This document shows positions 1-64,000 of a DNA stretch of 64,000 bases, one piece after another. The translations under genes and the position numbers were made by a program. The notes under the pieces are model-generated. The model worked only from the letters and a program-made list of their open reading frames with translations, was not told where the DNA came from and searched no databases. Positions within the stretch are counted from its first letter, which is position 1; the number at the start of each line of letters is the position of its first letter. The stretch lies in the NCBI RefSeq assembly GCF_900156105.1, contig NZ_FTMS01000002.1, positions 62,001 to 126,000 of the forward strand, in the 5' to 3' direction. This DNA is from Alkalispirochaeta americana (GTDB lineage: Bacteria; Spirochaetota; Spirochaetia; DSM-27196; Alkalispirochaetaceae).

Positions 1-968
1 CTGTGGTCGCTCAGCCTGTTCTGGGGGAAATTGTAGGTGCGTATCCGTTCACTGCGGTCGCCGCTTCCGATCTGGTTCCGGCGGTTCTGGGCCATCTCGT
101 TCTGGCGCTTGGCCTCTTCCTGTTCAAAGAGTCTGGCCTTGAGAACGCGCATGGCCTTGGCCTTGTTTTTGAGCTGGCTCTTCTCATCCTGACAGATGAC
201 CACCATTCCCGTGGGCAGGTGCGTTATGCGTACCGCCGAATCGGTGGTGTTTACGCTTTGCCCTCCGGGACCGGAGGATCGAAAGACGTCAATCTTCAGT
301 TCTTCCTGACGTATCTGGATATCGGTCTCTTCGGCCTCGGGAAGTACTGCCACGGTGACTGCCGATGTGTGGATTCGCCCTCCCGATTCGGTGGTGGGGA
401 TGCGCTGGACCCGATGCACGCCACTTTCGTACTTCAAGTGACTGTAGACCTGGGCTCCTGTCACGGAGAAGATGATCTCCTTGAAGCCCCCCACCTCGGT
501 GGCGTTTGTCTCAAGGACCTCGATTTTCCACCCCCGGTTCTCGGCGTATCGGGCGTACATCCGGTAGAGGTCCGAGGCGAAGAGAGACGCTTCGTCACCA
601 CCTGTTCCTGCGCGAATCTCGAGAATTGTATTCTTCTCGTCCAGGGGGTCCGGCGGAACCAGCAGGACCTTCAGCTCCCGTTCGGCGCTCCTGGCCTGCT
701 CCTGAAGTGTTGAAAGTTCCTCTTCGGCCATGCTTCGCAGCTCCTGGTCCTTCTCTTCCTGGATCAGAAGTTCGTTCTCCTGGATCTCCCGGGAGATCTG
801 CTGTAAACGTCCCCAGGAAGAACTGATCGCCGCGAGGCGCGAGTGTTCCCTCATGATTTCTATGGCCCGTTTTTGATCCCTGTGTAAATCCGGATCAGCC
901 ACGAGGAGTTCTACCTCGCGGAGTCGGGCCTGGAGCTGGTTGATGCGGTCCGTGAGATGGGTATCCAC
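1..968 (-). CDS. prfA: Peptide chain release factor 1 (RF1), 3' end cut by window edge
   Basis: Class I release factor that recognises UAA and UAG and triggers peptide release in the ribosomal A site. The minus-strand reading gives 322 complete codons from a GTG at 968-966. An AGGAGGG Shine-Dalgarno lies just upstream, and the first residues read [13 protein letters not shown]. The catalytic GGQ is at residues 235-237 in the context SGPGGQSVN, and a PTT (PxT-type) codon-recognition loop lies near residue 188 in [14 protein letters not shown]; both positions fit RF1. RF1 is usually about 355-360 residues, so roughly 35 C-terminal residues lie beyond the window. The gene follows the rhomboid gene after 15 bp, so the two are probably one transcript. 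No frameshift is visible. Confidence 0.97.
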
Positions 969-983
969 AATGCTTCCCTCCTG

Positions 984-1550
984 TTACCGGCCCCGACGAC
1001 GGTGGGACTGAAGAAATCCGAAGAGACTTCCAATGACACCCCCTGCGATATGGGCGAACTGGGAGACAGTATCCTGCCGGAGGGAGTTGGCGATCTCCTG
1101 GGTCAGGAAGAGTACCACGATCAGGATAAAGGTGAGGGGGATCTCCCCTTGACGGATATTAGTGAAAGAGATCAGGAGAATCATCATGAAGACAATGCCG
1201 CTTGCCCCAAGCAACGCCGTGGGCAGAAAGAGCACATTCAGCAACCCCGTAACGACGGCGGTAATAGCCATCATGATGAAGAGGCTCGTGGAACCGTATT
1301 TTTCCTCCAGGATCGGCCCCAGGAGCAGGATGAAGGAAAAATTTCCCATCAGATGGCCCCAGTTGGAGTGACCGATTACGTGGGTGAAGAGGCGCAGATA
1401 ATCGACGACACTGCCCGGGTTCATCCGGGCATGGACCAGGAAAAAAGATTGAGTCAGACCGGGGAAAACTGTTTGATTGAGCAACAGTACCAAGGAAGCG
1501 CACAAGGCAAAGGAGAGCGTCACCGGCGCGTTGTATCGTATTTTCATCAT
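984..1550 (-). CDS. Rhomboid-family intramembrane serine protease
   Basis: A small polytopic membrane protein of 188 residues. It has the rhomboid catalytic signatures: HSNWGHLMGN (oxyanion His/Asn, residues 61-70), GASG with the nucleophile Ser117, and the dyad His167 in AHIAGG. Six hydrophobic segments fit the minimal six-helix bacterial rhomboid core. Proteins of this family cleave transmembrane substrates within the bilayer; the substrate here cannot be told. The start is one of two consecutive ATG codons (1550 or 1547), and no convincing Shine-Dalgarno precedes them. The gene lies 15 bp upstream of prfA on the same strand. The basic tail HRRRGR is probably cytoplasmic. Confidence 0.9.
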   Translation of the reverse strand: MMKIRYNAPVTLSFALCASLVLLLNQTVFPGLTQSFFLVHARMNPGSVVDYLRLFTHVIGHSNWGHLMGNFSFILLLGPILEEKYGSTSLFIMMAITAVVTGLLNVLFLPTALLGASGIVFMMILLISFTNIRQGEIPLTFILIVVLFLTQEIANSLRQDTVSQFAHIAGGVIGSLFGFLQSHRRRGR

Positions 1551-1597
1551 GCTACAGTAGTTTTCGTGTTACAAGACTGTCAATAGTCTGGGCCAGG

Positions 1598-1629
1598 CTT
1601 GTCCCGAGTCTGGGACAGCCTTGTCCCGA
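1598..1629. repeat. Operator-like triplet of TGTCCC half-sites
   Basis: The 10-mer CTTGTCCCGA occurs at 1598-1607 and again at 1620-1629, a 22-bp period or about two helical turns. Between the copies lies the inverted half-site GGGACA (1612-1617), which can pair with either copy. There is no T-tract, so it is not a typical terminator. A second short inverted repeat, AGACT/AGTCT (1574-1578 and 1584-1588), lies beside it. The element sits between the divergent rhomboid-prfA and lipA units. A regulatory role is inferred. Confidence 0.45.
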
Positions 1630-1744
1630 CGCGTGCCCGGGTTCCCGATCTGGTCTTCTGATGAGGAGATTTCCTTTATTATCTTTCCTCTCACCACCGG
1701 GGAGATTCCTTCCCAGGAAGTCAACAAATCAGTATCCTTCGGGT

Positions 1745-2662
1745 ATGAGCGATTCCTGCGAAAGAAAACCTGACTGGCTTAAAATCCAGCTAAATACGAC
1801 GGAGAACTTCCGCTATCTCAAGCGGTTAATGAGGGAAGAGCGGCTTACTACAGTCTGCGAAGAAGCTCGCTGCCCAAATATTCACGAGTGCTGGGGACAG
1901 CACAAGACGGCGACCTTCATGATTTTGGGGCAAATCTGTACCCGGCGCTGCCGCTTTTGTGCGGTGAAAACGGGAGCCCCCATCGCTGTCGATCAGGGAG
2001 AACCCCGGCGAGTGGCCGAATCGGTGGCAAAAATGGGACTGGTCCACGCTGTGATCACCATGGTCAACCGTGACGATCTCCCTGATGGCGGCGCCCTGGT
2101 GATGGCGCAGACCGTTGAGGCGATCCGCGAGGCCGCTCCCGGCTGTGCGGTGGAGCTGCTTGCGGGGGACTTTCAGGGAAACCGGGATGCTCTGAAGGTG
2201 GTTCTGGAGTCCCGGCCCGAGGTGTTGGGCCATAATCTGGAGACGGTGCGGCGTCTTTCGCCACAGGTTCGTTCCCGCAGCGATTACGATCGGTCTTTGG
2301 GTGTTCTGGCTGCCGCCCGGGATCTGGCCCCCCTCCAGGCCCTGAAGTCAAGCCTCATGCTGGGGCTGGGAGAAACGGAAGAGGAGGTCCTTGTCGCTAT
2401 GGAAGACTTGCTGAAGCAGGGTGTGACGATCCTGAATTTGGGACAGTATCTACAACCCACCAGGAGGCACCTGCCGGTTCAGCGATACTGGACGCCCCAG
2501 GAGTTTTCCCTCCTGCGCGATCAGGCTCTGGCCAGAGGGTTCCGTTTTTGTGACGCCGGCCCCCTGGTGCGATCTTCCTACCATGCGGGCGCGGGGTACC
2601 AGGAATATCTGAAGCAGATCGGCTCGAAGAAGGAGGATTATCGCGGAGAAAGAAAAAAATAA
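1745..2662 (+). CDS. lipA: Lipoyl synthase (radical SAM)
   Basis: Inserts two sulfurs into octanoyl groups carried on lipoyl domains of 2-oxoacid dehydrogenases and GcvH. The 305-residue product has both cluster motifs: the auxiliary 4Fe-4S ligands C38, C43 and C49 (CEEARCPNIHEC) and the radical-SAM C65, C69 and C72 (CTRRCRFC). The C-terminal RSSYHAG is the conserved LipA motif that holds the auxiliary cluster serine. I chose the ATG at 1745, giving MSDSCERKPDW, because the longer in-frame reading from 1661 adds 28 residues unlike LipA. No strong Shine-Dalgarno precedes this ATG. The gene stands alone and ends at a strong terminator. No lipB lies in the window. Confidence 0.95.
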   Translation: MSDSCERKPDWLKIQLNTTENFRYLKRLMREERLTTVCEEARCPNIHECWGQHKTATFMILGQICTRRCRFCAVKTGAPIAVDQGEPRRVAESVAKMGLVHAVITMVNRDDLPDGGALVMAQTVEAIREAAPGCAVELLAGDFQGNRDALKVVLESRPEVLGHNLETVRRLSPQVRSRSDYDRSLGVLAAARDLAPLQALKSSLMLGLGETEEEVLVAMEDLLKQGVTILNLGQYLQPTRRHLPVQRYWTPQEFSLLRDQALARGFRFCDAGPLVRSSYHAGAGYQEYLKQIGSKKEDYRGERKK

Positions 2663-2722
2663 TTCTTTCTTGTGTTACCTCTCTGCGCCTGGGTTGTTAT
2701 ACAGGGTGAGTCAGCACGTTAC

Positions 2723-2765
2723 GGTCTGCGGGGTTCACCTCCTTTCCCCGCAGACCCTTTTTTTG
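2723..2765 (+). terminator. Rho-independent terminator after lipA
   Basis: A perfect 11-bp stem, GGTCTGCGGGG (2723-2733) with CCCCGCAGACC (2745-2755), closes an 11-nt loop and is followed by a run of seven T after one C. It ends the lipA transcript and insulates ligA. Confidence 0.92.
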
Positions 2766-2861
2766 TCTTCTGCCGGTATCCATGTTGTATTTATGCGTCC
2801 GGGAAAGAGATCCGGGACCGGGGTGCCTTTTTTGGATTCTTCGGGCTATATTTGACCGGTC

Positions 2862-4790
2862 ATGCAAAACCGTATAGATCAGTTGGCAGAGCTCATTGCG
2901 TATCACCAGGACAAATATTACAACCACCAGCCTGAAATATCGGACATCGAGTTCGATACGCTGTGGGATGAGCTCACAGAGCTGGCCCCCGATCATCCGG
3001 TCCTGAACCGGGTCGGCAAAGACAGCAACGAAGATCACACAAAACGGGAACACCTTATCCCCATGGGGAGCCAGGATAAAGCCTCGTCGCCGGAGCAGTT
3101 TCTCCGGTGGGCAAAAAAAATCGCCCATCCCCGCTACATTGTTCAATATAAACTGGACGGAGCCAGTATCGAGCTCCAGTATCACCAAGGTCGCTTTATC
3201 CATGGAGTAACCCGGGGGGACGGTCGTATTGGGGACGATATCACCAGGAACGTCCGGGCCATGCAGGGAGTTCCCCAGGAGCTTCCCGAGATCTTTTCCG
3301 GCGCTGTGCGGGGCGAGATCATCATGGAGCACCGGGTTCATCGCCACTATTATCAGGAAAAAGCAAACTGCCGGAACGCTGCAAACGGTATCATGCGGCG
3401 CAAGGACGGAGCAGGTAGCGAACACCTGCGCATTCTCTGCTACGACGCCATATCTCTGGAGGAGGAACGGGCTTTCTCCGATGAAATCGGGAAAACAGAC
3501 TGGCTCCGGCGTATGGGCTTCGATCTGGTTCCCCAGGTGGTTCTGGAAACGCCCGAAGAGGTAATCCATTATCGAGACCTGGTAATAGAGAAGCGCTCCT
3601 CCCTGGGCTATGATATCGACGGGCTCGTGATCAAGGGACCCCAGGTTGATCGCGAGGATATGAAGCGGGCCCGTCCTCAAAAGCAGATCGCTTTCAAGTT
3701 TTCCGCCGAAGAAGCCCTCACCATTCTGCGTGATGTCGAATGGAGCGAATCGGGGCACCTGTACACTCCCGTGGCTCTGGTTGATCCGGTCCTGCTGGCG
3801 GGCACGACGGTGCGCCGGGCCAGTCTGGTGCACCCCGAGCTGATAGCCTCGATGGAACTCAGGATCGGCAGTGAAGTAATTATCTCGAAACGGGGTGATA
3901 TTATTCCAAAAATCGAGCGTCTTGTTCGGCACACCGAAGAGACCCGGGACATTACCCCTCCCGAGTACTGCCGGGTCTGCGGAACGGCCACGGTGAACGA
4001 AGGGAAACGCCTCTACTGCCCAAACCTGCGGTGCCCGCGCCGGGCCTTTCGGCGCCTGCAGAAATGGATCGATGTCCTGGAGGTCCGCGATTTTGGCGAT
4101 GTCCTGCTGGGGAAACTTTTCGAAACGGGTCTGGTCCGCGAGATCGCGGATCTCTACGGGCTTTCCGTGCAGGATCTGTCAACCTTTCCTGGTATGGGAG
4201 AGGTGAGTGCTTCCAAGGCCCTGGAGAACCTGCGCCGGGCCAACCCCGTGCCGCTGGCTCGGTTTGTGGCCGGTTTTGATATCGCTGGCATAGCCGAACT
4301 CAAGATGCAGAAGGTGGTCGACGCGGGCTTTGACACTCTCGAAAAAATACGGGCGGCCACGGTGGATGATCTTTCACGGGCCGAGGGAATTGCCGAAACA
4401 ACAGCCCGGGCGATACTTGAGGGTCTTGGAGCCGTTCGGGATGAGATGGATCGTCTTCTTGCCACGGGGACGCTCATCCTGGAGGAGGGGGCGTCCGCTG
4501 ACGCAGCCGGAGAGCTTCCCCTGAAGGGGATGACCTTCTGCTTTACCGGTACGCTCAATCGGCTGAAGCGAAGCGATGCAGAAAAGCTGGTTCGTCGCTG
4601 GGGAGGCGAGTCACGCAGTTCCGTTGCGGCCGGTCTCTCCCGACTCGTCACGAACAGTCCCGACTCTACCTCGGCCAAGGCCCGGCGGGCCCGGGAACTG
4701 GGGGTTCCTGTGATCACCGAGGAAGATTTTCTTGCTCTCCTTCCCGATTTTCCGGAATCTGTTATTGCGCCAGGCTCTCAGGCGGATTAG
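2862..4790 (+). CDS. ligA: NAD-dependent DNA ligase LigA
   Basis: Seals nicks in replication and repair, using NAD+ as the AMP donor. The 642-residue product has the LigA domains in order: domain Ia (YYNHQPEISDIEFDTLW, near residues 19-35), the adenylation motif KLDG at 97-100 with Lys97 as nucleophile, the OB fold, a four-cysteine zinc finger (CRVC then CPNLRC, about 370-390), helix-hairpin-helix repeats and a C-terminal BRCT domain (about 550-635). It is slightly shorter than the usual 670 residues but looks complete. No Shine-Dalgarno is evident; a TATATT box at 2847-2852 lies 9 nt before the ATG, which suggests a leaderless mRNA. The cyclase-like gene follows after 10 bp. Confidence 0.97.
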   Translation: MQNRIDQLAELIAYHQDKYYNHQPEISDIEFDTLWDELTELAPDHPVLNRVGKDSNEDHTKREHLIPMGSQDKASSPEQFLRWAKKIAHPRYIVQYKLDGASIELQYHQGRFIHGVTRGDGRIGDDITRNVRAMQGVPQELPEIFSGAVRGEIIMEHRVHRHYYQEKANCRNAANGIMRRKDGAGSEHLRILCYDAISLEEERAFSDEIGKTDWLRRMGFDLVPQVVLETPEEVIHYRDLVIEKRSSLGYDIDGLVIKGPQVDREDMKRARPQKQIAFKFSAEEALTILRDVEWSESGHLYTPVALVDPVLLAGTTVRRASLVHPELIASMELRIGSEVIISKRGDIIPKIERLVRHTEETRDITPPEYCRVCGTATVNEGKRLYCPNLRCPRRAFRRLQKWIDVLEVRDFGDVLLGKLFETGLVREIADLYGLSVQDLSTFPGMGEVSASKALENLRRANPVPLARFVAGFDIAGIAELKMQKVVDAGFDTLEKIRAATVDDLSRAEGIAETTARAILEGLGAVRDEMDRLLATGTLILEEGASADAAGELPLKGMTFCFTGTLNRLKRSDAEKLVRRWGGESRSSVAAGLSRLVTNSPDSTSAKARRARELGVPVITEEDFLALLPDFPESVIAPGSQAD

Positions 4791-4800
4791 CATCATAGGT

Positions 4801-6213
4801 ATGAAAAGAACCCTGAGGGAACAGATTGAGGATTTTTATCTTCCCCGGCAACTGGTGGATGCGATTCTGGAAGTGGGAGAAATCCCTCAGGAGAGCGAAG
4901 AGGTTGAAGTTGGGGTGGGGTTCATCGATATCGCCGATTACACCTTTCTCTCCAAGTTTCTGACCCCCAAGGAAAATCAGGAAGTTCTCAACGGGCTGTA
5001 CACGGCTTTTAACGGTGTTCTGCGCAAACACGGAGGGTATCTGAACAAGATCGAGGGCGATTCCCTGATGTTCCACTTCGGAGGGCTTATAGACCCGGTG
5101 GTACGCAAGACGGCAGATCCCGACGAGATCCGCCTCTACATGGCGAAGGAGCTCTTTTTTACCTGCGTGGAGATGCAGCGGGTGAGTCTTCGCTTCAACA
5201 GCGCCGACGACCGGTTTCTTGAAGATTATCACAACGAGACCGACCGTCAGGCCCTGAGCCGGGCTTTCGCCATCATGGAGCGCCTGCGGAGCGACGACGC
5301 TGTGGCAAACCCTCTGAGTGCCATGTTCCAGATTCGCATCCGGGTCGGGGCGAATCTTGGCGAGGTTACTATCGGGAACTTCGGGCCCGACGGGGCCCGC
5401 CAGTGGGATGTTATCGGAATGCCCGTGATCGATGCAAAGCGAATGGAAAGCACTGCCCCCGTGGGGGGCTTGCGGATTTCCCAGGCATATTACGAAATCC
5501 TGAACTCTCACGGCTTTCTCGAGGAGTATCGAAATCGCTTTTGCCGGGAGGCCCGGGCCCTGGGGAGCCGCTATGGCACAATCACCTGGGATGAACTTTT
5601 CTCGGTTCGTCAGGTTCGCCTCCGGGAGAAGGGGGGGGCGGCCTACGAGACCTGCAGCATACAGGTGAACCCCTCCTTGCCCGAGCAGATGGCGGAGCAA
5701 GTGTTGGCGCTGCTCGCCCACGGCCGTTTCGGGGCGAAACGCATTCTCTCCATACTCAAGTATTATCGGGGAAACCGCCATGTGATCGAGGCGATCGAAG
5801 AGGCCCTGGCCCATCAGGGAGTCATCTTGCGACGAAGCGAGGCCTACGAAATAATGTATCCCCAGCGATTCTCGGAATTGCTGGGGCGGCTGGACAATGA
5901 CAGGCAAGCCTTGGAGAAAGAGCTGGGTCAGGAGCTGTCCTTGTTTGAAATTTTTACGCTCCTGGGTCGGTATCAGGACACAATAAACCACCGGACTGCT
6001 ACGGGCGAGGACGATCTACCGTTCGCCTCCTACGACCGGCACGTTGCCCTGGCCCGGGAGAACCTCCTGAGGCAGTACGAAGAGGAAAAAACGGCGATCG
6101 CCCAGAGAGCCTACTTTCACAACGTGGTCTTTCCCCTGGTTTTCGGCTCAATCTTCTCGGCAATTCTGGAGTACCAATCCGGCCAGGAAGATCTGGAGCT
6201 GCTTAGTGGCTAG
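4801..6213 (+). CDS. Class III adenylate/guanylate cyclase-like protein with altered active site
   Basis: A soluble 470-residue protein whose N-terminal half is a class III nucleotidyl cyclase domain. Both metal-binding aspartates are present (D43 in FIDIADYT, D87 in KIEGD). The adenine-recognition pair is also there: K83, and D203 in QWDVIG. Arg214 matches the transition-state arginine. The position of the transition-state asparagine holds Ile210 (VIDAKRM where active enzymes have VNxAxR), so turnover may be weak or lost. Residues after about 225 form a helical domain I do not recognise. There is no membrane segment or known sensor domain. The ATG at 4801, 10 bp after ligA, was preferred to an earlier in-frame start inside ligA. 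Its stop overlaps that of the convergent gene. Confidence 0.8.
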   Translation: MKRTLREQIEDFYLPRQLVDAILEVGEIPQESEEVEVGVGFIDIADYTFLSKFLTPKENQEVLNGLYTAFNGVLRKHGGYLNKIEGDSLMFHFGGLIDPVVRKTADPDEIRLYMAKELFFTCVEMQRVSLRFNSADDRFLEDYHNETDRQALSRAFAIMERLRSDDAVANPLSAMFQIRIRVGANLGEVTIGNFGPDGARQWDVIGMPVIDAKRMESTAPVGGLRISQAYYEILNSHGFLEEYRNRFCREARALGSRYGTITWDELFSVRQVRLREKGGAAYETCSIQVNPSLPEQMAEQVLALLAHGRFGAKRILSILKYYRGNRHVIEAIEEALAHQGVILRRSEAYEIMYPQRFSELLGRLDNDRQALEKELGQELSLFEIFTLLGRYQDTINHRTATGEDDLPFASYDRHVALARENLLRQYEEEKTAIAQRAYFHNVVFPLVFGSIFSAILEYQSGQEDLELLSG

Positions 6214-8009
6214 TCGTTCTTCTTGAGGGTGCTTCCAAACTCTTTCCAGGCGCTCTCCACTTGTTTTCTGTTATAGGCCCGCTGGGACTTCGTTGCAGCG
6301 CTTCCTTTTTGACCCCGGGTTCTTCCCTGGGGGGATGTGCTTCGGGAGGAGCTTTCCCCTCGTCCCGGGGTGGATCCTTTTCCGGAGAGGTGCTCCTGAT
6401 CCCTGTCGTGTCGGGACCGTTCCTGGTGGTGAGGTGTGTCCCGGAAGGATCGAAGCGGTTTTGTGTGTTCTGTTTGTTTCAGGAAGCGGCCCCGAAAGGA
6501 CTCGTATTTTCCGCTCATCCGCAACCAAAGGCGGTGCCAGACCGGCAGACGAGCGAAGGCCCTGTCAAAGATATCCACTAGGCGGAGTCCAAACCATTCC
6601 CGCAACGGCAGGGGGCGGAGGGTTTCGGTATCAAAATAGAGAGAGAGCTGTTGTCGCAGCTCAGCGGGAGTTATGGTTTGCCTGGTCAGTTTTGTGTGAT
6701 GGATGATCCCCTCGGCCAGAAGAACGGGCTTCCCGATGAGTTCCGGCAGAAACGTGCTGTACGACCGAATCTGCTCCTGCAGGGCCTGCTCAAAGCTCTC
6801 CAGAGTGAAAAAAGTAGGGTCCTGGTTCCGGTTGCCCGTTCGCAGGGAGTGTTCCATGAGATGTACAAAATAGGCAGGGAGCTCCATCTCGGCTATCCGG
6901 AAATGTTCCAGGAAGAGGGGGTAGAGATTGTCCCGGTGGATGAAGTTATCATCAAGCTGAAGAACTGCGGGAAGTTTTCTTGACGGCTCGGGAGTAACAT
7001 AGCGTTCGAAAAACTTCTCCTTGAAGCGCCCGATCTCGGAATCATACTTCTCGCGCTGGCTTTCCAGCATGGCCGTGAGAGACGCCTGGGGCAGGAGTTT
7101 TTCCGGGGTTTCTTTTACAGCGTGGGCAATAGCTTCCAGATCCAGGTTTTCTTCTTCCTGGCGTCGCTTGCGCTCTTCCGCCTCAGCAATCTGTGACTCT
7201 ATGAGATTTTTGAGAAGCCACGCCGCATGGTAGAAGGTTTTCTCAATCCCCACATTGCGGAGGCTGTCAATATCGTTCTTATGAGCCATTATTGTTTTGG
7301 TCAAGGCCAGCCAGAACGCTCCATCTTTCCCGGAGCAACTCTTTTTCAGCAGAATCAGGCTGGTGTCCTGCAGTTTTGCCATGAGACCCAGGAGCGTCGT
7401 GTTTGTCAGGTAGTAGCGCAGCTTGAGAATTGCCATATTACCGAAGGACCGGAGATTTTTGCGGGTAATCAGAAGACGGTCGTTGTCGAAGCTTTGCACG
7501 GCCAGGGGCTGTTCCTCCAGGATCCCCGTCTTTTCCGTGTGGGGCCCTTTCCCGCTGATCACCGCAGCGAGCTGATCGGCCTCCACGAGAAGAATTGATG
7601 CCGGCGGGATGGTCCCTTGAGCTTTCTCGATGATCGATATCAGGGGAAGAGGATTCACGATCGATTCAAGCATGTCTGTGAAGTACTCGTCGGCCAGTTC
7701 GCAGTAGAATCGGGGAGAACGCTGGTCCGTGAGAATGATTGCGTCGCGGGATCGGTTGCCTTCGGCGATTTTGCTCCGCAGGATGCCCCAGCCACCCCGC
7801 TGGAGCTTTGTCATGAGTGATGCCAGGTCACCGGCCCCTCCGCCCGAAGAGCTCCCCAGGAGACGTGAGAATTTCTCATAGGAGATGCGGGGTTGCCAGT
7901 TCTTGCAGAGTCTGTGAAAAACGTCTCGCTCGTTGGGCGAAAAGTTTCCAATTTGCGAGAGGAACTCCTCCCGTTGTTTCGGCTCGTATGATACGTAATC
8001 CGGTTGCAT
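6210..8009 (-). CDS. Conserved-looking hypothetical protein with low-complexity tail
   Basis: I do not recognise this 599-residue protein. It has no signal peptide or membrane segment, so it is probably cytoplasmic. Residues about 10-60 are helical with a glycine/serine loop (GSSSGGGAGD) and may resemble a winged-helix fold. The middle is mixed helix and strand, with a charged segment EAEERKRRQEEENLDLE typical of a coiled coil. The last 85 or so residues are rich in Ser, Arg, Gly, Gln and His and look disordered. The ATG at 8009 is chosen because AGGGAGA lies 5 nt upstream; a longer frame to 8207 would read through intergenic tandem repeats. Its stop shares the bases CTAG with the stop of the convergent cyclase gene. 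Confidence 0.75.
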   Translation of the reverse strand: MQPDYVSYEPKQREEFLSQIGNFSPNERDVFHRLCKNWQPRISYEKFSRLLGSSSGGGAGDLASLMTKLQRGGWGILRSKIAEGNRSRDAIILTDQRSPRFYCELADEYFTDMLESIVNPLPLISIIEKAQGTIPPASILLVEADQLAAVISGKGPHTEKTGILEEQPLAVQSFDNDRLLITRKNLRSFGNMAILKLRYYLTNTTLLGLMAKLQDTSLILLKKSCSGKDGAFWLALTKTIMAHKNDIDSLRNVGIEKTFYHAAWLLKNLIESQIAEAEERKRRQEEENLDLEAIAHAVKETPEKLLPQASLTAMLESQREKYDSEIGRFKEKFFERYVTPEPSRKLPAVLQLDDNFIHRDNLYPLFLEHFRIAEMELPAYFVHLMEHSLRTGNRNQDPTFFTLESFEQALQEQIRSYSTFLPELIGKPVLLAEGIIHHTKLTRQTITPAELRQQLSLYFDTETLRPLPLREWFGLRLVDIFDRAFARLPVWHRLWLRMSGKYESFRGRFLKQTEHTKPLRSFRDTPHHQERSRHDRDQEHLSGKGSTPGRGESSSRSTSPQGRTRGQKGSAATKSQRAYNRKQVESAWKEFGSTLKKND

Positions 8010-8080
8010 TCTATCTCCCTGATAAACTATACCAAGGAGAGAGCATCTTGTCAGTTTTTCGCGATCTGTCTTTGGTCTTT

Positions 8081-8125
8081 GACGGTCTGTGTATTGACGG
8101 TCTGCATGTTGACGGTCTGCACGTT
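8081..8125. repeat. 15-bp direct repeat, three copies, between divergent genes
   Basis: Three contiguous 15-mers begin at 8081, 8096 and 8111. All share GACGGTCTG and end in TT, differing at two to four bases. They lie in the 264-bp gap between the 599-residue protein gene and the metallophosphoesterase gene. They could be regulator-binding sites or a slippage-prone microsatellite. One plus-strand frame through them encodes a hydrophobic run ending in LVAC (see findings). Confidence 0.8.
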
Positions 8126-8273
8126 GGTGGCGTGTGGGCCTGGCGATGCACGGCTTCGACGATCTGTAACCAGGGCGGCAAGAGAGCTTCGGAAGGCCTG
8201 GCGCCACCCAGGGTAGTCACCCGGGGTTCCCGCACAGGAGATGAAGAGTACGCAAGAACTTGCGAGGAGAGCT

Positions 8274-9398
8274 ATGGCAACAGACAGTTCCAGTCAAAGA
8301 GACCAGGGCCAGGGACATCAGAAAGATCTGCAGGAGATTTACGACCATTCGCCGCTTCGCAAAATTTCCGACGGAGACCGGTTGGTGGTCTTTAGCGATC
8401 TTCACATGGGAAACGGTGGCCGGAACGACGATTTTCGACACAACGGGGAACTCTTTTCTACGGTTCTCAAGGACTACTACGCCGCCAGAGGACATCATCT
8501 CATTCTGAATGGTGATGTGGAAGATTTACAGCGCTTCAGCATGAGAAGCATTGTAAACCGTTGGAAAGACGTATACCTGGCCTTTCGCGCCGTTGCGGAC
8601 CGGGGCGGGTTGACCCGTATTGTGGGCAACCACGACCTGGAGCTGCTTGAGGGCGGTCCTGCCGTGACCGGCCTGGGCGTGCTGGGACGGGAAAACTGGC
8701 CCGAAACCTTTATGGAACCGATCTTTCAGGGAGTGCGCCTTGCCCATGCCTGCGGAACAATCTTCATTTTTCACGGACATCAGACAAACCGGTGGTACCA
8801 GAAACACAACAATATCGCCCGGCTTCTTTTGCGCTATCTGGCCAATCCTCTTCATGTGAGCACGCCTCCCGTGGCCGACGACAGCCGGCGACGGTTTCTG
8901 GTGGAACGAAGGGCGTACCGTTTTGCCGCAGAGCGAAATATTCTGGTCTTTATCGGCCATACCCATCGTCCGCTCTTTGAATCCATGGGGAAAACTGACT
9001 CCGTCCTCTTTGAAATCGAAGCTCTCTGTCGGGCCTATCCTGAAAGCCCGGATCAATCTGCCATCGAGGACCGCATTGACCAACTCAAGGAAGATCTTCT
9101 GAATATCCAGGAGGTGGAAAAAAGAGATGCTTCCCATGCGAGTCTCTACGAGGAGCGACTGCTTGTTCCCTGTATGTTTAATTCCGGAAACGTTCTGGGG
9201 AAGCAGGGCATGACCTGCCTTGAGATCGAGGGCGGCAATCTCCGTCTCGTTTACTGGGCGGATACCACCAGGAAGCAGCGATACCAGCGGTATCGTGAGT
9301 ATCCTCCTGAACCCCTGAAGGGAACACCCTTTCAGCGAATCCCGATAAAACAGGATAGTTTGGCCTATATTTTCAGCCGGGTCCGTCTCCTTTCGTAG
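8274..9398 (+). CDS. Calcineurin-like metallophosphoesterase
   Basis: A 374-residue phosphoesterase of the calcineurin-like superfamily with all dimetal signatures in order: DLHMG (D42, H44), NGDVED, GNHD (about 117-120), FHGHQ, and GHTH (about 228-231). These ligands bind two metals and activate water for phosphoester hydrolysis. The substrate cannot be read from sequence; the closest general type is the UDP-diacylglucosamine hydrolase/phosphodiesterase group. No signal peptide is seen. I chose the ATG at 8274 because AGGAG sits 4 nt upstream; the ATG at 8241 has AGGAG directly abutting it, too close to work well, and adds 11 residues. The gene is monocistronic and is followed by a GC-rich hairpin. 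Confidence 0.88.
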   Translation: MATDSSSQRDQGQGHQKDLQEIYDHSPLRKISDGDRLVVFSDLHMGNGGRNDDFRHNGELFSTVLKDYYAARGHHLILNGDVEDLQRFSMRSIVNRWKDVYLAFRAVADRGGLTRIVGNHDLELLEGGPAVTGLGVLGRENWPETFMEPIFQGVRLAHACGTIFIFHGHQTNRWYQKHNNIARLLLRYLANPLHVSTPPVADDSRRRFLVERRAYRFAAERNILVFIGHTHRPLFESMGKTDSVLFEIEALCRAYPESPDQSAIEDRIDQLKEDLLNIQEVEKRDASHASLYEERLLVPCMFNSGNVLGKQGMTCLEIEGGNLRLVYWADTTRKQRYQRYREYPPEPLKGTPFQRIPIKQDSLAYIFSRVRLLS

Positions 9399-9399
9399 C

Positions 9400-9437
9400 G
9401 CACCTCCGGGCGCCGGGCCGGGCGCTCACCGGGGTGC
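9400..9437 (+). terminator. GC-rich hairpin after the phosphoesterase gene, no T-tract
   Basis: The stem pairs GCACC (9400-9404) with GGTGC (9433-9437), CCGG (9406-9409) with CCGG (9429-9432), and GCGC with GCGC inside, with small bulges. It starts just after the stop codon. Without a T-run, it may be a weak terminator or an mRNA 3'-end stabiliser. Confidence 0.4.
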
Positions 9438-9456
9438 TATGCAGGCGATATTGTGA

Positions 9457-9462
9457 TACAAT
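9457..9462 (+). promoter_or_regulatory. TACAAT -10 box, likely leaderless start of aminopeptidase operon
   Basis: TACAAT matches the -10 consensus at five of six bases and lies 8 nt before the ATG at 9471, so transcription would begin within about 2 nt of the start codon. There is no Shine-Dalgarno. No good -35 hexamer is visible. Confidence 0.45.
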
Positions 9463-9470
9463 TCTTCGTC

Positions 9471-10700
9471 ATGGAAATTGAAAAATACTTGGAGCGATTT
9501 GCTCATGTAGCCTTGGCGGGGGTTAACCTCCAACAGGGCCAGCCCCTGGCGATAAAGGTTGAACCTGAAAATCTCGACGCTGCCGTAGTGGTGGCTTCTC
9601 TGGCCTATCAGCGGGGCGCTTCCTATGTGGATCTTTGGACCGAATCGTCCAGGCTGCTTCGAACCCGGCTTGATTTTTCCGGCCAGGACCATCTCTCCTT
9701 CGTTCCCTCCTACCGGGAAAGTCGCAACAAGGAGCTTCTCCGGGATCGTTGGGCACTTCTCTCTATCAAATCACCCGTGGATCCCTCGGTGCTGGATGGG
9801 GCTGATACCGGCCGGATGGGTGCGATCACCCGTGCCTTGAGCGAGACCGACGCTGAACTGCGGCGGGGCCTCAGTAACGACGAGACCCAGTGGACCGTTA
9901 TGGCGGTCCCATCGCCGAAATGGGCCGGGGCTGTCCTGAATATGCCCCCGGGAGAGGAAGCTCTTCATGCGCTCTGGGAGGCCTTTGTTCCGATCCTTCG
10001 TCTCGATGCCGACGATCCGGCCCGCTTCTGGAAAGATCATGGTGCTTTTCTGGCCGAGCGGGCCCGGACCATGACCGAGTTGAAGATTCGGGAGCTCCAT
10101 TTTTCCGGCGCAGGCACAGATCTCACCGTTGGGTTGAGTTCCCGGGCGCGTTGGAAGGGGGGCGGTGCCCGGACCAGCGAGGGTATCGAGTTTTCTCCAA
10201 ACCTCCCCACGGAGGAGGTCTTTACCACCCCTGATTATCGGCAAACCCGGGGGCGCGCCGCGATATCACGCCCCGTGCGGGTTATGGGAACCATGGTTCG
10301 TGACGCCTGGATGGAGTTCGACCAGGGCAAGGTAGTGAACTTCGGAGCGTCTTCGGGGAAGGAAGCGCTCCGGGAGTTTCTGGAGGTTGACCGGGGGAGT
10401 TCCTTCATGGGCGAGATTGCTCTGGTTGATTCCAGGGGGCCGATTTTTCAATCGGGGTTGCTCTTTGACAATATCCTTTTGGACGAGAATGCTGCCTGTC
10501 ATTTTGCCTTGGGTTTTGCGTATCCCTCCTGTATTGAAGGGGGAACGGTTCTGGACGACAAGACCCTCGATGAAATTGGTGCGAACCGAAGCAGGCAGCA
10601 CCTGGATTTCATGATTGGCACCGAAGCTATGGAGGTGAGGGCAACGCTTCAGGACGGCTCAACCCAACGAATTATCGAGAGGGGGCGTTTTGTTTCATGA
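9471..10700 (+). CDS. M29-family metallo-aminopeptidase
   Basis: A 409-residue cytoplasmic exopeptidase of the M29 (thermophilic aminopeptidase, AmpS/PepS) family, which removes N-terminal residues using a two-metal centre. Recognisable family blocks are NLPTEEVFTTPD, the GEIALVDS strand, DENAACHFALGFAYP and the terminal HLDFMIGT, which supply the Glu, His and Asp metal ligands. Length matches the family (about 410). The ATG at 9471 was preferred to the GTG at 9453 because a TACAAT box overlaps the region between them and no Shine-Dalgarno supports either. The next gene starts at an ATGA overlap with this stop, so the two are translationally coupled. Confidence 0.93.
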   Translation: MEIEKYLERFAHVALAGVNLQQGQPLAIKVEPENLDAAVVVASLAYQRGASYVDLWTESSRLLRTRLDFSGQDHLSFVPSYRESRNKELLRDRWALLSIKSPVDPSVLDGADTGRMGAITRALSETDAELRRGLSNDETQWTVMAVPSPKWAGAVLNMPPGEEALHALWEAFVPILRLDADDPARFWKDHGAFLAERARTMTELKIRELHFSGAGTDLTVGLSSRARWKGGGARTSEGIEFSPNLPTEEVFTTPDYRQTRGRAAISRPVRVMGTMVRDAWMEFDQGKVVNFGASSGKEALREFLEVDRGSSFMGEIALVDSRGPIFQSGLLFDNILLDENAACHFALGFAYPSCIEGGTVLDDKTLDEIGANRSRQHLDFMIGTEAMEVRATLQDGSTQRIIERGRFVS

Positions 10701-11314
10701 GTTTTACTCCTGATGACCGGACCAGGGCGCTTATTTTCGATCTTGACGGTACGCTTCTGGATACCATGCCCATACACTTTGAAGCATGGCGTGAGATTCT
10801 GCGAAACGAGGGGATACCCCTGGAGAAGGAGCTGTTCCAACAGTTGGGGGGGCTCTCTTCTGTGGCAATCGTGGACGCCCTGAACCAGCGTTTCAGCAGA
10901 AGCTTTTCACCGATGGCGCTGGCTGTTGCCAAGGACCGGGCCTATCTGCAGAAAATCAAGGAGGTCAAGCCCATCGGTGGGGTCGCACGCATCCTCTGCC
11001 GGTATGCTGGAGAGCTTCCCATCGGAATCGCCACCAACGAGTGCCGGGCTGTGACCTCGGTGACGCTTCGTTCAACAGGCTTTGCCTCCCTGGTTCAAAC
11101 CGTGGTGACTTCCGATGATGTGGATCACGCAAAGCCGGCCCCCGATATTTTCCTGGAGTGTGCCCGGAGGCTTGGAGTTGATCCTGTCCGGTGTCACGTC
11201 TTCGAAGACAGTGATTCCGGTCTCCAGGCCGCCCGGGACGCGGGGATGTCTGTTTCGGATGTCCGGCTTTTTCCGCAGGAAGAGGGGATCGGATGCCCCC
11301 AGACGGAAGAATGA
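10697..11314 (+). CDS. HAD-family phosphatase, beta-phosphoglucomutase/phosphonatase-like
   Basis: A 205-residue haloacid-dehalogenase-superfamily hydrolase. Motif I is DLDGTLLDT with nucleophile Asp15 and acid/base Asp17. Motif II lies near ATNE, motif III is the lysine of KPAPDIF, and motif IV is EDSDSGLQAARDAGM. A helical cap between motifs I and II places it in subfamily I with the beta-phosphoglucomutase and sugar-phosphatase enzymes. The sequence does not decide between mutase and phosphatase. It is coupled to the aminopeptidase by ATGA and overlaps the oxidoreductase by 22 bp, so all three are likely co-expressed. Confidence 0.88.
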   Translation: MSFTPDDRTRALIFDLDGTLLDTMPIHFEAWREILRNEGIPLEKELFQQLGGLSSVAIVDALNQRFSRSFSPMALAVAKDRAYLQKIKEVKPIGGVARILCRYAGELPIGIATNECRAVTSVTLRSTGFASLVQTVVTSDDVDHAKPAPDIFLECARRLGVDPVRCHVFEDSDSGLQAARDAGMSVSDVRLFPQEEGIGCPQTEE

Positions 11315-12300
11315 CCCCCGACGGGATGATCTCTGCAGCGATCGTTGGGACGGGACGGATCGCATCCCTTCTGGAGGAGGATCCCTTACGGGAAAAGCCC
11401 TGTACCCATGCCGGGGCGCTGGTTGCTACCGGCCGTTGTGCCATTGTCGGGGGTATGGATCGCGATGAAGAGCGGCGCCGCCTCTTTTCCCGGCGTTGGG
11501 GTGCTCCCGTCTTCTCCGATGCGCTGGAGATGATCCGCACCACGGCTCCGGAGATACTGGTCGTTGCAACCCACCCCGATACCCACGAGATGTACGTTGC
11601 CATGGCAGCCCGCGAGGGGATCCCCCTGGTGGTCTGTGAAAAGCCTCTTGCCCATACCATGGCCTCGGCCCGGCGCATAGCCAGAATCGAGAAACAGGGG
11701 GGGCTGAAAATCCTGGTAAACCACGAGCGGCGCTTCTCCCGCGATTACGAGCTGGTGCGCCAGGCCATGCGCTCTCACGCCCTGGGATCTCTTCTGGGTA
11801 TAACAGCTACTCTCTACTTCGGGAAAAACAAACCCCACCACCGTGTTCTGCACCACGATGGAACACATCTGATCGACGCGATCCACTACCTGACCGACGA
11901 CACTCTTCGGGTGCGCCGGAGGGTTGGGAACATGCGAGGATGCCGATCGTCGGTCTTTATTCATGGGGTCCTAAAGAAACAGGGTCTGCCCGTGGTGCTT
12001 GAGATCGGGGCCGAGCGGGATTATCTCCACCTGGAGATCAGGTTGAGCTTCTCCTCCGGGGAAATTCGGGTTGGCAACGGGATTTTTTCCTGGAGCAGGA
12101 GCGAGATCAGTCCCCACTACAGTTCCTATCGCTCGCTCCAGGACGTGCCCCGTCTTGTCCCCGAGCCGACGGGCTATTTCCTGGGGATGATGAACGAGGC
12201 CGTTGCTCTGGCCGAAGGGCGGCTGGAGCGTTCGCGCTCAACGGCAGCCGATGCCCTGGCGGCGCTTCGGGTCATTCACGAAGCCTCTCGTCGGGTCTGA
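11293..12300 (+). CDS. Gfo/Idh/MocA-family NAD(P)-dependent oxidoreductase
   Basis: A 335-residue dehydrogenase-like protein. The N-terminal Rossmann fold begins AAIVGTGRIA (about residues 15-24), the dinucleotide-binding glycine motif. CEKPLAHT (near 115) carries the family EKP lysine, and HHDGTHLIDAIHY contains the usual catalytic-site histidine region. Family members oxidise or epimerise sugars and cyclitols; the substrate here is unknown. Three ATGs are possible (11293, 11311, 11326); the first has the best upstream purine run (AGGAAGAGGGG) and overlaps the HAD gene by 22 bp. Its 3' end overlaps the convergent UPF0164 gene by 29 bp. Confidence 0.9.
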   Translation: MPPDGRMTPDGMISAAIVGTGRIASLLEEDPLREKPCTHAGALVATGRCAIVGGMDRDEERRRLFSRRWGAPVFSDALEMIRTTAPEILVVATHPDTHEMYVAMAAREGIPLVVCEKPLAHTMASARRIARIEKQGGLKILVNHERRFSRDYELVRQAMRSHALGSLLGITATLYFGKNKPHHRVLHHDGTHLIDAIHYLTDDTLRVRRRVGNMRGCRSSVFIHGVLKKQGLPVVLEIGAERDYLHLEIRLSFSSGEIRVGNGIFSWSRSEISPHYSSYRSLQDVPRLVPEPTGYFLGMMNEAVALAEGRLERSRSTAADALAALRVIHEASRRV

Positions 12301-13567
12301 GCCGATCCTCATCAAGACGGATCGATTCCATGCGATTCTGGAGATCGAGCATACGGGCTGCCATGGCCAGGGTTTCCCGGGCCGGTTCGAAGGATGGGTC
12401 CAGGGCAAGGGCTTGCCGGTTAAGATAAATCGCTTCTTCCAGCTCCCCCACGGCAAAGTGTTGCAACGAGTCCAGGTAGAGTGTCCGCACCTGATCACGC
12501 CGATCGCCTCGGCCTCGATCACCCAGGGAGAAGGCTGCCTGGATGCTGAAGCGATCGAAGGCGGAGAGTTGGGTGGTCATGTCCAGGGTGTAGTTTACGG
12601 TGATGGTCATCTCCTGGATCTGGATGCCGCTTCCCATGGTAAGGCGGGGGTTTCCTCCCATAAGCAGGAATCCTGAACGAAGAACGAAAAAATCGGTCAC
12701 GGTCAGGGCGGCTCCGACGGCGTAGCTCGGGTCGGGCGGAGGCTGATCAGAGAAAGGCATGATGGGGACGTGAATGTCGGCAGCAAGGAGCAAGGGCCGC
12801 AGGGGAGCCCAGGAGATTCCTGTGGACCAGACCGTGGGAAGCGGTTCGTCCAGCACGGGCGGTCCCAGATTCTTGATAGCTGTCCCTAGAGAGAAGTTTG
12901 GTTCCTGCGATGAATAGGGTTTGAGAAAGTGGAATCGCGTCAGAATGCCCAGGTCGGTCATAACGCCCGCGGCGGACTGGCCCGGAGCGATACGATCAGG
13001 AATATGACGGTAGGCTGCTTTTACGTTTGCTCCCAGGGAGATACCGCTGAAATAGAAACCGCTGAAAAAGTTGTAGGAGACGTTCCCCGCCACCACGGTC
13101 TCGCTGTACCGGGCCGTCCCGAGCTGACCTCCGTAGTCGTCGTAGCTGGTGAAGGGAACGTGGAGGTGCTTTGCTCCAACGCCGTACCCCAGGTTCTCGC
13201 GACGGCTGGTATAGACTGCTCCCTCCATATTGGTATCGGCGATGAGGTTGTTATGGAAGACTGCTGCCTCGGTTTTTTCAAGGCGGGAGCTGGCTGCGGG
13301 ATTTGCCTCCAGGAAGGATGCATCGCGGCTCACGGCGGTATAGGCTGTTCCCATGCCCTCCTGTTCTCCTCCCATGGGGATCATCAGGGTAGGAAAAACG
13401 GTGAGTCCCGTGTTCTGTACCGATTCGCCGCCGACCTGCTCGTGGATATCGCCGTACCAGTCGTGGAAGGAGTCTTCGGACACACCGGATGCAAAAGCCG
13501 GCACGACCAGCACCGTGGCCACGACAAAGAGGAGCAGAACTGCGGTAAATCGACGTTCCTGAGCCAT
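12272..13567 (-). CDS. UPF0164/PorV-like outer-membrane beta-barrel protein with C-terminal TPR
   Basis: A 431-residue exported protein. A signal peptide (MAQERRFTAVLLLFVVATVL..., cleavage near AFASG) precedes a body of alternating hydrophobic residues that reads as many amphipathic strands with aromatic girdles. It includes GMGTAYTAVSRDASFLEANPA, the N-terminal block of UPF0164/PorV/FadL-type proteins. FadL-type barrels move hydrophobic compounds across the outer membrane. Unusually, residues about 365-405 form a TPR-like pair of helices (YLDSLQHFAVGELEEAIYLN and on to ALALDPSFEPARETLA). I start at the second ATG (13567) because a TACAAT box covers the first (13579). The gene diverges from the periplasmic repeat/PP2C operon. 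Confidence 0.78.
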   Translation of the reverse strand: MAQERRFTAVLLLFVVATVLVVPAFASGVSEDSFHDWYGDIHEQVGGESVQNTGLTVFPTLMIPMGGEQEGMGTAYTAVSRDASFLEANPAASSRLEKTEAAVFHNNLIADTNMEGAVYTSRRENLGYGVGAKHLHVPFTSYDDYGGQLGTARYSETVVAGNVSYNFFSGFYFSGISLGANVKAAYRHIPDRIAPGQSAAGVMTDLGILTRFHFLKPYSSQEPNFSLGTAIKNLGPPVLDEPLPTVWSTGISWAPLRPLLLAADIHVPIMPFSDQPPPDPSYAVGAALTVTDFFVLRSGFLLMGGNPRLTMGSGIQIQEMTITVNYTLDMTTQLSAFDRFSIQAAFSLGDRGRGDRRDQVRTLYLDSLQHFAVGELEEAIYLNRQALALDPSFEPARETLAMAARMLDLQNRMESIRLDEDRLRPDERLRE

Positions 13568-13577
13568 TCTGATATAC

Positions 13578-13583
13578 ATTGTA
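13578..13583 (-). promoter_or_regulatory. TACAAT -10 box upstream of UPF0164 gene
   Basis: Read on the minus strand, TACAAT lies 10 nt before the ATG at 13567, with no Shine-Dalgarno in between, again suggesting a leaderless or near-leaderless mRNA. The possible -35 (TAGAAT, 17 nt upstream) is weak. Confidence 0.4.
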
Positions 13584-13674
13584 CCGCTCTCTGGCCGATT
13601 ATTCTATATAGGGTATCGGTTTGCTTTCATAGAACCATAACCCCGAGGCGTGGTAGAATTATTCGCAGGGGAGA

Positions 13675-16600
13675 ATGAAAAAGTTGATTCTGCGCCGCCT
13701 TCCGGCGGTTCTTCTGTTGCTACTTATCTCGGTTTCTCTCCCCGCGTCGGGACGCAGGGAGGACCCGGTTCGTCGTGCCCGGGGGCTGGTGGCCGAGAAC
13801 AGAATCAACGACGCGATTCTCCTCCTGGAGCAGACCATTCGGGATGATCCCGAGCGAATTGTAGAAGCCGAAGCGCTGATGCGCGCAATCCGGGGTATCC
13901 GGGGTGAATACAATGTTCTTTTCGAGCTTCTGATCCAGAACCTGATTGATAATCCCGATGATATTGCCAGAACCCTTGATATAATTGACAGAATGGAACA
14001 GCTTGACGAGTTTCCCAATGCCCGAGTGCTTCAACAAGTTGAGGACGCCAGGGTTATAGCCCAGCTTGCCTACGACCGGAACCTGGTGGATCAGGCCATG
14101 AGCGAGGCACGGGAACTCTTCCAGGCGGGGCGTCACGCCGAGGCCGCCAGAATTTACCTGTCCCTGGGTGATCTTCAGCGGGATCGCTTTGAGGGGCGGG
14201 GATACAGCGATATTTTCGTAAACCAGGTCGATAGAGCACTGGTTCGTCTCGATGAGGCGGGCGGGAACTTTCTGGGGCTGATAGATGTGTACACCCAGGT
14301 ATCACTCCCCCTGACGGCGGCTGCTTCCGAGGGGCCGGTGCCGCTGGAGGCTGACTTTTTTGCCGAGTATCTTGCCCAAGGCCAGGAGCTCCACGGGGTG
14401 CTTGAGCGGGCCCGGTCTCTGTCGCAGGATGTCCTTGTCCTGCGTTCCCAGGTGGCCCTACAGTTTCCTGATGATCCTGTGGACTGGTATCTCAATTTTC
14501 AGGATATCTTTCTGCGGGGGCGTCCTGACTTGAGGAATCAGGAGGGGCTGGTGGCGGTCATGACGGAATTCTACGATGCGCCCCTGGTTGAGGCTTCCCG
14601 CATGAGCCGGGAGCAGGCCCTGGAAGCGTATGGGGAAGGGAATGACTTTTTGGGGCGCGATGAACTACCCCAGGCGATTGAAGCCTATCAACTGGCTGCA
14701 GAGGCTGCTCTGGCTTGGGAGCGGCTCGAGGAGGTGCGGATTGGCCTCTTCGAACCGGATCAGCCTGCTCGCGAGATCATTGCTGACCGCCCGTCCCGAG
14801 AGGCGGGGCCACCTCTGACAGCCCGGTTCAGGAAAGAGAGCGCCCGCTATCTGGCTGATTTGGCCGGGACGCTTCAAAATCTTCCGGTGATCCGGGAGGA
14901 TGATCGGGCTTTGGCAGAGTTGCTGCGATCCCGTAAAGAGGAGATCCAGGAAGTAGTGGATCGTCTGACAGGGCAGGAGGAGGCCTGGAAAAACCGGGTT
15001 GAGACGATCGGGCAGTTTCCAGAGGATTATCTGGCCCAGATGGATCATTCCCCTCTGGAGGAAGTTCTCGATGAGGCAGCCCGTCGTCTGGAAGGGATGG
15101 TCTCGAAGACGCAACGTCTGGCCGTGGAGGTTTCGCTCCTTGAGACCGCCGAGGTTCCCCTGGTTATTGCCCGATCCCGGGATGTTCTTGCCGAGACATC
15201 GCTCCTGCTGGAAGGCGTGGAGGAGCCCCTGGAGGAGGATCTTCCCGACGAAGCGCCCGGTGAGGCGGTTCGTATAGCCCGTTACCCCGACGAGGCGGCG
15301 CAGCGCCTGGAGATCCTGGAGGGAGTTCTGGCCAGGGCCCGGGAAGAGGTGGAGCGTGCCCGGGAGGGACTGGAGGGTGATCGGGAGTACGTCAGTGGCA
15401 GTGCCCCTGTCCAATCAGAGCTCCTGCGCCTGACGGTTCTGCGACAGGATCTGGACGACCTCGCGGCCCAAGGTGGAGAACGTTTCGAAGAAGCTGAGCA
15501 ACTGATCGCCGAAGCCCGAATCCAGGAGTCAGAAGGGTTTTCCCGCATAGCCGACGCCCGGGCCGCCATCGCAGCCATGCAGATTGATGCGGCCCGGAGA
15601 AACTGGGAGGCTGCCCGCGATGCTTTCTTTGATTCTCTGGAGCTTCGGGAACAGGATGCTCTCAGGACTACTGCGGACCAGGAGATTGCTGCGGTGGGTC
15701 AGGAATTGCTTGAGCTTGAGAACGTTCTGGTGGTTCAGCGTGTGCGTGAGCTTCTGACCCGGGCCGAGGCGCAATACAGCCAGGATGAATATGTAGCTGC
15801 CCGGGATACCCTCATTCAGGCACAACAGACCTGGGAACAGACGAATATCGAGTCCAATAGCGAAATCGACCGTCTTCTGATCCTTGCAACGGCCGCGCTC
15901 AGCCTTGAAGAGGGACGGGAACTTTCTCCTACGGATCCTCTCTATCCCGTTTTGGGAAACTATCTCAGTCTTGCCCGGGAAGACTACAACCGGGGAGTTC
16001 TTCTCTTTCGTCAGGGCCGTAAGGAAGATGCCGACCGGCTCTTCGATCGTTCCATCGAGAATCTCAGAAATGTCCGGGATGTGCGTCCTCTTAACTGGGA
16101 TGCCCGTATCTTGGAGCTGCGAATCGTCCAGCTTCGTGATGCCGATGAGTTCGAAGATATCTTTGCAACCCGCTACAACCAGGCTCTGGCTCGCCTTGAT
16201 CAGGCGGGGCCCCTGGAAGTCTACAGCGAGCTGGAGGTCCTCGCCGAGATCAACCCCAATTATCCGGGGCTCCAGACGCAACTTCGCCGCCTGGAGATTG
16301 CCCTGAATCTCCGGCCGGATCCGGCAGACCAGCAACGGATAGCCCGGGCCCGCCAACTCTATGGTGAGGCGCAACGTCTTGCCCGGGGATCCCGGGATCA
16401 GGTGGTGGTGGCGGTCTCGCTTCTTGAGGACGCTGTGAATCTGCACCCCGATAATCGCGATGTGCGGTTCCTCCTGGATGAGTTGCGTATTCGTCTGGGA
16501 GGGAGGGCCACGGCGGCACTCTCCACGGCCGATGAGCAGCAGTATCGCCGGGCAGAGACGCTGTTTCAGCAGGGACAGGTTGTGCAAGCCCTGGCAATCA

Positions 16601-16689
16601 CGGAGCGCCTCTTGTCCAACCCGGAAAACCAGGGGTACCCTCCCTTGGTTGACTTGCGCAGGAGGATTGGCTTACGCCTTGGAATATGA
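13675..16689 (+). CDS. Large periplasmic helical/TPR-like repeat protein
   Basis: A 1004-residue protein that I cannot assign to a named family. It has a clear signal peptide (MKKLILRRLPAVLLLLLISV, then SLPASGRR) and an almost wholly helical body. TPR-like helix pairs are clearest near the N-terminus (ARGLVAENRINDAILLLEQT) and C-terminus (FLLDELRI, ETLFQQGQVVQALAITERLL). The middle is long and acidic, with Glu/Arg heptads that look like coiled coil. This fits a periplasmic scaffold. An AGGGGAGA Shine-Dalgarno directly precedes the ATG. The stop overlaps the start of the PP2C sensor (ATGA), so both are made together and may interact. Confidence 0.8.
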   Translation: MKKLILRRLPAVLLLLLISVSLPASGRREDPVRRARGLVAENRINDAILLLEQTIRDDPERIVEAEALMRAIRGIRGEYNVLFELLIQNLIDNPDDIARTLDIIDRMEQLDEFPNARVLQQVEDARVIAQLAYDRNLVDQAMSEARELFQAGRHAEAARIYLSLGDLQRDRFEGRGYSDIFVNQVDRALVRLDEAGGNFLGLIDVYTQVSLPLTAAASEGPVPLEADFFAEYLAQGQELHGVLERARSLSQDVLVLRSQVALQFPDDPVDWYLNFQDIFLRGRPDLRNQEGLVAVMTEFYDAPLVEASRMSREQALEAYGEGNDFLGRDELPQAIEAYQLAAEAALAWERLEEVRIGLFEPDQPAREIIADRPSREAGPPLTARFRKESARYLADLAGTLQNLPVIREDDRALAELLRSRKEEIQEVVDRLTGQEEAWKNRVETIGQFPEDYLAQMDHSPLEEVLDEAARRLEGMVSKTQRLAVEVSLLETAEVPLVIARSRDVLAETSLLLEGVEEPLEEDLPDEAPGEAVRIARYPDEAAQRLEILEGVLARAREEVERAREGLEGDREYVSGSAPVQSELLRLTVLRQDLDDLAAQGGERFEEAEQLIAEARIQESEGFSRIADARAAIAAMQIDAARRNWEAARDAFFDSLELREQDALRTTADQEIAAVGQELLELENVLVVQRVRELLTRAEAQYSQDEYVAARDTLIQAQQTWEQTNIESNSEIDRLLILATAALSLEEGRELSPTDPLYPVLGNYLSLAREDYNRGVLLFRQGRKEDADRLFDRSIENLRNVRDVRPLNWDARILELRIVQLRDADEFEDIFATRYNQALARLDQAGPLEVYSELEVLAEINPNYPGLQTQLRRLEIALNLRPDPADQQRIARARQLYGEAQRLARGSRDQVVVAVSLLEDAVNLHPDNRDVRFLLDELRIRLGGRATAALSTADEQQYRRAETLFQQGQVVQALAITERLLSNPENQGYPPLVDLRRRIGLRLGI

Positions 16690-19600
16690 GATTCTCCCGA
16701 TCCCTACCGGCGATGTTCCTGCTGATTCTGGCGGGAGCCAGCGTACAACCCTTCTCTGTTGCTGCCCAGATTACGCAATATTTTGAGCAACCCCGGGCGC
16801 TGACCGACGACAACTCCCACTATCCCCGGATACTGGCCACGGATAGCCAGCTGCTCGTTTTGTATCAGCAGGTGTTGCGGCCTGATGCCAATGGCGATCA
16901 GGGGGAGATGTATCTCTCTGTTCTTTATTCCCGGGACGGGCGAGAGTGGGGTCGGCGGGAGCAACGACTGGGGCCGTTCCCCTTTAGTGGTTCTGCTGTG
17001 CCCATGATCTACTCTGCTGTAGTTTCCGGGGACAATATCATCTACGTGGCGATCACTGCTTCGGCCGAGGAGACTCTCATCTTTCGATCCCTTGATGAGG
17101 GGGCCTCTTTCCAGGAAGTCCACAGTGTATCGACGGAACGGACCAACGTGGCACCCTCTCTGACAGAGATGTCTGACGGGTCTGTCACGCTCTTCGTTAA
17201 CAGAAATCTGGATGGACGCCAGCAGATTGTCTATCTCACCTCCCGTGACGGTTTGGCATGGAGTGATGCCCGCCCTCTGGACAGGGATTCTGCCACGGGC
17301 CTTTCCTTTCTGCCGAGCCACGGAGCAACAGAGGAGAGAGACTTTGTTGTCTACCAGGGATTGAACATCTCCGAACGGAGTACTTACCAGCTCTATATGG
17401 CAGAGAGCCGCGACGGGGGCGAGAGCTGGGTATCCCGGGGAAGGATCACAACCTTTTTTGATACTGCCCAAACCGATAACCCCGATCTCTATGACAACCA
17501 GCGCCCCCACCTGGCCGTGCATCCCGTCACAGGCGAGTTGTACCTGACCTGGGAACGGCGTTTCCAGACGGGGAACCCCCAGATATACCTTCAAACCTTT
17601 CATCCCGACGGGGAGCCCACGGGGTTCCTTGAAGAGGTGACGGGCCGGTTTGAGGCTGCCCGTTCGCCCCGCCTCACCTTTGATGGAGATGAGCCGGTTC
17701 TGGTCTGGTTTACCAGCCCTTCCGGGAACAGCCGAATCGTTCTGGGACGGCCCGGCCGGTTCCGCTGGGAATCCGAAACGGTGAGTCCTGCCGTGGGAGA
17801 AGCTTCATTTGCCGAGGCTCTTCGCTATCAGGATCAGCTCCATCTGATCTGGCAACGGCGGTCCGGGCGCTGGGGGGCTTCGGTGGTGTACAAAGAGCCT
17901 GATCAGCATGTGAATCCACCGACGTTGCTTGCTTCAAACTTCCGGGCAGGCGAGCGAAGTTCCCGTTCTGGCATTACTGTGAATGTCCAGGATCCGCCCG
18001 ATGCTTCGGGAATCAGGGGCTATTCCTGGGCGTGGTCGCAGGAGCCTGATGTGGACGTTCCCAAGGAGATAATGCAGCGAGTCCCCGATCGGAGCATTCG
18101 CGTTGCGGCTGACCAGGATGGAACGTGGTATCTCCGGGTGAGGGCGACCGATTTCGCCGGAAACTGGTCAGAGCCAACCCGGATCGACTACTTTCGTGAT
18201 ACGACCCCGCCGGGTCCGGTGGTCTTTCCCCCGCCGACTTTGGACGAGAAGGGATATCTCACTGCGAATACCTTCGAAGTGGGCTGGCTCCCTCCTGAGG
18301 ATGAGGAGTATCTGGGAGGATACAGCGTTCGTCTGGACTATCTCTCCTCCAATCCCGATGCAGTACTGGAGGAGATTCCTTCCCTTCCGCTCCAGCCTCG
18401 GGTTACAACGGGAGTGCCTTCTCTTCGCCGGAGCAATGTCCCCGACGGGTTGTGGCTTCTTACGGTGGCGGCCCTCGATTCAGTGGGCAATGTGGGCCCC
18501 AGCCGGGCTCTGCCGCTACGCACCAACAAGGCGATTCCCTCGACACGAATATTCGGGGCCACCCTGGAGCGGGATCGCCTGGGACGTCCCAGTCTTGTGA
18601 TTCTGGGAAGAGGCTTTCAGACCAACGGCACGATTCGCCAGGTTATCCTGGACCGTGACGGGACCCCCCCATACGATTACGAGTTTAATCTCTGGCAGGA
18701 TGATTTTATTCTTCGTGACGACAGGACAATCGAAGAGGTCCGTCTGGGCGATGTTGCCACCGGAGAGTATCGCCTCGGGCTTGTTCACGCCGAGCGGGGA
18801 ATCACCTTCGCAGCGGAGCCTCTGCGCTTCACTCCCCAGGGGGTTATTCAATTTGGCGACTTCCGCCCCCGATCCAGGCAGGGCTTTACCCACCAGGAAG
18901 CTTCCCGCTATCCATGGACTTCCCAGGATCTTGTCTACGGAGCAATGCTCCTGGCGGCAGGGCTGCTGATGGTAATTTCCCTGGTCCGCCTCTATTTTAT
19001 AGGTCGGGAGATTACGCGGCTCAACCGGGAGGCTCGTTCGCTTGTTACCGGCAGGGCCGTGGATGATTTGATTTCTGTTTCGGAAAGGGCACAGCGTATG
19101 AAAGTTCAGGGAATCGGCTTGAGAATCAAGTTCGCCTTCTTTGTGGTTCTTCTGGTAGCGAGCGTTGTGCTGGGAGTTTCGGTCTCCTTGATCCGCACCG
19201 TTCGCATCCGCCAGGAGGGGATTCTTGTGGGAGGGTTGCAGGAACGGATAGAACTGCTTTTGGAAGGGCAGGTAACAGGGGCTCGGCCAGCCCTTCAAAA
19301 CCCCCAGCTTAACCTGGATCAGCTTCAGAACCTGACCGAGCAGGGGGAAGCCATGGGCGAATCCCTCTATGTGACGATAACCGGCCTGGATGATCTGGGA
19401 AACAACGAAACCGTCTTTGCCACGAGTGACCCCAAGATTACCGCCGGTGATCGGGTGGACACCGATGATTATATTGTAGGAGTCTCGAAGATAACTGACG
19501 AGATATCTCCCCTGGTGGAGGATCTGGCGGTCCAGTTAAACGGGGAGGCTCATCGGGAGTTGGGAGAAATCCCGGGGGAGCTGGAAGAGCTGTCCCGTCA

Positions 19601-21302
19601 GGCCCAGCAGATGATCCTTCGCGGAGCTGGCGAAGATGAAATTGCCCGAATAGACCAGGTTCGTAACGAATTGTTGCAGCGGGCCCGGGCACGACTGGCT
19701 GATCTGGCCGGGCCTACCCGAAGTTACCCGGTCTTTGATCCCGAACGTATCAGCAGTGACCAGACAACCTTTGTTTTCTACCGTCCGGTCCTGGAGATCG
19801 TGCCCGGGGCTGACGCATCATTCCGGGATTACTACCGGGGAACGATTCGTGTTGCCGTGACGACCCAGCCCATCCTGGACGAGATGGCAGCCACCCAGCG
19901 GCAGCTGGTGATTGCTGCTCTGGTAGTGGCGGGAGTCGCCGTGGCTCTGGGAATCCTGGGTGCTTATATCTTGGCGACGGTCATTGTTATTCCAATCACA
20001 AAGCTGGTGAATCTGGTGGAGATAATTACCGAGACCGAGGATAAGGCTTCGCTGAAGGAGACCCGGCTCTCCTTGAAAGGTCGGGACGAACTGAAGGTTC
20101 TGGCCGACTCCATAAACACCATGACCCAGGGGCTGGTCAAGGCAGCCGAGGCAAACAAGGACTTGCTCTTCGGAAAGGAGACACAGAAGGCCTTTATCCC
20201 GCTGAAACGTCTCTCGGATGATGTGAAACACTCCTACGGCGAGATGGATGTTCCGGGGGCGTATTTTTTCGGCTATTACGAGGGAGCCAAGGGTGTTTCG
20301 GGAGACTATTTCACCTATCAGAAACTGAGCGATCGCTTTTACGCCATGATAAAATGCGACGTGGCGGGAAAGGGAATCCCCGCAGCGTTGATCATGGTGC
20401 AGGTAGCAACGGTGTTCCAGAACTATTTCCGTGGCTGGACCGTCAAGAGTCCAGGCCTTGATCTTTCTTCAATGGTTCTCCGGGTGAATGATGTAGTGGC
20501 TGCCCAGCAGTTCAAAGGACGTTTTGCCGCCCTTACAGCGGGGATCCTGGACGTAAAGACGGGGGCTTTCTATACGGCCAACGCTGGCGACAACCAGCTT
20601 CACATTTATCGCGAGGCTTCCCGAACCGTAGACCAGCTGGCTATCCCCGGTGGACCCGCCTCGGGAATGTTCAGTAGCGACGATATGCCTGTGACCTTCC
20701 CCCAGGAGATGAAAACCGTCTCCTCGGGAGACGTGCTGCTTCTTTTTACCGATGGAGTCGAGGAAGCAAAACGCCTTTTGCGGAACAAGCTGTTTCAGCC
20801 CATGGTGGTTACTCAGGATATGATCGACAAAAACCTGGTTCCCCAGGATCTGGGGCTTGGTCATGATGGTGAGGAGTTCACGATCCAGAGAATCCACGAC
20901 ATTATCGTGGCGGTTCAGACGGGGGGGCGTTACCGGCTGGAAAAGATTCTGAATCCTCTGGAAGGGGAGGTGCTGGAGTTTGATTTCAGCACCTGCGATC
21001 CTGGGGGCAAGGATCTTACTTTGGCGGTTATCGCAGCGGAAAAAATATTTCGCCTCTACCGGGATCCTGCTGCCGGGCCCCGGGACCGGGTGAGGGTGGA
21101 CCGCCTGGTGGACCAGTTTCTGGAGAAGCACTTTCTGCAGTACCGGGAATATTTTGGTCATCCCGAGGATAGCCCTTCCGAGGAGGGAGGTTCCCCGGAG
21201 GAGAAATCCTCCTCGGAACGCGACCCGTACCGCACCTTTTCACACCTTCGTGAGGATGAGCAGTACGACGACCTGACTATGCTCGTGGTACGGCGCAAAT
21301 AA
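16686..21302 (+). CDS. Membrane sensor with Asp-box propeller, HAMP and PP2C/SpoIIE phosphatase
   Basis: A 1538-residue sensor. A signal peptide (to about residue 27) is followed by a periplasmic domain with four sialidase-type Asp-boxes: YSRDGREWG, SLDEGASF, TSRDGLAWS and SRDGGESW (residues about 80-250). These suggest a BNR beta-propeller. A Fn3-like section follows, then membrane helices near 750-770, 810-835 and 1073-1102 with a second extracytoplasmic domain between the last two. A HAMP linker leads to a C-terminal PP2C/SpoIIE serine phosphatase (about 1190-1537) with its metal-site motifs intact: SGDYF, CDVAGKGIPAA, NAGDNQ, FTDGVEEA and DDLTMLVV. RsbU-type phosphatases act on anti-sigma antagonists; no partner kinase or antagonist gene is in the window. 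Confidence 0.88.
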   Translation: MRFSRSLPAMFLLILAGASVQPFSVAAQITQYFEQPRALTDDNSHYPRILATDSQLLVLYQQVLRPDANGDQGEMYLSVLYSRDGREWGRREQRLGPFPFSGSAVPMIYSAVVSGDNIIYVAITASAEETLIFRSLDEGASFQEVHSVSTERTNVAPSLTEMSDGSVTLFVNRNLDGRQQIVYLTSRDGLAWSDARPLDRDSATGLSFLPSHGATEERDFVVYQGLNISERSTYQLYMAESRDGGESWVSRGRITTFFDTAQTDNPDLYDNQRPHLAVHPVTGELYLTWERRFQTGNPQIYLQTFHPDGEPTGFLEEVTGRFEAARSPRLTFDGDEPVLVWFTSPSGNSRIVLGRPGRFRWESETVSPAVGEASFAEALRYQDQLHLIWQRRSGRWGASVVYKEPDQHVNPPTLLASNFRAGERSSRSGITVNVQDPPDASGIRGYSWAWSQEPDVDVPKEIMQRVPDRSIRVAADQDGTWYLRVRATDFAGNWSEPTRIDYFRDTTPPGPVVFPPPTLDEKGYLTANTFEVGWLPPEDEEYLGGYSVRLDYLSSNPDAVLEEIPSLPLQPRVTTGVPSLRRSNVPDGLWLLTVAALDSVGNVGPSRALPLRTNKAIPSTRIFGATLERDRLGRPSLVILGRGFQTNGTIRQVILDRDGTPPYDYEFNLWQDDFILRDDRTIEEVRLGDVATGEYRLGLVHAERGITFAAEPLRFTPQGVIQFGDFRPRSRQGFTHQEASRYPWTSQDLVYGAMLLAAGLLMVISLVRLYFIGREITRLNREARSLVTGRAVDDLISVSERAQRMKVQGIGLRIKFAFFVVLLVASVVLGVSVSLIRTVRIRQEGILVGGLQERIELLLEGQVTGARPALQNPQLNLDQLQNLTEQGEAMGESLYVTITGLDDLGNNETVFATSDPKITAGDRVDTDDYIVGVSKITDEISPLVEDLAVQLNGEAHRELGEIPGELEELSRQAQQMILRGAGEDEIARIDQVRNELLQRARARLADLAGPTRSYPVFDPERISSDQTTFVFYRPVLEIVPGADASFRDYYRGTIRVAVTTQPILDEMAATQRQLVIAALVVAGVAVALGILGAYILATVIVIPITKLVNLVEIITETEDKASLKETRLSLKGRDELKVLADSINTMTQGLVKAAEANKDLLFGKETQKAFIPLKRLSDDVKHSYGEMDVPGAYFFGYYEGAKGVSGDYFTYQKLSDRFYAMIKCDVAGKGIPAALIMVQVATVFQNYFRGWTVKSPGLDLSSMVLRVNDVVAAQQFKGRFAALTAGILDVKTGAFYTANAGDNQLHIYREASRTVDQLAIPGGPASGMFSSDDMPVTFPQEMKTVSSGDVLLLFTDGVEEAKRLLRNKLFQPMVVTQDMIDKNLVPQDLGLGHDGEEFTIQRIHDIIVAVQTGGRYRLEKILNPLEGEVLEFDFSTCDPGGKDLTLAVIAAEKIFRLYRDPAAGPRDRVRVDRLVDQFLEKHFLQYREYFGHPEDSPSEEGGSPEEKSSSERDPYRTFSHLREDEQYDDLTMLVVRRK

Positions 21303-21397
21303 GAGGATCATCACGCTGGTTTTACAGCAAGGATTCCTTCTTGTGGCGGGGGGCGGAGGCGACCAGAGGCCAGGACAGGAGGGTGAAGGGAAAAGGG

Positions 21398-22159
21398 CTA
21401 GCGGGGCGCAGTACGGCGCATTTCGTGATAGAGGAGGACAACCACGGGATGAAGAAGCCCCTCCTCAACGGCCTGGGCCAGATTCCCGGGAAGGTTGCCC
21501 TGTTTCATTGCTTTCGAGAGAATGCGGTAGGGTTTTTGTGTGATTTGCAGGCGCAGAAGCTCCACCACCCGTGCTGCGTGGTCGGGGTGCTCCTCCCAGA
21601 GCAGGCGGGTATCTTCCCCGCCGATAACAGAGTCCAGGGTAGGCTCTGACCGTTCCAGCCTTCGCACGACCAGTTCCAGGCGTTGAACAAAGGGATCTTC
21701 CTGAAAAACAACACCGTCTATCTTTGCCCGGAGGGAGAGCCTTCGTCGGGAAGCGCTTCGGGAACGCTCGAACTGACGGCCCACGGCAAGAAAGGTTATT
21801 ACTCCTGCGGCTGTGCTGCCCAGTAATTCGTCGACCAAAGGTATGGGGGTATGGACAACCAGAGCCAGAAAAAAGAAGACCACCAGGAACGCCCCCGAGG
21901 CGATGAGAAAGCGGGGAATGAAGCGTTTCTCGTTAATCCAGTCCCGCACGTCTTCTTCTATTTTGCGGTATAGTTCATTTCTCAACAGGGTGAGGGCTTC
22001 CACCCGAGGTTCGGCGCCGAAGAGGCCCTCCACCGGGGTCGCTGAGGTTACCTGCAGAAGCGCCCCCCGTTTCATGAAAGGATGAAGAAAGAGGGCTGTT
22101 CCATCACACAACGAGATATGATAGAGAGTTACCGGAGGTGCGACGGTGCTCGTTTGCAT
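21398..22159 (-). CDS. Hypothetical protein with two membrane segments
   Basis: A 253-residue protein I do not recognise. After about 75 mixed residues come two adjacent hydrophobic segments (FLIASGAFLVVFFFLALVV, then LLGSTAAGVITFLAVG). A basic stretch (ERSRSASRRRLSLRAK) follows, and then a helical C-terminal half that is probably cytoplasmic. No catalytic motif is visible. The start is uncertain: ATG 22159 has no Shine-Dalgarno, and the ATG 28 codons in (MKRGALLQV) is possible. The gene stands alone between the convergent PP2C gene and the divergent MIF-like gene. The 95 bp between it and the PP2C gene shows nothing I can name. Confidence 0.6.
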   Translation of the reverse strand: MQTSTVAPPVTLYHISLCDGTALFLHPFMKRGALLQVTSATPVEGLFGAEPRVEALTLLRNELYRKIEEDVRDWINEKRFIPRFLIASGAFLVVFFFLALVVHTPIPLVDELLGSTAAGVITFLAVGRQFERSRSASRRRLSLRAKIDGVVFQEDPFVQRLELVVRRLERSEPTLDSVIGGEDTRLLWEEHPDHAARVVELLRLQITQKPYRILSKAMKQGNLPGNLAQAVEEGLLHPVVVLLYHEMRRTAPR

Positions 22160-22339
22160 GATACCCGGAAAGGTACGGTGGCAGGCGGTTCCTCGTCAAG
22201 AGGCCTTTGTATTTGCGAAAAATGGCGTATTAGCGATAAGAGTGTCTTCTTTTCGCCGATGCTTCCCGCAGAGGCCCGTCCCGGGCTATCATATCTTGCC
22301 TGGACGGAGTAAACTAGCCCGCCAGGAGGAGAGTTGTCG

Positions 22340-22690
22340 ATGCCCGTTTTACATATTACTACTAACCAGACCATTCCCGCAGAGGACCGCTCCGGGGTGC
22401 TCCTTGCTGCCTCCACAACGGTGTCGGAGATGTTGGGAAAACCCGAATCGTACGTGATGGTTCATCTTGAAGATTGTCAGGATCTTTCCTTCGGAGGAAC
22501 TTCAGATCCCACCTGCATCATGCAGCTCAAGAGCCTGGGGCTTCCCGAGGAACAGACCGCTGATTTCTCAAGCCGTCTCTGCGATTTTGCTGATGTCCAC
22601 CTGAGCGTCGAGCCTGATCGAACCTACATAGAGTTCATCAATCCCCCCCGGCACATGTGGGGGTACGATCGGCATACTTTTCAGCGCTAA
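22340..22690 (+). CDS. MIF-family tautomerase homologue
   Basis: A 116-residue protein closely resembling macrophage migration inhibitory factor and D-dopachrome tautomerase. The initiator ATG at 22340 is followed directly by Pro2, which after Met removal is the catalytic N-terminal proline of the superfamily. The strong AGGAGGAG Shine-Dalgarno 8 nt upstream fixes this start over a TTG two codons earlier. Other family blocks are GKPESYVMVHL (with the active-site Lys34), FGGTSDP and EPDRTYIEF. The CXXC pair of mammalian MIF is absent (PTCIMQL). The predicted activity is keto-enol tautomerisation of phenylpyruvate-like substrates; the cellular role is unknown. The gene appears monocistronic. 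Confidence 0.9.
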   Translation: MPVLHITTNQTIPAEDRSGVLLAASTTVSEMLGKPESYVMVHLEDCQDLSFGGTSDPTCIMQLKSLGLPEEQTADFSSRLCDFADVHLSVEPDRTYIEFINPPRHMWGYDRHTFQR

Positions 22691-22705
22691 AAGAGGTCGG
22701 TCAGA

Positions 22706-22715
22706 GTAACGTTAC
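22706..22715. repeat. 10-bp perfect palindrome upstream of glnS
   Basis: GTAACGTTAC is a perfect 10-bp palindrome in the 94-bp gap between the MIF-like gene and glnS, about 70 bp before the glnS start. It could be a regulator site or chance. Confidence 0.35.
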
Positions 22716-22784
22716 GCTATCGATGCCCGATTGAAGGAAAACCGGCCCTGTGGCGGTATTATTTTTTCAGGAGAGAGACCTGCC

Positions 22785-24539
22785 ATGATTGATTCCCCAA
22801 AGGATTCCCCCCGGGAACCCTCAGAATGTATTGGTAACGCCGATTCAATCGCCGATGGTGATTCCACCGGCGGCACTGATTTTATTCGCACAATTATCAA
22901 CGACGATCTTCGCAGCGGCCAGATGCAGAGTGTGGTGCACACACGATTTCCCCCCGAGCCAAACGGATACCTCCATATCGGTCACGCCAAATCGATCATC
23001 CTCAATTTTGGTATCGCCCAGGAATACAAGGGGCTGTGCAATCTCCGTTTTGACGACACAAACCCCGTTAAAGAGGATACGGAGTTTGTCGATTCCATTA
23101 TGGAGGATATCGGCTGGCTCGGTTTTGACTGGGAAGACCGGTTGTTTTTTGCCTCTGATTATTTTGAACAACTCTACCAGTGGGCCGAGTGGCTCATTGG
23201 CCAGGGCCACGCCTATGTGGATGAGCTCTCGGCAGAGGAAATCCGTTTGTACCGGGGAACGCCCACGGAACCGGGAAAAAACAGCCCCTGGAGGGATCGC
23301 CCCCGGGAGGAGAGCCTCGATATGTTTCGCCGAATGCGGCAGGGGGAGTTTCCCGATGGCCACTGCATTCTGCGTGCCAAAATTGATATGGCTCACCCCA
23401 ATATCAACATGAGAGACCCCGCTTTGTACCGGATACGGCATGTCCATCATCACCGCACGGGTGATACCTGGTGTATTTACCCCACCTACGATTTTGCCCA
23501 CGGCCAGTCCGATGCCCTGGAAGGAATCACCCATTCCATCTGTACTCTGGAGTTTGAGAATCATCGGCCTCTCTATGATTGGCTCCTGGAGACCTTGCCC
23601 GTTCCGCACCGGCCCAGACAAATCGAGTTTGCCCGTCTGAACCTGACCTGGACAGTTATGAGCAAGCGCAAGCTCCTTCGGCTGGTCCAGGAACAGCACG
23701 TGGACGGGTGGGATGATCCGCGCATGCCGACGATCTGCGGGTTGCGGCGTCGTGGGTATACGCCGCAGGCGATCAAGGATTTCTGCGCACGTATTGGTGT
23801 CTCCAAGACCAACAGCACCGTGGATCTGGCTCTTCTGGAATTTTCCCTCCGGGAAGATTTGAATGCCCGGGCACCTCGCTACATGGGCGTGGTGGATCCT
23901 GTAAAGCTGGTTATCACGAATTGGCCTCAGGGTACGGTCGATTATTTCGACGCATCCACCAGCCCCGACGATCCCGAGGGAGAGAAGCGGCGCCTTCCCT
24001 TTTCAGGGGAATTATACGTGGAGCGGGAAGACTACATGGATGATCCGCCCCGTAAGTGGTTTCGTCTGGGGCCGGGCAGGGAAGTGCGCCTGAAGTTTGC
24101 CTACTATGTCACGTGCCAGGACGTGGTGCGCGACGAAGCGGGGGTTCTCCGGGAGATCCACTGTACCTACGATCCCGAGAGCAGGGGCGGCGATACTCCC
24201 GACGGACGGAAGGTGAAGGGGACGATTCACTGGGTCTCGGCAGCCGAGGCGGTTCCCGCGGAGATTCGACTCTACGAGACCCTTTTTGACCGGGAGAATC
24301 CCGAGGAGGTCGAGGATTTCACGGAAGCCCTGAATCCCCGTTCTCTTCAAGTGAGCCAGGGCTATGTGGAGCCTGCTCTTGCACAGATAGAGCCGGGAAG
24401 GTCGGTGCAGTTCCTCCGCATGGGATATTTTTGTCGTGATATCCGGGATGGTCAGGGAGAGATGCCGGTTTTCAACAGATCGGTCACTCTGAAGGACGCC
24501 TGGGCGCGGATTATCCGCAACAAGCGGGAGAACGAATAG
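22785..24539 (+). CDS. glnS: Glutaminyl-tRNA synthetase
   Basis: A class I aminoacyl-tRNA synthetase charging tRNA-Gln directly, 584 residues. The HIGH signature lies in [15 protein letters not shown] (HIGH at 64-67), and the KMSKS-equivalent is VMSKRKL (about 291-297). [16 protein letters not shown] and the C-terminal beta-barrel anticodon-binding region are typical of GlnRS rather than GluRS. About 30 N-terminal residues, rich in Asp, Ser and Gly, precede the conserved core. The ATG at 22785 has a good AGGAGAGAG 7 nt upstream. A terminator follows. The presence of GlnRS means direct Gln-tRNA formation, though an amidotransferase elsewhere is not excluded. Confidence 0.97.
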
Positions 24540-24566
24540 GGAATCTTTTGGTCCTCCCGTGCCGAG

Positions 24567-24614
24567 TCGCCCCGTGCTTGCCCCCCCGTGTGAGGGTGCA
24601 GCCGGGGCGATTTT
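24567..24614 (+). terminator. Terminator after glnS
   Basis: TCGCCCCG (24567-24574) pairs perfectly with CGGGGCGA (24603-24610), followed by TTTT. The loop holds further C-rich and G-rich pairing. On the opposite strand there is no T-run, so it chiefly serves glnS although leuD converges on it. Confidence 0.7.
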
Positions 24615-24627
24615 GGTCTAAAGCGTC

Positions 24628-25245
24628 TTACGCCGGGAACTCAGCCAGATAGGGCAGGCGCCGGGCTGTGTCTTCTATCTGCTCTGCATGAGAAAGCAGA
24701 ACAGATGTGGAATCCCAGCTCCCCGCGATGAAGGCGCTGCGGTAGGCAGGATGCATGGAAAAGGTGAAGGTTTTCCCCCCGCAGCGAACTTCGCCGGCCG
24801 GAAGATCCATCTCCACCCGCAGGGACGCATCCTCCTCGATGCAGCGCATCAGTTCGGCCATGGCGGAGCTCTCCAGGGTAACTGCCGGGACGCCCAGGGC
24901 GGTGCAGTTTCCGGCAAAGATTTCTGCGAAGGACTCTCCCACAATGGCTCGTATTCCTGCACGCATGAGCGCCTGGGGAGCATGTTCGCGGGATGAGCCG
25001 CAACCGAAGTTCTTGTTTGCCAGAAGTATTTCTGCCCCCGAGAAACGCTCTTCATTAAAGGGGTGAGGTTTCGTGGTTCCCCCTTCGTCGTAGCGAAGGT
25101 CGTAGAATGCGTACTGACCCAAGCCGTCGAAGGTCACCACTTTCATGAAGCGGGCCGGAATGATCTGGTCCGTGTCGATATCGTTGCCCCGGACAACCAC
25201 GGCCCGGCCTGTCACGTGTTTGATCGCTTGTTTCATCTCGTTCAT
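24628..25245 (-). CDS. leuD: 3-isopropylmalate dehydratase small subunit
   Basis: The swivelling domain of isopropylmalate isomerase, which works with LeuC to convert 2- to 3-isopropylmalate in leucine synthesis. The 205 residues contain GNDIDTDQIIPARF and NFGCGSSREHAPQAL, the diagnostic substrate-binding blocks. I chose the ATG at 25245 (MNEMKQAI), which has GAGGAG 4 nt upstream; an earlier ATG at 25266 overlaps the leuC stop (TAATG) and would add seven residues. This is the last gene of the minus-strand ilvB-ilvN-leuC-leuD group. Confidence 0.95.
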   Translation of the reverse strand: MNEMKQAIKHVTGRAVVVRGNDIDTDQIIPARFMKVVTFDGLGQYAFYDLRYDEGGTTKPHPFNEERFSGAEILLANKNFGCGSSREHAPQALMRAGIRAIVGESFAEIFAGNCTALGVPAVTLESSAMAELMRCIEEDASLRVEMDLPAGEVRCGGKTFTFSMHPAYRSAFIAGSWDSTSVLLSHAEQIEDTARRLPYLAEFPA

Positions 25246-25265
25246 GGTCTCCTCGCCTTCTGCCA

Positions 25266-26696
25266 TTACGCCTTCGGCCCGACGGCCTGGGGTGCATAGT
25301 CTCTCACGTCTACCACTTCCCCCTCGATCGCCGCAAGGGCAACCATGGCAGGACTCATTAAAAGCGTCCGTCCTTTGGGAGACCCCTGGCGGCCCACAAA
25401 GTTTCTGTTCGAGCTTGAGGCGGAGAGTTCGCGACCCTCGAGTTTGTCGGGGTTCATGGCAAGGCACATGGAGCAACCTGCGCCACGCCAATCAAAGCCA
25501 GCCTCTTGGAAAATTGTGTGAAGCCCCTCCCGTTCGGCCTGGAGAGCAACCCGTTTTGAACCGGGCACCACCATGGCTCGCACCGATTTTGCTACGGTGC
25601 GTCCCTGGACAAGGCGGGCTGCCTCGCGGAGATCGCTGATTCGCCCGTTGGTGCAACTCCCGATGAAGGCAACGTCTATCTTCTTGCCCAGAATGGGGTC
25701 GCGTTCGGCAAAGCCCATATGACCCAGGGCCTTTTCTGCGATATCGCGATCGTCCTGGGGGATGTCTTTCAAGGTGGGCATTCTGCCATCTACAGGAATT
25801 GCCTGGCCCGGGGTTATGCCCCAGGTAACCATGGGCTTCAGTGAGGTTGCGTCAAGCTCGTAGACATCGTCGTATTCCGCGTCGGGACCACTGGCAATCT
25901 GTTGCCAGTACTCTTTTGCACGCTCGAAGGATTCGCCCTGGGGGGCGTAGCGGCGGCCCTGAAGATAGGCAAAGGTGGTCTCATCGGGATTGATGTAGCC
26001 CACGCGAGCTCCTCCCTCAATACTCATGTTGCAGATCGTCATCCGCTCTTCCATGGAGAGTTGCCGGATTGCCTCGCCGTTGTACTCGTAGGCGTAGCCG
26101 ATGCCGCCGTTTACCCCCAGATCGGCGATGATTCGCAGGATGATATCCTTGGCGTACACTCCGGGTTGCAGGGAGCCCGTAACGTTGATCTTGCGTACTT
26201 TGGGTCTGCTCAGAGCCATGGTCTGGGTTGCCAGGACATCCCGGATTTGAGAGGTGCCGATCCCGAAGGCGATTGCTCCGAAGGCTCCGTGGGTTGAGGT
26301 GTGGCTGTCTCCGCAGGCAATGGTCATTCCCGGCTGGGTGAGGCCCAGTTCGGGGCCGATGATGTGGACAATGCCCTGATCGTCGGTATTGAGGCCGAAA
26401 AACTCGATTCCGTGTTTTTCGGTGTTCTTCTCCAGGGCTTGCATCATCTCTTCGGCCAGGCGGTCCTTGAAGGGGCGTTCCTGATTTGCCGTGGGGACAA
26501 TGTGATCCACCGTGGCAAAGGTTCTTTCCGGGTGGAGGACCGAAAGCCCCCGCTCTTCCAGCATTTGGAACGCTTGAGGAGAGGTGACCTCGTGGATCAG
26601 GTGCAGACCGATGAAGATCTGATCCTGCCCTGATTCCAGGGTTCCCACTTTGTGGAGATCCCAGACGGTGTTAAAGAGATTTTTTTTCTGCTGCAT
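25266..26696 (-). CDS. leuC: 3-isopropylmalate dehydratase large subunit
   Basis: The iron-sulfur subunit of isopropylmalate isomerase, 476 residues. It carries the aconitase-superfamily signatures [17 protein letters not shown] and FIGSCTNGR (near 345), and CSMC (near 405), whose cysteines hold the 4Fe-4S cluster. [13 protein letters not shown] is the usual active-site serine/arginine block. A GGAGG lies 10-11 nt before the ATG. An 89-bp gap separates it from ilvN, long enough for a separate promoter, though none stands out. leuA and leuB are not in this window. Confidence 0.97.
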
Positions 26697-26785
26697 CGTT
26701 TCTATTCCTCCCGGCCTTCCTGGCCGTGTGGTATTCCAGCGGGTGTGGTGCTCCGGCCCGTGGCAAACCCCGGGCCGCGTGGCGC

Positions 26786-27328
26786 CTAGGCTGTGTGCTG
26801 GTCACCTCGAACCATGAGAACCTTGCCCGTTCGTACCAGTTCGATGATCTCGTAGCTGTTGAGAACGCGTGTGGCGTTGTCAACCTCGTCGGATGAACCG
26901 GTGATCTCCAGGGTTATTACGGCCTCACCGATATCCACAATATCACACTGCAAGGCCCGGGCGAGTTGAAGGATTTCCGATCGCGCCGGTGCTGTGCAGG
27001 CAATTTTGATCAAGGCCAGCTCTCGCTGGATGATATCCTCGCCGGTCCTGTCCGAGGCGTGGACCACATCGATAAGCTTGTTCAGTTGCTTCAGGATCTG
27101 GTCCAGAGTCTTCTCATCTCCCGATGCAACGATGTTCATCATGGAGTATTCGGGGTTGCTCGACGGTGAAACCACGAGACTGTCGATGTTGTAACCCCGC
27201 CGGGCAAAGACCAGGGATATTCGTATAAGCGCTCCCGGCCGGTTTGCCACGAGAACGCTGATCGTGTGCTTCCGTTCTCCCTTGGTTCGATCCAGAATTG
27301 TGTCGATGTGAGATGTAGTGTTCTTCAT
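26786..27328 (-). CDS. ilvN: Acetolactate synthase small (regulatory) subunit
   Basis: The regulatory partner of IlvB, 180 residues. The N-terminal ACT domain reads [31 protein letters not shown], which in the family binds valine for feedback inhibition. The C-terminal half holds the second ALS regulatory domain ([19 protein letters not shown]). Length is slightly above the usual 160-170. The start ATG shares a base with the ilvB stop (TGATG), giving translational coupling and a matched subunit ratio. Confidence 0.95.
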
Positions 27329-29043
27329 CAGGTGCTCCCCACAGGTTTGGCAAGTTTTTTCGTTGGCGCTTCTACCAGCATCTCCGAGTAGCCCGCTCCG
27401 GCGGGTATCATCGGGTAGACATTGTCTTCCTTGAGAACTTCGGCATCGATCAGGCAAGGCCCGTCGTTGTAGGCCAGGGCGGCTGCAATGACCCGCTTTA
27501 CGTCGGCACCCCGTCGAATCCGGTATCCATTCACACCAAAACTCTCGGCCAGTTTCACGAAGTCCGGATTTCCTTCCATATCAACACCGGAGAGGCGGTT
27601 ATCAAAAAAGAGTTCCTGCCACTGGCGAACCATGCCAAGATAGGAGTTATTGATGACCACAATTTTGATAGGGAGTTTGTGAATCATCGCCGTGGCCAGC
27701 TCGGGCATGGTCATCTGGAATCCTCCGTCTCCCACAAAGGCTACGACCCGTGCCTCGGGGTGTGCGAACTGCGCACCGATCGCGGCCGGAAGTCCGAACC
27801 CCATGGTTCCGGCCCCCCCGCTGGAGAGCCACTGATAGCGGTGGCTGATCAGATAGTGTTGGGCCGCCCACATCTGGTGTTGCCCCACATCGGTAGAGAC
27901 GTAGGCCTGGCCGTCGGTCTGGCGGTATATTTCGTCGATTACGTGTTCTGCCCGGAGTTTCCCGCTTTTCTTGAACTTCAGGGGGTATTCCCGGCGCCAC
28001 AGCTCGATCTGGGCGAGCCAGTCGGCGGTATCGCCTGGCTGGACTCTCGATGCAATCTGTTCCACCACGGTAGCGGCGTCGCCCTCGATTGCCAGATCCA
28101 TCTGAAGGGTCTTGTTGAACTCCGAGGAATCGATGTCGATATGGATTTTTTCAGCATCGCGACAGAACTTTCCCGGATCCCCCACAATCCTGTCGTCCCA
28201 ACGGGAGCCCACCGAGACGATCAAGTCGCAGTGTTCCACGGCGCGATTTGCGTAGGCCGTACCGTGCATGCCCAGCATTCCCAAAGAGAGGGGATGTGTT
28301 TCGGGGAAGCCGCCCTTGCCCAGGAGAGTGTTTACTGCGGGGATCTGCATTTTCTCGGCCAGGTAGATCAGCTCTTTTCCGGCTCCCGATATGATTGCAC
28401 CGTGGCCGACGAGAAGAACAGGTCTCCGAGACCGTTCGATCATCCGTACGGCCTGCTCGATTTCCTCGGGAGTTCCTTCCTGAGGCAGAGAGTACCCCCG
28501 AATGTTCACGGTTCCTCCGTATTCCGGTTCATCCTGGAAGATGGCACTGGATATATCCTTGGGCATATCAATAAGGACGGGGCCGGGGCGTCCGGTCTGG
28601 CAGATATGGAAGGCTTCTTTCATAACCCGGGGGATATCATGGACATCCTTGACGAGGTAGGAATGTTTTACCACGGGGTAGGAGATTCCCGATACGTCGG
28701 CCTCCTGGAACGCATCCAGGCCAAGGTTCCAGGTGGTTTGTTGGCCTGATATGACTACCATGGGAACTGAATCCATTTGGGCCGTAAGAATTCCGGTGAT
28801 CGTGTTGGTTGCTCCCGGTCCGGAAGTTACCAGAACGACAGCGGGCTTGCCTGTTGCCCGGGCATAGCCATCGGCCATGTGAGTCGCGCCCTGTTCGTGA
28901 CGGCTTAGGACGAACTTGACCGGAGAATCTACCAGAGCGTCAAAGATGGGGATTGCCGCACCTCCGGGATAGCCGAAAATATACTCCACTCCGTGATGGT
29001 GGATCATGTCTACGATGATTTGCGCACCGTTTTTTTGGTTCAT
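27328..29043 (-). CDS. ilvB: Acetolactate synthase large (catalytic) subunit
   Basis: A ThDP- and FAD-dependent enzyme that condenses pyruvate to acetolactate, the first shared step of valine, leucine and isoleucine synthesis. The 571 residues include the catalytic-Glu region [16 protein letters not shown], the FAD-binding middle domain, and the ThDP motif [15 protein letters not shown] followed by [12 protein letters not shown] take the ATG at 29043 because AGGAGGAAGG is ideally placed. The open frame continues upstream in phase to 29124, and an ATG at 29106 is a possible near-leaderless alternative adding 21 residues. Confidence 0.96.
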
Positions 29044-29123
29044 GCCTTCCTCCTGGTTTTCGCCGTCGATCATCTCCAGCAGTCGATCACTCCACCGGCC
29101 GATCATGTCAACAATAGAAATCA

Positions 29124-29152
29124 AGTATTTTACCTTTTCCGGGACAAGTCAA
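29124..29152 (-). promoter_or_regulatory. Sigma-70-type promoter of the ilvB operon
   Basis: Minus-strand TTGACT (29147-29152) and AATACT (29124-29129) are separated by 17 nt and stand in a locally AT-rich stretch upstream of ilvB. The start point would be near 29117, giving a leader of about 75 nt to the ATG at 29043. No T-box or attenuator hairpin is visible in that leader. Confidence 0.5.
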
Positions 29153-29170
29153 GGGAGTTTTCAGATTTTG

Positions 29171-29198
29171 TTGCCATTTTTCTACGGGAAAATGGCAA
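29171..29198. repeat. Perfect 10-bp inverted repeat upstream of ilvB promoter
   Basis: TTGCCATTTT (29171-29180) and AAAATGGCAA (29189-29198) are perfect inverted arms around an 8-nt spacer. The centre lies about 35 bp upstream of the ilvB -35 box, in the AT-rich divergent gap between ilvB and the polyprenyl synthase gene. It has the form of a dimeric regulator site. Confidence 0.6.
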
Positions 29199-29414
29199 TA
29201 TCGACCCTCGTGATTGGAAAATGAGTCTTTTTTTTCCGCGATCAGACCGAATTTTTTGTCTTTGCTTTTTTATGGCAGATATTTTTACTTTTCGCATGGC
29301 CTGGAAAAGGGAATGATGATATATTTTTATCGAAGGTTGTAATCATGCCGACCGGGCAGGCGGCGCCAGGCATGATTGCTGGTTGGTATTGAGCCGCCGG
29401 GAAAGGATATTTGT
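29199..29414. other. AT-rich intergenic region, ilvB / polyprenyl synthase
   Basis: Together with 29044-29198 this is the longest gene-free stretch of the window (371 bp). It is markedly richer in A and T than its surroundings, with several T-runs on the plus strand. I see no open frame, tRNA or clear hairpin terminator here. The plus-strand gene has a Shine-Dalgarno but no promoter I can place with confidence. Confidence 0.5.
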
Positions 29415-30494
29415 GTGAATCAACTTCTGGGCGACCATGTCGCGTCCATCGGGTCTGCTCTTGAGAGCTATTTCGATACCCAGGCTGGGCAGATCCTGAC
29501 CTTCCACCCCTGGGGTGAGGATTTGCGATGTCGCCTCCGGGATTTTACCCTTCGAGGAAAGCTCTTGCGGGGCGCGTTGGTCCCTTTTACCTTCCGACTC
29601 TTCTCCCGCGAAGACCCTCTGCCGTCGGCTTGCCTCCAGGCAGGAGTGGCCATGGAACTTCTTCAGGCCTTTCTTTTGATCCACGACGATATCATGGACC
29701 AGGATAAAACTCGTCGGGGAGCTCCCGCCGTGCACGCTCAGTACGAGGAGCATCTCTTTGGGAAGCGCCCCGAGGTACTCTCGACGGAAGGTGAGCATTA
29801 CGGTGTGGCCCAGGGAATTTGTGCGGGCGATGTTGCTGCCTTTCTGGCGATGCAGATCATCTCGGGTCTGGAGGTTATTCCCGAGACCCGGGTTGAGCTG
29901 GTATCGATGATCTCCCGGGAGATCGTGGCAGTAGGGTTGGCTCAGATGCAGGATGTTCATCACGGGGCGGTGTCTCAGGCGGAGCCGGAGAAAATTCTGG
30001 AAGTCTATACCGGTAAAACGGGCCGCTACACCTTCAGCTTGCCCATGATGATTGGCGCTCGTCTGGCAGGACAGCCCGATCGGGTGGTTCAGCTTCTCCA
30101 GCGTTTTGGCGAGAGCCAGGGGCGGATTTTCCAGATCCGCGACGATCAACTGGGGATTTTTGGTGATTCCCAGTTGATCGGAAAGCCCCTGGGAAGCGAT
30201 ATCCGGGAAAATAAAAAAACACTTTTCCGAGAGGAACTTTTTCGGCGTCTGCCGCAGGATCACCCGCTTCGCGACTATTTCGGATCAGATCAGATCGGAC
30301 CTGAGGAGGTTGAGAAGGTCCGACAAGCCCTTCACGAGGAGGGAGTGATGGATGTCGTGGAGGAACAGGTTGCCCGGGACCGGGAGGAATCTCTGGAGAT
30401 TGTCGAAAGGCTGTCTCTTTCTGCCGGGTTTTCTGCGGAGGGCCGTGAGGCCTTGGAGGGACTTGTTTCCTACAATCTCGGACGTACCCGGTGA
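29415..30494 (+). CDS. Polyprenyl (farnesyl/geranylgeranyl) diphosphate synthase
   Basis: A trans-isoprenyl diphosphate synthase, 359 residues. The first aspartate-rich motif is HDDIMD and the second is QIRDDQLGIFGD, which bind Mg2+ and the allylic substrate. KLLRGA carries the IPP-binding Lys/Arg, and KTGRYTFSLP is the downstream lysine block. Product chain length is not clear: residues ahead of the first motif (MELLQAFLLI) are not bulky in the FPP-synthase manner, so a longer product such as GGPP or a quinone/lipid-carrier precursor is possible. The GTG at 29415 has AAAGGA upstream and was preferred over a TTG at 29376. Confidence 0.88.
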   Translation: MNQLLGDHVASIGSALESYFDTQAGQILTFHPWGEDLRCRLRDFTLRGKLLRGALVPFTFRLFSREDPLPSACLQAGVAMELLQAFLLIHDDIMDQDKTRRGAPAVHAQYEEHLFGKRPEVLSTEGEHYGVAQGICAGDVAAFLAMQIISGLEVIPETRVELVSMISREIVAVGLAQMQDVHHGAVSQAEPEKILEVYTGKTGRYTFSLPMMIGARLAGQPDRVVQLLQRFGESQGRIFQIRDDQLGIFGDSQLIGKPLGSDIRENKKTLFREELFRRLPQDHPLRDYFGSDQIGPEEVEKVRQALHEEGVMDVVEEQVARDREESLEIVERLSLSAGFSAEGREALEGLVSYNLGRTR

Positions 30495-30533
30495 GCGCAG
30501 AAGATCGAAGCAAAAAGAGGTGCGATCGTGCAA

Positions 30534-31226
30534 TCAGGCCACGCAGGATGCGGCCTTCTGGCAGACCTCCAGAAAGAGTTCGTGAACCCGCGTGTCCTCG
30601 GTGAGCTCCGGGTGAAAGGAGAGTGCCAGGAGGTTGCCCTGGCGTACAGCAACGGCCTCTTCCTGCGGGGATCCCTCGCGGGAGGAGGACTCCAGGAAAG
30701 CCAGGGTCTCCACCTGGGGCCCCTGGGCGATGATGCGGGGAGCGCGGATAAAAACCCCCACCAGGGGATGGTGGTGGGGCAGGGTTGCAACAGAGCTGGG
30801 AAAGGCAGAGCTGCGGAACTCGCTCAGGGGTCCCCCGAGGGGGGCCTCAAAGCTCTCGATCTGACGGCCGTAGGCGTTGCGCCGCAGGGTGATGTCCATC
30901 AGTCCCAGCCGGGGCTGATTGCTGTCTTCGATGGTTTTTGCCAGAAGAATAGCCCCTGCACAGGTTCCCATGAGGGGCAGTCCTCTCCGGGCGGAATTGC
31001 GAATTTCACCAAGAAGTCCGAATCTCTCCATGAGCATCCCGATGGTTGTGCTCTCACCCCCGGGGATGATGAGCCCTGCCAGTCCCGCCATGTCCCCGGG
31101 GTTGCGCACCGGCCGGGATGCTGCTCCCAAGCGGGAGAGCATCTCACGGTGGCGATCATATCCCCCCTGAAGGGCGATCACACCAACGGGATCGCCCTGG
31201 GGAAGACTCCGAAAGGAACTGCTCAC
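30534..31226 (-). CDS. pdxT: Pyridoxal 5'-phosphate synthase glutaminase subunit PdxT
   Basis: The glutaminase half of the DXP-independent vitamin B6 pathway: it hydrolyses glutamine and passes ammonia to PdxS. The 230 residues contain GVIALQGGYDRH, IIPGGEST, the nucleophile elbow GTCAGAILL with the catalytic Cys, RNAYGRQIESFE, and the His/Glu pair in SFHPEL. The length is longer than the usual 190-200, from a spacer near FLESSSREGSPQEE. The start is a GTG 5 bp after the pdxS stop, with only a weak upstream GAGG. The 39-bp convergent gap beyond the stop has no clear terminator. Confidence 0.93.
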   Translation of the reverse strand: MSSSFRSLPQGDPVGVIALQGGYDRHREMLSRLGAASRPVRNPGDMAGLAGLIIPGGESTTIGMLMERFGLLGEIRNSARRGLPLMGTCAGAILLAKTIEDSNQPRLGLMDITLRRNAYGRQIESFEAPLGGPLSEFRSSAFPSSVATLPHHHPLVGVFIRAPRIIAQGPQVETLAFLESSSREGSPQEEAVAVRQGNLLALSFHPELTEDTRVHELFLEVCQKAASCVA

Positions 31227-31231
31227 AGTTA

Positions 31232-32146
31232 TTACCAGCCTCGTCCGGCGATCCGTTCGCCCTCGGGCATGGTTGAAACGTTAATCCCCGTCATCGCCTC
31301 TCCCAGGGAGCGCGATAGCTCTACCAGCTTGGCGGGATCATCGTAGCAGGCCACGGCGTCGACGATAGCCCGGGCTCGGCGCTCGGGATCATCCGATTTG
31401 AACACGCCTGACCCGACAAAGACCGCTTCTGCTCCCAGGTGCACCATGAGTGCTGCATCGGCGGGGGTGGCAACGCCGCCAGCCGAGAAGTTGGGCACCG
31501 GCAGTTTTCCTGTGCGGGCCACTTCCTGTACCAGGTCGAAGGGGGCTCCCAGATCCTTGGCCCGCGTCATGAGCTCCTCGGGGGGGCAGTTCTGGAGCGC
31601 CCGGATATCTCCTAGAAGGGTGCGCAAGTGTCGCACTGCCTCAACGACATCGCCCGTTCCTGCCTCGCCCTTGGTTCGGATCAAGGCCGCCCCTTCGCCG
31701 ATTCTCCGCAGGGCCTCGCCCAGGTTGCGGCATCCGCAGACGAAGGGTGCAGCGAACTGGTGCTTGTCCACGTGATAGGTGTCATCGGCGGGGGTAAGGA
31801 CTTCGCTCTCGTCGATGAAGTCGATTCCCATGGCTTGAAGCATCCGGGCTTCCACGATGTGTCCGATCCTGCATTTGGCCATGACCGGAATGGAAACGGC
31901 TTTCTGGATCTCTTCGATCATGGCGGGATCGCTCATCCGGGCGACTCCGCCGTGGGCTCTAATGTCAGCGGGGACGCGCTCCAGGGCCATCACCGCCTGG
32001 GCACCGGCATCGGCGGCGATTTTCGCCTGGGTAGCGTTGGTGACGTCCATGATGACGCCTCCCTTGAGCATCTCTGCAAGACCACGTTTTGTGCGCCACG
32101 TTGAGGACTGACGCTCTGACCAGGTTGTTTCTTTCATGTTCTCCAT
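31232..32146 (-). CDS. pdxS: Pyridoxal 5'-phosphate synthase subunit PdxS
   Basis: The synthase subunit making PLP from ribose 5-phosphate, glyceraldehyde 3-phosphate and ammonia; PdxS forms a dodecamer capped by PdxT. The 304-residue product has GGVIMDV (Asp34), [11 protein letters not shown], the Schiff-base Lys91 in VMAKCRIGH, and the C-terminal block [29 protein letters not shown]. The ATG at 32146 (MENMKETTW) has AAGGA nearby; an ATG three codons later is also possible. It diverges from the PLP-homeostasis gene, so both B6 functions share one intergenic region. Confidence 0.97.
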
Positions 32147-32200
32147 AATTCCTTGGGAAAAGGTATACATCGCGCGTCCTCTCGTCAATATCACGGGGGG

Positions 32201-32206
32201 TATGCT
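32201..32206 (+). promoter_or_regulatory. Possible -10 box of YggS-family gene
   Basis: TATGCT lies 14 nt before the ATG at 32221, and no Shine-Dalgarno intervenes. Minus-strand TTGACG (32183-32188) with TATACC (32162-32167), 15 nt apart, is a weak candidate for pdxS. Both are tentative. Confidence 0.3.
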
Positions 32207-32220
32207 ACACTTCCCGGTAT

Positions 32221-32934
32221 ATGTCGATCGTAGCGGATAATCGTGCCGGTAATCTTGCCGATAACCTTGCTGTTATAGAAGAGCGGATTCAATCGGCCTG
32301 CCTGCGCTCTGGCCGTTCCCGGGATTCGGTGCGCCTTATGGCAGTTACAAAGCGCCAGCCTCCGGAACTCCTTGAGGAAGCTCTTCGGTTGGGGCTCCGG
32401 CTCTTTGGTGAGAGCCGTATCCAGGAGACCAAGGCCAAGCACGCGCTCTTTCCTCCCTCGGCAGAGGTGCACCTTATAGGACACTTGCAGCGAAACAAGG
32501 CTCGCGACGCAGCGCAGCTCTACCATGCGGTGCAGTCCATCGATGCCGTGCGCACTGTGGATGCCCTGGCTTCCCGGCTGGAAGAGGAAGGGCGGGAGAT
32601 CGGGGCGTTTCTTGAGGTAAACACCTCGGGAGAGCCTTCCAAGGAGGGAGTTCAAGGGTTCGGTGACCTTTTGCAGGTGGCTCTGGCCATAGAAGCGTCT
32701 CCCCGCATCAGCCTGCAGGGACTGATGACAATCGCTCCGTATACAGCGGAGGAAACTCCCCTGCGAAGGGCCTTTGCACAGCTTCGGGACTACCGGGATC
32801 GCCTGGAGGGGGAATTGGGGCGTGCCGTGCCAGACCTTTCCATGGGTATGAGCGGGGATCTGGAATGGGCGATCCGGGAGGGTTCCACCCTGGTCAGGGT
32901 GGGGACAGCTCTCTTTGGAAACCGCTTGTCATGA
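32221..32934 (+). CDS. YggS-family pyridoxal phosphate homeostasis protein
   Basis: A PLP-binding protein of the YggS/PROSC (PLPBP) family, 237 residues, a single TIM-barrel related to alanine racemase. The PLP lysine is K44 in [35 protein letters not shown] and [23 protein letters not shown] are the phosphate- and ring-binding family blocks. The family keeps free PLP and amino/keto acid pools in balance; no enzyme reaction is firmly established. Divergence from pdxS-pdxT supports a role tied to B6. A small membrane protein and a pseudouridine synthase follow on the same strand. Confidence 0.95.
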
Positions 32935-32958
32935 AGGCTGGTCCATGAAGGAGCTTCC

Positions 32959-33420
32959 ATGAAGAGGGAAGGCAGGTTTGCCATATTTGTCGCCTGGGTT
33001 CTGCTGATCCTGGCGTTTCCCCGGCCCTTCGTCCCCCCCGCTCTTGCGGTTGCCGTGGCCGGATCGTCTCTTTCGGATGACGATTCCCCACCGCTTCCCT
33101 ACGAACGGGAAGAGTTCCCCGACTGGGCCCGCGATCTTCGGAGAGGGGAAATTGTGGCGATTGGCTCCTTCCCGTTGGCGGTGATCCTGAGCGGGATCGG
33201 GTTGCAATTGGGAAGGTTTGCTGTCAAAAGTCTTGAAGAAGGACAGTTCTCCCAGGAATATGCTCCCTTTTTCTTTTCCACCCGCACTGGATCCCAGTAT
33301 AACCAGGAGGAGCGGGTGGGGCTTCTTATTTCTGCAGGGATAATCAGCGTCGGAGTGGCCGTGGCAGATTATATCCTGGGAAGACGTGAGCGGAAGGCTG
33401 CCGCCGCAAGGAGAGAGTAA
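32959..33420 (+). CDS. Hypothetical small membrane protein
   Basis: A 153-residue protein I do not recognise. It has an N-terminal hydrophobic segment that may be a signal anchor (FAIFVAWVLLILAF, then PFVPPALAVAVAG). A second membrane segment lies near residue 70-90 (EIVAIGSFPLAVILSGIGLQLG) and a third near the C-terminus (GLLISAGIISVGVAVADYILG), ending in a basic tail RRERKAAAARRE. No catalytic motif is seen. AAGGAG lies 6 nt before the ATG. The gene sits 24 bp after the YggS-family gene and 8 bp before the pseudouridine synthase gene, so it is probably in that operon. Confidence 0.65.
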   Translation: MKREGRFAIFVAWVLLILAFPRPFVPPALAVAVAGSSLSDDDSPPLPYEREEFPDWARDLRRGEIVAIGSFPLAVILSGIGLQLGRFAVKSLEEGQFSQEYAPFFFSTRTGSQYNQEERVGLLISAGIISVGVAVADYILGRRERKAAAARRE

Positions 33421-33428
33421 AACATTTC

Positions 33429-34448
33429 ATGAATATCTATCATTTTCACTATTCCATCCCCGAGACGATTCCCGGAGGAAGGCGGCTTGATCAATTTCTT
33501 GCCGATGAGGCAGATCTTTGTCGACGGAGTCAGTTGAAGCAGAGAGTTCGCGATCTGCGCTGTAACGGGAAGCCGGCAAAACTCTCCACACGAGTTTTAC
33601 CGGGAGATATCGTCGAGGGGTCTCTGGAGGCTGTCGGCCTGCCCAAGGCGATTCCTCAGCCTGTGGATTTTCCCCTTATTCACGAGGGACGCTCTTTCCT
33701 GGTGATTGATAAGCCTCAAGGGCTTGTGGTTCATCCCGGAGCGGGGAATCCCGATGGCACGCTCGTGAACGGTTTGCTATGGCGCTACCGGGACGATCCT
33801 TTTTTTCAGGCCCTGAGGAACATTCCCGAGGGAGCGTCCGGTGAGGAGATTTCAGACGAAAGTGATCAGGAGGCCGATCAGGAAAGTGATCAGGAAGGTG
33901 ATCTGAGGCCTGGTATCGTTCACCGTCTGGACAAGGATACCAGCGGTGTGATGATTGTCGCCAAAACTTTGGAGACCCACCAGTACCTGGTGGATCAATT
34001 CATGGCAGGGAGCGTCAAGAAGCTGTATCTGGCCATTACCCGGGGTGCGATCCGCCAGAACCAGGGTATTATCGATTCTCCCCTGGGGCGGGATCCGAAC
34101 CATCGGCGTCGTTTTGCCGTCACCCCCGGTGCAGGCAAGCCGGCTCACACTGCGTTTCAGGTTCTGCGCCGGTTTCCTCAGCATACCCTGGTATTGCTGA
34201 AACCCTCCACGGGCCGGACCCATCAGCTTCGGGTTCACCTGGCTTCTCTGGGAAACCCCATTCTGGGGGACCCGCTCTATGCACGCCCGGACAGGCAGCT
34301 GCCTCAGGCGACCCTGATGTTGCATGCCCGTCTCCTTGAGCTCTCTCCGGAGCCTGAGGGGGGCGTGACGCCCTATATTGCCCCTGTGCCTGAACGGTTT
34401 CGGGAGGTTTTGAGGATTCTTTCGGGGAAGGGGCCTTCCCGGGGGTAA
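33429..34448 (+). CDS. RluD-family ribosomal large subunit pseudouridine synthase
   Basis: Isomerises uridines in 23S rRNA. The 339 residues begin with an S4 RNA-binding domain (RRLDQFLADEADLCRRSQLK), followed by the catalytic core: LVIDKPQGLVVHPG, then HRLDKDTSG with the catalytic Asp168. GRTHQLRVHLASLGNPILGD closes the fold, as in RluC/RluD enzymes. An acidic insert of about 22 residues (GASGEEISDESDQEADQESD, then QEGD) lies between the first core motif and HRLDKDTSG and is encoded by a 12-bp tandem repeat. The exact target uridines are uncertain. The gene converges on the pseudo-beta-lactamase gene 56 bp away. Confidence 0.93.
   Translation: MNIYHFHYSIPETIPGGRRLDQFLADEADLCRRSQLKQRVRDLRCNGKPAKLSTRVLPGDIVEGSLEAVGLPKAIPQPVDFPLIHEGRSFLVIDKPQGLVVHPGAGNPDGTLVNGLLWRYRDDPFFQALRNIPEGASGEEISDESDQEADQESDQEGDLRPGIVHRLDKDTSGVMIVAKTLETHQYLVDQFMAGSVKKLYLAITRGAIRQNQGIIDSPLGRDPNHRRRFAVTPGAGKPAHTAFQVLRRFPQHTLVLLKPSTGRTHQLRVHLASLGNPILGDPLYARPDRQLPQATLMLHARLLELSPEPEGGVTPYIAPVPERFREVLRILSGKGPSRG
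33864..33899 (+). repeat. 12-bp coding tandem repeat in the pseudouridine synthase gene
   Basis: Three units starting GATCAGGA at 33864, 33876 and 33888, followed by a partial fourth (GATCTGAG). They encode DQEA, DQES and DQEG, an acidic insert. The 12-bp unit keeps frame on expansion or loss. Confidence 0.85.
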
Positions 34449-34504
34449 CTCTCCCGGGCGCATCGCTTGGGTGTCTTCGGTCGTGTTTTCGCCGGCTTTC
34501 CTGG

Positions 34505-35167
34505 TCAGGCCCGTTCGCTATGGTCCCGATAGTACGGGCTCAGGTGTCGTTCGGCCCGGACCGTGGAGGGGGGGCCTACCGCAGGAAGAAGAAGCATTTC
34601 CCGCTCCGCCTCGGGGATGGTGAAGATCATGTCCTTCATGGTTGCCACCAGAAGTTCCTCGTTGTAGGCCGAGGCTGTCTCGCCCAGGGTTCCGGCATGG
34701 ACAATGGTTCCGGTGAAAAGAAGCTCTCCCACCCGGTACATATAGGAGCTGGTAGAGTGGGGGAGAACGGGCAGGGCCTGTACCTGGAGCCCTCCGATCA
34801 GGAGGCGGTTCACCTCTTCCGGCACCAGATGCTCACAGGTAATGCCAAACATATCGCTCGCTCCGGCGATGAGCTGGTAGGAGTAGATCCGGCAGAGGGT
34901 GCGCAGGGCATGGCGCATGTAAGCCTCGGGGTGAGTTACGAGAACCCACCGGACCGTGAGATTGTGCTGGAGCAGGAGCGAGTAGAGTTCGTTATCCAGA
35001 TGAACCGGATCCAGCAGAATCGCCTCGGAGGCGTTCCTCCCGGCTACTATGTAGCAATTGGTGCGGCTGATGGGGCTGAAATAGGGAATGACCCGCAAGC
35101 CCGGGAGTTTTCCTCCTTTGCCGCAAGGGTCCTCGTCGGAAGCCGGTAAAACATCGGGGGTGCTCAA
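34505..35167 (-). CDS. Metallo-beta-lactamase-fold protein lacking metal ligands
   Basis: A 220-residue protein whose strand and motif order follows glyoxalase-II/metallo-beta-lactamase hydrolases, but with the metal site lost. The THxHxDH motif is replaced by VTHPEAYMRHA, the GD after the central strand by LFTGTIVHAG, and the final GHG block by LLPAVGPPSTV. One histidine remains in LPHSTSS. It is therefore probably not a hydrolase of the normal kind and may bind a ligand or partner. The start is the TTG at 35167: it overlaps the upstream stop as TTGA and has AGGAGG 7 nt before it. The pairing with the pentapeptide gene implies a shared function that I cannot name. Confidence 0.65.
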   Translation of the reverse strand: MSTPDVLPASDEDPCGKGGKLPGLRVIPYFSPISRTNCYIVAGRNASEAILLDPVHLDNELYSLLLQHNLTVRWVLVTHPEAYMRHALRTLCRIYSYQLIAGASDMFGITCEHLVPEEVNRLLIGGLQVQALPVLPHSTSSYMYRVGELLFTGTIVHAGTLGETASAYNEELLVATMKDMIFTIPEAEREMLLLPAVGPPSTVRAERHLSPYYRDHSERA

Positions 35168-35667
35168 AAACAAGCCTCCTCGTGGTTGGAAAATTTGAAG
35201 GAAACCTCCTGGCGCTCGGAGAACTGGAAGAGGGCGTCCTTGAGATCACAGTTGGCAAACTTGACCTCCCGCAGGCGGGCGTTGATGAAGCGACTTCGCC
35301 GCAGGGAGCAGTCGCTGAAATCCGTTGACTGGGCTGCAATGGCGTTAAAATTGCACATATCGGCCGTTGCCCCCGTGAAAGCGCATCGCGTAAGGCGGCT
35401 TCCGGCGAAGACGGAATCCATGAGATGACTCTCGTCAAAGCGGCAATCCTCAAATACGGCAAAGTCAGCAAAAACGCAATCCCACGTGGTATCGCGAAAA
35501 TCGCAGTTGCGAAAGGTTGCCCCCGAGAAGGCGGCCCATCGCAGATGCCTTGCCCGCAGGTCAAGATCCCGGAAGGTAGCTCCCCGGCCGTTGAGATGCT
35601 CTATCACCGAGGCTGTCTCGCCCAGGAGGGTCAAAAACGTGTCCTGATCAACCTTTTGTTCAAACAC
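35164..35667 (-). CDS. Pentapeptide-repeat protein
   Basis: A 167-residue protein. Residues about 30-150 follow the pentapeptide pattern with a bulky residue every fifth position, such as ATFRN, CDFRD, CVFAD, CRFDE, SVFAG, CAFTG, CNFNA, TDFSD, SRFIN, VKFAN and CDLKD. This gives a right-handed quadrilateral beta-helix. Phenylalanine rather than leucine dominates the central position, and many repeats carry cysteine. Some pentapeptide proteins mimic DNA and bind gyrase; most have no known role. The start is a GTG (35667) with only a weak upstream signal. The stop overlaps the start of the next gene (TTGA). Confidence 0.88.
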   Translation of the reverse strand: MFEQKVDQDTFLTLLGETASVIEHLNGRGATFRDLDLRARHLRWAAFSGATFRNCDFRDTTWDCVFADFAVFEDCRFDESHLMDSVFAGSRLTRCAFTGATADMCNFNAIAAQSTDFSDCSLRRSRFINARLREVKFANCDLKDALFQFSERQEVSFKFSNHEEACF

Positions 35668-35695
35668 CCCGGCATTCTACGAAGAGGAGGGGAAC

Positions 35696-35724
35696 TTGCA
35701 CAACCGGTGCGGGAAAGTTACAAT
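35696..35724 (+). promoter_or_regulatory. Promoter of zinc-ribbon/murI operon, leaderless type
   Basis: TTGCAC (35696-35701) and TACAAT (35719-35724) are 17 nt apart, and the ATG of the next gene begins only 6 nt after TACAAT. The transcript would start at or very near the start codon. The -35 is weak; the -10 is good. Confidence 0.5.
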
Positions 35725-35730
35725 CCTGTG

Positions 35731-36036
35731 ATGGCTCGATGTTTTCGATGCAGCGCTGATTTTCCCCCGAATATTCCCCTCAACCGCAGCGAGGAATGTC
35801 CTCGCTGTTTCCAGCCGGTTCGGTGTTGCAGGAACTGCGAGTACTATAGCCCCGGCTCGCACTGGGATTGTCGGGAAACGGTTTCTGAGCAGGTCTTTGA
35901 CAAGGAACGCGCCAATTTTTGCGATTATTTTCGTCTGGGTGCTCCGGGAGGCGGGGGGGCTGCTTCGAAGAAATCTTCCCCGGGGGGTGAGTCGAAACCA
36001 TCGACACGGAAAGCCTTCGATGATCTCTTTTCCTGA
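35731..36036 (+). CDS. Small zinc-ribbon protein
   Basis: A 101-residue protein of unknown function. It has closely spaced cysteine pairs: CFRC (residues 4-7), CPRC, and CCRNC, with further cysteines in DCRE and FCDYF. This looks like one or two zinc ribbons. The last 35 residues are Gly/Ser/Lys-rich and probably disordered, ending KAFDDLFS. It has no signal peptide, so it is cytoplasmic. The ATG at 35731 directly follows a TACAAT box. The murI gene starts 104 bp downstream on the same strand. The frame also opens upstream to 35425, but that part is antisense to the pentapeptide gene and not believable. Confidence 0.7.
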   Translation: MARCFRCSADFPPNIPLNRSEECPRCFQPVRCCRNCEYYSPGSHWDCRETVSEQVFDKERANFCDYFRLGAPGGGGAASKKSSPGGESKPSTRKAFDDLFS

Positions 36037-36140
36037 CCCGAAGCGCATCCTCTCGGGACGTTGCTGCCAGGGATGCCATCGCCCGGGTTCCCTTCGGGGC
36101 GGGGCGGTTCAATCTGATACTCTCCAGGTGGTTTGCCGGT

Positions 36141-36950
36141 ATGGTTCTGTTTCTTGATTCAGGCGTGGGGGGGCTTGTGTATCTGGAGGAGTTCCAGAGC
36201 CGCTTTCCCGGCGTCCCCTGTTGTTATGTGGCCGACACGGCCTTCTTTCCCTACGGAAGCCGATCTCCCCGGAATGTCCGGGATCGTCTTGTTGCCCTGG
36301 TCGGAGCGGTTTTAAGGGAAGAAATCTCCCCCCAGGTCATCGTGGTAGCGTGCAACACTGCTTCAGTGGTTGCCCTGGAGGCGTTGCGGAGAACCTACCC
36401 GCATCCCTTTGTGGGGGTGGTGCCAGCCGTAAAACCTGCTGCCGCCAGAACTCGCAGCGGCCATCTGGCGCTCCTGGCAACGCTGCAAACCACAAAGGAT
36501 CCCTACACAGACGGTCTGGTCAAGACCTTCGCCCGGTATTGCCGAGTCTCGCGCCTGGGCCTTCCCGGGCTGGTACAAGCCGCCGAGGAGTCCTTCTGTT
36601 CTGGCGAGGACGGGGTGGCCCGGGTTATTGAGGAAGAGGTAGTGCCCTGTCTGGCCAATGATGTGGATACCGTTGTTTTGGCTTGTACGCATTTTGTGCG
36701 CTACCGGCACCTCTTTTCACAGATTCTGGGGCCCTCTGTAGCAGTGGTTGATTCTCTGGAGGGAGTAGTCCAGCGGATCGCTGCGGTCTATCCGCCGGGG
36801 CTTCGCCAGGGAGGCTCTCCTGCTTCGGAGGACAAGCCCTTCCTCTTCCATACATCTCCCCTGTCTCCTCGTTATTCCTGTATTGATGGACGCTACAGGG
36901 TGCGAAACCTCGCCTTCCTCCCTACCGCCGGAGAGGTCCTCTCCCCGTGA
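36141..36950 (+). CDS. murI: Glutamate racemase
   Basis: Supplies D-glutamate for peptidoglycan. The 269-residue product has the expected motifs: FLDSGVGG at the very N-terminus, FFPYGSRS, the first catalytic cysteine in VVACNTAS, and the second in VLACTHF. These two cysteines act as the acid/base pair. AGGTGG upstream is a moderate ribosome site. Its stop overlaps the rsgA start as GTGA, so the two are translationally coupled. Confidence 0.94.
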   Translation: MVLFLDSGVGGLVYLEEFQSRFPGVPCCYVADTAFFPYGSRSPRNVRDRLVALVGAVLREEISPQVIVVACNTASVVALEALRRTYPHPFVGVVPAVKPAAARTRSGHLALLATLQTTKDPYTDGLVKTFARYCRVSRLGLPGLVQAAEESFCSGEDGVARVIEEEVVPCLANDVDTVVLACTHFVRYRHLFSQILGPSVAVVDSLEGVVQRIAAVYPPGLRQGGSPASEDKPFLFHTSPLSPRYSCIDGRYRVRNLAFLPTAGEVLSP

Positions 36951-37897
36951 GTCTTTCAGCAATCGTCATGTGGGGGGCGAACAATATTTACAATCTCCGA
37001 ACTCTTGAAGGCCGGATCTGTGAGAACGTTCGCATCAAGGGAAAGGTCTTGCCCGGCACGGATATCTCCGAGGCAAACCCGCTCGCACCGGGAGACCTGG
37101 TGACCCTGGTTGAAGAGGAAGGGGGAGTGCGGATTCTGGAACGTCAGGAACGGCGCAACGTGGTGCATCGCTGGAATAGAAAGCGCCGCAAAATGCAGGC
37201 TATCGCTGCTAATGTGGATACGGTTTTCGTGGTTGCCGCGCCGGAAGATCCTCCCTACCGTCCTAACTTTGTGGATCGTGTTCTGGTTATGGCGGAGCTG
37301 GCGGGCATTCCCGCAGCGGTGATTCTGAACAAGGCCGATAAAGCTGTTCCTCCCGAGGTGGAGCGGCATCTGTCGATCCTGGGAGATCTCGGCTACCCTC
37401 TTTACCGCACGATCGCTGGCGAAGCTGCCCGGCGGATTCACCATGAGGGGGACCTTCCTGCTTTCCGGAAGGATACGGCCAGAGCTGTGAGCGTTCTTGT
37501 GGGTCGATCCGGGGTTGGTAAATCTTCCCTGGTGAATAGTCTGATCCCCGAGGCAAACCTGGCCACCGGGGATACCTCCACCAAGTATCAACGGGGTCGC
37601 CATACCACCACCCTGGCAAAGCAGGTGGTCTCTCTGGATTCCCGCGCTGGGGGGGCCATGTACATCGACACACCGGGGGTCCGCGAGTTTGATCTTCTGG
37701 GTTACGATTGCAGCGAAATTGCTGCCGGATATCGGGACTTTCTGCCGTTTCTTCCTCATTGTCGCATGCCGGGTTGCACCCATCTGCACGAACCGGATTG
37801 TTCTGTCCTGAAGGCTCTGGCAGAAGGAGCCATTGCCCGGGAGCGCTATGATTCCTATCAACGCCTGGCCATGAATATACTGGAGGAGAATCGATGA
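36947..37897 (+). CDS. rsgA: Ribosome small-subunit-dependent GTPase RsgA
   Basis: A circularly permuted GTPase that checks late 30S maturation, 316 residues. The order is an N-terminal OB fold (RICENVRIKGKVLPGTD), then G4 NKAD, G1 GRSGVGKSSLVNSL, switch residues, and G3 DTPG. The C-terminal zinc knuckle follows (CRMPGCTHLHEPDC). The start is a GTG overlapping the murI stop; an ATG seven codons later has no better signal. It is coupled downstream to mutS2 by ATGA. Confidence 0.94.
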   Translation: MSLSAIVMWGANNIYNLRTLEGRICENVRIKGKVLPGTDISEANPLAPGDLVTLVEEEGGVRILERQERRNVVHRWNRKRRKMQAIAANVDTVFVVAAPEDPPYRPNFVDRVLVMAELAGIPAAVILNKADKAVPPEVERHLSILGDLGYPLYRTIAGEAARRIHHEGDLPAFRKDTARAVSVLVGRSGVGKSSLVNSLIPEANLATGDTSTKYQRGRHTTTLAKQVVSLDSRAGGAMYIDTPGVREFDLLGYDCSEIAAGYRDFLPFLPHCRMPGCTHLHEPDCSVLKALAEGAIARERYDSYQRLAMNILEENR

Positions 37898-40275
37898 CCG
37901 CCCTGACTGCCCTGGAGTTCGACAGGATACGGCCAGCCCTGGCTGCCTTGACCGCCACCGAGGAAGGGCGTTTGGCCATGGCCTCCCTGGAGCCTGAGGA
38001 CGATCTCCTTTCGCTGGATCGTCTAGCTGACGATGTGCGATCGATTCTCCAGGCTTTGGAGGCAGGTGTTCCCGCTCCAGGCGGCGATGTACCTCCTCTT
38101 GAAGAGATTTTCACGCTTCTCTCCCGCCGGGGAACGGTGCTTGAGCTGGAGCAGCTGGTAGCGCTTCGCCATCTTCTGGAGACAGCTCAGGATTTCCGCA
38201 GGTTTTTTCGTGCCGGCGAGGAGGAGGGGTATCTCCCTGAAGGGCGCTCGGCACGCCTTCAGGGAGGCCGGGCCCTCCACGGAACCCTTCGCTCCCTTCT
38301 TACCGGTGAGGGGGAGATAAAAGAGGAGGCTGTTCCCGAGATCGTGGCCTTGCGCCGTCAGATCACGGGGCTTCATCAGGATCTGCACCGAAGCTCTGAG
38401 GCAATCCTTCGATCTTCCCGGGATATCTACCGGGAGGATCGAGCTACCCTCCGTGACGGTCGAACGGTCCTTCCTTTAATTTCTGACTTCAGGGGGCGGG
38501 TGGAGGGCATTATCCATGAATCGTCGGGAAGTGGTGAGACGCTTTTTGTGGAGCCTCCGGAACTGGTGGATCTTAACAATCGGCTGGTGAGGACCCAGAA
38601 TGATATCATCCGCGAGGTTCGTCGCGTTCTTCGGGAGATCTCCGAAGAGGCCCGGTCCTGCCGGGAGGAACTGTACGAGCTCTACGGGCAGGTTGTTGCT
38701 GCCGATTGCCTCCTGGCTCGCGCCCGCTACGGGATGGCCCTTTCAGGACGAATTGTTTCGAGGGGGGAGCAGCTTCACCTGATTCAGGCGCGCCATCCCT
38801 TGTTGGGAAAAGCCTGTGTTCCCCTGGATATAACCTTCGACTCCTCCACACGGCTCATGGTTCTGAGTGGTCCCAACACAGGAGGAAAAACAGTTTTCCT
38901 GAAAACACTGGGTCTTCTGGTTCTTATGAGCCACTGCGGGGTGCCGATTCCTGTGGCGGAAGGGAGTTCTCTTCCCTTTTTTCGGTGGATTGGGGTGGAT
39001 ATCGGCGACGAACAGTCCCTGGATGAGTCGCTGTCCACCTTTTCGGCTCATCTGCGTACTCTGGGGGAGATCGCCCGTCAGGCTGATGAGCAGAGCCTGA
39101 TTCTGCTGGACGAACTTGGTTCGGGAACCGACCCCGAAGAGGGGGCTGCCCTCTCCATGGCGATTGTGGATCATCTCATGGAACGGGGCAGCACGATTCT
39201 GGCAACCACCCACCAGACAATATTGAAGCATTACGGCTACACCCGCCAGGGAGCGGTGAACGCCGCCATGGCCTTTGATGAAGAGTCCCATCGTCCCACC
39301 TACCGGGTGATTCCCGGCCGTCCTGGAGGGAGTCATGCCATCGATGCGGCTCGGGAGCAGGGTCTCCTTCCGGAGATTGTCGAAAAAGCGGCGGCCTATC
39401 ACAGTGCTCACCACAATAGCGTTACCGAGATCATCCAGCGCCTGACCCGGGAAGAGGAACGCTTGAATCAGGAGCGACAGAATGTCGCCCGGCTTCAGGA
39501 GGAGCTGGTGCAGGAACGGGACCAGGCCGCCCGGACCCGGGAATACTACCAGGAGCAGGAACGTCTGCTGAAAAAAGAGGGCCTTCGGGAAATCAGTCGA
39601 GCCCTGGATGAGGCGCGGCGCCGGGTGGAGGCCGAGATCCGCAGTGTCCGGGAGGCCGGCGGAAAACTGGAGAAAGATCAGATTCGCCGTGCCCAGGGAG
39701 CGCTGGAAGAACTGGCTGATCTCAAGAAGGCCACCGCCGCCGAAGCGGAAGAGGCTGTTTCCGGGGAGGACTCTTCCGGCCTGCGCGGTATCGGAGCTTC
39801 CCTTGAAACGGCCGAGGCTGGGGCGTCTGTGCGTCACAGGAAAACAGGCCGTTCCGGAGTGATTCTTCGGGTTCGAAAGGGGCGTGCCGAGGTGCAATTC
39901 GGAGCGATTCGCATGACTGTGCCCCTGGAAGAACTGGAAGAGGAGGCTTGCAAGGCAGGCAGGGCGCCGTCCCGGCCCGTTGTTTCTGCCGGCTCCTCCC
40001 GGCCAGCGCCGCCGGCTGCGCTGGAGCTGGATCTTCGCGGCTATCGACTTGCCGCTGCCCTGGAAGAGCTGGAGCGATCGGTCGACGCCTCGGTGATGCA
40101 CGGTGTTCCGGTGCTTTCGATTATTCACGGTACAGGCACGGGGGTTCTTCAGAAGGGTGTGCACGAGTATCTGGAGGAGCGCCGTGAAGTCCACAGATAT
40201 CGCTTTGCCCTTCCTGAAGATGGAGGATTTGGGAAAACGGTGGTTGAGTTTCTCAATGACTCCAGAGTAGGATGA
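37894..40275 (+). CDS. mutS2: Endonuclease MutS2
   Basis: A MutS-homologue ATPase lacking the mismatch-recognition domain, 793 residues. The core lever/clamp helices precede the ATPase: Walker A SGPNTGGKT (about 325-333), Walker B LILLDELGSGTDPEEG, and the H-loop ATTHQ. A long Glu/Arg coiled coil follows (about 500-640), then a KOW-like segment. A C-terminal Smr domain (about 709-793) carries LDLRGYRLAAALEELE and IIHGTGTGVLQKGV, giving nuclease activity. Family members suppress recombination or rescue collided ribosomes, depending on the species. It is coupled to rsgA by ATGA. Confidence 0.95.
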   Translation: MTALTALEFDRIRPALAALTATEEGRLAMASLEPEDDLLSLDRLADDVRSILQALEAGVPAPGGDVPPLEEIFTLLSRRGTVLELEQLVALRHLLETAQDFRRFFRAGEEEGYLPEGRSARLQGGRALHGTLRSLLTGEGEIKEEAVPEIVALRRQITGLHQDLHRSSEAILRSSRDIYREDRATLRDGRTVLPLISDFRGRVEGIIHESSGSGETLFVEPPELVDLNNRLVRTQNDIIREVRRVLREISEEARSCREELYELYGQVVAADCLLARARYGMALSGRIVSRGEQLHLIQARHPLLGKACVPLDITFDSSTRLMVLSGPNTGGKTVFLKTLGLLVLMSHCGVPIPVAEGSSLPFFRWIGVDIGDEQSLDESLSTFSAHLRTLGEIARQADEQSLILLDELGSGTDPEEGAALSMAIVDHLMERGSTILATTHQTILKHYGYTRQGAVNAAMAFDEESHRPTYRVIPGRPGGSHAIDAAREQGLLPEIVEKAAAYHSAHHNSVTEIIQRLTREEERLNQERQNVARLQEELVQERDQAARTREYYQEQERLLKKEGLREISRALDEARRRVEAEIRSVREAGGKLEKDQIRRAQGALEELADLKKATAAEAEEAVSGEDSSGLRGIGASLETAEAGASVRHRKTGRSGVILRVRKGRAEVQFGAIRMTVPLEELEEEACKAGRAPSRPVVSAGSSRPAPPAALELDLRGYRLAAALEELERSVDASVMHGVPVLSIIHGTGTGVLQKGVHEYLEERREVHRYRFALPEDGGFGKTVVEFLNDSRVG

Positions 40276-40279
40276 GAGG

Positions 40280-41026
40280 GTGAAAAAAATTGCAGCTCCC
40301 TTTGGGCATCTTCAGCTTCTCCGAACAAGTTTTTTCCGGAGCAGGCCGCTTCGTCTGCCGGGTTCTCCGGGACTTCTTTCGCGGGGAGTCTTTCTTGTGG
40401 CGCTCCTGGTGGTGCTAACGGTCTCACTCGCTTCCTGTCTCTCCGTAGAGACCGAGCTGGATCTCCGACGGGGTGATGATCTGGGGCTTGTCCTGCGATA
40501 TCGAATCAACCCTGCCATGTGGGACCTGGGTGTCTTTGATCCCGACTCTCCTGAACGGGCCATTCCCGTATCTCGTCGCGATGTGGAAGAGACCGCAGGT
40601 CTTTACCCCGATGTGCGGGTAGCACATTATTCAATAGACCGCACTTCCGAGGCAGTAATCGTGGAGGTTCAATATCGAGCGGGGTCCGTCGAGAGCCTCA
40701 AGGGCCTATGGGGAACCGCCGGGGGAGCTCCTCTGGTTTTTTTCTCTTCCTCCGATGCCCCTTCAGGCAGTGGTGTGCGAATACCTTTGGCCACGGGTCC
40801 CGAAGAATCAGATCCCGAGCAACAAGCTCTGCTGGAAGGGCTCTTTGCCGGTCAGCGTGCACGTGTCACCGTGTATGCTCCGGAAAAAATCTCCAGGAGC
40901 ACTGCGCCCGAGTTCTCGGGCAGTTCCTTTGAAACCACGACAGAGGGATCTGTCTTTTCCCTGGTCGTGGCGATGCATAGTCTGGTAACACACCCCGGGA
41001 CGGGATGGGTCGAGTTGGAATGGTAG
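40280..41026 (+). CDS. Putative lipoprotein
   Basis: A 248-residue exported protein with a long basic n-region, a hydrophobic core (GVFLVALLVVLTVSL) and a lipobox LASC near residue 53, so it is predicted to be a lipid-anchored envelope protein. The mature part begins CLSVETELDLRRGDDLGLV and is mainly beta strand; I do not recognise the fold. The GTG at 40280 has GGA about 7 nt upstream and follows mutS2 by 4 bp. The unusual length of the n-region (about 35 residues) leaves open a later start, though no better one is seen. Confidence 0.7.
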   Translation: MKKIAAPFGHLQLLRTSFFRSRPLRLPGSPGLLSRGVFLVALLVVLTVSLASCLSVETELDLRRGDDLGLVLRYRINPAMWDLGVFDPDSPERAIPVSRRDVEETAGLYPDVRVAHYSIDRTSEAVIVEVQYRAGSVESLKGLWGTAGGAPLVFFSSSDAPSGSGVRIPLATGPEESDPEQQALLEGLFAGQRARVTVYAPEKISRSTAPEFSGSSFETTTEGSVFSLVVAMHSLVTHPGTGWVELEW

Positions 41027-41045
41027 TGAGAGGAGCATCAGCACA

Positions 41046-41444
41046 ATGAGTTTTCGCGATCATCGGGTTCGCCTCTTTGAGAAGAAACTTAAGATCATGT
41101 TTGATCGTATTGATCTGGAGCTGGAAGAAGGCTGGGGTGAAACCTATCCGCTCCATCCGGCCCGCCCGGCATCAGGGACCTTCGGAAACCCTCAGGACGA
41201 AGGGCTTTTCAGTCTGGGAGCGTCCTTTTCCGCAGGTTATGGAAGCGATCACGGTCGGGGCTATGTGGTGGAAGTACGGCTTGCAACACTGGCTCAAGTC
41301 CCCGATAATCAGGTAGAGCAGATTCGGGAATACGTTGTAACCCGCATCAGGGAGCTCCTGCCTGAACTCTTCGGGGACAGGTCCCTGGAAGTTGTTCGCG
41401 ACGGCGATCTCTTTAAAATCGTTGGAGATTTATCTATTTCGTGA
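41046..41444 (+). CDS. Hypothetical protein
   Basis: A 132-residue cytoplasmic-looking protein I do not recognise. It starts with a charged helix (FEKKLKIMFDRIDLELEEGW), has a Gly-rich middle (SLGASFSAGYGSDHGRGYVVEV) and ends with a helix-strand pattern (REYVVTRIRELLPELF to LFKIVGDL). GAGAGGAG lies about 10 nt before the ATG. It follows the lipoprotein gene by 19 bp and is probably the last gene of the murI-rsgA-mutS2 run, because a new promoter follows it. Confidence 0.7.
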   Translation: MSFRDHRVRLFEKKLKIMFDRIDLELEEGWGETYPLHPARPASGTFGNPQDEGLFSLGASFSAGYGSDHGRGYVVEVRLATLAQVPDNQVEQIREYVVTRIRELLPELFGDRSLEVVRDGDLFKIVGDLSIS

Positions 41445-41487
41445 ACATTACACTTGCTAAATCGACTTTATCAATTGTACAATGTTC
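41443..41487. repeat. Inverted repeat flanking the V-ATPase promoter
   Basis: GAACATT (41443-41449) and AATGTTC (41481-41487) are perfect 7-bp inverted arms, 31 bp apart. They bracket the -35 and overlap the -10 of the V-ATPase promoter. An 8-bp palindrome TTGTACAA lies within the right half, at the -10. The arrangement resembles a repressor operator; function is inferred. Confidence 0.45.
41454..41483 (+). promoter_or_regulatory. Promoter of V-type ATPase operon
   Basis: TTGCTA (41454-41459) and TACAAT (41478-41483) are 18 nt apart, 43 nt before the atpE start. It lies at the only real gap between mutS2 and the ATPase genes. Confidence 0.6.
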
Positions 41488-41526
41488 GCACATCAGGAAC
41501 AGCACGTTTAATGTAAAGGGAGATAC

Positions 41527-42135
41527 ATGGAAACTCAGTTACAGGACATCATTGCAAAGATCCACGATGAGGGTGTGAAGGGCGCAGAAGAACGAGCGCA
41601 CTCGATCATTGAGCACGCTGAAAAACAGGCTCAGGCTCATCTCAAGAAGGCCAAAGCCGAGGCTGCACAGATCATCAAGGACGCTGAACAAGAGACGGCC
41701 CGGATGCAGAGTGCTGGGGAAGCGGCCTTGCAGCAGGCTGGTCGGGACCTTCTTTTGTCGGTTCAGAAAGAGCTCACCGCACTCTTCGAGAAGGTGGCAA
41801 AAGACACGGTGGCCGAAGCGCTCTCTCCGGAAGCCGTAGCCACCATGATCGCCTCCCTGGTGGAAAAATGGCATGCGGCAGATAAAAATGATCTGACCGT
41901 GCTTGTTCCTGAGGCAGATCGGGACCGTCTGGAGAAGGATCTTCGCTCCCGCTTGGGCAAAACCCTGGCTGAAGGCGTGGAAATTCTGCCCAGCCGTGCC
42001 GTCTCTGCCGGATTCCGAATCGGTGTGAAAGAGGGTGCTGCGTTTTACGATGTGACCGACGGAACACTTACGGACCTTCTGGCGGCCTATCTGAACCCGC
42101 GTCTGACCGAGCTCATGCGCAACGCTGGCGAGTAA
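41527..42135 (+). CDS. atpE: V-type ATP synthase/ATPase subunit E
   Basis: A peripheral stalk subunit, 202 residues. The first half is a long charged helix (AEERAHSIIEHAEKQAQAHL, KKAKAEAAQIIKDAEQE) that makes the stalk coiled coil. The second half is the globular head (RLGKTLAEGVEILPSRAVSA, FRIGVKEGAAFYDVTDG) that contacts the catalytic hexamer. GGGAG precedes the ATG. This is the first gene of the operon. Confidence 0.93.
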   Translation: METQLQDIIAKIHDEGVKGAEERAHSIIEHAEKQAQAHLKKAKAEAAQIIKDAEQETARMQSAGEAALQQAGRDLLLSVQKELTALFEKVAKDTVAEALSPEAVATMIASLVEKWHAADKNDLTVLVPEADRDRLEKDLRSRLGKTLAEGVEILPSRAVSAGFRIGVKEGAAFYDVTDGTLTDLLAAYLNPRLTELMRNAGE

Positions 42136-42148
42136 GGGAGAAAGAGCG

Positions 42149-42703
42149 GTGAATCGTTATTACTACACCGTCGCATCACTCCCAGCGGTGCGGTTTGAGG
42201 AGGCGCCGTTTCTCTCGGAAGAGAACTTTTTGGAGATGTGTCGGGTTGAGGCAACACCGGAGGATCTGGAATACATAGCCTCCGCAAGATTGTTGCCTGA
42301 GACCCTGGACACGCCTGCTGAAGGAGTGCTCGAGCGGTGGAACAGGGCCGTGAGGGAGTTTCGCTGCCACGCAGCGCAGCTTCGTGCCCAGAATCTTGGG
42401 TGGGAGGCAGATCGCCTGCCTCGTCCCGAAGGAATTGATGCATCCATGGCGGAGCGAACCCGTTCAATCGTGAACGAAGATACTCCGCTGAAAATGGAAA
42501 ATGCCCTTATGCGATGGCTCTGGCAAGTGGCCGAAGATCTTGAATGCGGGCATCATTTTGATAGGGAACAACTGGTTGTATACCATTTGAAACTGCAGCT
42601 TGCTGCCCGGCGCGCCCGCCTGGCTGACAGCTCTCGGGGCGGTGAGGAATACGACCGCCAGTACGAGACTGTTGCACACTCACTCATGGAGATAGCCACA
42701 TGA
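42149..42703 (+). CDS. DUF2764-family protein of the V-ATPase operon
   Basis: A 184-residue soluble protein. It starts NRYYYTVASLPAVRFEEAPF and is mainly helical, ending [17 protein letters not shown]. It sits in the position where archaeal and Thermus operons have subunits C and F, and spirochaete V-ATPase operons such as that of Borrelia have a hypothetical gene at this place. I assign DUF2764 from the N-terminal YYxxASLP pattern and this context. It may be a central-stalk connector, but this is inference. The GTG start has GGGAGAAAGAG upstream, and the stop overlaps the atpA start (ATGA). Confidence 0.8.
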   Translation: MNRYYYTVASLPAVRFEEAPFLSEENFLEMCRVEATPEDLEYIASARLLPETLDTPAEGVLERWNRAVREFRCHAAQLRAQNLGWEADRLPRPEGIDASMAERTRSIVNEDTPLKMENALMRWLWQVAEDLECGHHFDREQLVVYHLKLQLAARRARLADSSRGGEEYDRQYETVAHSLMEIAT

Positions 42704-44472
42704 CAACAGGAAAAGTAGTCGCCATTAATGGAAATATGGTGAGCGTTGTCGTCGAGGGCGATGTATCGCTGAACGAAGTTGGATACATCGTCGTTGATGA
42801 CAAACGGCTCAAGGCAGAGGTGATCCGGATTCGGGGGAACCAGGCGGAGCTTCAGGTTTTTGAAGTGACCAAAGGAGTCGCCGTAGGAGATGCTGTCGAG
42901 TTTACCCAGGAGCTCCTGGCGGTTGAACTCGGGCCGGGATTGCTCACGACAATCGTCGACGGGCTCCAGAATCCCCTGCCGGAACTCGCAGAGCAGTCGG
43001 GCTTCTTTCTGGAGCGGGGACTCTATCTGCAGGCCCTTCCTCGCGATAAAACATGGAGTTTTACTCCCACGGCAAAACCGGGTGACACTGTCCTGCGGGG
43101 TGATCAGCTGGGTCACGTCCCCGAGGGTATCTTTGAGCACTGGATCATGGTGCCCCTGGGAATGTTCGATACCTACACGGTGGAAACGATCGCCGAGGCG
43201 GGAGATTACACCGTAGACCAGACTGTGGCCACTCTCAAGGACAGCAAGGGCAATCTCCACGAAGTCACCATGGTCTTTCAGTGGCCCGTAAAACGAGCCA
43301 TCGATGCCTACGCCGAACGGCTTCGTCCTGAAGAGCCCATGGTTACTACCTTGCGGATTGTTGATACCTTCCTGCCTGTCGCCCGGGGTGGTACATACTG
43401 TATCCCCGGCCCCTTTGGAGCGGGCAAGACCGTGCTCCAGCAGATAACCAGTCGTCATGCCGAGGTCGACGTGGTTATCATCGCCGCCTGCGGCGAGAGG
43501 GCCGGTGAGGTTGTAGAGACCCTTCGGGAGTTCCCTGAGTTGACAGACCCCCGCACGGGGAAATCTCTCATGGAACGGACAGTTATTATCTGTAACACCA
43601 GCTCCATGCCCGTTGCTGCCCGGGAAGCCTCGGTGTATACGGCCGTAACCATCGCCGAGTACTACCGGCAGATGGGCCTGAACGTTCTTCTTCTGGCCGA
43701 TTCCACCAGCCGCTGGGCCCAGGCCATGCGTGAGATGTCGGGTCGTCTCGAGGAGATCCCCGGCGAGGAAGCCTTTCCTGCATACCTTGAGTCGGTTATC
43801 GCAGCCTTCTACGAGCGGGCAGGACTGGTGCGCCTCAAGAACGGATCAACCGGGTCTGTCACCATCGGCGGAACGGTAAGTCCTGCCGGTGGTAACTTCG
43901 AGGAGCCTGTCACCCAGGCTACCCTGAAAGTAGTAGGCGCTTTTCACGGACTTTCCCGGGGTCGTTCCGATGCACGGAAATACCCCGCCATTGATCCCCT
44001 GGACAGCTGGAGCAAATACCGGGGAATTGTCGATCCCGGTATGACCGAGTACGCTCGAAACGTCCTCTTCCGGGGCGATGAGGTAGGGCAGATGATGAAG
44101 GTCGTCGGAGAAGAAGGAACCGCCGTGGACGACTATATCCTCTTCCTGAAGGGGGACTTCCTCGATGCAGTTTACCTTCAGCAGAACGCTTTCGACCCCG
44201 TCGATTCCTCGGTCAGCACCGAGCGGCAGCGGCATATCTTTGATCTGGTCTTCCATATCATTGGTAGCAAGATCGTTATCGAGAGCAAAGATGAGGCCAG
44301 GGACTTTTTCTACAAGTTGAGGCAGAAGTTTATCGACTACAACAGCGCCGAATGGCAATCCGATGCGTTCAAGAACCTGGAACAGGAAATGAGGGATCTC
44401 TTCTCCACCGTTTCTTCAGAACTTGAGCCCAAGGCGCAGGAAGTGTACCGGAATCGGGGGAAATATGCGTAA
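42700..44472 (+). CDS. atpA: V-type ATPase catalytic subunit A
   Basis: The catalytic subunit of the V1 head, 590 residues. The P-loop GPFGAGKT lies at about 238-245, with the arginine-rich [17 protein letters not shown] and the Walker [21 protein letters not shown] downstream. The roughly 90-residue non-homologous insertion of V-type A subunits ([20 protein letters not shown]) sets it apart from F-type beta. Start and stop overlap the neighbouring genes (4 bp and 8 bp), so stoichiometry is likely set by coupling. Confidence 0.97.
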
Positions 44473-45790
44473 AGTATACAGCAGGATTGAATCAATCGTC
44501 GGAAACGTCATCTCCGTGAAAGCCGAGGGCGTGCGCTACGGTGAGTTGGCGATGGTCTCCACCCGCTACGGGGAATCTCTCGCTGAGGTTATCCGGATGC
44601 GCGGTGACGAGGTAAGCCTCCAGGTCTACGCGGGAGGTCGGGGGATCTCCACGGGTGACGAGGTCCGTTTTACGGGTCATCCCATGCAGGTTTCTTTCTC
44701 GGACAACCTTCTGGGACGTGTTTTTAACGGTTCGGGTCAGCCTCGGGATAACGGTCCTGAGCTGACCGAGGGACTGATCGAGATCGGGGGGCCTTCGGTG
44801 AACCCGGCAAAGCGAATTATCCCCAGGAACATGATCCGAACAGGTATCCCCATGATCGATCTCTTCAACACCCTGGTGGAGAGTCAGAAGCTGCCGATCT
44901 TCAGTGTCTCCGGTGAGCCCTACAACCCGCTCCTGGCGCGAATCGCCATGCAGGCCGAGGTCGATGTGATTATTCTGGGAGGGATCGGTCTCAAGTACGA
45001 TGACTACCTCTTTTTCAGGGATACCCTGGAAGAGGGCGGAGCCCTCTCGAGAACGATCTTCTTTGTTCATACCGCCAGCGATCCCATCGTTGAGGCCTTG
45101 CTGGTTCCCGATGTGAGCCTGGCCGTAGCCGAGAAGTTTGCCCTGAAGGGAAAACGGGTTCTGGTGCTCCTTACGGATATGACCAACTTCGCCGACGCCA
45201 TGAAAGAGATCGCCATCACCCAGGAACAGGTTCCCTCCAACCGGGGATACCCGGGGGATCTCTACAGTCAGCTGGCGGCGCGCTACGAGAAGGCTGTAGA
45301 CTTCGAGGGCGCCGGTTCGATCACCATTCTGGGGGTCACCTCGATGCCGGGCGACGATGTAACTCACCCCGTTCCCGACAACACCGGTTACATCACCGAG
45401 GGGCAGTACTATCTGAGAAACGGACGGATCGAGCCCTTTGGATCGCTTTCCAGGCTCAAGCAGCTGGTGAACGACAATACTCGCGATGACCACCGTGCGC
45501 TCATGGACGGCATGATCAAGCTCTATGCAAACTACAAGGAAAGCCAGGAGAAGAAGTCCATGGGATTTCACATGTCTTCCTGGGACGATAAGCTCCTGAA
45601 GTTCGGCGAGATCTTCGAGCGCACCATGATGGACCTTTCGGTGAACATTCCCCTGGAAGAGGCGCTGGATCGAGGGTGGGACATTCTTGCCCAGTGCTTT
45701 GAGCCCCAGGAGACGGGGTTGAAAACAGAGCTGATCAAGAAGTTCTGGCCGGCTGACAGCGCCGGTTCGGCCCGGGAGGCGACAGCCTGA
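44465..45790 (+). CDS. atpB: V-type ATPase subunit B
   Basis: The non-catalytic nucleotide-site subunit, 441 residues. Key blocks are [35 protein letters not shown], and [14 protein letters not shown], a degenerate P-loop without the GKT that is normal for B subunits. [20 protein letters not shown] carries the arginine-finger-side region. The ATG at 44465 ([10 protein letters not shown]) overlaps the atpA stop by 8 bp; an earlier in-frame ATG adds residues unlike the family. Confidence 0.97.
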
Positions 45791-46383
45791 TGGTCAAGCT
45801 GACCAAAAACGAACTGAAGAAACAAAAGGACGCGCTCAAGCGGTTTCAACGCTATCTGCCGACGCTGCAGTTGAAGAAGCAGCAGCTCCAGATGGTAATC
45901 CGCCAGGCTGAGCAGGAATACGACGTCCTGGTCCGGGAGAAAGAACAGATCCGGAAAGATCTGGATCGTTGGGTAGGAGTCTACGCTGACGGTCTGGATC
46001 TTACTCCCTACGCGGAGGTAGAACGGATCGAGACCTCCCAGGGGAATATCGCGGGAATCGATATTCCGGTTTTTGAGGATCTGCAGTTTGTTGACCGGCG
46101 TTGGGATCTTGTCACGACGCCGCTGTGGGTTGATCAGGGAGTCAAAATGCTTCGTTCCATGCTGGAGGTGGAGGCGAAGCTCCTTCTTCTCAAGGAACAG
46201 TTGCGGCTCTTGAGCGAAGAACTTCGAACAACCACACAACGGGTGAACCTCTTTGAAAAGGTAAAGATTCCCGAGACCAAGGATAATATCCGGATGATCC
46301 AGATTTACCTTGGGGATCAGCAAACTGCTGCCGTTGTTCGCGGCAAGATTGCAAAGCGCAATCTTCTAAAGGCGGCATCATGA
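45790..46383 (+). CDS. atpD: V-type ATPase subunit D
   Basis: The central rotor shaft, 197 residues. The N-terminal helix (VKLTKNELKKQKDALKRFQR) and the C-terminal helix (TTTQRVNLFEKVKIPETKDN) form the antiparallel coiled coil that turns inside the A3B3 head. The start shares a base with the atpB stop (TGATG), and the stop overlaps the atpI start (ATGA). Confidence 0.95.
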   Translation: MVKLTKNELKKQKDALKRFQRYLPTLQLKKQQLQMVIRQAEQEYDVLVREKEQIRKDLDRWVGVYADGLDLTPYAEVERIETSQGNIAGIDIPVFEDLQFVDRRWDLVTTPLWVDQGVKMLRSMLEVEAKLLLLKEQLRLLSEELRTTTQRVNLFEKVKIPETKDNIRMIQIYLGDQQTAAVVRGKIAKRNLLKAAS

Positions 46384-48230
46384 TAACACAGATGAAGAAG
46401 ATCTCCGTTATAACGATTCGCTCTGCCCGCACGGAAACACTCCAGGCCTTGCGTGACCTCGGAGTGGTTCATGTCTTTACAGATCGAACCGACGTCGATT
46501 CCGGAGATCAGCTGAGAGAACAGAAAAATCATATCGATCGTGCCATCTCGATCATCCCGTCGCCGGAGGCCAGGCCCAAAGCGGCTGAGGCTCTTCACCA
46601 GGGAGATGCGGCGGTGGACCCTGCCCTGGATATTGCCCAGGAACTGATTGAATCTGCAGACCGGCGGGCTCAACTGGAAGACGAGCAGGATCGTCTTCAG
46701 CGGGAACTTGAGCGCCTGGAGCCGTGGGGAGAGCTGGATCCCCAGGTCTTTGCAGATTTGCGGGACCGGGGAGTGGAGGTGCGCCTTTTCGAGGCTCCTG
46801 CCGATAAAGCCCGGGAAATTCTTTCGGAGCTGCCCAACGTCACGGTGTTGAGTCAGAACAAGCGCCTTGTGCGGGCTGTAGCCGTCGCTCTCGGGTCGGA
46901 CCGCTTTCCTGAAGGCCTGGCCGGGGTGCCGCTTCCTGATCGCTCCACTGGGGAGATCAGGGAAGCCCTGACCGAGCTGGATCGGGAGATGGCGGAGATC
47001 GATGCTGAAGCGGAAGCCCGTCAGAAGGATCTTCCTCTCCTGCTGGCTGCTCAGGAGCAACTGGAGCAGGATCTCGAGTTTGCCCGGGTGGCCCAGACCA
47101 TGGAACACGATCGGGCCCTGGAGTGGATTACCGGTTTTGTCCCCTTCGATCAGGTCGATGCGGTCACATCTGCGGCCAAGGAGAATGGCTGGGGAGTAGT
47201 GGTGCGTGATCCCTCGAAGGACGAGCACGTTCCCACGCAGTTGCGAAATCCCAAGCCTGTCCGGATTATCCAGCCCGTCTTTGACCTGCTGGGGACCGTT
47301 CCCGGATATCGCGAGCTGGATATTTCCTTCTTTTTTCTCCTGTTCTTCGTGGTCTTTTTCGCGATGATCATCGGGGATGCCGGGTACGGAGCTATCCTTC
47401 TGGGAGGGACGATCTATACTGCGCTGAAGGCGCGTGCTGCCGGACGGCCTCTTGGGAACGGTTCGATCCTTATGATCGTCCTGAGTTCTGCCACGGTGGT
47501 CTGGGGGGCGATTACCGGCAACTGGTTCGGCTATGCTCCCTTCAACAACCTGCCGGTGTTCCGTTCTCTTGTTATCCCTGGCATCTCGATCGATAGCGAG
47601 ACCAGTACAGAGATGATCCAGTATATGTGTTTCATCATCGGAACGGTGCATCTCTCGATAGCTCATATCTGGAAGTTCCTTCGTGGACTCCGGGAGCGCC
47701 CGCGTATTGCTGCTCTGGCGCAACTGGGCTGGCTCTCCATGGTGCTGGGGCTCTACTACCTGGTGTTGCAGCTGGTGATCGATCCCGAGAAATACCCCAT
47801 GCCCGATTTTGCGCTCCCTCTCATAGCGGGAGGACTCGCTGCGGTCATCATCTTCGGGGAGCAGCAGGAGGGCAAGGGTTTTCTGTCAGGAGTAGGGCGG
47901 GGAGTCGCTGGAATCATTACTACCATACTTGATAGTATCAGCGCATTCTCGGATATCATTTCCTACATCCGGCTCTTTGCAGTAGGACTGGCAACGCTGG
48001 CAATAGCCGAAGCGTTCAACAGCATGGCAGGAGGAGTCGCGGAAGGTCTTGGCGGTGTCGGCGGCATCGTAGCTGCTGTGCTGATATTGTTCCTGGGACA
48101 CACCCTGAACCTGGCTATGGGGGCTCTCTCTGTGGTCGTTCACGGTGTACGGTTGAATATGCTCGAGTTTTCCGGGCATTTAGGAATGGAATGGACCGGG
48201 GTGGAGTACACCCCGTTCAAAACGCGTTAG
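46380..48230 (+). CDS. atpI: V-type ATPase membrane subunit I (subunit a)
   Basis: The stator membrane subunit forming the ion half-channels, 616 residues. The N-terminal half (1-310) is soluble with coiled coil and binds the stalks. The C-terminal half has about eight membrane helices starting at FFFLLFFVVFFAMIIGD. The helix AFSDIISYIRLFAVGLATLA carries the essential arginine (SYIRLFAVGL). GHTLNLAMGALSVVVHGVRL is the conserved last-helix block. It is coupled upstream by ATGA and is followed by atpK after 27 bp. Confidence 0.96.
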   Translation: MITQMKKISVITIRSARTETLQALRDLGVVHVFTDRTDVDSGDQLREQKNHIDRAISIIPSPEARPKAAEALHQGDAAVDPALDIAQELIESADRRAQLEDEQDRLQRELERLEPWGELDPQVFADLRDRGVEVRLFEAPADKAREILSELPNVTVLSQNKRLVRAVAVALGSDRFPEGLAGVPLPDRSTGEIREALTELDREMAEIDAEAEARQKDLPLLLAAQEQLEQDLEFARVAQTMEHDRALEWITGFVPFDQVDAVTSAAKENGWGVVVRDPSKDEHVPTQLRNPKPVRIIQPVFDLLGTVPGYRELDISFFFLLFFVVFFAMIIGDAGYGAILLGGTIYTALKARAAGRPLGNGSILMIVLSSATVVWGAITGNWFGYAPFNNLPVFRSLVIPGISIDSETSTEMIQYMCFIIGTVHLSIAHIWKFLRGLRERPRIAALAQLGWLSMVLGLYYLVLQLVIDPEKYPMPDFALPLIAGGLAAVIIFGEQQEGKGFLSGVGRGVAGIITTILDSISAFSDIISYIRLFAVGLATLAIAEAFNSMAGGVAEGLGGVGGIVAAVLILFLGHTLNLAMGALSVVVHGVRLNMLEFSGHLGMEWTGVEYTPFKTR

Positions 48231-48257
48231 GATTCATTCAACAAGGAGATGTGACGC

Positions 48258-48692
48258 ATGAATATTGGTGAAATTGGAGTCGGATCGGCTCTTGCCTTTG
48301 CAGCGATGGGTTCCGCCCTGGGTGCAGGAACGGCGGGTATGGCAGCTGTTGGAGCGTGGAAAAAGGCCTTCATTCAGAACAAGCCTGCTCCCTTTCTTTT
48401 GATCGCCTTCGTTGGTGCACCGCTCACGCAGACGATCTACGGTCTCATCCTCATGAACGCTTTGGCAGCAGCTGCAGCGGCGGGGGCGGATCCGTGGTTG
48501 CTCATCGGCGCGGGTATTCCCGGTGGTATCGCCATGGGATTCTCTGCCTGGTACCAGGGAAAGGCTGGTGCTGTTGCTTCCGATGCCCTGGCTGAAACCG
48601 GCAAAGGTTTCGGTAACTACCTGCTTGTCCTTGGTTTGGTAGAGACTGTGGCGCTTTTTGTCATGGTTTTTATGCTCGGGCTCGTGGGCTAA
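48258..48692 (+). CDS. atpK: V-type ATPase proteolipid subunit K (c-ring)
   Basis: The rotor-ring subunit, 144 residues with four membrane helices arising from a duplicated hairpin. The ion-carrying Glu129 lies in LGLVETVALF. Thr57 and Gln58 (PLTQTIYG) and Gln100 (WYQGKAGA) line up by eye with the Na+ ligands T64, Q65 and Q110 of Enterococcus hirae NtpK, with E129 matching E139. This suggests a Na+-coupled enzyme. The first hairpin has no carboxylate, as in other K subunits. AAGGAG precedes the ATG. It is the last gene of the operon; a terminator follows. Confidence 0.95.
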   Translation: MNIGEIGVGSALAFAAMGSALGAGTAGMAAVGAWKKAFIQNKPAPFLLIAFVGAPLTQTIYGLILMNALAAAAAAGADPWLLIGAGIPGGIAMGFSAWYQGKAGAVASDALAETGKGFGNYLLVLGLVETVALFVMVFMLGLVG

Positions 48693-48711
48693 CGAACGAA
48701 GACCACCCCTG

Positions 48712-48763
48712 GGGGATGGATCGGAGGCTGTGCTGATCCGTCCCCTTCTGTTCTCTCTCTTTT
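48712..48763 (+). terminator. Terminator of the V-ATPase operon
   Basis: GGGGATGGATC (48712-48722) pairs with GATCCGTCCCC (48735-48745) over 11 bp with one G-T wobble, followed by an 18-nt T- and C-rich run ending TTTT. Confidence 0.8.
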
Positions 48764-48780
48764 CTGCCGATATACCCTGT

Positions 48781-49713
48781 ATGAGGATCGTTTCTCTCGT
48801 GAATGCCGGAATGGGTCAGGCTGTCTCCTGGAGCAGCAGGCGATCCCCTGGGACGTCAATTATCCTGTTTTTTCTGTTCCTGGGGGTCTTTTCCTTCCCT
48901 GCAGTTTCTGAAGAGCATGGCAGGCCGCCCTGGGTTCTCTACGAAATCGCCGAGCGCTATTACCGAAGCAGATCCTATGCCCGGGCGCTGGAGCATTACG
49001 GGCAGGCCCTGGCCAAACACCCCCTCTTTCCGGAAGCCCACGCAGGAATTGCCCGGGTTCATCAAGCGGCGGGCGACCGGGATCTGGCTATACGCTCTTT
49101 CCGGCAGGCTCTGGAGATGAGCCGCCATCTTTCGATCCCGGAAGAACACATACGTCTCCGTTTGGAACTGGTCGAAATATACAGCTATCTCGACGGAGAA
49201 GAGGCCCGTCTTCTTCGGGAGGAGCAGCTCCTGGACATCCTTCGGGACGATCCGGTATTCTCCCGCACGATCGACGAGGGTCAGCGTGACGCCATGAGAA
49301 ATCTTCTGTATCGAAGTGGTCTTGACCGGGTTCTTGTGCTCTACCGGCTCCACCACCCCCAGGTCTCGGAGGCGCACCGACTGCGGGGGGCGGACCTTCT
49401 GGAGTCATCGCAGCCGGGGGATATCGATCTGGCTGTGGAGCATCTCCTGTTTGCCGCTGTTATTGTGGCCAGCAGGGCCGTGGATGCAATTATCGATCGA
49501 CGGTATGATTTTGAGTTCACCACGCTGAAGCAATTTTTCCTGGTGGCGCAGGCCTATCCCGAAGTAGAGGGTTTTCTTGAAACCTCGAAATTCCGCGAGA
49601 TTCTCTCGCTTCTGGCTGAATCCCTGGATGCATCGAGTGATTCCCGAGGAGCCGAGTCTGCCCGGTCTTTGAGGGCAGCTCTACAGGATCTACAGGCCCT
49701 GCAGGCTCTATAG
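48781..49713 (+). CDS. Exported TPR-like protein
   Basis: A 310-residue protein. A hydrophobic signal (TSIILFFLFLGVFSF, with PAVSEE as a likely cleavage site) follows an unusually long n-region of about 26 residues. The mature part begins with TPR helices: YEIAERYYRSRSYARALEHY, LAKHPLFPEAHAGIARVHQA and GDRDLAIRSFRQALEM. The rest is helical and not recognised. A periplasmic scaffold role is inferred. ATG 48781 has no clear Shine-Dalgarno; the ATG at residue 11 would give a shorter n-region. The C-terminus (ALQDLQALQAL) is encoded within a direct repeat. Nothing links it to the ATPase, whose terminator lies just upstream. Confidence 0.75.
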   Translation: MRIVSLVNAGMGQAVSWSSRRSPGTSIILFFLFLGVFSFPAVSEEHGRPPWVLYEIAERYYRSRSYARALEHYGQALAKHPLFPEAHAGIARVHQAAGDRDLAIRSFRQALEMSRHLSIPEEHIRLRLELVEIYSYLDGEEARLLREEQLLDILRDDPVFSRTIDEGQRDAMRNLLYRSGLDRVLVLYRLHHPQVSEAHRLRGADLLESSQPGDIDLAVEHLLFAAVIVASRAVDAIIDRRYDFEFTTLKQFFLVAQAYPEVEGFLETSKFREILSLLAESLDASSDSRGAESARSLRAALQDLQALQAL

Positions 49714-49723
49714 GATCTACAGG
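49679..49723 (+). repeat. 18-bp direct repeat across the 3' end of the TPR gene
   Basis: CTCTACAGGATCTACAGG (49679-49696) recurs at 49706-49723 with one change (CTCTATAGG...), a period of 27 bp. The second copy contains the stop codon TAG of the TPR gene, made by the C-to-T difference at 49711. Confidence 0.75.
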
Positions 49724-49806
49724 ATTTGTGCGGACTCAAGATCCGCAAGATTACCCGTCCTAATTGCCATGACCTCCTCCATGGGGTAGGTTTACTGTTA
49801 ACGATT

Positions 49807-52662
49807 ATGAACAGGATCTTTGTAAAAGGCGCGCGGGAACACAACCTCAAAAATATCGACGTTTCCCTTCCCAGGGATTCTCTCATCGTAGTGTCGGGCA
49901 TGAGTGGCTCGGGCAAGTCTTCGCTGGCTTTTGACACGATTTTTGCCGAGGGGCAACGGCGCTATGTGGAGTCCCTCTCGGCCTATGCCCGGCAATTTCT
50001 GGGACGAATGGACAAGCCCGAGGTAGATTACATTGAGGGGTTGTCGCCGGCCATCTCTATTGAGCAAAAGACAACAAACCGGAACCCTCGGTCAACGGTG
50101 GGAACAGTAACGGAGATCTGGGACTATTATCGACTTCTCTTTGCCCGCATCGGCATCCCCCATGATCCTCGAAGCGGGAAACGGGTAGAGAAGCAAACCG
50201 TTGACGAGATCATTGATCGTATTCTGGCGTTGCCCCAGGAAACCCGCCTTGTAATTCTTGCTCCGGTTGTGCGAGGGCGTAAAGGCATCCACCAGCGGGT
50301 CCTCGACGATGCGCGCCGAAGTGGTTTTATCAGGGTCCGCATTGATGGGGAGATCATCTCCCTCGATGAGGATATTCAGCTGGATAAAAAGCGGGCTCAC
50401 TCAATTGAAATCGTGGTTGATCGGGTAAAGATACGCCCCGAACAGCGGGAGCGGATTGTGGAATCCCTGGAATCGGCTCTGGATGCGGCCGGGGGAACGG
50501 TGATTATTCTCTATGAAGATGAGGAAGGGCAAAATCATGAGAAGTCTTTCTCGCAACACTACGCCTATCCCGACAGCACCGTAACCTTTCCCGAACTGGA
50601 ACCGCGACTCTTCTCTTTTAACAGCCCCTTCGGAGCCTGTGAAGCCTGTTCCGGTCTGGGGGTAACGAAAGAGTTTGATCCTGATCTCATTATGCCTGAC
50701 AAAAGTCTCTCCTTCGATGAGCATGGGATAAAACCCTATAATCCGAAGGCCCGCTGGTACCGTACCCGCTTTCAGGCTCTGGCCGAGGTATTGGGGTTCT
50801 ACCTGAACCAGCCCCTGGAGACGATTCCACCGGAGATCATGGAGCAGATTCTCTACGGCACTACGGAACGCCTGCGCTATACCTACGAGAAACCTGGTGA
50901 CGAAGGGAGTGTCGAATATCACCGCCAGTTCCCGGGGATTATTCCCGACCTGGAACGCCGCTACCGGGAAACAGCATCCACACAGATGCGCGAGTGGTTC
51001 GAGTCCTTTATGACCGAGCGGATCTGTCACGAATGCCATGGTCAGCGGTTGCGGCCGGAGTCCCTGGCGGTACTGGTTAACAGAAAGAGCATTCAGCAGA
51101 TTGCGGCGCTCTCCGTGACGGAGGCGATCGACTTCTTTGATTCCCTGGAACTCACAGAAAACGAAAGCAAGATCTCTGCCGAGATTCTGAAGGAGATCCG
51201 GGCGCGGTTGTCCTTCATGCAAAGTGTGGGGCTGGAGTACCTCACCCTGGATCGAAACGCGGCAACCCTCTCGGGAGGTGAGGCTCAGCGTATTCGCCTG
51301 GCGACGCAGATCGGGTCGCAACTTATGGGAGTGCTCTATGTTCTCGATGAACCCACCATCGGCCTTCACCAACGCGATAATGAACGCCTTCTCAAAACTC
51401 TCCTGCACCTGCGTGATCTTGGAAATACGCTTTTGGTGGTGGAGCACGACGAACAGACCCTTCTTGCCGCAGATCACGTTGTTGACCTGGGTCCCGGCGC
51501 CGGAGTTCACGGCGGTGAAATCGTGGCAGAGGGGACTCCTCGGGAGCTCATGGATAATCCCCGCAGCGTCACAGGACCATACCTCTCGGGAGCAAAGAGT
51601 CTGGCCGTCCCGGAAGAACGTCGTCCGGGAACGGGGGGCGTAATCCGCATAGGAGGAGCCCGGGAACACAACCTTCAGGGAATCTCGGCAGAATTTCTTT
51701 TAGGAGCGATGAACGTCATCACCGGAGTTTCAGGATCCGGAAAGAGCACGCTTCTCTCGGACATTCTTTGTCCTGCCCTGCAGAACCGTGTGAACCGGCG
51801 GGGCGGACAGCATCGGGAAGGGGCCTACGAGAGCCTGGAGGGCTGGGAGGAGATCGACAAGATCATCGATATCGATCAGAGCCCCATTGGCCGGACTCCC
51901 CGTTCCAACCCCGCCACCTACGTGGGGCTCTTTACCCCGATCAGAGAACTCTTTGCAGAATTACCCGAGAGCAAGGCGCGGGGCTACAAGGCCGGGCGGT
52001 TTTCCTTCAATGTCAAAGGTGGTCGCTGTGAGCATTGCCAGGGGGCGGGAACGATCAAGATCGAGATGCATTTTCTCCCCGATGTCTATGTCACCTGCGA
52101 TGTATGTCACGGAAAACGCTTTACCCGGGAAACCCTGGACATCCGGTACAAGGGAAAAAATATCCATGATGTGCTGGAAATGACCATTGACGAGGGGCGT
52201 GATTTTTTCTCGGCAATTCCCCAGATCAAACGGCGTTTGGATACCCTCTGTGACGTTGGCCTTGATTATATCAAACTTGGCCAAAGCGCGCTCACTCTGT
52301 CCGGGGGAGAAGCCCAGCGGGTGAAGCTTTCCCTGGAACTGAGCAAGCGAAGTACCGGAAAAACGCTCTATATTCTGGATGAACCCACCACGGGCCTCCA
52401 TTTTGCCGATGTGGAAAAGCTTCTGGAAGTGCTGAATCTCCTGATTGATAAAGGAAACACCGTAATTCTGATCGAGCATAATCTGGACGTCATTCTTCAG
52501 GCCGATCACCTGATCGACTTGGGCCCGGAAGGAGGAAACCGGGGAGGCCAGGTGGTTGCCACGGGAACCCCCGAAGAAGTCTCCAGAAAGGGCGGTTCTC
52601 ACACAGGCCGGTTCATCGCCGAGGCCCTGGCTCGTCGGGAACAGGGGAAGCTTGTCTCCTGA
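49807..52662 (+). CDS. uvrA: Excinuclease ABC subunit A
   Basis: The damage-recognition ATPase of nucleotide excision repair, 951 residues. There are two ABC modules: the first P-loop GMSGSGKSS (near 31-39) and signature TLSGGEAQRIRLA, and the second P-loop GVSGSGKST (near 640-648) and TLSGGEAQRVKLS. The C-terminal zinc finger has CEHCQGAG and CDVCHGKRF (about 741-770). The first zinc site is only partly kept: the CEAC pair is present, but I do not see the other CxxC. The start MNRIFVKGAREHNLKNIDV is canonical. No Shine-Dalgarno; TACTGT lies 8 nt before the ATG. The stop overlaps the lptD start (TGATG). Confidence 0.97.
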   Translation: MNRIFVKGAREHNLKNIDVSLPRDSLIVVSGMSGSGKSSLAFDTIFAEGQRRYVESLSAYARQFLGRMDKPEVDYIEGLSPAISIEQKTTNRNPRSTVGTVTEIWDYYRLLFARIGIPHDPRSGKRVEKQTVDEIIDRILALPQETRLVILAPVVRGRKGIHQRVLDDARRSGFIRVRIDGEIISLDEDIQLDKKRAHSIEIVVDRVKIRPEQRERIVESLESALDAAGGTVIILYEDEEGQNHEKSFSQHYAYPDSTVTFPELEPRLFSFNSPFGACEACSGLGVTKEFDPDLIMPDKSLSFDEHGIKPYNPKARWYRTRFQALAEVLGFYLNQPLETIPPEIMEQILYGTTERLRYTYEKPGDEGSVEYHRQFPGIIPDLERRYRETASTQMREWFESFMTERICHECHGQRLRPESLAVLVNRKSIQQIAALSVTEAIDFFDSLELTENESKISAEILKEIRARLSFMQSVGLEYLTLDRNAATLSGGEAQRIRLATQIGSQLMGVLYVLDEPTIGLHQRDNERLLKTLLHLRDLGNTLLVVEHDEQTLLAADHVVDLGPGAGVHGGEIVAEGTPRELMDNPRSVTGPYLSGAKSLAVPEERRPGTGGVIRIGGAREHNLQGISAEFLLGAMNVITGVSGSGKSTLLSDILCPALQNRVNRRGGQHREGAYESLEGWEEIDKIIDIDQSPIGRTPRSNPATYVGLFTPIRELFAELPESKARGYKAGRFSFNVKGGRCEHCQGAGTIKIEMHFLPDVYVTCDVCHGKRFTRETLDIRYKGKNIHDVLEMTIDEGRDFFSAIPQIKRRLDTLCDVGLDYIKLGQSALTLSGGEAQRVKLSLELSKRSTGKTLYILDEPTTGLHFADVEKLLEVLNLLIDKGNTVILIEHNLDVILQADHLIDLGPEGGNRGGQVVATGTPEEVSRKGGSHTGRFIAEALARREQGKLVS

Positions 52663-55600
52663 TGCTTCGCCCGGTCATCTTCTTCATTGTGTTGACCGCT
52701 CTGTGTGCGCTCGTTAATCCGGGGGCAATTGTCGATGCAGAGGAAGTGACCGAAACCGGATATCCCCCCGTGGCCGAAGGGTCTCCCGAAACACCGCGTG
52801 ACGCAGCGGAGGAAGATCTCCCTCCGCTGCTGAAAAGAACGCTTCTTCAGGATCTGGAGACCGCTGAACAGGGGGAGCTTCTCGACTGGGCCTCAACGCT
52901 GGGACTCAGCACCCGGGGATCCCGGCGGCAGATTGAAGACCGGATACTCCAGCATTACCAGGTCCGGCGAAGCCCCGCCGAACCGACACAGACCGATTCT
53001 GCCGGATCGGTTCTCCGCATTCAGCGGGCCCGGGGAACACGATTCTTTGACATGGAGCAGGTGGACGAGCGAACCCTTCGTTTGTCGGGCGGGGTGTTGC
53101 TGACCGTGGAAGAGAAAGGTGTGTTTCATTCCATAGAGGCCGAGGAGATTCTCATCAATACGGATCAATCCCTCTTGAACGCTCGTGGAAATGTTGTCTA
53201 CACGGTCCAGCGCGAGGACGGGGACGAGCGATTCCGGGGTGATTCGGTGCTTTTCCAGATCGACACCTGGGAAGGTGTCTTTATCCAGGGGGTAACCGAG
53301 TCAATCCAGGAGGTCGACCAAAAAGATGTAACTTTTTTTGTACAAGGTGAGAAGATCTCTCGCTCCCCCGGGGATATTCTGGTTGTCGAGGGAGGGACGA
53401 TTACCTCATCGCGGGCAGACCCACCCAACTGGAGCCTCAAGGCCGACCGGATCTGGATCTTTGCTCCCGGTGAATGGGGGTTGCGCCACGCCGTCCTCCA
53501 TGTGGGGCGAGTTCCCATGTTCTATTTTCCCTATTTTTTTCTTCCTGGAGACAAGCTTTTTTTTCATCCCGTGGCGGGGTCCCGCACTCGGGAGGGGTCC
53601 TTTATTTTTACCACCACCTACTTCTATGGCGAGCGGGAAGAGAGCGATGCCCCCTTTTCGATCATGAGTCTCACCGAAGCTCCTCGGGACTCGCAACGCG
53701 AGAGACAGGGGCTTTTCCTCCGAATCCCCGACTCACCACCCGAGGAAGAGACCCGTCCGGACTGGATGCTGAAAGTTATGGCCGATCTCTATACACGTCT
53801 CGGAGGATATCTGGGCGTGGCTGCATCGATGCCCAAACTGGGCCCTCTTTCCCGTTTTGACTGGCGGCTGGGTTTGGGTATGTCGCGAAACATCTATTTT
53901 GAAAACGGCCGCTACTCAAGCTACTACGTAGAAGAGGGCGAAGCCCGGCAGCACTGGAATCAAGGGTTTTTTCTGGGAGTTCCCGTGCCCTTCCGCTACG
54001 AATCCAAGGTTCATCTCCAGGGAGTTGCGGGAACGGTCCGGTTCAATCTTGATATGATGATGCTTTCAGATACAGAGTTCCACCGGGACTTTCATGATCG
54101 GAGCGAGAAAATCGACTGGGGAGCTTTTCTGAGCCCCTCCTCTGAAGACAACACATCGGAGAGTGCCACGGTGAATTCCATAAACTGGAACGCAGACCTC
54201 ACCTGGAACCCCTCGGTGAGTCATCTTCGCCCCTGGGTTCGATCTCTCTCGATTTCTCCTGCCCGGGCTCGTGTCGCCTGGCGAAGCAAGGCCGACAAGG
54301 ATCTGCCCGAGGCGGTTCTTCGTCCCCAGAGTGATAAGAGTCCCGAGGAGCAGTTTTTTTATCCCCAGTCCGTTACGTTTCCCGATCTGGGTCTGACCGT
54401 GGAGGGGGAGCTCTTCCGACTCCGCGAGGGAAGCCTTCGGGAAAGAACCCCTTCGACTGACGCAGAAGAGGAAAGGCAGGAAAAGAGCCCGCAGGACCGC
54501 GCTCCTGCCTTGAGGCCCCCCTGGGAAGAGGAGAGGGAAGAACCTGATCCCCGGGATGACGAGGATTTTCGCCTTCCCGACAGAATTGGTTCCATGAGAG
54601 GTATCAGGGATGCCTCGGCCGGAGAAATTACCCTTACATACCGGTTGAACCCCACGGTTCGACAGGATCTCTTCACCGATAGCGGGGCCTGGGACACGGC
54701 GGAAGACGTGGGGTTGGACTGGCATTACCGCACCGTGCAAATCCGCAACCAGGGGCGGCTTGTCCTGAACGCCCGGTCCCGGGATCGTATCGTCACCCTG
54801 AACACAACCCTCTCGGCCGATCAGCGCCACCAGTCGCTGGAAATTATGGGTGACATGAGCGATGCCGAGCGGAACCGCCAGGAACTCAACACCTACCGGG
54901 GCCGGAGTTTCACCGCCACCCAAGCAAGCCAGATCGATCTTTTCCCCCTGCGGGGCTACGAAAGCCTGGAGAGCAGCTCCCTGCGCTATTCCCTTTCCTC
55001 ACGAATGTACGACCATCGTTTTTCCGAGCTCGATTCTTCGGGTGACCCCGTCTACCGCGGTCGATGGGGTCGCTGGGACAGCTCCGATATTACTCGCCAC
55101 CAGACCAGGGCCCTGCTTCAGTGGAAGGTCTGGTCGGGGACTCAAACCCTGACAGCTACGTCGGACCTGCCTCCCCGGGACAGGACCTATCTGGGCGAGC
55201 TGAGACTGGAGAGGGGGTTTTTGACTACCCGTTTGTCCGGGGGCTATCGGGAGCGGAATGATCGGTGGAAGGCTGATAACTTCGTTCAGAATCACACCCT
55301 TTATTTTCCGGACCAATCGCTCCGGCTGGAGCAACGCCTTGAGCACGACCCGGACAGGACCGAGCTGGTCCTCTCGCGCAGCACACTTCGGCTGGGACCA
55401 TTGCAGACTCAACTTACCGGCCGACGGACTGTAGGCTATGATTTTGACCCTCTCCAGGGCTGGGTCTCTGATCAGAGCGATGATTTTCACTGGACCCGCC
55501 TGACCGTGGACCTTCGGGGCAAGCAGCAGGTGCAATGGTGGCATCGCAGGGTAGATCTGACTCTGGACGGAAGGGTGACTCTGGATATCGATTTGCAGCG

Positions 55601-56030
55601 TTATACTTCAAGCAGTCTCCTGATCGACTACGGAGCAACCTTCTCCATACACCGGTTTCTGGATTTTCGCATAGCCGCACGAAGCCGCAACGATCTTCTC
55701 TATCAGTATGTTCCCTCCCTGGCTGACGAAGTGGAGCGGCCTCGTCGAAATGTGCTTTCCGATCTTGCCGACAGTCTGAGCCTCTTTGATCGGGAGGCCC
55801 GGGAAGAGACTGCCTTCAAGATCGATTCCTTGAGCATTTCTGCTATTCACGATCTTGAGGATTGGGAGCTGGAGTTTGGCTATTCCGGGCGACCCGAGCT
55901 GGAAACGGTGGGGGGGCAGTCCCGCTACGAATGGCGAAGCGTGGTGACTATTTTCTTTCGATGGCGTCCCGTGCCGGAGATAAAGAGAAACATACGCATC
56001 GAAGATGGAGAGATCGATTTTGTCGACTAG
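52662..56030 (+). CDS. lptD: LptD/OstA-like outer-membrane assembly protein with SAP-like motif
   Basis: A 1122-residue exported protein. After a signal peptide (to about residue 26), residues 68-100 (GELLDWASTLGLSTRGSRRQ, then IEDRILQHY) look like a SAP helix-turn-helix motif. Then comes the OstA/LptA-like beta-jellyroll (about 115-260). Next is the LptD hallmark LKADRIWIFAPGEWGLRHAV, with HVGRVPMFYFPYFF at the start of the barrel. The remaining 800 or so residues are amphipathic strands for a large barrel with long acidic loops (for example near 590-640). LptD inserts lipopolysaccharide in the outer leaflet. The final strand ends with aspartate rather than an aromatic residue. It is coupled to uvrA by a one-base overlap. 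Confidence 0.8.
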   Translation: MLRPVIFFIVLTALCALVNPGAIVDAEEVTETGYPPVAEGSPETPRDAAEEDLPPLLKRTLLQDLETAEQGELLDWASTLGLSTRGSRRQIEDRILQHYQVRRSPAEPTQTDSAGSVLRIQRARGTRFFDMEQVDERTLRLSGGVLLTVEEKGVFHSIEAEEILINTDQSLLNARGNVVYTVQREDGDERFRGDSVLFQIDTWEGVFIQGVTESIQEVDQKDVTFFVQGEKISRSPGDILVVEGGTITSSRADPPNWSLKADRIWIFAPGEWGLRHAVLHVGRVPMFYFPYFFLPGDKLFFHPVAGSRTREGSFIFTTTYFYGEREESDAPFSIMSLTEAPRDSQRERQGLFLRIPDSPPEEETRPDWMLKVMADLYTRLGGYLGVAASMPKLGPLSRFDWRLGLGMSRNIYFENGRYSSYYVEEGEARQHWNQGFFLGVPVPFRYESKVHLQGVAGTVRFNLDMMMLSDTEFHRDFHDRSEKIDWGAFLSPSSEDNTSESATVNSINWNADLTWNPSVSHLRPWVRSLSISPARARVAWRSKADKDLPEAVLRPQSDKSPEEQFFYPQSVTFPDLGLTVEGELFRLREGSLRERTPSTDAEEERQEKSPQDRAPALRPPWEEEREEPDPRDDEDFRLPDRIGSMRGIRDASAGEITLTYRLNPTVRQDLFTDSGAWDTAEDVGLDWHYRTVQIRNQGRLVLNARSRDRIVTLNTTLSADQRHQSLEIMGDMSDAERNRQELNTYRGRSFTATQASQIDLFPLRGYESLESSSLRYSLSSRMYDHRFSELDSSGDPVYRGRWGRWDSSDITRHQTRALLQWKVWSGTQTLTATSDLPPRDRTYLGELRLERGFLTTRLSGGYRERNDRWKADNFVQNHTLYFPDQSLRLEQRLEHDPDRTELVLSRSTLRLGPLQTQLTGRRTVGYDFDPLQGWVSDQSDDFHWTRLTVDLRGKQQVQWWHRRVDLTLDGRVTLDIDLQRYTSSSLLIDYGATFSIHRFLDFRIAARSRNDLLYQYVPSLADEVERPRRNVLSDLADSLSLFDREAREETAFKIDSLSISAIHDLEDWELEFGYSGRPELETVGGQSRYEWRSVVTIFFRWRPVPEIKRNIRIEDGEIDFVD

Positions 56031-56037
56031 CTTCGTG

Positions 56038-56094
56038 GGGTCTCGGGGAGACCCGAGGAAAAGCCCCGGGAGAAATAAGGTGGCCCCGGGTTTT
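56038..56094 (+). terminator. Tandem hairpins after lptD
   Basis: GGGTCTC/GAGACCC (56038-56044 with 56048-56054) forms a tight 7-bp stem with a 3-nt loop, but is not followed by T. A second hairpin pairs CCCCGGG (56064-56070) with CCCCGGG (56084-56090), preceded by AAAA and followed by TTTT. Together they probably end the uvrA-lptD transcript. Confidence 0.6.
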
Positions 56095-56096
56095 GC

Positions 56097-56126
56097 TTGA
56101 CCACATCCGAGAGGTGTCCCTATACT
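56097..56126 (+). promoter_or_regulatory. Sigma-70-type promoter upstream of phoH
   Basis: TTGACC (56097-56102) and TATACT (56121-56126) are 18 nt apart, each matching the consensus at five of six bases, about 20 nt before the phoH start codon. It drives the phoH-ybeY-CBS-TPR run. Confidence 0.75.
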
Positions 56127-56146
56127 TACACAGCAGAGGAGATGGA

Positions 56147-57103
56147 TTGTCAGATACTACCGCGCTGGTCCTCTCGGACGGTGCAATGTTGCAAAAAATA
56201 TGCGGAGCAAACGACAGGAACATTCGTCATTTGGAACACCTCTTTGCCGCGCCTGTGCGGGTTCGCGGGAACGAGATGATCCTTGATAGTCCCGATGAGA
56301 CGATGCAAAAGCGCTTCGTCTCGCTCCTGAGCGAGCTCCAGGAACAGAGCCGGTGTGGCCACGAGCCCGATGCCGGTTTAATCGATGCGATCCACCGCAA
56401 TCTCGACAAAAACGACCAGGCTGGCCTGGAGGGTATGCGCAAGGTCTCCCTGGAGATTCCTCTGGCCAGGTCCAGAGTCTTTCCCAGGACAGCCGGACAA
56501 GCGCGGGTTATGGAAAGCCTTCAGAAAAAAAGCCTCTCTTTTCTGATCGGCCCCGCCGGTACCGGCAAAACCTATCTTGCCGTTGCCCACGCCCTTCGGG
56601 AGCTGCTTTCGAAGCAAAAACGCAAGCTGGTTCTGACGCGTCCTGTGGTCGAGGCGGGCGAGAGCCTTGGTTTTCTGCCGGGCGACTTGACTCAGAAGAT
56701 CAGTCCCTACCTGAGGCCTCTCTACGACGCTATCGAGGATCTGATTCCGGCGGACCTGTTGCGGCGTCTGGAAGAGCAGAACATGATCGAGATTGCTCCT
56801 CTGGCATATATGCGGGGCCGCAGTCTGAGAGATTGCTACGTGATCCTCGACGAGGCCCAGAACACGACCCGGGAGCAGATGAAAATGTTTCTCACCCGGC
56901 TCGGGGAAAATACCTGCGCCGCCATAACCGGTGATGTAACCCAGGTGGATCTGCCGCGCCGGGTCCAGTCGGGGCTCCTTCACGCGGCGGGGATACTCAA
57001 AGACCTGGACGATATTTCTGTAATTCATCTTGGACGGGAGGACGTGGTTCGCAGTGTCCTGGTCCAGAATATTATCAAGGCCTACGATGAAGAAAGATCC
57101 TGA
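56147..57103 (+). CDS. phoH: PhoH-family ATPase
   Basis: A 318-residue PhoH/PhoL-type P-loop ATPase. Walker A is GPAGTGKT (135-142), Walker B is CYVILDEAQN, and TRPVVEAGESLGFLPGDLTQ is the family block; RNA-related roles are proposed for the family. The N-terminal 60 residues are a KH-like fold. The start must lie after the promoter; I choose the TTG at 56147 because AGGAG lies about 6 nt upstream, and this length is normal for PhoH. The longer in-frame reading from 55862 would overlap lptD. It overlaps ybeY by 17 bp, the usual phoH-ybeY pairing. Confidence 0.93.
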   Translation: MSDTTALVLSDGAMLQKICGANDRNIRHLEHLFAAPVRVRGNEMILDSPDETMQKRFVSLLSELQEQSRCGHEPDAGLIDAIHRNLDKNDQAGLEGMRKVSLEIPLARSRVFPRTAGQARVMESLQKKSLSFLIGPAGTGKTYLAVAHALRELLSKQKRKLVLTRPVVEAGESLGFLPGDLTQKISPYLRPLYDAIEDLIPADLLRRLEEQNMIEIAPLAYMRGRSLRDCYVILDEAQNTTREQMKMFLTRLGENTCAAITGDVTQVDLPRRVQSGLLHAAGILKDLDDISVIHLGREDVVRSVLVQNIIKAYDEERS

Positions 57104-57623
57104 CCCGGACCAGGCCAGTTCGGAAACTGGCGTCGATATACGCACGGAGAATCTGGAGCCGCCACCCTGGATACCAGCTCTGGAGCGCTACGTTCTCCTG
57201 GTGCTGAAACGGCTGGAACTGACGGGGCGGGAGGTGTCTTTTCTGCTCACCGATGATTCCTTTATGCAAGATCTCAACAGGCAGTACCGATCGCTGGACG
57301 AGCCCACCGATGTGCTCTCCTTCGGTGGGGACGATTTTGATGGCGGCGATCCTTCCGGTGAAGTCGGTTTTCCTCCCTCCGGGGGCGATCAGGAGCTTTC
57401 GGGGCCCGCTCCGGCCCTGGGCGATGTGGTAATAGACCTTCCCTATGTGGAGCGCCAGGCCCGAAGATTTTCCGTCCCCCTGGAGGAAGAGCTGCGTCGG
57501 GTAACGGTCCACGCACTGCTGCACCTTGCCGGACATACCCACGAAACACGGGATTTTTCCCGGGAACCAATGCTACAACTTCAGGAGAAACTGGTGTGCG
57601 AAATTCCGGAGACGCTCTTTTGA
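57087..57623 (+). CDS. ybeY: Endoribonuclease YbeY
   Basis: A zinc-dependent endoribonuclease for 16S rRNA 3'-end maturation and ribosome quality control, 178 residues. The metal motif HALLHLAGHTHE gives the three histidines of HxxxHxxxxxH. YRSLDEPTDVLSF is the second family block. A Gly/Asp/Ser-rich insert of about 25 residues (near GGDDFDGGDPSGEVGFPPSG) lies between that block and GDVVIDLPYVERQA. The ATG at 57087 overlaps phoH by 17 bp; an AAGG lies 7 nt upstream. Confidence 0.94.
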   Translation: MKKDPDPDQASSETGVDIRTENLEPPPWIPALERYVLLVLKRLELTGREVSFLLTDDSFMQDLNRQYRSLDEPTDVLSFGGDDFDGGDPSGEVGFPPSGGDQELSGPAPALGDVVIDLPYVERQARRFSVPLEEELRRVTVHALLHLAGHTHETRDFSREPMLQLQEKLVCEIPETLF

Positions 57624-58417
57624 AACGCCCGACCTTCGTCTCTAAAGTGCTGCGATCCTTCCTGGCCGAGGACGATGCCCTGAGAACCCCGCTCCATCAG
57701 GAGACGAGGGAAATGATCAAGGGTATTCATGGCCTGGCCGACACCACGGTGCGGGAGGTGATGGTTCCCAGGATCGATTCGGTTTTTCTCAGTATCGATC
57801 TCCCTACAGAGGAGCTTGTCTCCAGAATCGCCGAAACAGGACACTCCCGATTTCCCGTCTACAAGGACACCATCGATAACGTGGTGGGAATGCTCTACGC
57901 CAAGGATTTGCTCCAGTATCTGACAAACGGCGAGACAATACGGATGGACACGCTTCTGCGAAAGCCCTTTTTTGTTCCCGAAAGCAAGCGTCTGGACGGC
58001 CTTTTGCGGGAGATGAAGCGCCGGCGCGTTCATATCGCCGTTGCCGTGGATGAGTACGGCGGTGTCTCAGGCCTGGTTTGCATGGAAGACATCATTGAAG
58101 AAATTGTGGGAGATATCCAGGACGAGTTCGATAACGAGCGGGAAGACCTCCTGGAGCTGGGAAACCATACGTACCTCTGTGATGCCCGGATCAACCTGGA
58201 AGATATGGAGGAGACCCTGGGGATTACTCTGCCAGATGATGACTACGATACCCTGGGGGGGTTCGTCTTTGATCTCTTCGGGAAGATACCGGTCAAGTTT
58301 GAGAAAGTCTCCCACGACAATATCGATTTTATCGTTCAGGACATGGATGGTCACAAAATTAAAACGATAAAAGTGATGGTGAAACCCGACGAGGCTCCCC
58401 GCAATGACGAGCGTTAA
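57596..58417 (+). CDS. CBS-domain protein of the CorC/HlyC (TlyC) family
   Basis: A 273-residue soluble protein. Two CBS domains (about residues 55-175) include REVMVPRIDSVFL and VAVDEYGGVSGLVCMEDIIEEIVGDIQDEFD. A C-terminal CorC/transporter-associated domain follows (DARINLEDMEETLGITLPDD, GGFVFDLFGKIP). There is no DUF21 membrane domain, so this is the short CorC type linked with Mg2+/Co2+ efflux; the name hemolysin is historical. Two starts are possible: GTG 57596 with AGGAG 8 nt upstream (chosen, 28-bp overlap with ybeY) or TTG 57620, which overlaps the ybeY stop as TTGA. The phoH-ybeY-corC order is widespread. Confidence 0.9.
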   Translation: MRNSGDALLKRPTFVSKVLRSFLAEDDALRTPLHQETREMIKGIHGLADTTVREVMVPRIDSVFLSIDLPTEELVSRIAETGHSRFPVYKDTIDNVVGMLYAKDLLQYLTNGETIRMDTLLRKPFFVPESKRLDGLLREMKRRRVHIAVAVDEYGGVSGLVCMEDIIEEIVGDIQDEFDNEREDLLELGNHTYLCDARINLEDMEETLGITLPDDDYDTLGGFVFDLFGKIPVKFEKVSHDNIDFIVQDMDGHKIKTIKVMVKPDEAPRNDER

Positions 58418-60449
58418 GAGGCAGCCGAAGAGGGTCTGCTTCCCGCTCTTCCTGGTCCTCTTTCTGGTCCCGGCGCTCTGGATCGGCGAGAACATCCTGG
58501 CTGAAACCCCGCCGGAGCAGGTCCATCGGGGCCGTGAAGCGCTGCGGCGGGGGGTGATCTACTACGAGCGCGATGAGATCCTGGCTGCGGCAGACCTGTT
58601 CCGGAAGGCCCTGGAAGCAAATCCCCGGTACGGAGCTGCCCGGATGGGATTGGGCGAGGCGCTTTTCTGGCTTGAAGACTATCGACAGGCAGAGGATCAC
58701 CTCCAGGAGGCTCGGCGTCTGCGCTATCCCGGAGTGGCACTCGATCTTCTGGAAGCGAAGGTTCTGGTTCTGACGGACCGCCTTGATCAGGCCCGCGAAC
58801 GGTATCGGGCCGTCCTGGCCCGGCAGCCCTATCAGGAGGAGGCCCTCATCGGAATGGCCCTGCTGGATCTCGCCGAGGGGAAGGCTTCGCAGGATCTTTC
58901 GGAGTTGCGATCCCTGGAACGGCGGTTTCCCGAGAGCAGGCTCCTCCTGACAGCGCTTCTGGAAGCCTCCCTGGCTCGGGAAGACGCCGTAGCAGTCCGT
59001 CGGTACCTCTCGCGGGCGTTGCAGTATCACGGCGAGGATCCCTCGGTGCAGCTCCTGGCTGCCCGGTTTTTTCTGGATCAGGGGCGTTATGAGGAGGCTC
59101 TCTTTCACGGCAGGAGCGCCGTTGGCCTGGCCCCCGAACTTCAGGAAGGATGGCTGGTGCTTGCCCAAACCGCTCTGGGACAGGGAGATATGGAGGGTGC
59201 TCGGGAGCACTACGAGCACCTCCTTTCTCTTGATCCGGAGCAGCCCCGAATTTGGTACGCCCGGGGCGTTTTGGCAGCCCGTCAGGGAGATCTGGAGACG
59301 GCCTACCGCAGCTGGGAACGGGCGCAGCGTCTTCGTCCCGATTACGAGCTGAGTCGTATCGCTCTGGAAAACACCCTTCTGGCAGAGGAACCCCTGGATA
59401 GTCCCCGACGTCACAGTGCCGCTGAGGTGTATCTCCGGTCGGGACAGGAATTCCAGGAACGCTTTCTCCACCGTCAGGCCGAACGCCATTTCCGGCGGGG
59501 CCTCCAGCTCAACCCTTTTCATCGGGAATTGCGCCTCAGTCTGGCTGAGTTGTACCGGAAACAGGGGTTTCGGGGCCGCTTTCTCCAGGAGCTGGAAATT
59601 GTTTCCACCCACGGCGATGAGAGTGATCAGAGAGAAGCCCGTCTCCTGGCGGACCGGATTGAGATCTTTGAGCGGCTTCTCCGGGATTCTGTAGCCCGCC
59701 GATGGCATGTTGACCAGTTTACCGCACCCCGGCGGCGTGTATCTCTGGCGATCCACCACGGCCAGACCCGCGAAACTGGAGAGCCCGAAGCAAGCCGGCA
59801 CATCGGCGAGTACGCCGGGGCTCTTTTGGCCATGAACGAAAACATCTCCCTCCGGAATGTCGTCCCTGCGGGCAGGACTCCCGTGGAAACCCTGGTTATA
59901 GCCAGAGAGCAGGGGGCCGAGCTGGTGTTGCTTCTGACGACGGATCTCTCTCGGGAAACGGTCTCTCTGGAGGCGGTTCTGCTGGAGCAATCCACGGGAA
60001 ACGAGCTGTTCTCCGCTGTCTTCACCCGTGATGGGGTAGATCGAATCGACAGGGCCTTGCGGGATCTTGTTGCGGCTCTAGGTGCTGTGGTTCTTCCTGC
60101 CGGAGAGGTTCTGCAGCGCCGGGGAGATCTGATTCTTGTATCATTGGGCGCTGCCGACGGGATCGAGCCGGATTCAATTCTGGAACTTCGGGAATCCTCC
60201 TCCCGGGGAGCCCTTCTGGGAACCGCCCGGGTCCTTGCTGTGGACGATCTCCTGGCCGAGGCGCGCTACAGCCGCCCCCAGGGAGGGGTGGATGCCCTTG
60301 TTCCGGGGGCGCTGGTTCGTCCGGGCAAGGAGGGCGAATCTGAAGAAGCCCCCCCCGGAAGGTTTCTCCCGACGCAGGAGGCTCCCCCCTCCCGGGTCGA
60401 TAGATTCCTCTCGCCGGAGCTTCTGCAACGTCTCTTCCGGTTGCGCTGA
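58404..60449 (+). CDS. Exported TPR-repeat protein
   Basis: A 681-residue protein. A signal peptide (FPLFLVLFLVPALWIGENIL, then AETPP) is followed by at least six TPR units between residues 40 and 420, such as REALRRGVIYYERDEILAAA, ALEANPRYGAARMGLGEALF, RALQYHGEDPSVQLLAARFF and HYEHLLSLDPEQPRIWYARG. The C-terminal 200 residues are mixed alpha/beta. They include a nucleotide-free Rossmann-like section (PVETLVIAREQGAELVLLLT) and a small beta domain (GDLILVSLGAADGIEPDSIL). I do not recognise the whole. A periplasmic or envelope assembly role is inferred. It overlaps the CBS gene by 14 bp and ends 124 bp before gap, which has its own promoter. Confidence 0.8.
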   Translation: MTSVKRQPKRVCFPLFLVLFLVPALWIGENILAETPPEQVHRGREALRRGVIYYERDEILAAADLFRKALEANPRYGAARMGLGEALFWLEDYRQAEDHLQEARRLRYPGVALDLLEAKVLVLTDRLDQARERYRAVLARQPYQEEALIGMALLDLAEGKASQDLSELRSLERRFPESRLLLTALLEASLAREDAVAVRRYLSRALQYHGEDPSVQLLAARFFLDQGRYEEALFHGRSAVGLAPELQEGWLVLAQTALGQGDMEGAREHYEHLLSLDPEQPRIWYARGVLAARQGDLETAYRSWERAQRLRPDYELSRIALENTLLAEEPLDSPRRHSAAEVYLRSGQEFQERFLHRQAERHFRRGLQLNPFHRELRLSLAELYRKQGFRGRFLQELEIVSTHGDESDQREARLLADRIEIFERLLRDSVARRWHVDQFTAPRRRVSLAIHHGQTRETGEPEASRHIGEYAGALLAMNENISLRNVVPAGRTPVETLVIAREQGAELVLLLTTDLSRETVSLEAVLLEQSTGNELFSAVFTRDGVDRIDRALRDLVAALGAVVLPAGEVLQRRGDLILVSLGAADGIEPDSILELRESSSRGALLGTARVLAVDDLLAEARYSRPQGGVDALVPGALVRPGKEGESEEAPPGRFLPTQEAPPSRVDRFLSPELLQRLFRLR

Positions 60450-60505
60450 TCGGGGTGGCCGGGAGGGTTCCTCCGTTTCTGCCGGGTCTTCCTGCTCCGC
60501 TTCGA

Positions 60506-60534
60506 TTGACATTCGATAAATCTTTTTCTATAGT
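60506..60534 (+). promoter_or_regulatory. Strong sigma-70-type promoter of gap
   Basis: A perfect TTGACA (60506-60511) and TATAGT (60529-60534) are exactly 17 nt apart, the best promoter in the window. The leader is about 30 nt and ends with a near-ideal AGGAGG 5 nt before the ATG, as expected for an abundant glycolytic enzyme. Confidence 0.9.
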
Positions 60535-60573
60535 CACCTTGACTGAAAAGCAAACCTGCATCAGGAGGAAAAT

Positions 60574-61575
60574 ATGAAAATTGCGATTAATGGATTTGGC
60601 CGTATCGGCCGGAACGTCTTCAAGATCGCCCTTGAGCGGGGCGTGGACGTTGTTGCTATCAACGATCTGACCGACACAAAAACTCTGGCCCACCTGCTGA
60701 AGTACGATTCCACTCAGGGAAAGTTCGACGGCACCGTTTCGTACGATGCTGAAAACCTCATCGTGAACGGAAAATCCTACAAGGTCTGTGCCGATCGGAA
60801 CCCCAAGGATATTTCCTGGGGAGCCGCTCCGGACGTGGTGATCGAGTCCACCGGTGTCTTTGTAACCCGTGAGGGCGAGCGTGGTGGCTACGGCGATCAC
60901 ATCAAGAACGCCAAGTATCCTGCAAAAAAGGTCATTCTCTGTGTTCCTTCCAAGGACGCTATCGACCGCATGGTTGTACTCGGTGTAAACGACGATGATC
61001 TCAAGCCGGAAGACACCTGCGTATCCAACGCAAGCTGCACCACCAACTGTCTGGCCCCGATTGCCAAGGTTCTGGACGAGGAGTTCGGTATCGAGAGCGG
61101 TTTCATGACCACCGTTCACAGCTATACCAACGATCAGATGATGCTCGATGGTCCTCACAAGGATCTTCGTCGCGCCCGCAGCGGTGCCATGTCCATCATC
61201 CCCACCACCACCGGTGCAGCCCGGGCTGTGGGTAAGGTTCTGCCCGCGCTGAACGGCAAGCTCGACGGCGGTGCCATGCGTGTCCCCACTCCCACGGGAT
61301 CCATCGTGGACCTGGTGGTAAACCTCAAGAAAGAGGCTACGGTAGAGCAGATCAATGCTGCAATGAAGAAAGCCGCCGAAGGCCCCATGAAGGGCATTCT
61401 GGAGTACACCGAGGATCCCATCGTGTCGGCGGACATCATCCACAACGAGCACAGCTCGATCTTCGATGCCCAGAGCACCATGGTGAACGGCAAGACGGCG
61501 AAAGTCTTCAGCTGGTACGATAACGAGTGGGGTTACTCCTGCCGCGTTGTCGAGCTCGCTCAGAAGCTCGTCTGA
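60574..61575 (+). CDS. gap: Glyceraldehyde-3-phosphate dehydrogenase
   Basis: Oxidises glyceraldehyde 3-phosphate to 1,3-bisphosphoglycerate with NAD+, 333 residues. The N-terminal [12 protein letters not shown] is the NAD-binding motif, with the aspartate of VVAINDLTD for NAD preference. The nucleophile is Cys155 in SNASCTTNC, and the catalytic His is in [30 protein letters not shown] is the S-loop. Codon use is strongly biased compared with the neighbours, fitting high expression. A hairpin terminator follows before pgk. Confidence 0.98.
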
Positions 61576-61590
61576 TCCACAACACATCCT

Positions 61591-61627
61591 GGGCCCGGTT
61601 CCTGAGAGATCAGCCGGGCCCTTTTCA
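61591..61627 (+). terminator. Terminator or attenuator between gap and pgk
   Basis: GGGCCCGG (61591-61598) pairs perfectly with CCGGGCCC (61614-61621) and is followed by TTTTC. It lies within the gap-pgk-tpiA run, so it probably allows partial read-through and gives more gap than pgk mRNA. Confidence 0.75.
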
Positions 61628-61664
61628 TTTCTAGCACAACTGGTACATCCTGAAGGAGAAAACC

Positions 61665-62843
61665 ATGGCATTACGTACCGTGAAAAACGCCGACCTGGCA
61701 GGGAAACGGGTTCTGATGCGGGCGGACTTCAACGTTCCCCTGAAAGACGGAGTGATAACCGACGATACGCGAATCACCGCCGCACTTCCCACAATCAAGT
61801 ACATTCTTGAACAGGGAGCATCCCTGATTCTCATGAGCCACCTGGGACGGCCCAAAGGTGCCCGCGCACCGGAGTTTAGCCTCGCCCCGGTGGCAGCACG
61901 GCTGGGCGAGCTCCTGGGGACTCCTGTGACAATGGCCGATGATGTTATTGGCGATACTGTGACGAAACAGGCCCGGGCTCTTGAAGCCGGGCAGGTGATG
62001 CTCCTCGAGAACGTCCGTTTCTACAAGGAAGAGACCGGGAACGACCTGGATTTTGCAAAAAATCTGGCGGACCTGGGAGATGTCTTTGTGAACGACGCCT
62101 TCGGAACCGCTCATCGCGCCCATGCTTCTACCGAGGGAGTTACCCGCTTTCTGCCTTCCTGCGCCGGTCTTCTCATCGAGAAGGAGATTTCCTTCTTCCA
62201 GCCCGTCCTGGAGAGCCCCGAAAAGCCCATGGTGGCAGTCATCGGTGGAGCCAAGGTTTCTTCAAAGATCGCGGTCCTGGAAAGCCTGGTCCCCAACTGC
62301 GCTGCCATGATTATCGGCGGAGGTATGGCGTATACCTTCCTCAGGGCGCAAGGTCACGAGATCGGCAAGAGCCTGGTGGAAGAGGATTTTATCGATACCG
62401 CCAAAAGTTTTCTCGCGGCAGCCAAAGCCAAGGGAGTCCAGGTCATCCTTCCTCTTGATCATGTGGCGGCCGTCGAGTTCGACGCCGAAGCTGCGCCCCG
62501 TCAGATCGACGGCGTGGACTTGCCGGCTGATCTGATGGGCCTTGATATCGGACCCAAAACGATCGAAGCTTGCACCAGGGCGATTGGTACGGCAAAGACA
62601 ATTGTCTGGAACGGCCCCATGGGGGTCTTCGAGTTTGAGGCCTTTGCCACGGGAACCCGGGTGGTGGCCGAAGCGATCGCCCAGTCCGGTGCCATTACCG
62701 TTGTTGGTGGCGGAGACAGCGTCGCTGCGGCCAACAAGTTCGGAATTGCTGACAAGTTGAGTCACGTCTCTACCGGCGGCGGCGCTTCTCTGGAGTTTCT
62801 GGAAGGCAAAACGCTTCCCGGAATCGTAGCTCTCCAAGACTGA
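61665..62843 (+). CDS. pgk: Phosphoglycerate kinase
   Basis: Transfers phosphate from 1,3-bisphosphoglycerate to ADP, 392 residues. The N-terminal [15 protein letters not shown] and SHLGRPKG bind 3-phosphoglycerate. [11 protein letters not shown] and [17 protein letters not shown] with VGGGDSVAA form the nucleotide side. AAGGAG lies 7 nt before the ATG. The 89-bp gap to gap holds the terminator; no separate promoter is obvious. Confidence 0.98.
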
Positions 62844-62852
62844 TTTTTCTGG

Positions 62853-62879
62853 CCGCACCGTATCCGCATTGCGGTGCGG
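62853..62879 (+). terminator. Hairpin between pgk and tpiA
   Basis: CCGCACCG (62853-62860) pairs perfectly with CGGTGCGG (62872-62879), with outer GGCC pairing possible to 62887-62890. Only TTT follows, so this may be an mRNA processing or stabilising element rather than a full terminator. Confidence 0.45.
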
Positions 62880-62922
62880 TTTGCGGCCCGATACAACAGA
62901 CTGACAAAAAAGGATTAACCCT

Positions 62923-63675
62923 ATGCGAACACCTTTTATCGCAGGAAACTGGAAGATGCACATGAATCGGGCCGAAGCGGGTGCTCTGGCTCAGGCTATG
63001 AAAAACGAGCTTGCCGGCGTTCCCCACAAGCTGATGGTGGCTCCGCCCTTTACGGCTCTCGAGACGGTTGGGGCAGTTCTTCAGGGAAGCAATATTCTCC
63101 TGGGAGCTCAGAACATGGCGCCTGCTACCAGCGGAGCTCATACAGGCGAGATCTCTCCCCTGATGCTGAAGGACCTGGGCGTGTCTGTGGTTATTCTGGG
63201 CCATTCCGAGCGACGCCACAGCTACGGTGAAAGCGATGCCCTGATCAACCAGAAGGTTCATCTGGCCCTTCAGGAAGGTCTGGAAGTTATTCTCTGCGTG
63301 GGAGAGACTCTGGAAGAGCGTGAAGCCAACCGGGTCGATGAGGTTGTAGAGACCCAGATGAGGGAAGGCCTCAAGGGAATCACGGCAGATCAACTGGACA
63401 AGGTAACGATCGCCTATGAGCCCGTGTGGGCTATCGGAACGGGAAAAACAGCAACCCCCGACGACGCCGATGCGGTCCACAAGACAATCCGGGACTTCGT
63501 TGCCACCCTCTACGGAGCCGATGAAGCCGGGAAAATGGTCATTCAGTACGGTGGATCGGTAAAACCGGACAATGTTAAGGGCTTAATGGGCCGTGACAAT
63601 ATTGACGGAGCCCTTGTCGGTGGTGCATCCTTGAAGACGGAGACGTTTGTTCCCATAGCACAATTCGACAGGTGA
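62923..63675 (+). CDS. tpiA: Triosephosphate isomerase
   Basis: Interconverts dihydroxyacetone phosphate and glyceraldehyde 3-phosphate, 250 residues. FIAGNWKMHMN has the active-site Asn9 and Lys11, VVILGHSERR carries the electrophilic His, and AYEPVWAIGTGKTA contains the catalytic Glu and the start of the flexible lid. QYGGSVKPDN is the phosphate-binding loop. An AAGGA lies about 9 nt before the ATG. The secG gene follows after 7 bp. Confidence 0.98.
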   Translation: MRTPFIAGNWKMHMNRAEAGALAQAMKNELAGVPHKLMVAPPFTALETVGAVLQGSNILLGAQNMAPATSGAHTGEISPLMLKDLGVSVVILGHSERRHSYGESDALINQKVHLALQEGLEVILCVGETLEEREANRVDEVVETQMREGLKGITADQLDKVTIAYEPVWAIGTGKTATPDDADAVHKTIRDFVATLYGADEAGKMVIQYGGSVKPDNVKGLMGRDNIDGALVGGASLKTETFVPIAQFDR

Positions 63676-63682
63676 GGTATTG

Positions 63683-64000
63683 ATGGGGTTTCTTGGTATT
63701 CTTTTGATGATTATCTTCGTTGTGAGCGCTCTGCTGCTTATTCTGATCATTCTTGTTCAGGAAGAGGGCGGTGACGGTCTCGGCGGGATCTTTGGCGGAG
63801 GCGGAGCCTCTCAGGTGGGAAACCGGAGCGGAAATATTCTGACCCGGATTACCAGTATTCTGGCAACGCTCTTTCTGGTCAGCTCCCTGGGGCTTGCCTG
63901 GGTGAACCGCACCCCCGACGGGGGAGACGTGGAAGCTGCCGCCCGGCGGCTTGAGGCGCAGCGTGGGGATTCGGTCGAGTGGTGGGTTCTTGACGAAGAG
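63683..64000 (+). CDS. secG: Protein-export membrane protein SecG, 3' end cut by window edge
   Basis: A small subunit of the SecYEG translocon. The first 106 residues read MGFLGILLMIIFVVSALLLI... with a first membrane helix, then the conserved LVQEEGGDGLGGIFGGGG and SQVGNRSGNILTRIT. A second helix (ILATLFLVSSLGLAWVN) and a hydrophilic tail follow. The frame is open to the window edge. GAGG lies 5 nt before the ATG. tpiA-secG adjacency is common in bacteria. Confidence 0.95.
   Translation, partial: MGFLGILLMIIFVVSALLLILIILVQEEGGDGLGGIFGGGGASQVGNRSGNILTRITSILATLFLVSSLGLAWVNRTPDGGDVEAAARRLEAQRGDSVEWWVLDEE

Follow-up and report, generated by a model that had tools for sequence, protein, structure and literature searches.

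The V-type ATPase operon of Alkalispirochaeta americana raises the question of which ion its rotor ring carries and what the answer says about its host. We addressed this in a window of 64,000 nucleotides (the whole stretch of DNA analyzed; NCBI RefSeq assembly GCF_900156105.1, contig NZ_FTMS01000002.1, positions 62,001 to 126,000), which belongs to a 3.31-Mb genome in 65 contigs with a completeness of 95.6%. The gene for the K subunit, the proteolipid of the rotor ring, lies at 48258..48692 on the forward strand, is preceded by an upstream AAGGAG, and runs from an ATG start to a TAA stop. Its product of 144 residues scores 215.7 bits against NCBIfam NF005174 (cut-off 127) and 46.8 bits against Pfam PF00137 (cut-off 24) and is the single K match in a search of the whole genome. 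A predicted model (mean pLDDT 92) places helices at residues 4–39, 48–74, 79–114, and 118–143. Among named relatives, Alkalispirochaeta alkalica DSM 8900 is the closest, with 99% identity in K and 86.3% in the DNA across the operon.

K is the last of seven genes in a compact operon of the order E-DUF2764-A-B-D-I-K, in which all genes lie on the forward strand and intergenic gaps range from −14 to +27 bases. Subunit E of the peripheral stalk (41527..42135) is matched by NF002424 at E 6.9e-53 with 179 bits, under the cut-off of 241, and is followed by a DUF2764 protein of 184 residues (42149..42703) that is taken up below. The catalytic subunit A (42700..44472; NF003220, 776 bits, cut-off 470), subunit B (44459..45790; NF002555, 759 bits, cut-off 431), and the central-stalk subunit D (45790..46383; NF002565, 233 bits, cut-off 189) come next. 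The membrane stator, subunit I (46380..48230), is recognized by Pfam and NCBIfam and harbors a SYIRLFAVGL motif, Arg531 of which we take to be the essential Arg. All seven genes occur in this order in 36 of the 50 related loci of at least 9 kb listed, the remaining loci being incomplete or showing no E or X match by tblastn. Searches of the A. americana genome with the C/d (PF01992) and F (PF01990) families gave no match up to E 10. Recognizable C and F subunits mark the ntp operon, not Na+ coupling; since DUF2764 is found here instead of a PF01992 or PF01990 match, we do not class the operon as ntp-type.

The preliminary description of this locus placed Thr57, Gln58, Gln100, and Glu129 of the proteolipid at the positions of T64, Q65, Q110, and E139, which coordinate Na+ in the NtpK ring of Enterococcus hirae. 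The four residues are confirmed in the translation of the open reading frame, and a profile–profile alignment (hhalign) of 21 K relatives against seven NtpK-type proteins returns exactly this pairing (probability 98.2%, E 2.7e-14, 129 columns). Thr57-Gln58 (ACG and CAG, 48426-48428 and 48429-48431) align with Thr64-Gln65, the helix 2 ligands; Tyr61 (48438..48440) with Tyr68, which stabilizes the ion-binding Glu; Gln100 (CAG, 48555..48557) with Gln110, the helix 3 ligand; and Glu129 (GAG, 48642..48644) with Glu139, the principal ion ligand in helix 4. The numbering of T64, Q65, Y68, Q110, and E139 was fixed by NtpK residues 14–152 from PDB 2bl2, and K proteins from this phylum with close similarity to NtpK (matching 2bl2 at E 1.2e-18) provided a bridge. 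NtpK has a fifth ligand, contributed by Leu61 through its backbone carbonyl (PMC2359735), and this residue aligns with Ala54. Identity over the alignment is 33/130 (≈25%); by a rough figure, identities placed at random would cover all four ligands with p = 0.0036 and the four ligands plus Tyr with p = 0.0008. NtpK is absent from the single-sequence phmmer matches of K and is found weakly by the 21-sequence K profile (E 0.052); given this weak direct match, the register rests on the profile–profile alignment, on the conserved TQxxYG, QGK, and ET motifs, and on the fold.

The K model superposes on 2bl2 with a Z score of 16.9 and an rmsd of 2.1 over 138 residues, as a structural alignment of a prediction, and Gln58 and Gln100 fall on ligand columns of the hhalign alignment. 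The subunit has one ion-binding Glu, in helix 4. The same model scores at least as high against the c subunit of the H+ ring of rat (Z 18.3), and because both ring types score alike, the fold was rejected as a discriminator between Na+ and H+. The predicted fold thus confirms the four-helix architecture and says nothing about the ion.

We then asked how widely the ligand set is distributed. Gln58, Gln100, Glu129, and Tyr61 are found in 75 of 75 K proteins (that of the window and 74 relatives), a set biased toward the signature because the 74 loci were recruited by short patterns covering the ligand stretches; position 57 is Thr in 40 and Ser in 35 of these proteins. A further 40 loci obtained with the family HMM are less biased but were picked among the better-scoring matches listed, and another 30 loci contributed 13 that fit the K profile, the other 17 being left uncounted and taken as F-type c or more distant V-type subunits. 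Altogether, 136 distinct K proteins from several phyla were compared, and 135 have Thr/Ser-Gln-Tyr-Gln-Glu (by source, 71/71, 18/18, 36/36, and 9/10, plus the window protein); L152 and L171 (partial matches) and 20 duplicate sequences were left out (156 to 136). These proteins span presumed Borreliaceae with genomes of ≈1 Mb and presumed treponeme-like genomes, as well as Verrucomicrobiota, Omnitrophota, Aminicenantes, and Fibrobacter MAGs. Within the phylum, the K family is matched in 304 of 392 genomes at E ≤0.001 and above the cut-off in 215 of 392. The sole exception to the signature, L162 (G380:C52, near 13663-14067), lies on an NtpK-like branch and has Met at the Gln110 position; with this substitution of a ligand, its ion specificity may differ.

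The genome context was surveyed for other rotary ATPases and for Na+-type pumps. No F-type a-subunit (PF00119) was found in the A. americana genome, so that the V-ATPase is probably its only rotary ATPase; in the class, an F-type a-subunit is present in 38 of 297 genomes, a sample different from the 392-genome phylum set, with which it yields no joint count. A genome of the same genus, G490, differs from that of A. americana in encoding an F-type ATP synthase a-subunit (C1:37320-37943). The A. americana genome harbors an rnfBCDGEA cluster, all six products of which score above their NCBIfam cut-offs, and two genes for the β subunit of Na+-translocating decarboxylases (TIGR01109; 502 and 524 bits, cut-off 191). 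An nqr-like cluster is also present; of its products, that for subunit D alone passes a Na+-NQR cut-off (PRK09292), and most of the nqr-like proteins score under their curated cut-offs. A membrane pyrophosphatase (PF03030), present in five of seven genomes searched, was not found in that of A. americana. Two smaller features accompany these genes: a second rnfC/D-like cluster beside the standard rnf (L199:2200-5724, on G000:C1), whose RnfD is highly diverged (1.9e-14 for its best match in NCBIfam), and 28-residue decarboxylase β fragments of identical score (G000:C22:16652-16735 and G000:C28:2-85), which suggest that the gene is repeated or split where contigs end.

The full ligand set with its Tyr, the lack of a detected F-type a-subunit, and the other Na+-type pump genes together support the Na+ reading well, and we consider it likely that this V-ATPase is Na+-coupled, as a prediction from the ligand set and the genome context; in this part the preliminary description stands. 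The ring could instead retain its Na+ ligands and yet be coupled to H+, or to both ions, in the cell, which we regard as unlikely. Na+-ATPases can transport H+ when Na+ is lacking, and H+ enzymes can still have some of the Na+ ligands (PMC2359735); the H+ ring of Thermus, for instance, retains a Gln aligned with Gln100, and the predicted fold of K resembles H+ rings equally. The portion of the Salinispira pacifica genome paper drawn on here leaves both the ion and the direction of its V-ATPase open (PMC4511686). What argues against H+ coupling is that the complete set, with the Gln65 equivalent and the Tyr, is nearly invariant in the family, whereas c of the mammalian H+ ring (8xli) differs at three ligand positions, with Ile-Ile in place of Thr-Gln and Val at the Gln110 position. 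The earlier statement that H+-coupled rings usually lack the full set held in the one four-helix H+ ring examined, and the Gln65 position is described as occupied by an aliphatic residue in predicted H+ enzymes (PMC2359735). Availability would also favor Na+: A. alkalica requires sodium and grows at pH 8–10 and 2–12% NaCl (PMC13286283), conditions under which Na+ would outnumber H+ by many orders of magnitude.

A reading along the lines of the preliminary description, in which the ligand set is a special adaptation to saline or alkaline conditions, is very improbable. In its favor, the genus is haloalkaliphilic, and many MAGs that hold close relatives of K are apparently of soda-lake sediment (as judged from isolate names). 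Against it, all but one of the 136 proteins have the same residues, host-associated and freshwater-type lineages (habitats judged from record titles) among them, and these residues are published for the gut bacterium Bacteroides fragilis (PMC10197588). Because the signature is nearly universal in the family, we rejected it as a marker of habitat, and the conclusion drawn from it about habitat is unsupported. The ligand set is, as far as these sequences tell, an inherited family trait and no special adaptation. The guess of a saline or alkaline host is nonetheless true of the genus, as the sodium requirement and alkaliphily of A. alkalica illustrate. A Na+ riboswitch was considered as independent support for Na+ coupling, the V-ATPase genes of enterococci and clostridia being described as carrying one. 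It was rejected as such, since the window contains no Na+ riboswitch, nor any Rfam family at all, and 37 of the 74 related loci, searched likewise, contain none; apart from tRNAs, these loci gave just a single Guanidine-II and a single Flavo-1.

If the ring is Na+-coupled as predicted, each K subunit would hold a single Na+ in a site bounded by helices 2, 3, and 4, with Glu129, Gln100, Thr57, and Gln58 as side-chain ligands and Tyr61 securing Glu129. ATP hydrolysis would turn the rotor and thereby export Na+ by way of subunit I; in the reverse mode, Na+ influx would drive ATP synthesis. The V-ATPase, Rnf, the Nqr-like complex, and the Na+-decarboxylases would then have a Na+ circuit in common. 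As to the usual direction, our guess, to which we lean slightly, is net export of Na+ during fermentation; the E. hirae enzyme is described as reversible in vitro and is thought to be a Na+ exporter in vivo (PMC12018189).

The second gene of the operon bears on how such an enzyme would hold together. We propose that the DUF2764 protein is probably a shortened C/d (AC39) subunit, the link between rotor and central stalk, as suggested by its predicted fold and by longer relatives that match both families. In a VIA-align search with a model built from 32 relatives including the window protein (pLDDT 91), all five rows with Z of at least 5 are yeast or Thermus C/d subunits (Z 5.7–6.7 over 162–167 residues, which is below the safe level of the tool for helical proteins), the next row being at 4.5; Foldseek alone gives E 1.3. 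Among the longer relatives, L209, a spirochaete protein of 284 residues, matches DUF2764 at E 1.9e-40 and, over the same residues, AC39 with 39.8 bits (cut-off 29). L211 and L212 likewise match both families, with AC39 under its cut-off, and L210 matches DUF2764 with no AC39 match in the protein search and 30.2 bits to AC39 in the whole-genome search. Profile alignment of the window DUF2764 family to the longer, L209-like type reaches 98.1%, whereas its direct alignment to classical AC39 gives no match (probability 0.5%). The window protein itself matches only DUF2764 in Pfam at E up to 1, with no AC39; a DUF2764 profile search of the PDB returned no V-ATPase match, and none of the DUF2764 proteins scores above a cut-off in NCBIfam. 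A shortened C/d subunit would explain how the rotor is joined to the catalytic head without recognizable C/d and F subunits, a point that the portion of the B. fragilis paper drawn on here leaves open together with the function of DUF2764 (PMC10197588).

The E. hirae NtpK ring (2bl2) and the K subunit have the four-helix architecture, the four side-chain ligands, and the Tyr in common; the A. americana operon differs from the enterococcal system in its low K identity, in having DUF2764 instead of Pfam F and AC39 matches, and in the lack of a Na+ riboswitch. Closer in operon type is the V-type ATPase of B. fragilis, with seven genes, DUF2764 second, a K subunit with the NtpK Na+ residues, and Nqr present. 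It is termed putatively Na+-translocating and essential for deoxycholate fitness (PMC10197588, preprint v2), and it differs in that Bacteroides has an F-type enzyme as well. Chitinispirillum alkaliphilum, compared by its published description, is an anaerobic haloalkaliphile with V-ATPase genes listed as KIDBACE, for which Na+ coupling was deduced in 2016 from a motif in the K subunit, beside Rnf and oxaloacetate decarboxylase; it belongs to the phylum Fibrobacteres and, unlike A. americana, has a membrane pyrophosphatase (PMC4814513). The ligand test itself was applied to bacterial V-ATPases by Mulkidjanian et al. in 2008, with Borrelia and Treponema described as V-type only (PMC2359735), and the 2023 B. 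fragilis study drew the same Na+ conclusion for the same DUF2764 operon type from an NtpK alignment (PMC10197588). The Alkalispirochaeta enzyme would accordingly be one more, ordinary member of the Na+-type V-ATPases already described.

A broader proposal, which we put forward tentatively and rate somewhat below an even chance, is that the compact seven-gene family is ancestrally and generally Na+-coupled, that it represents a minimal rotary ATPase in which F is absent and C/d has shrunk to DUF2764, and that, as the sole rotary ATPase in most Spirochaetia including pathogens, it places their ATP-linked ion traffic on Na+. Were Na+ coupling true, sodium would be the ion of ATP-driven pumping in this soda-lake spirochaete and, to judge by the family, in most Spirochaetia, which would fix the ion for their other transporters; Na+ dependence would be the direct test. 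In a further genome of the set, an open frame of 495 residues (G245:C193:59042-59452) with two PF00137 matches may encode an extended rotor subunit or a fused one. Elsewhere in the window, the forward-strand frame at 52662-56030 encodes a protein of 1122 residues that has no Pfam match at 1e-5 and resembles an outer-membrane protein of the LptD/OstA type.
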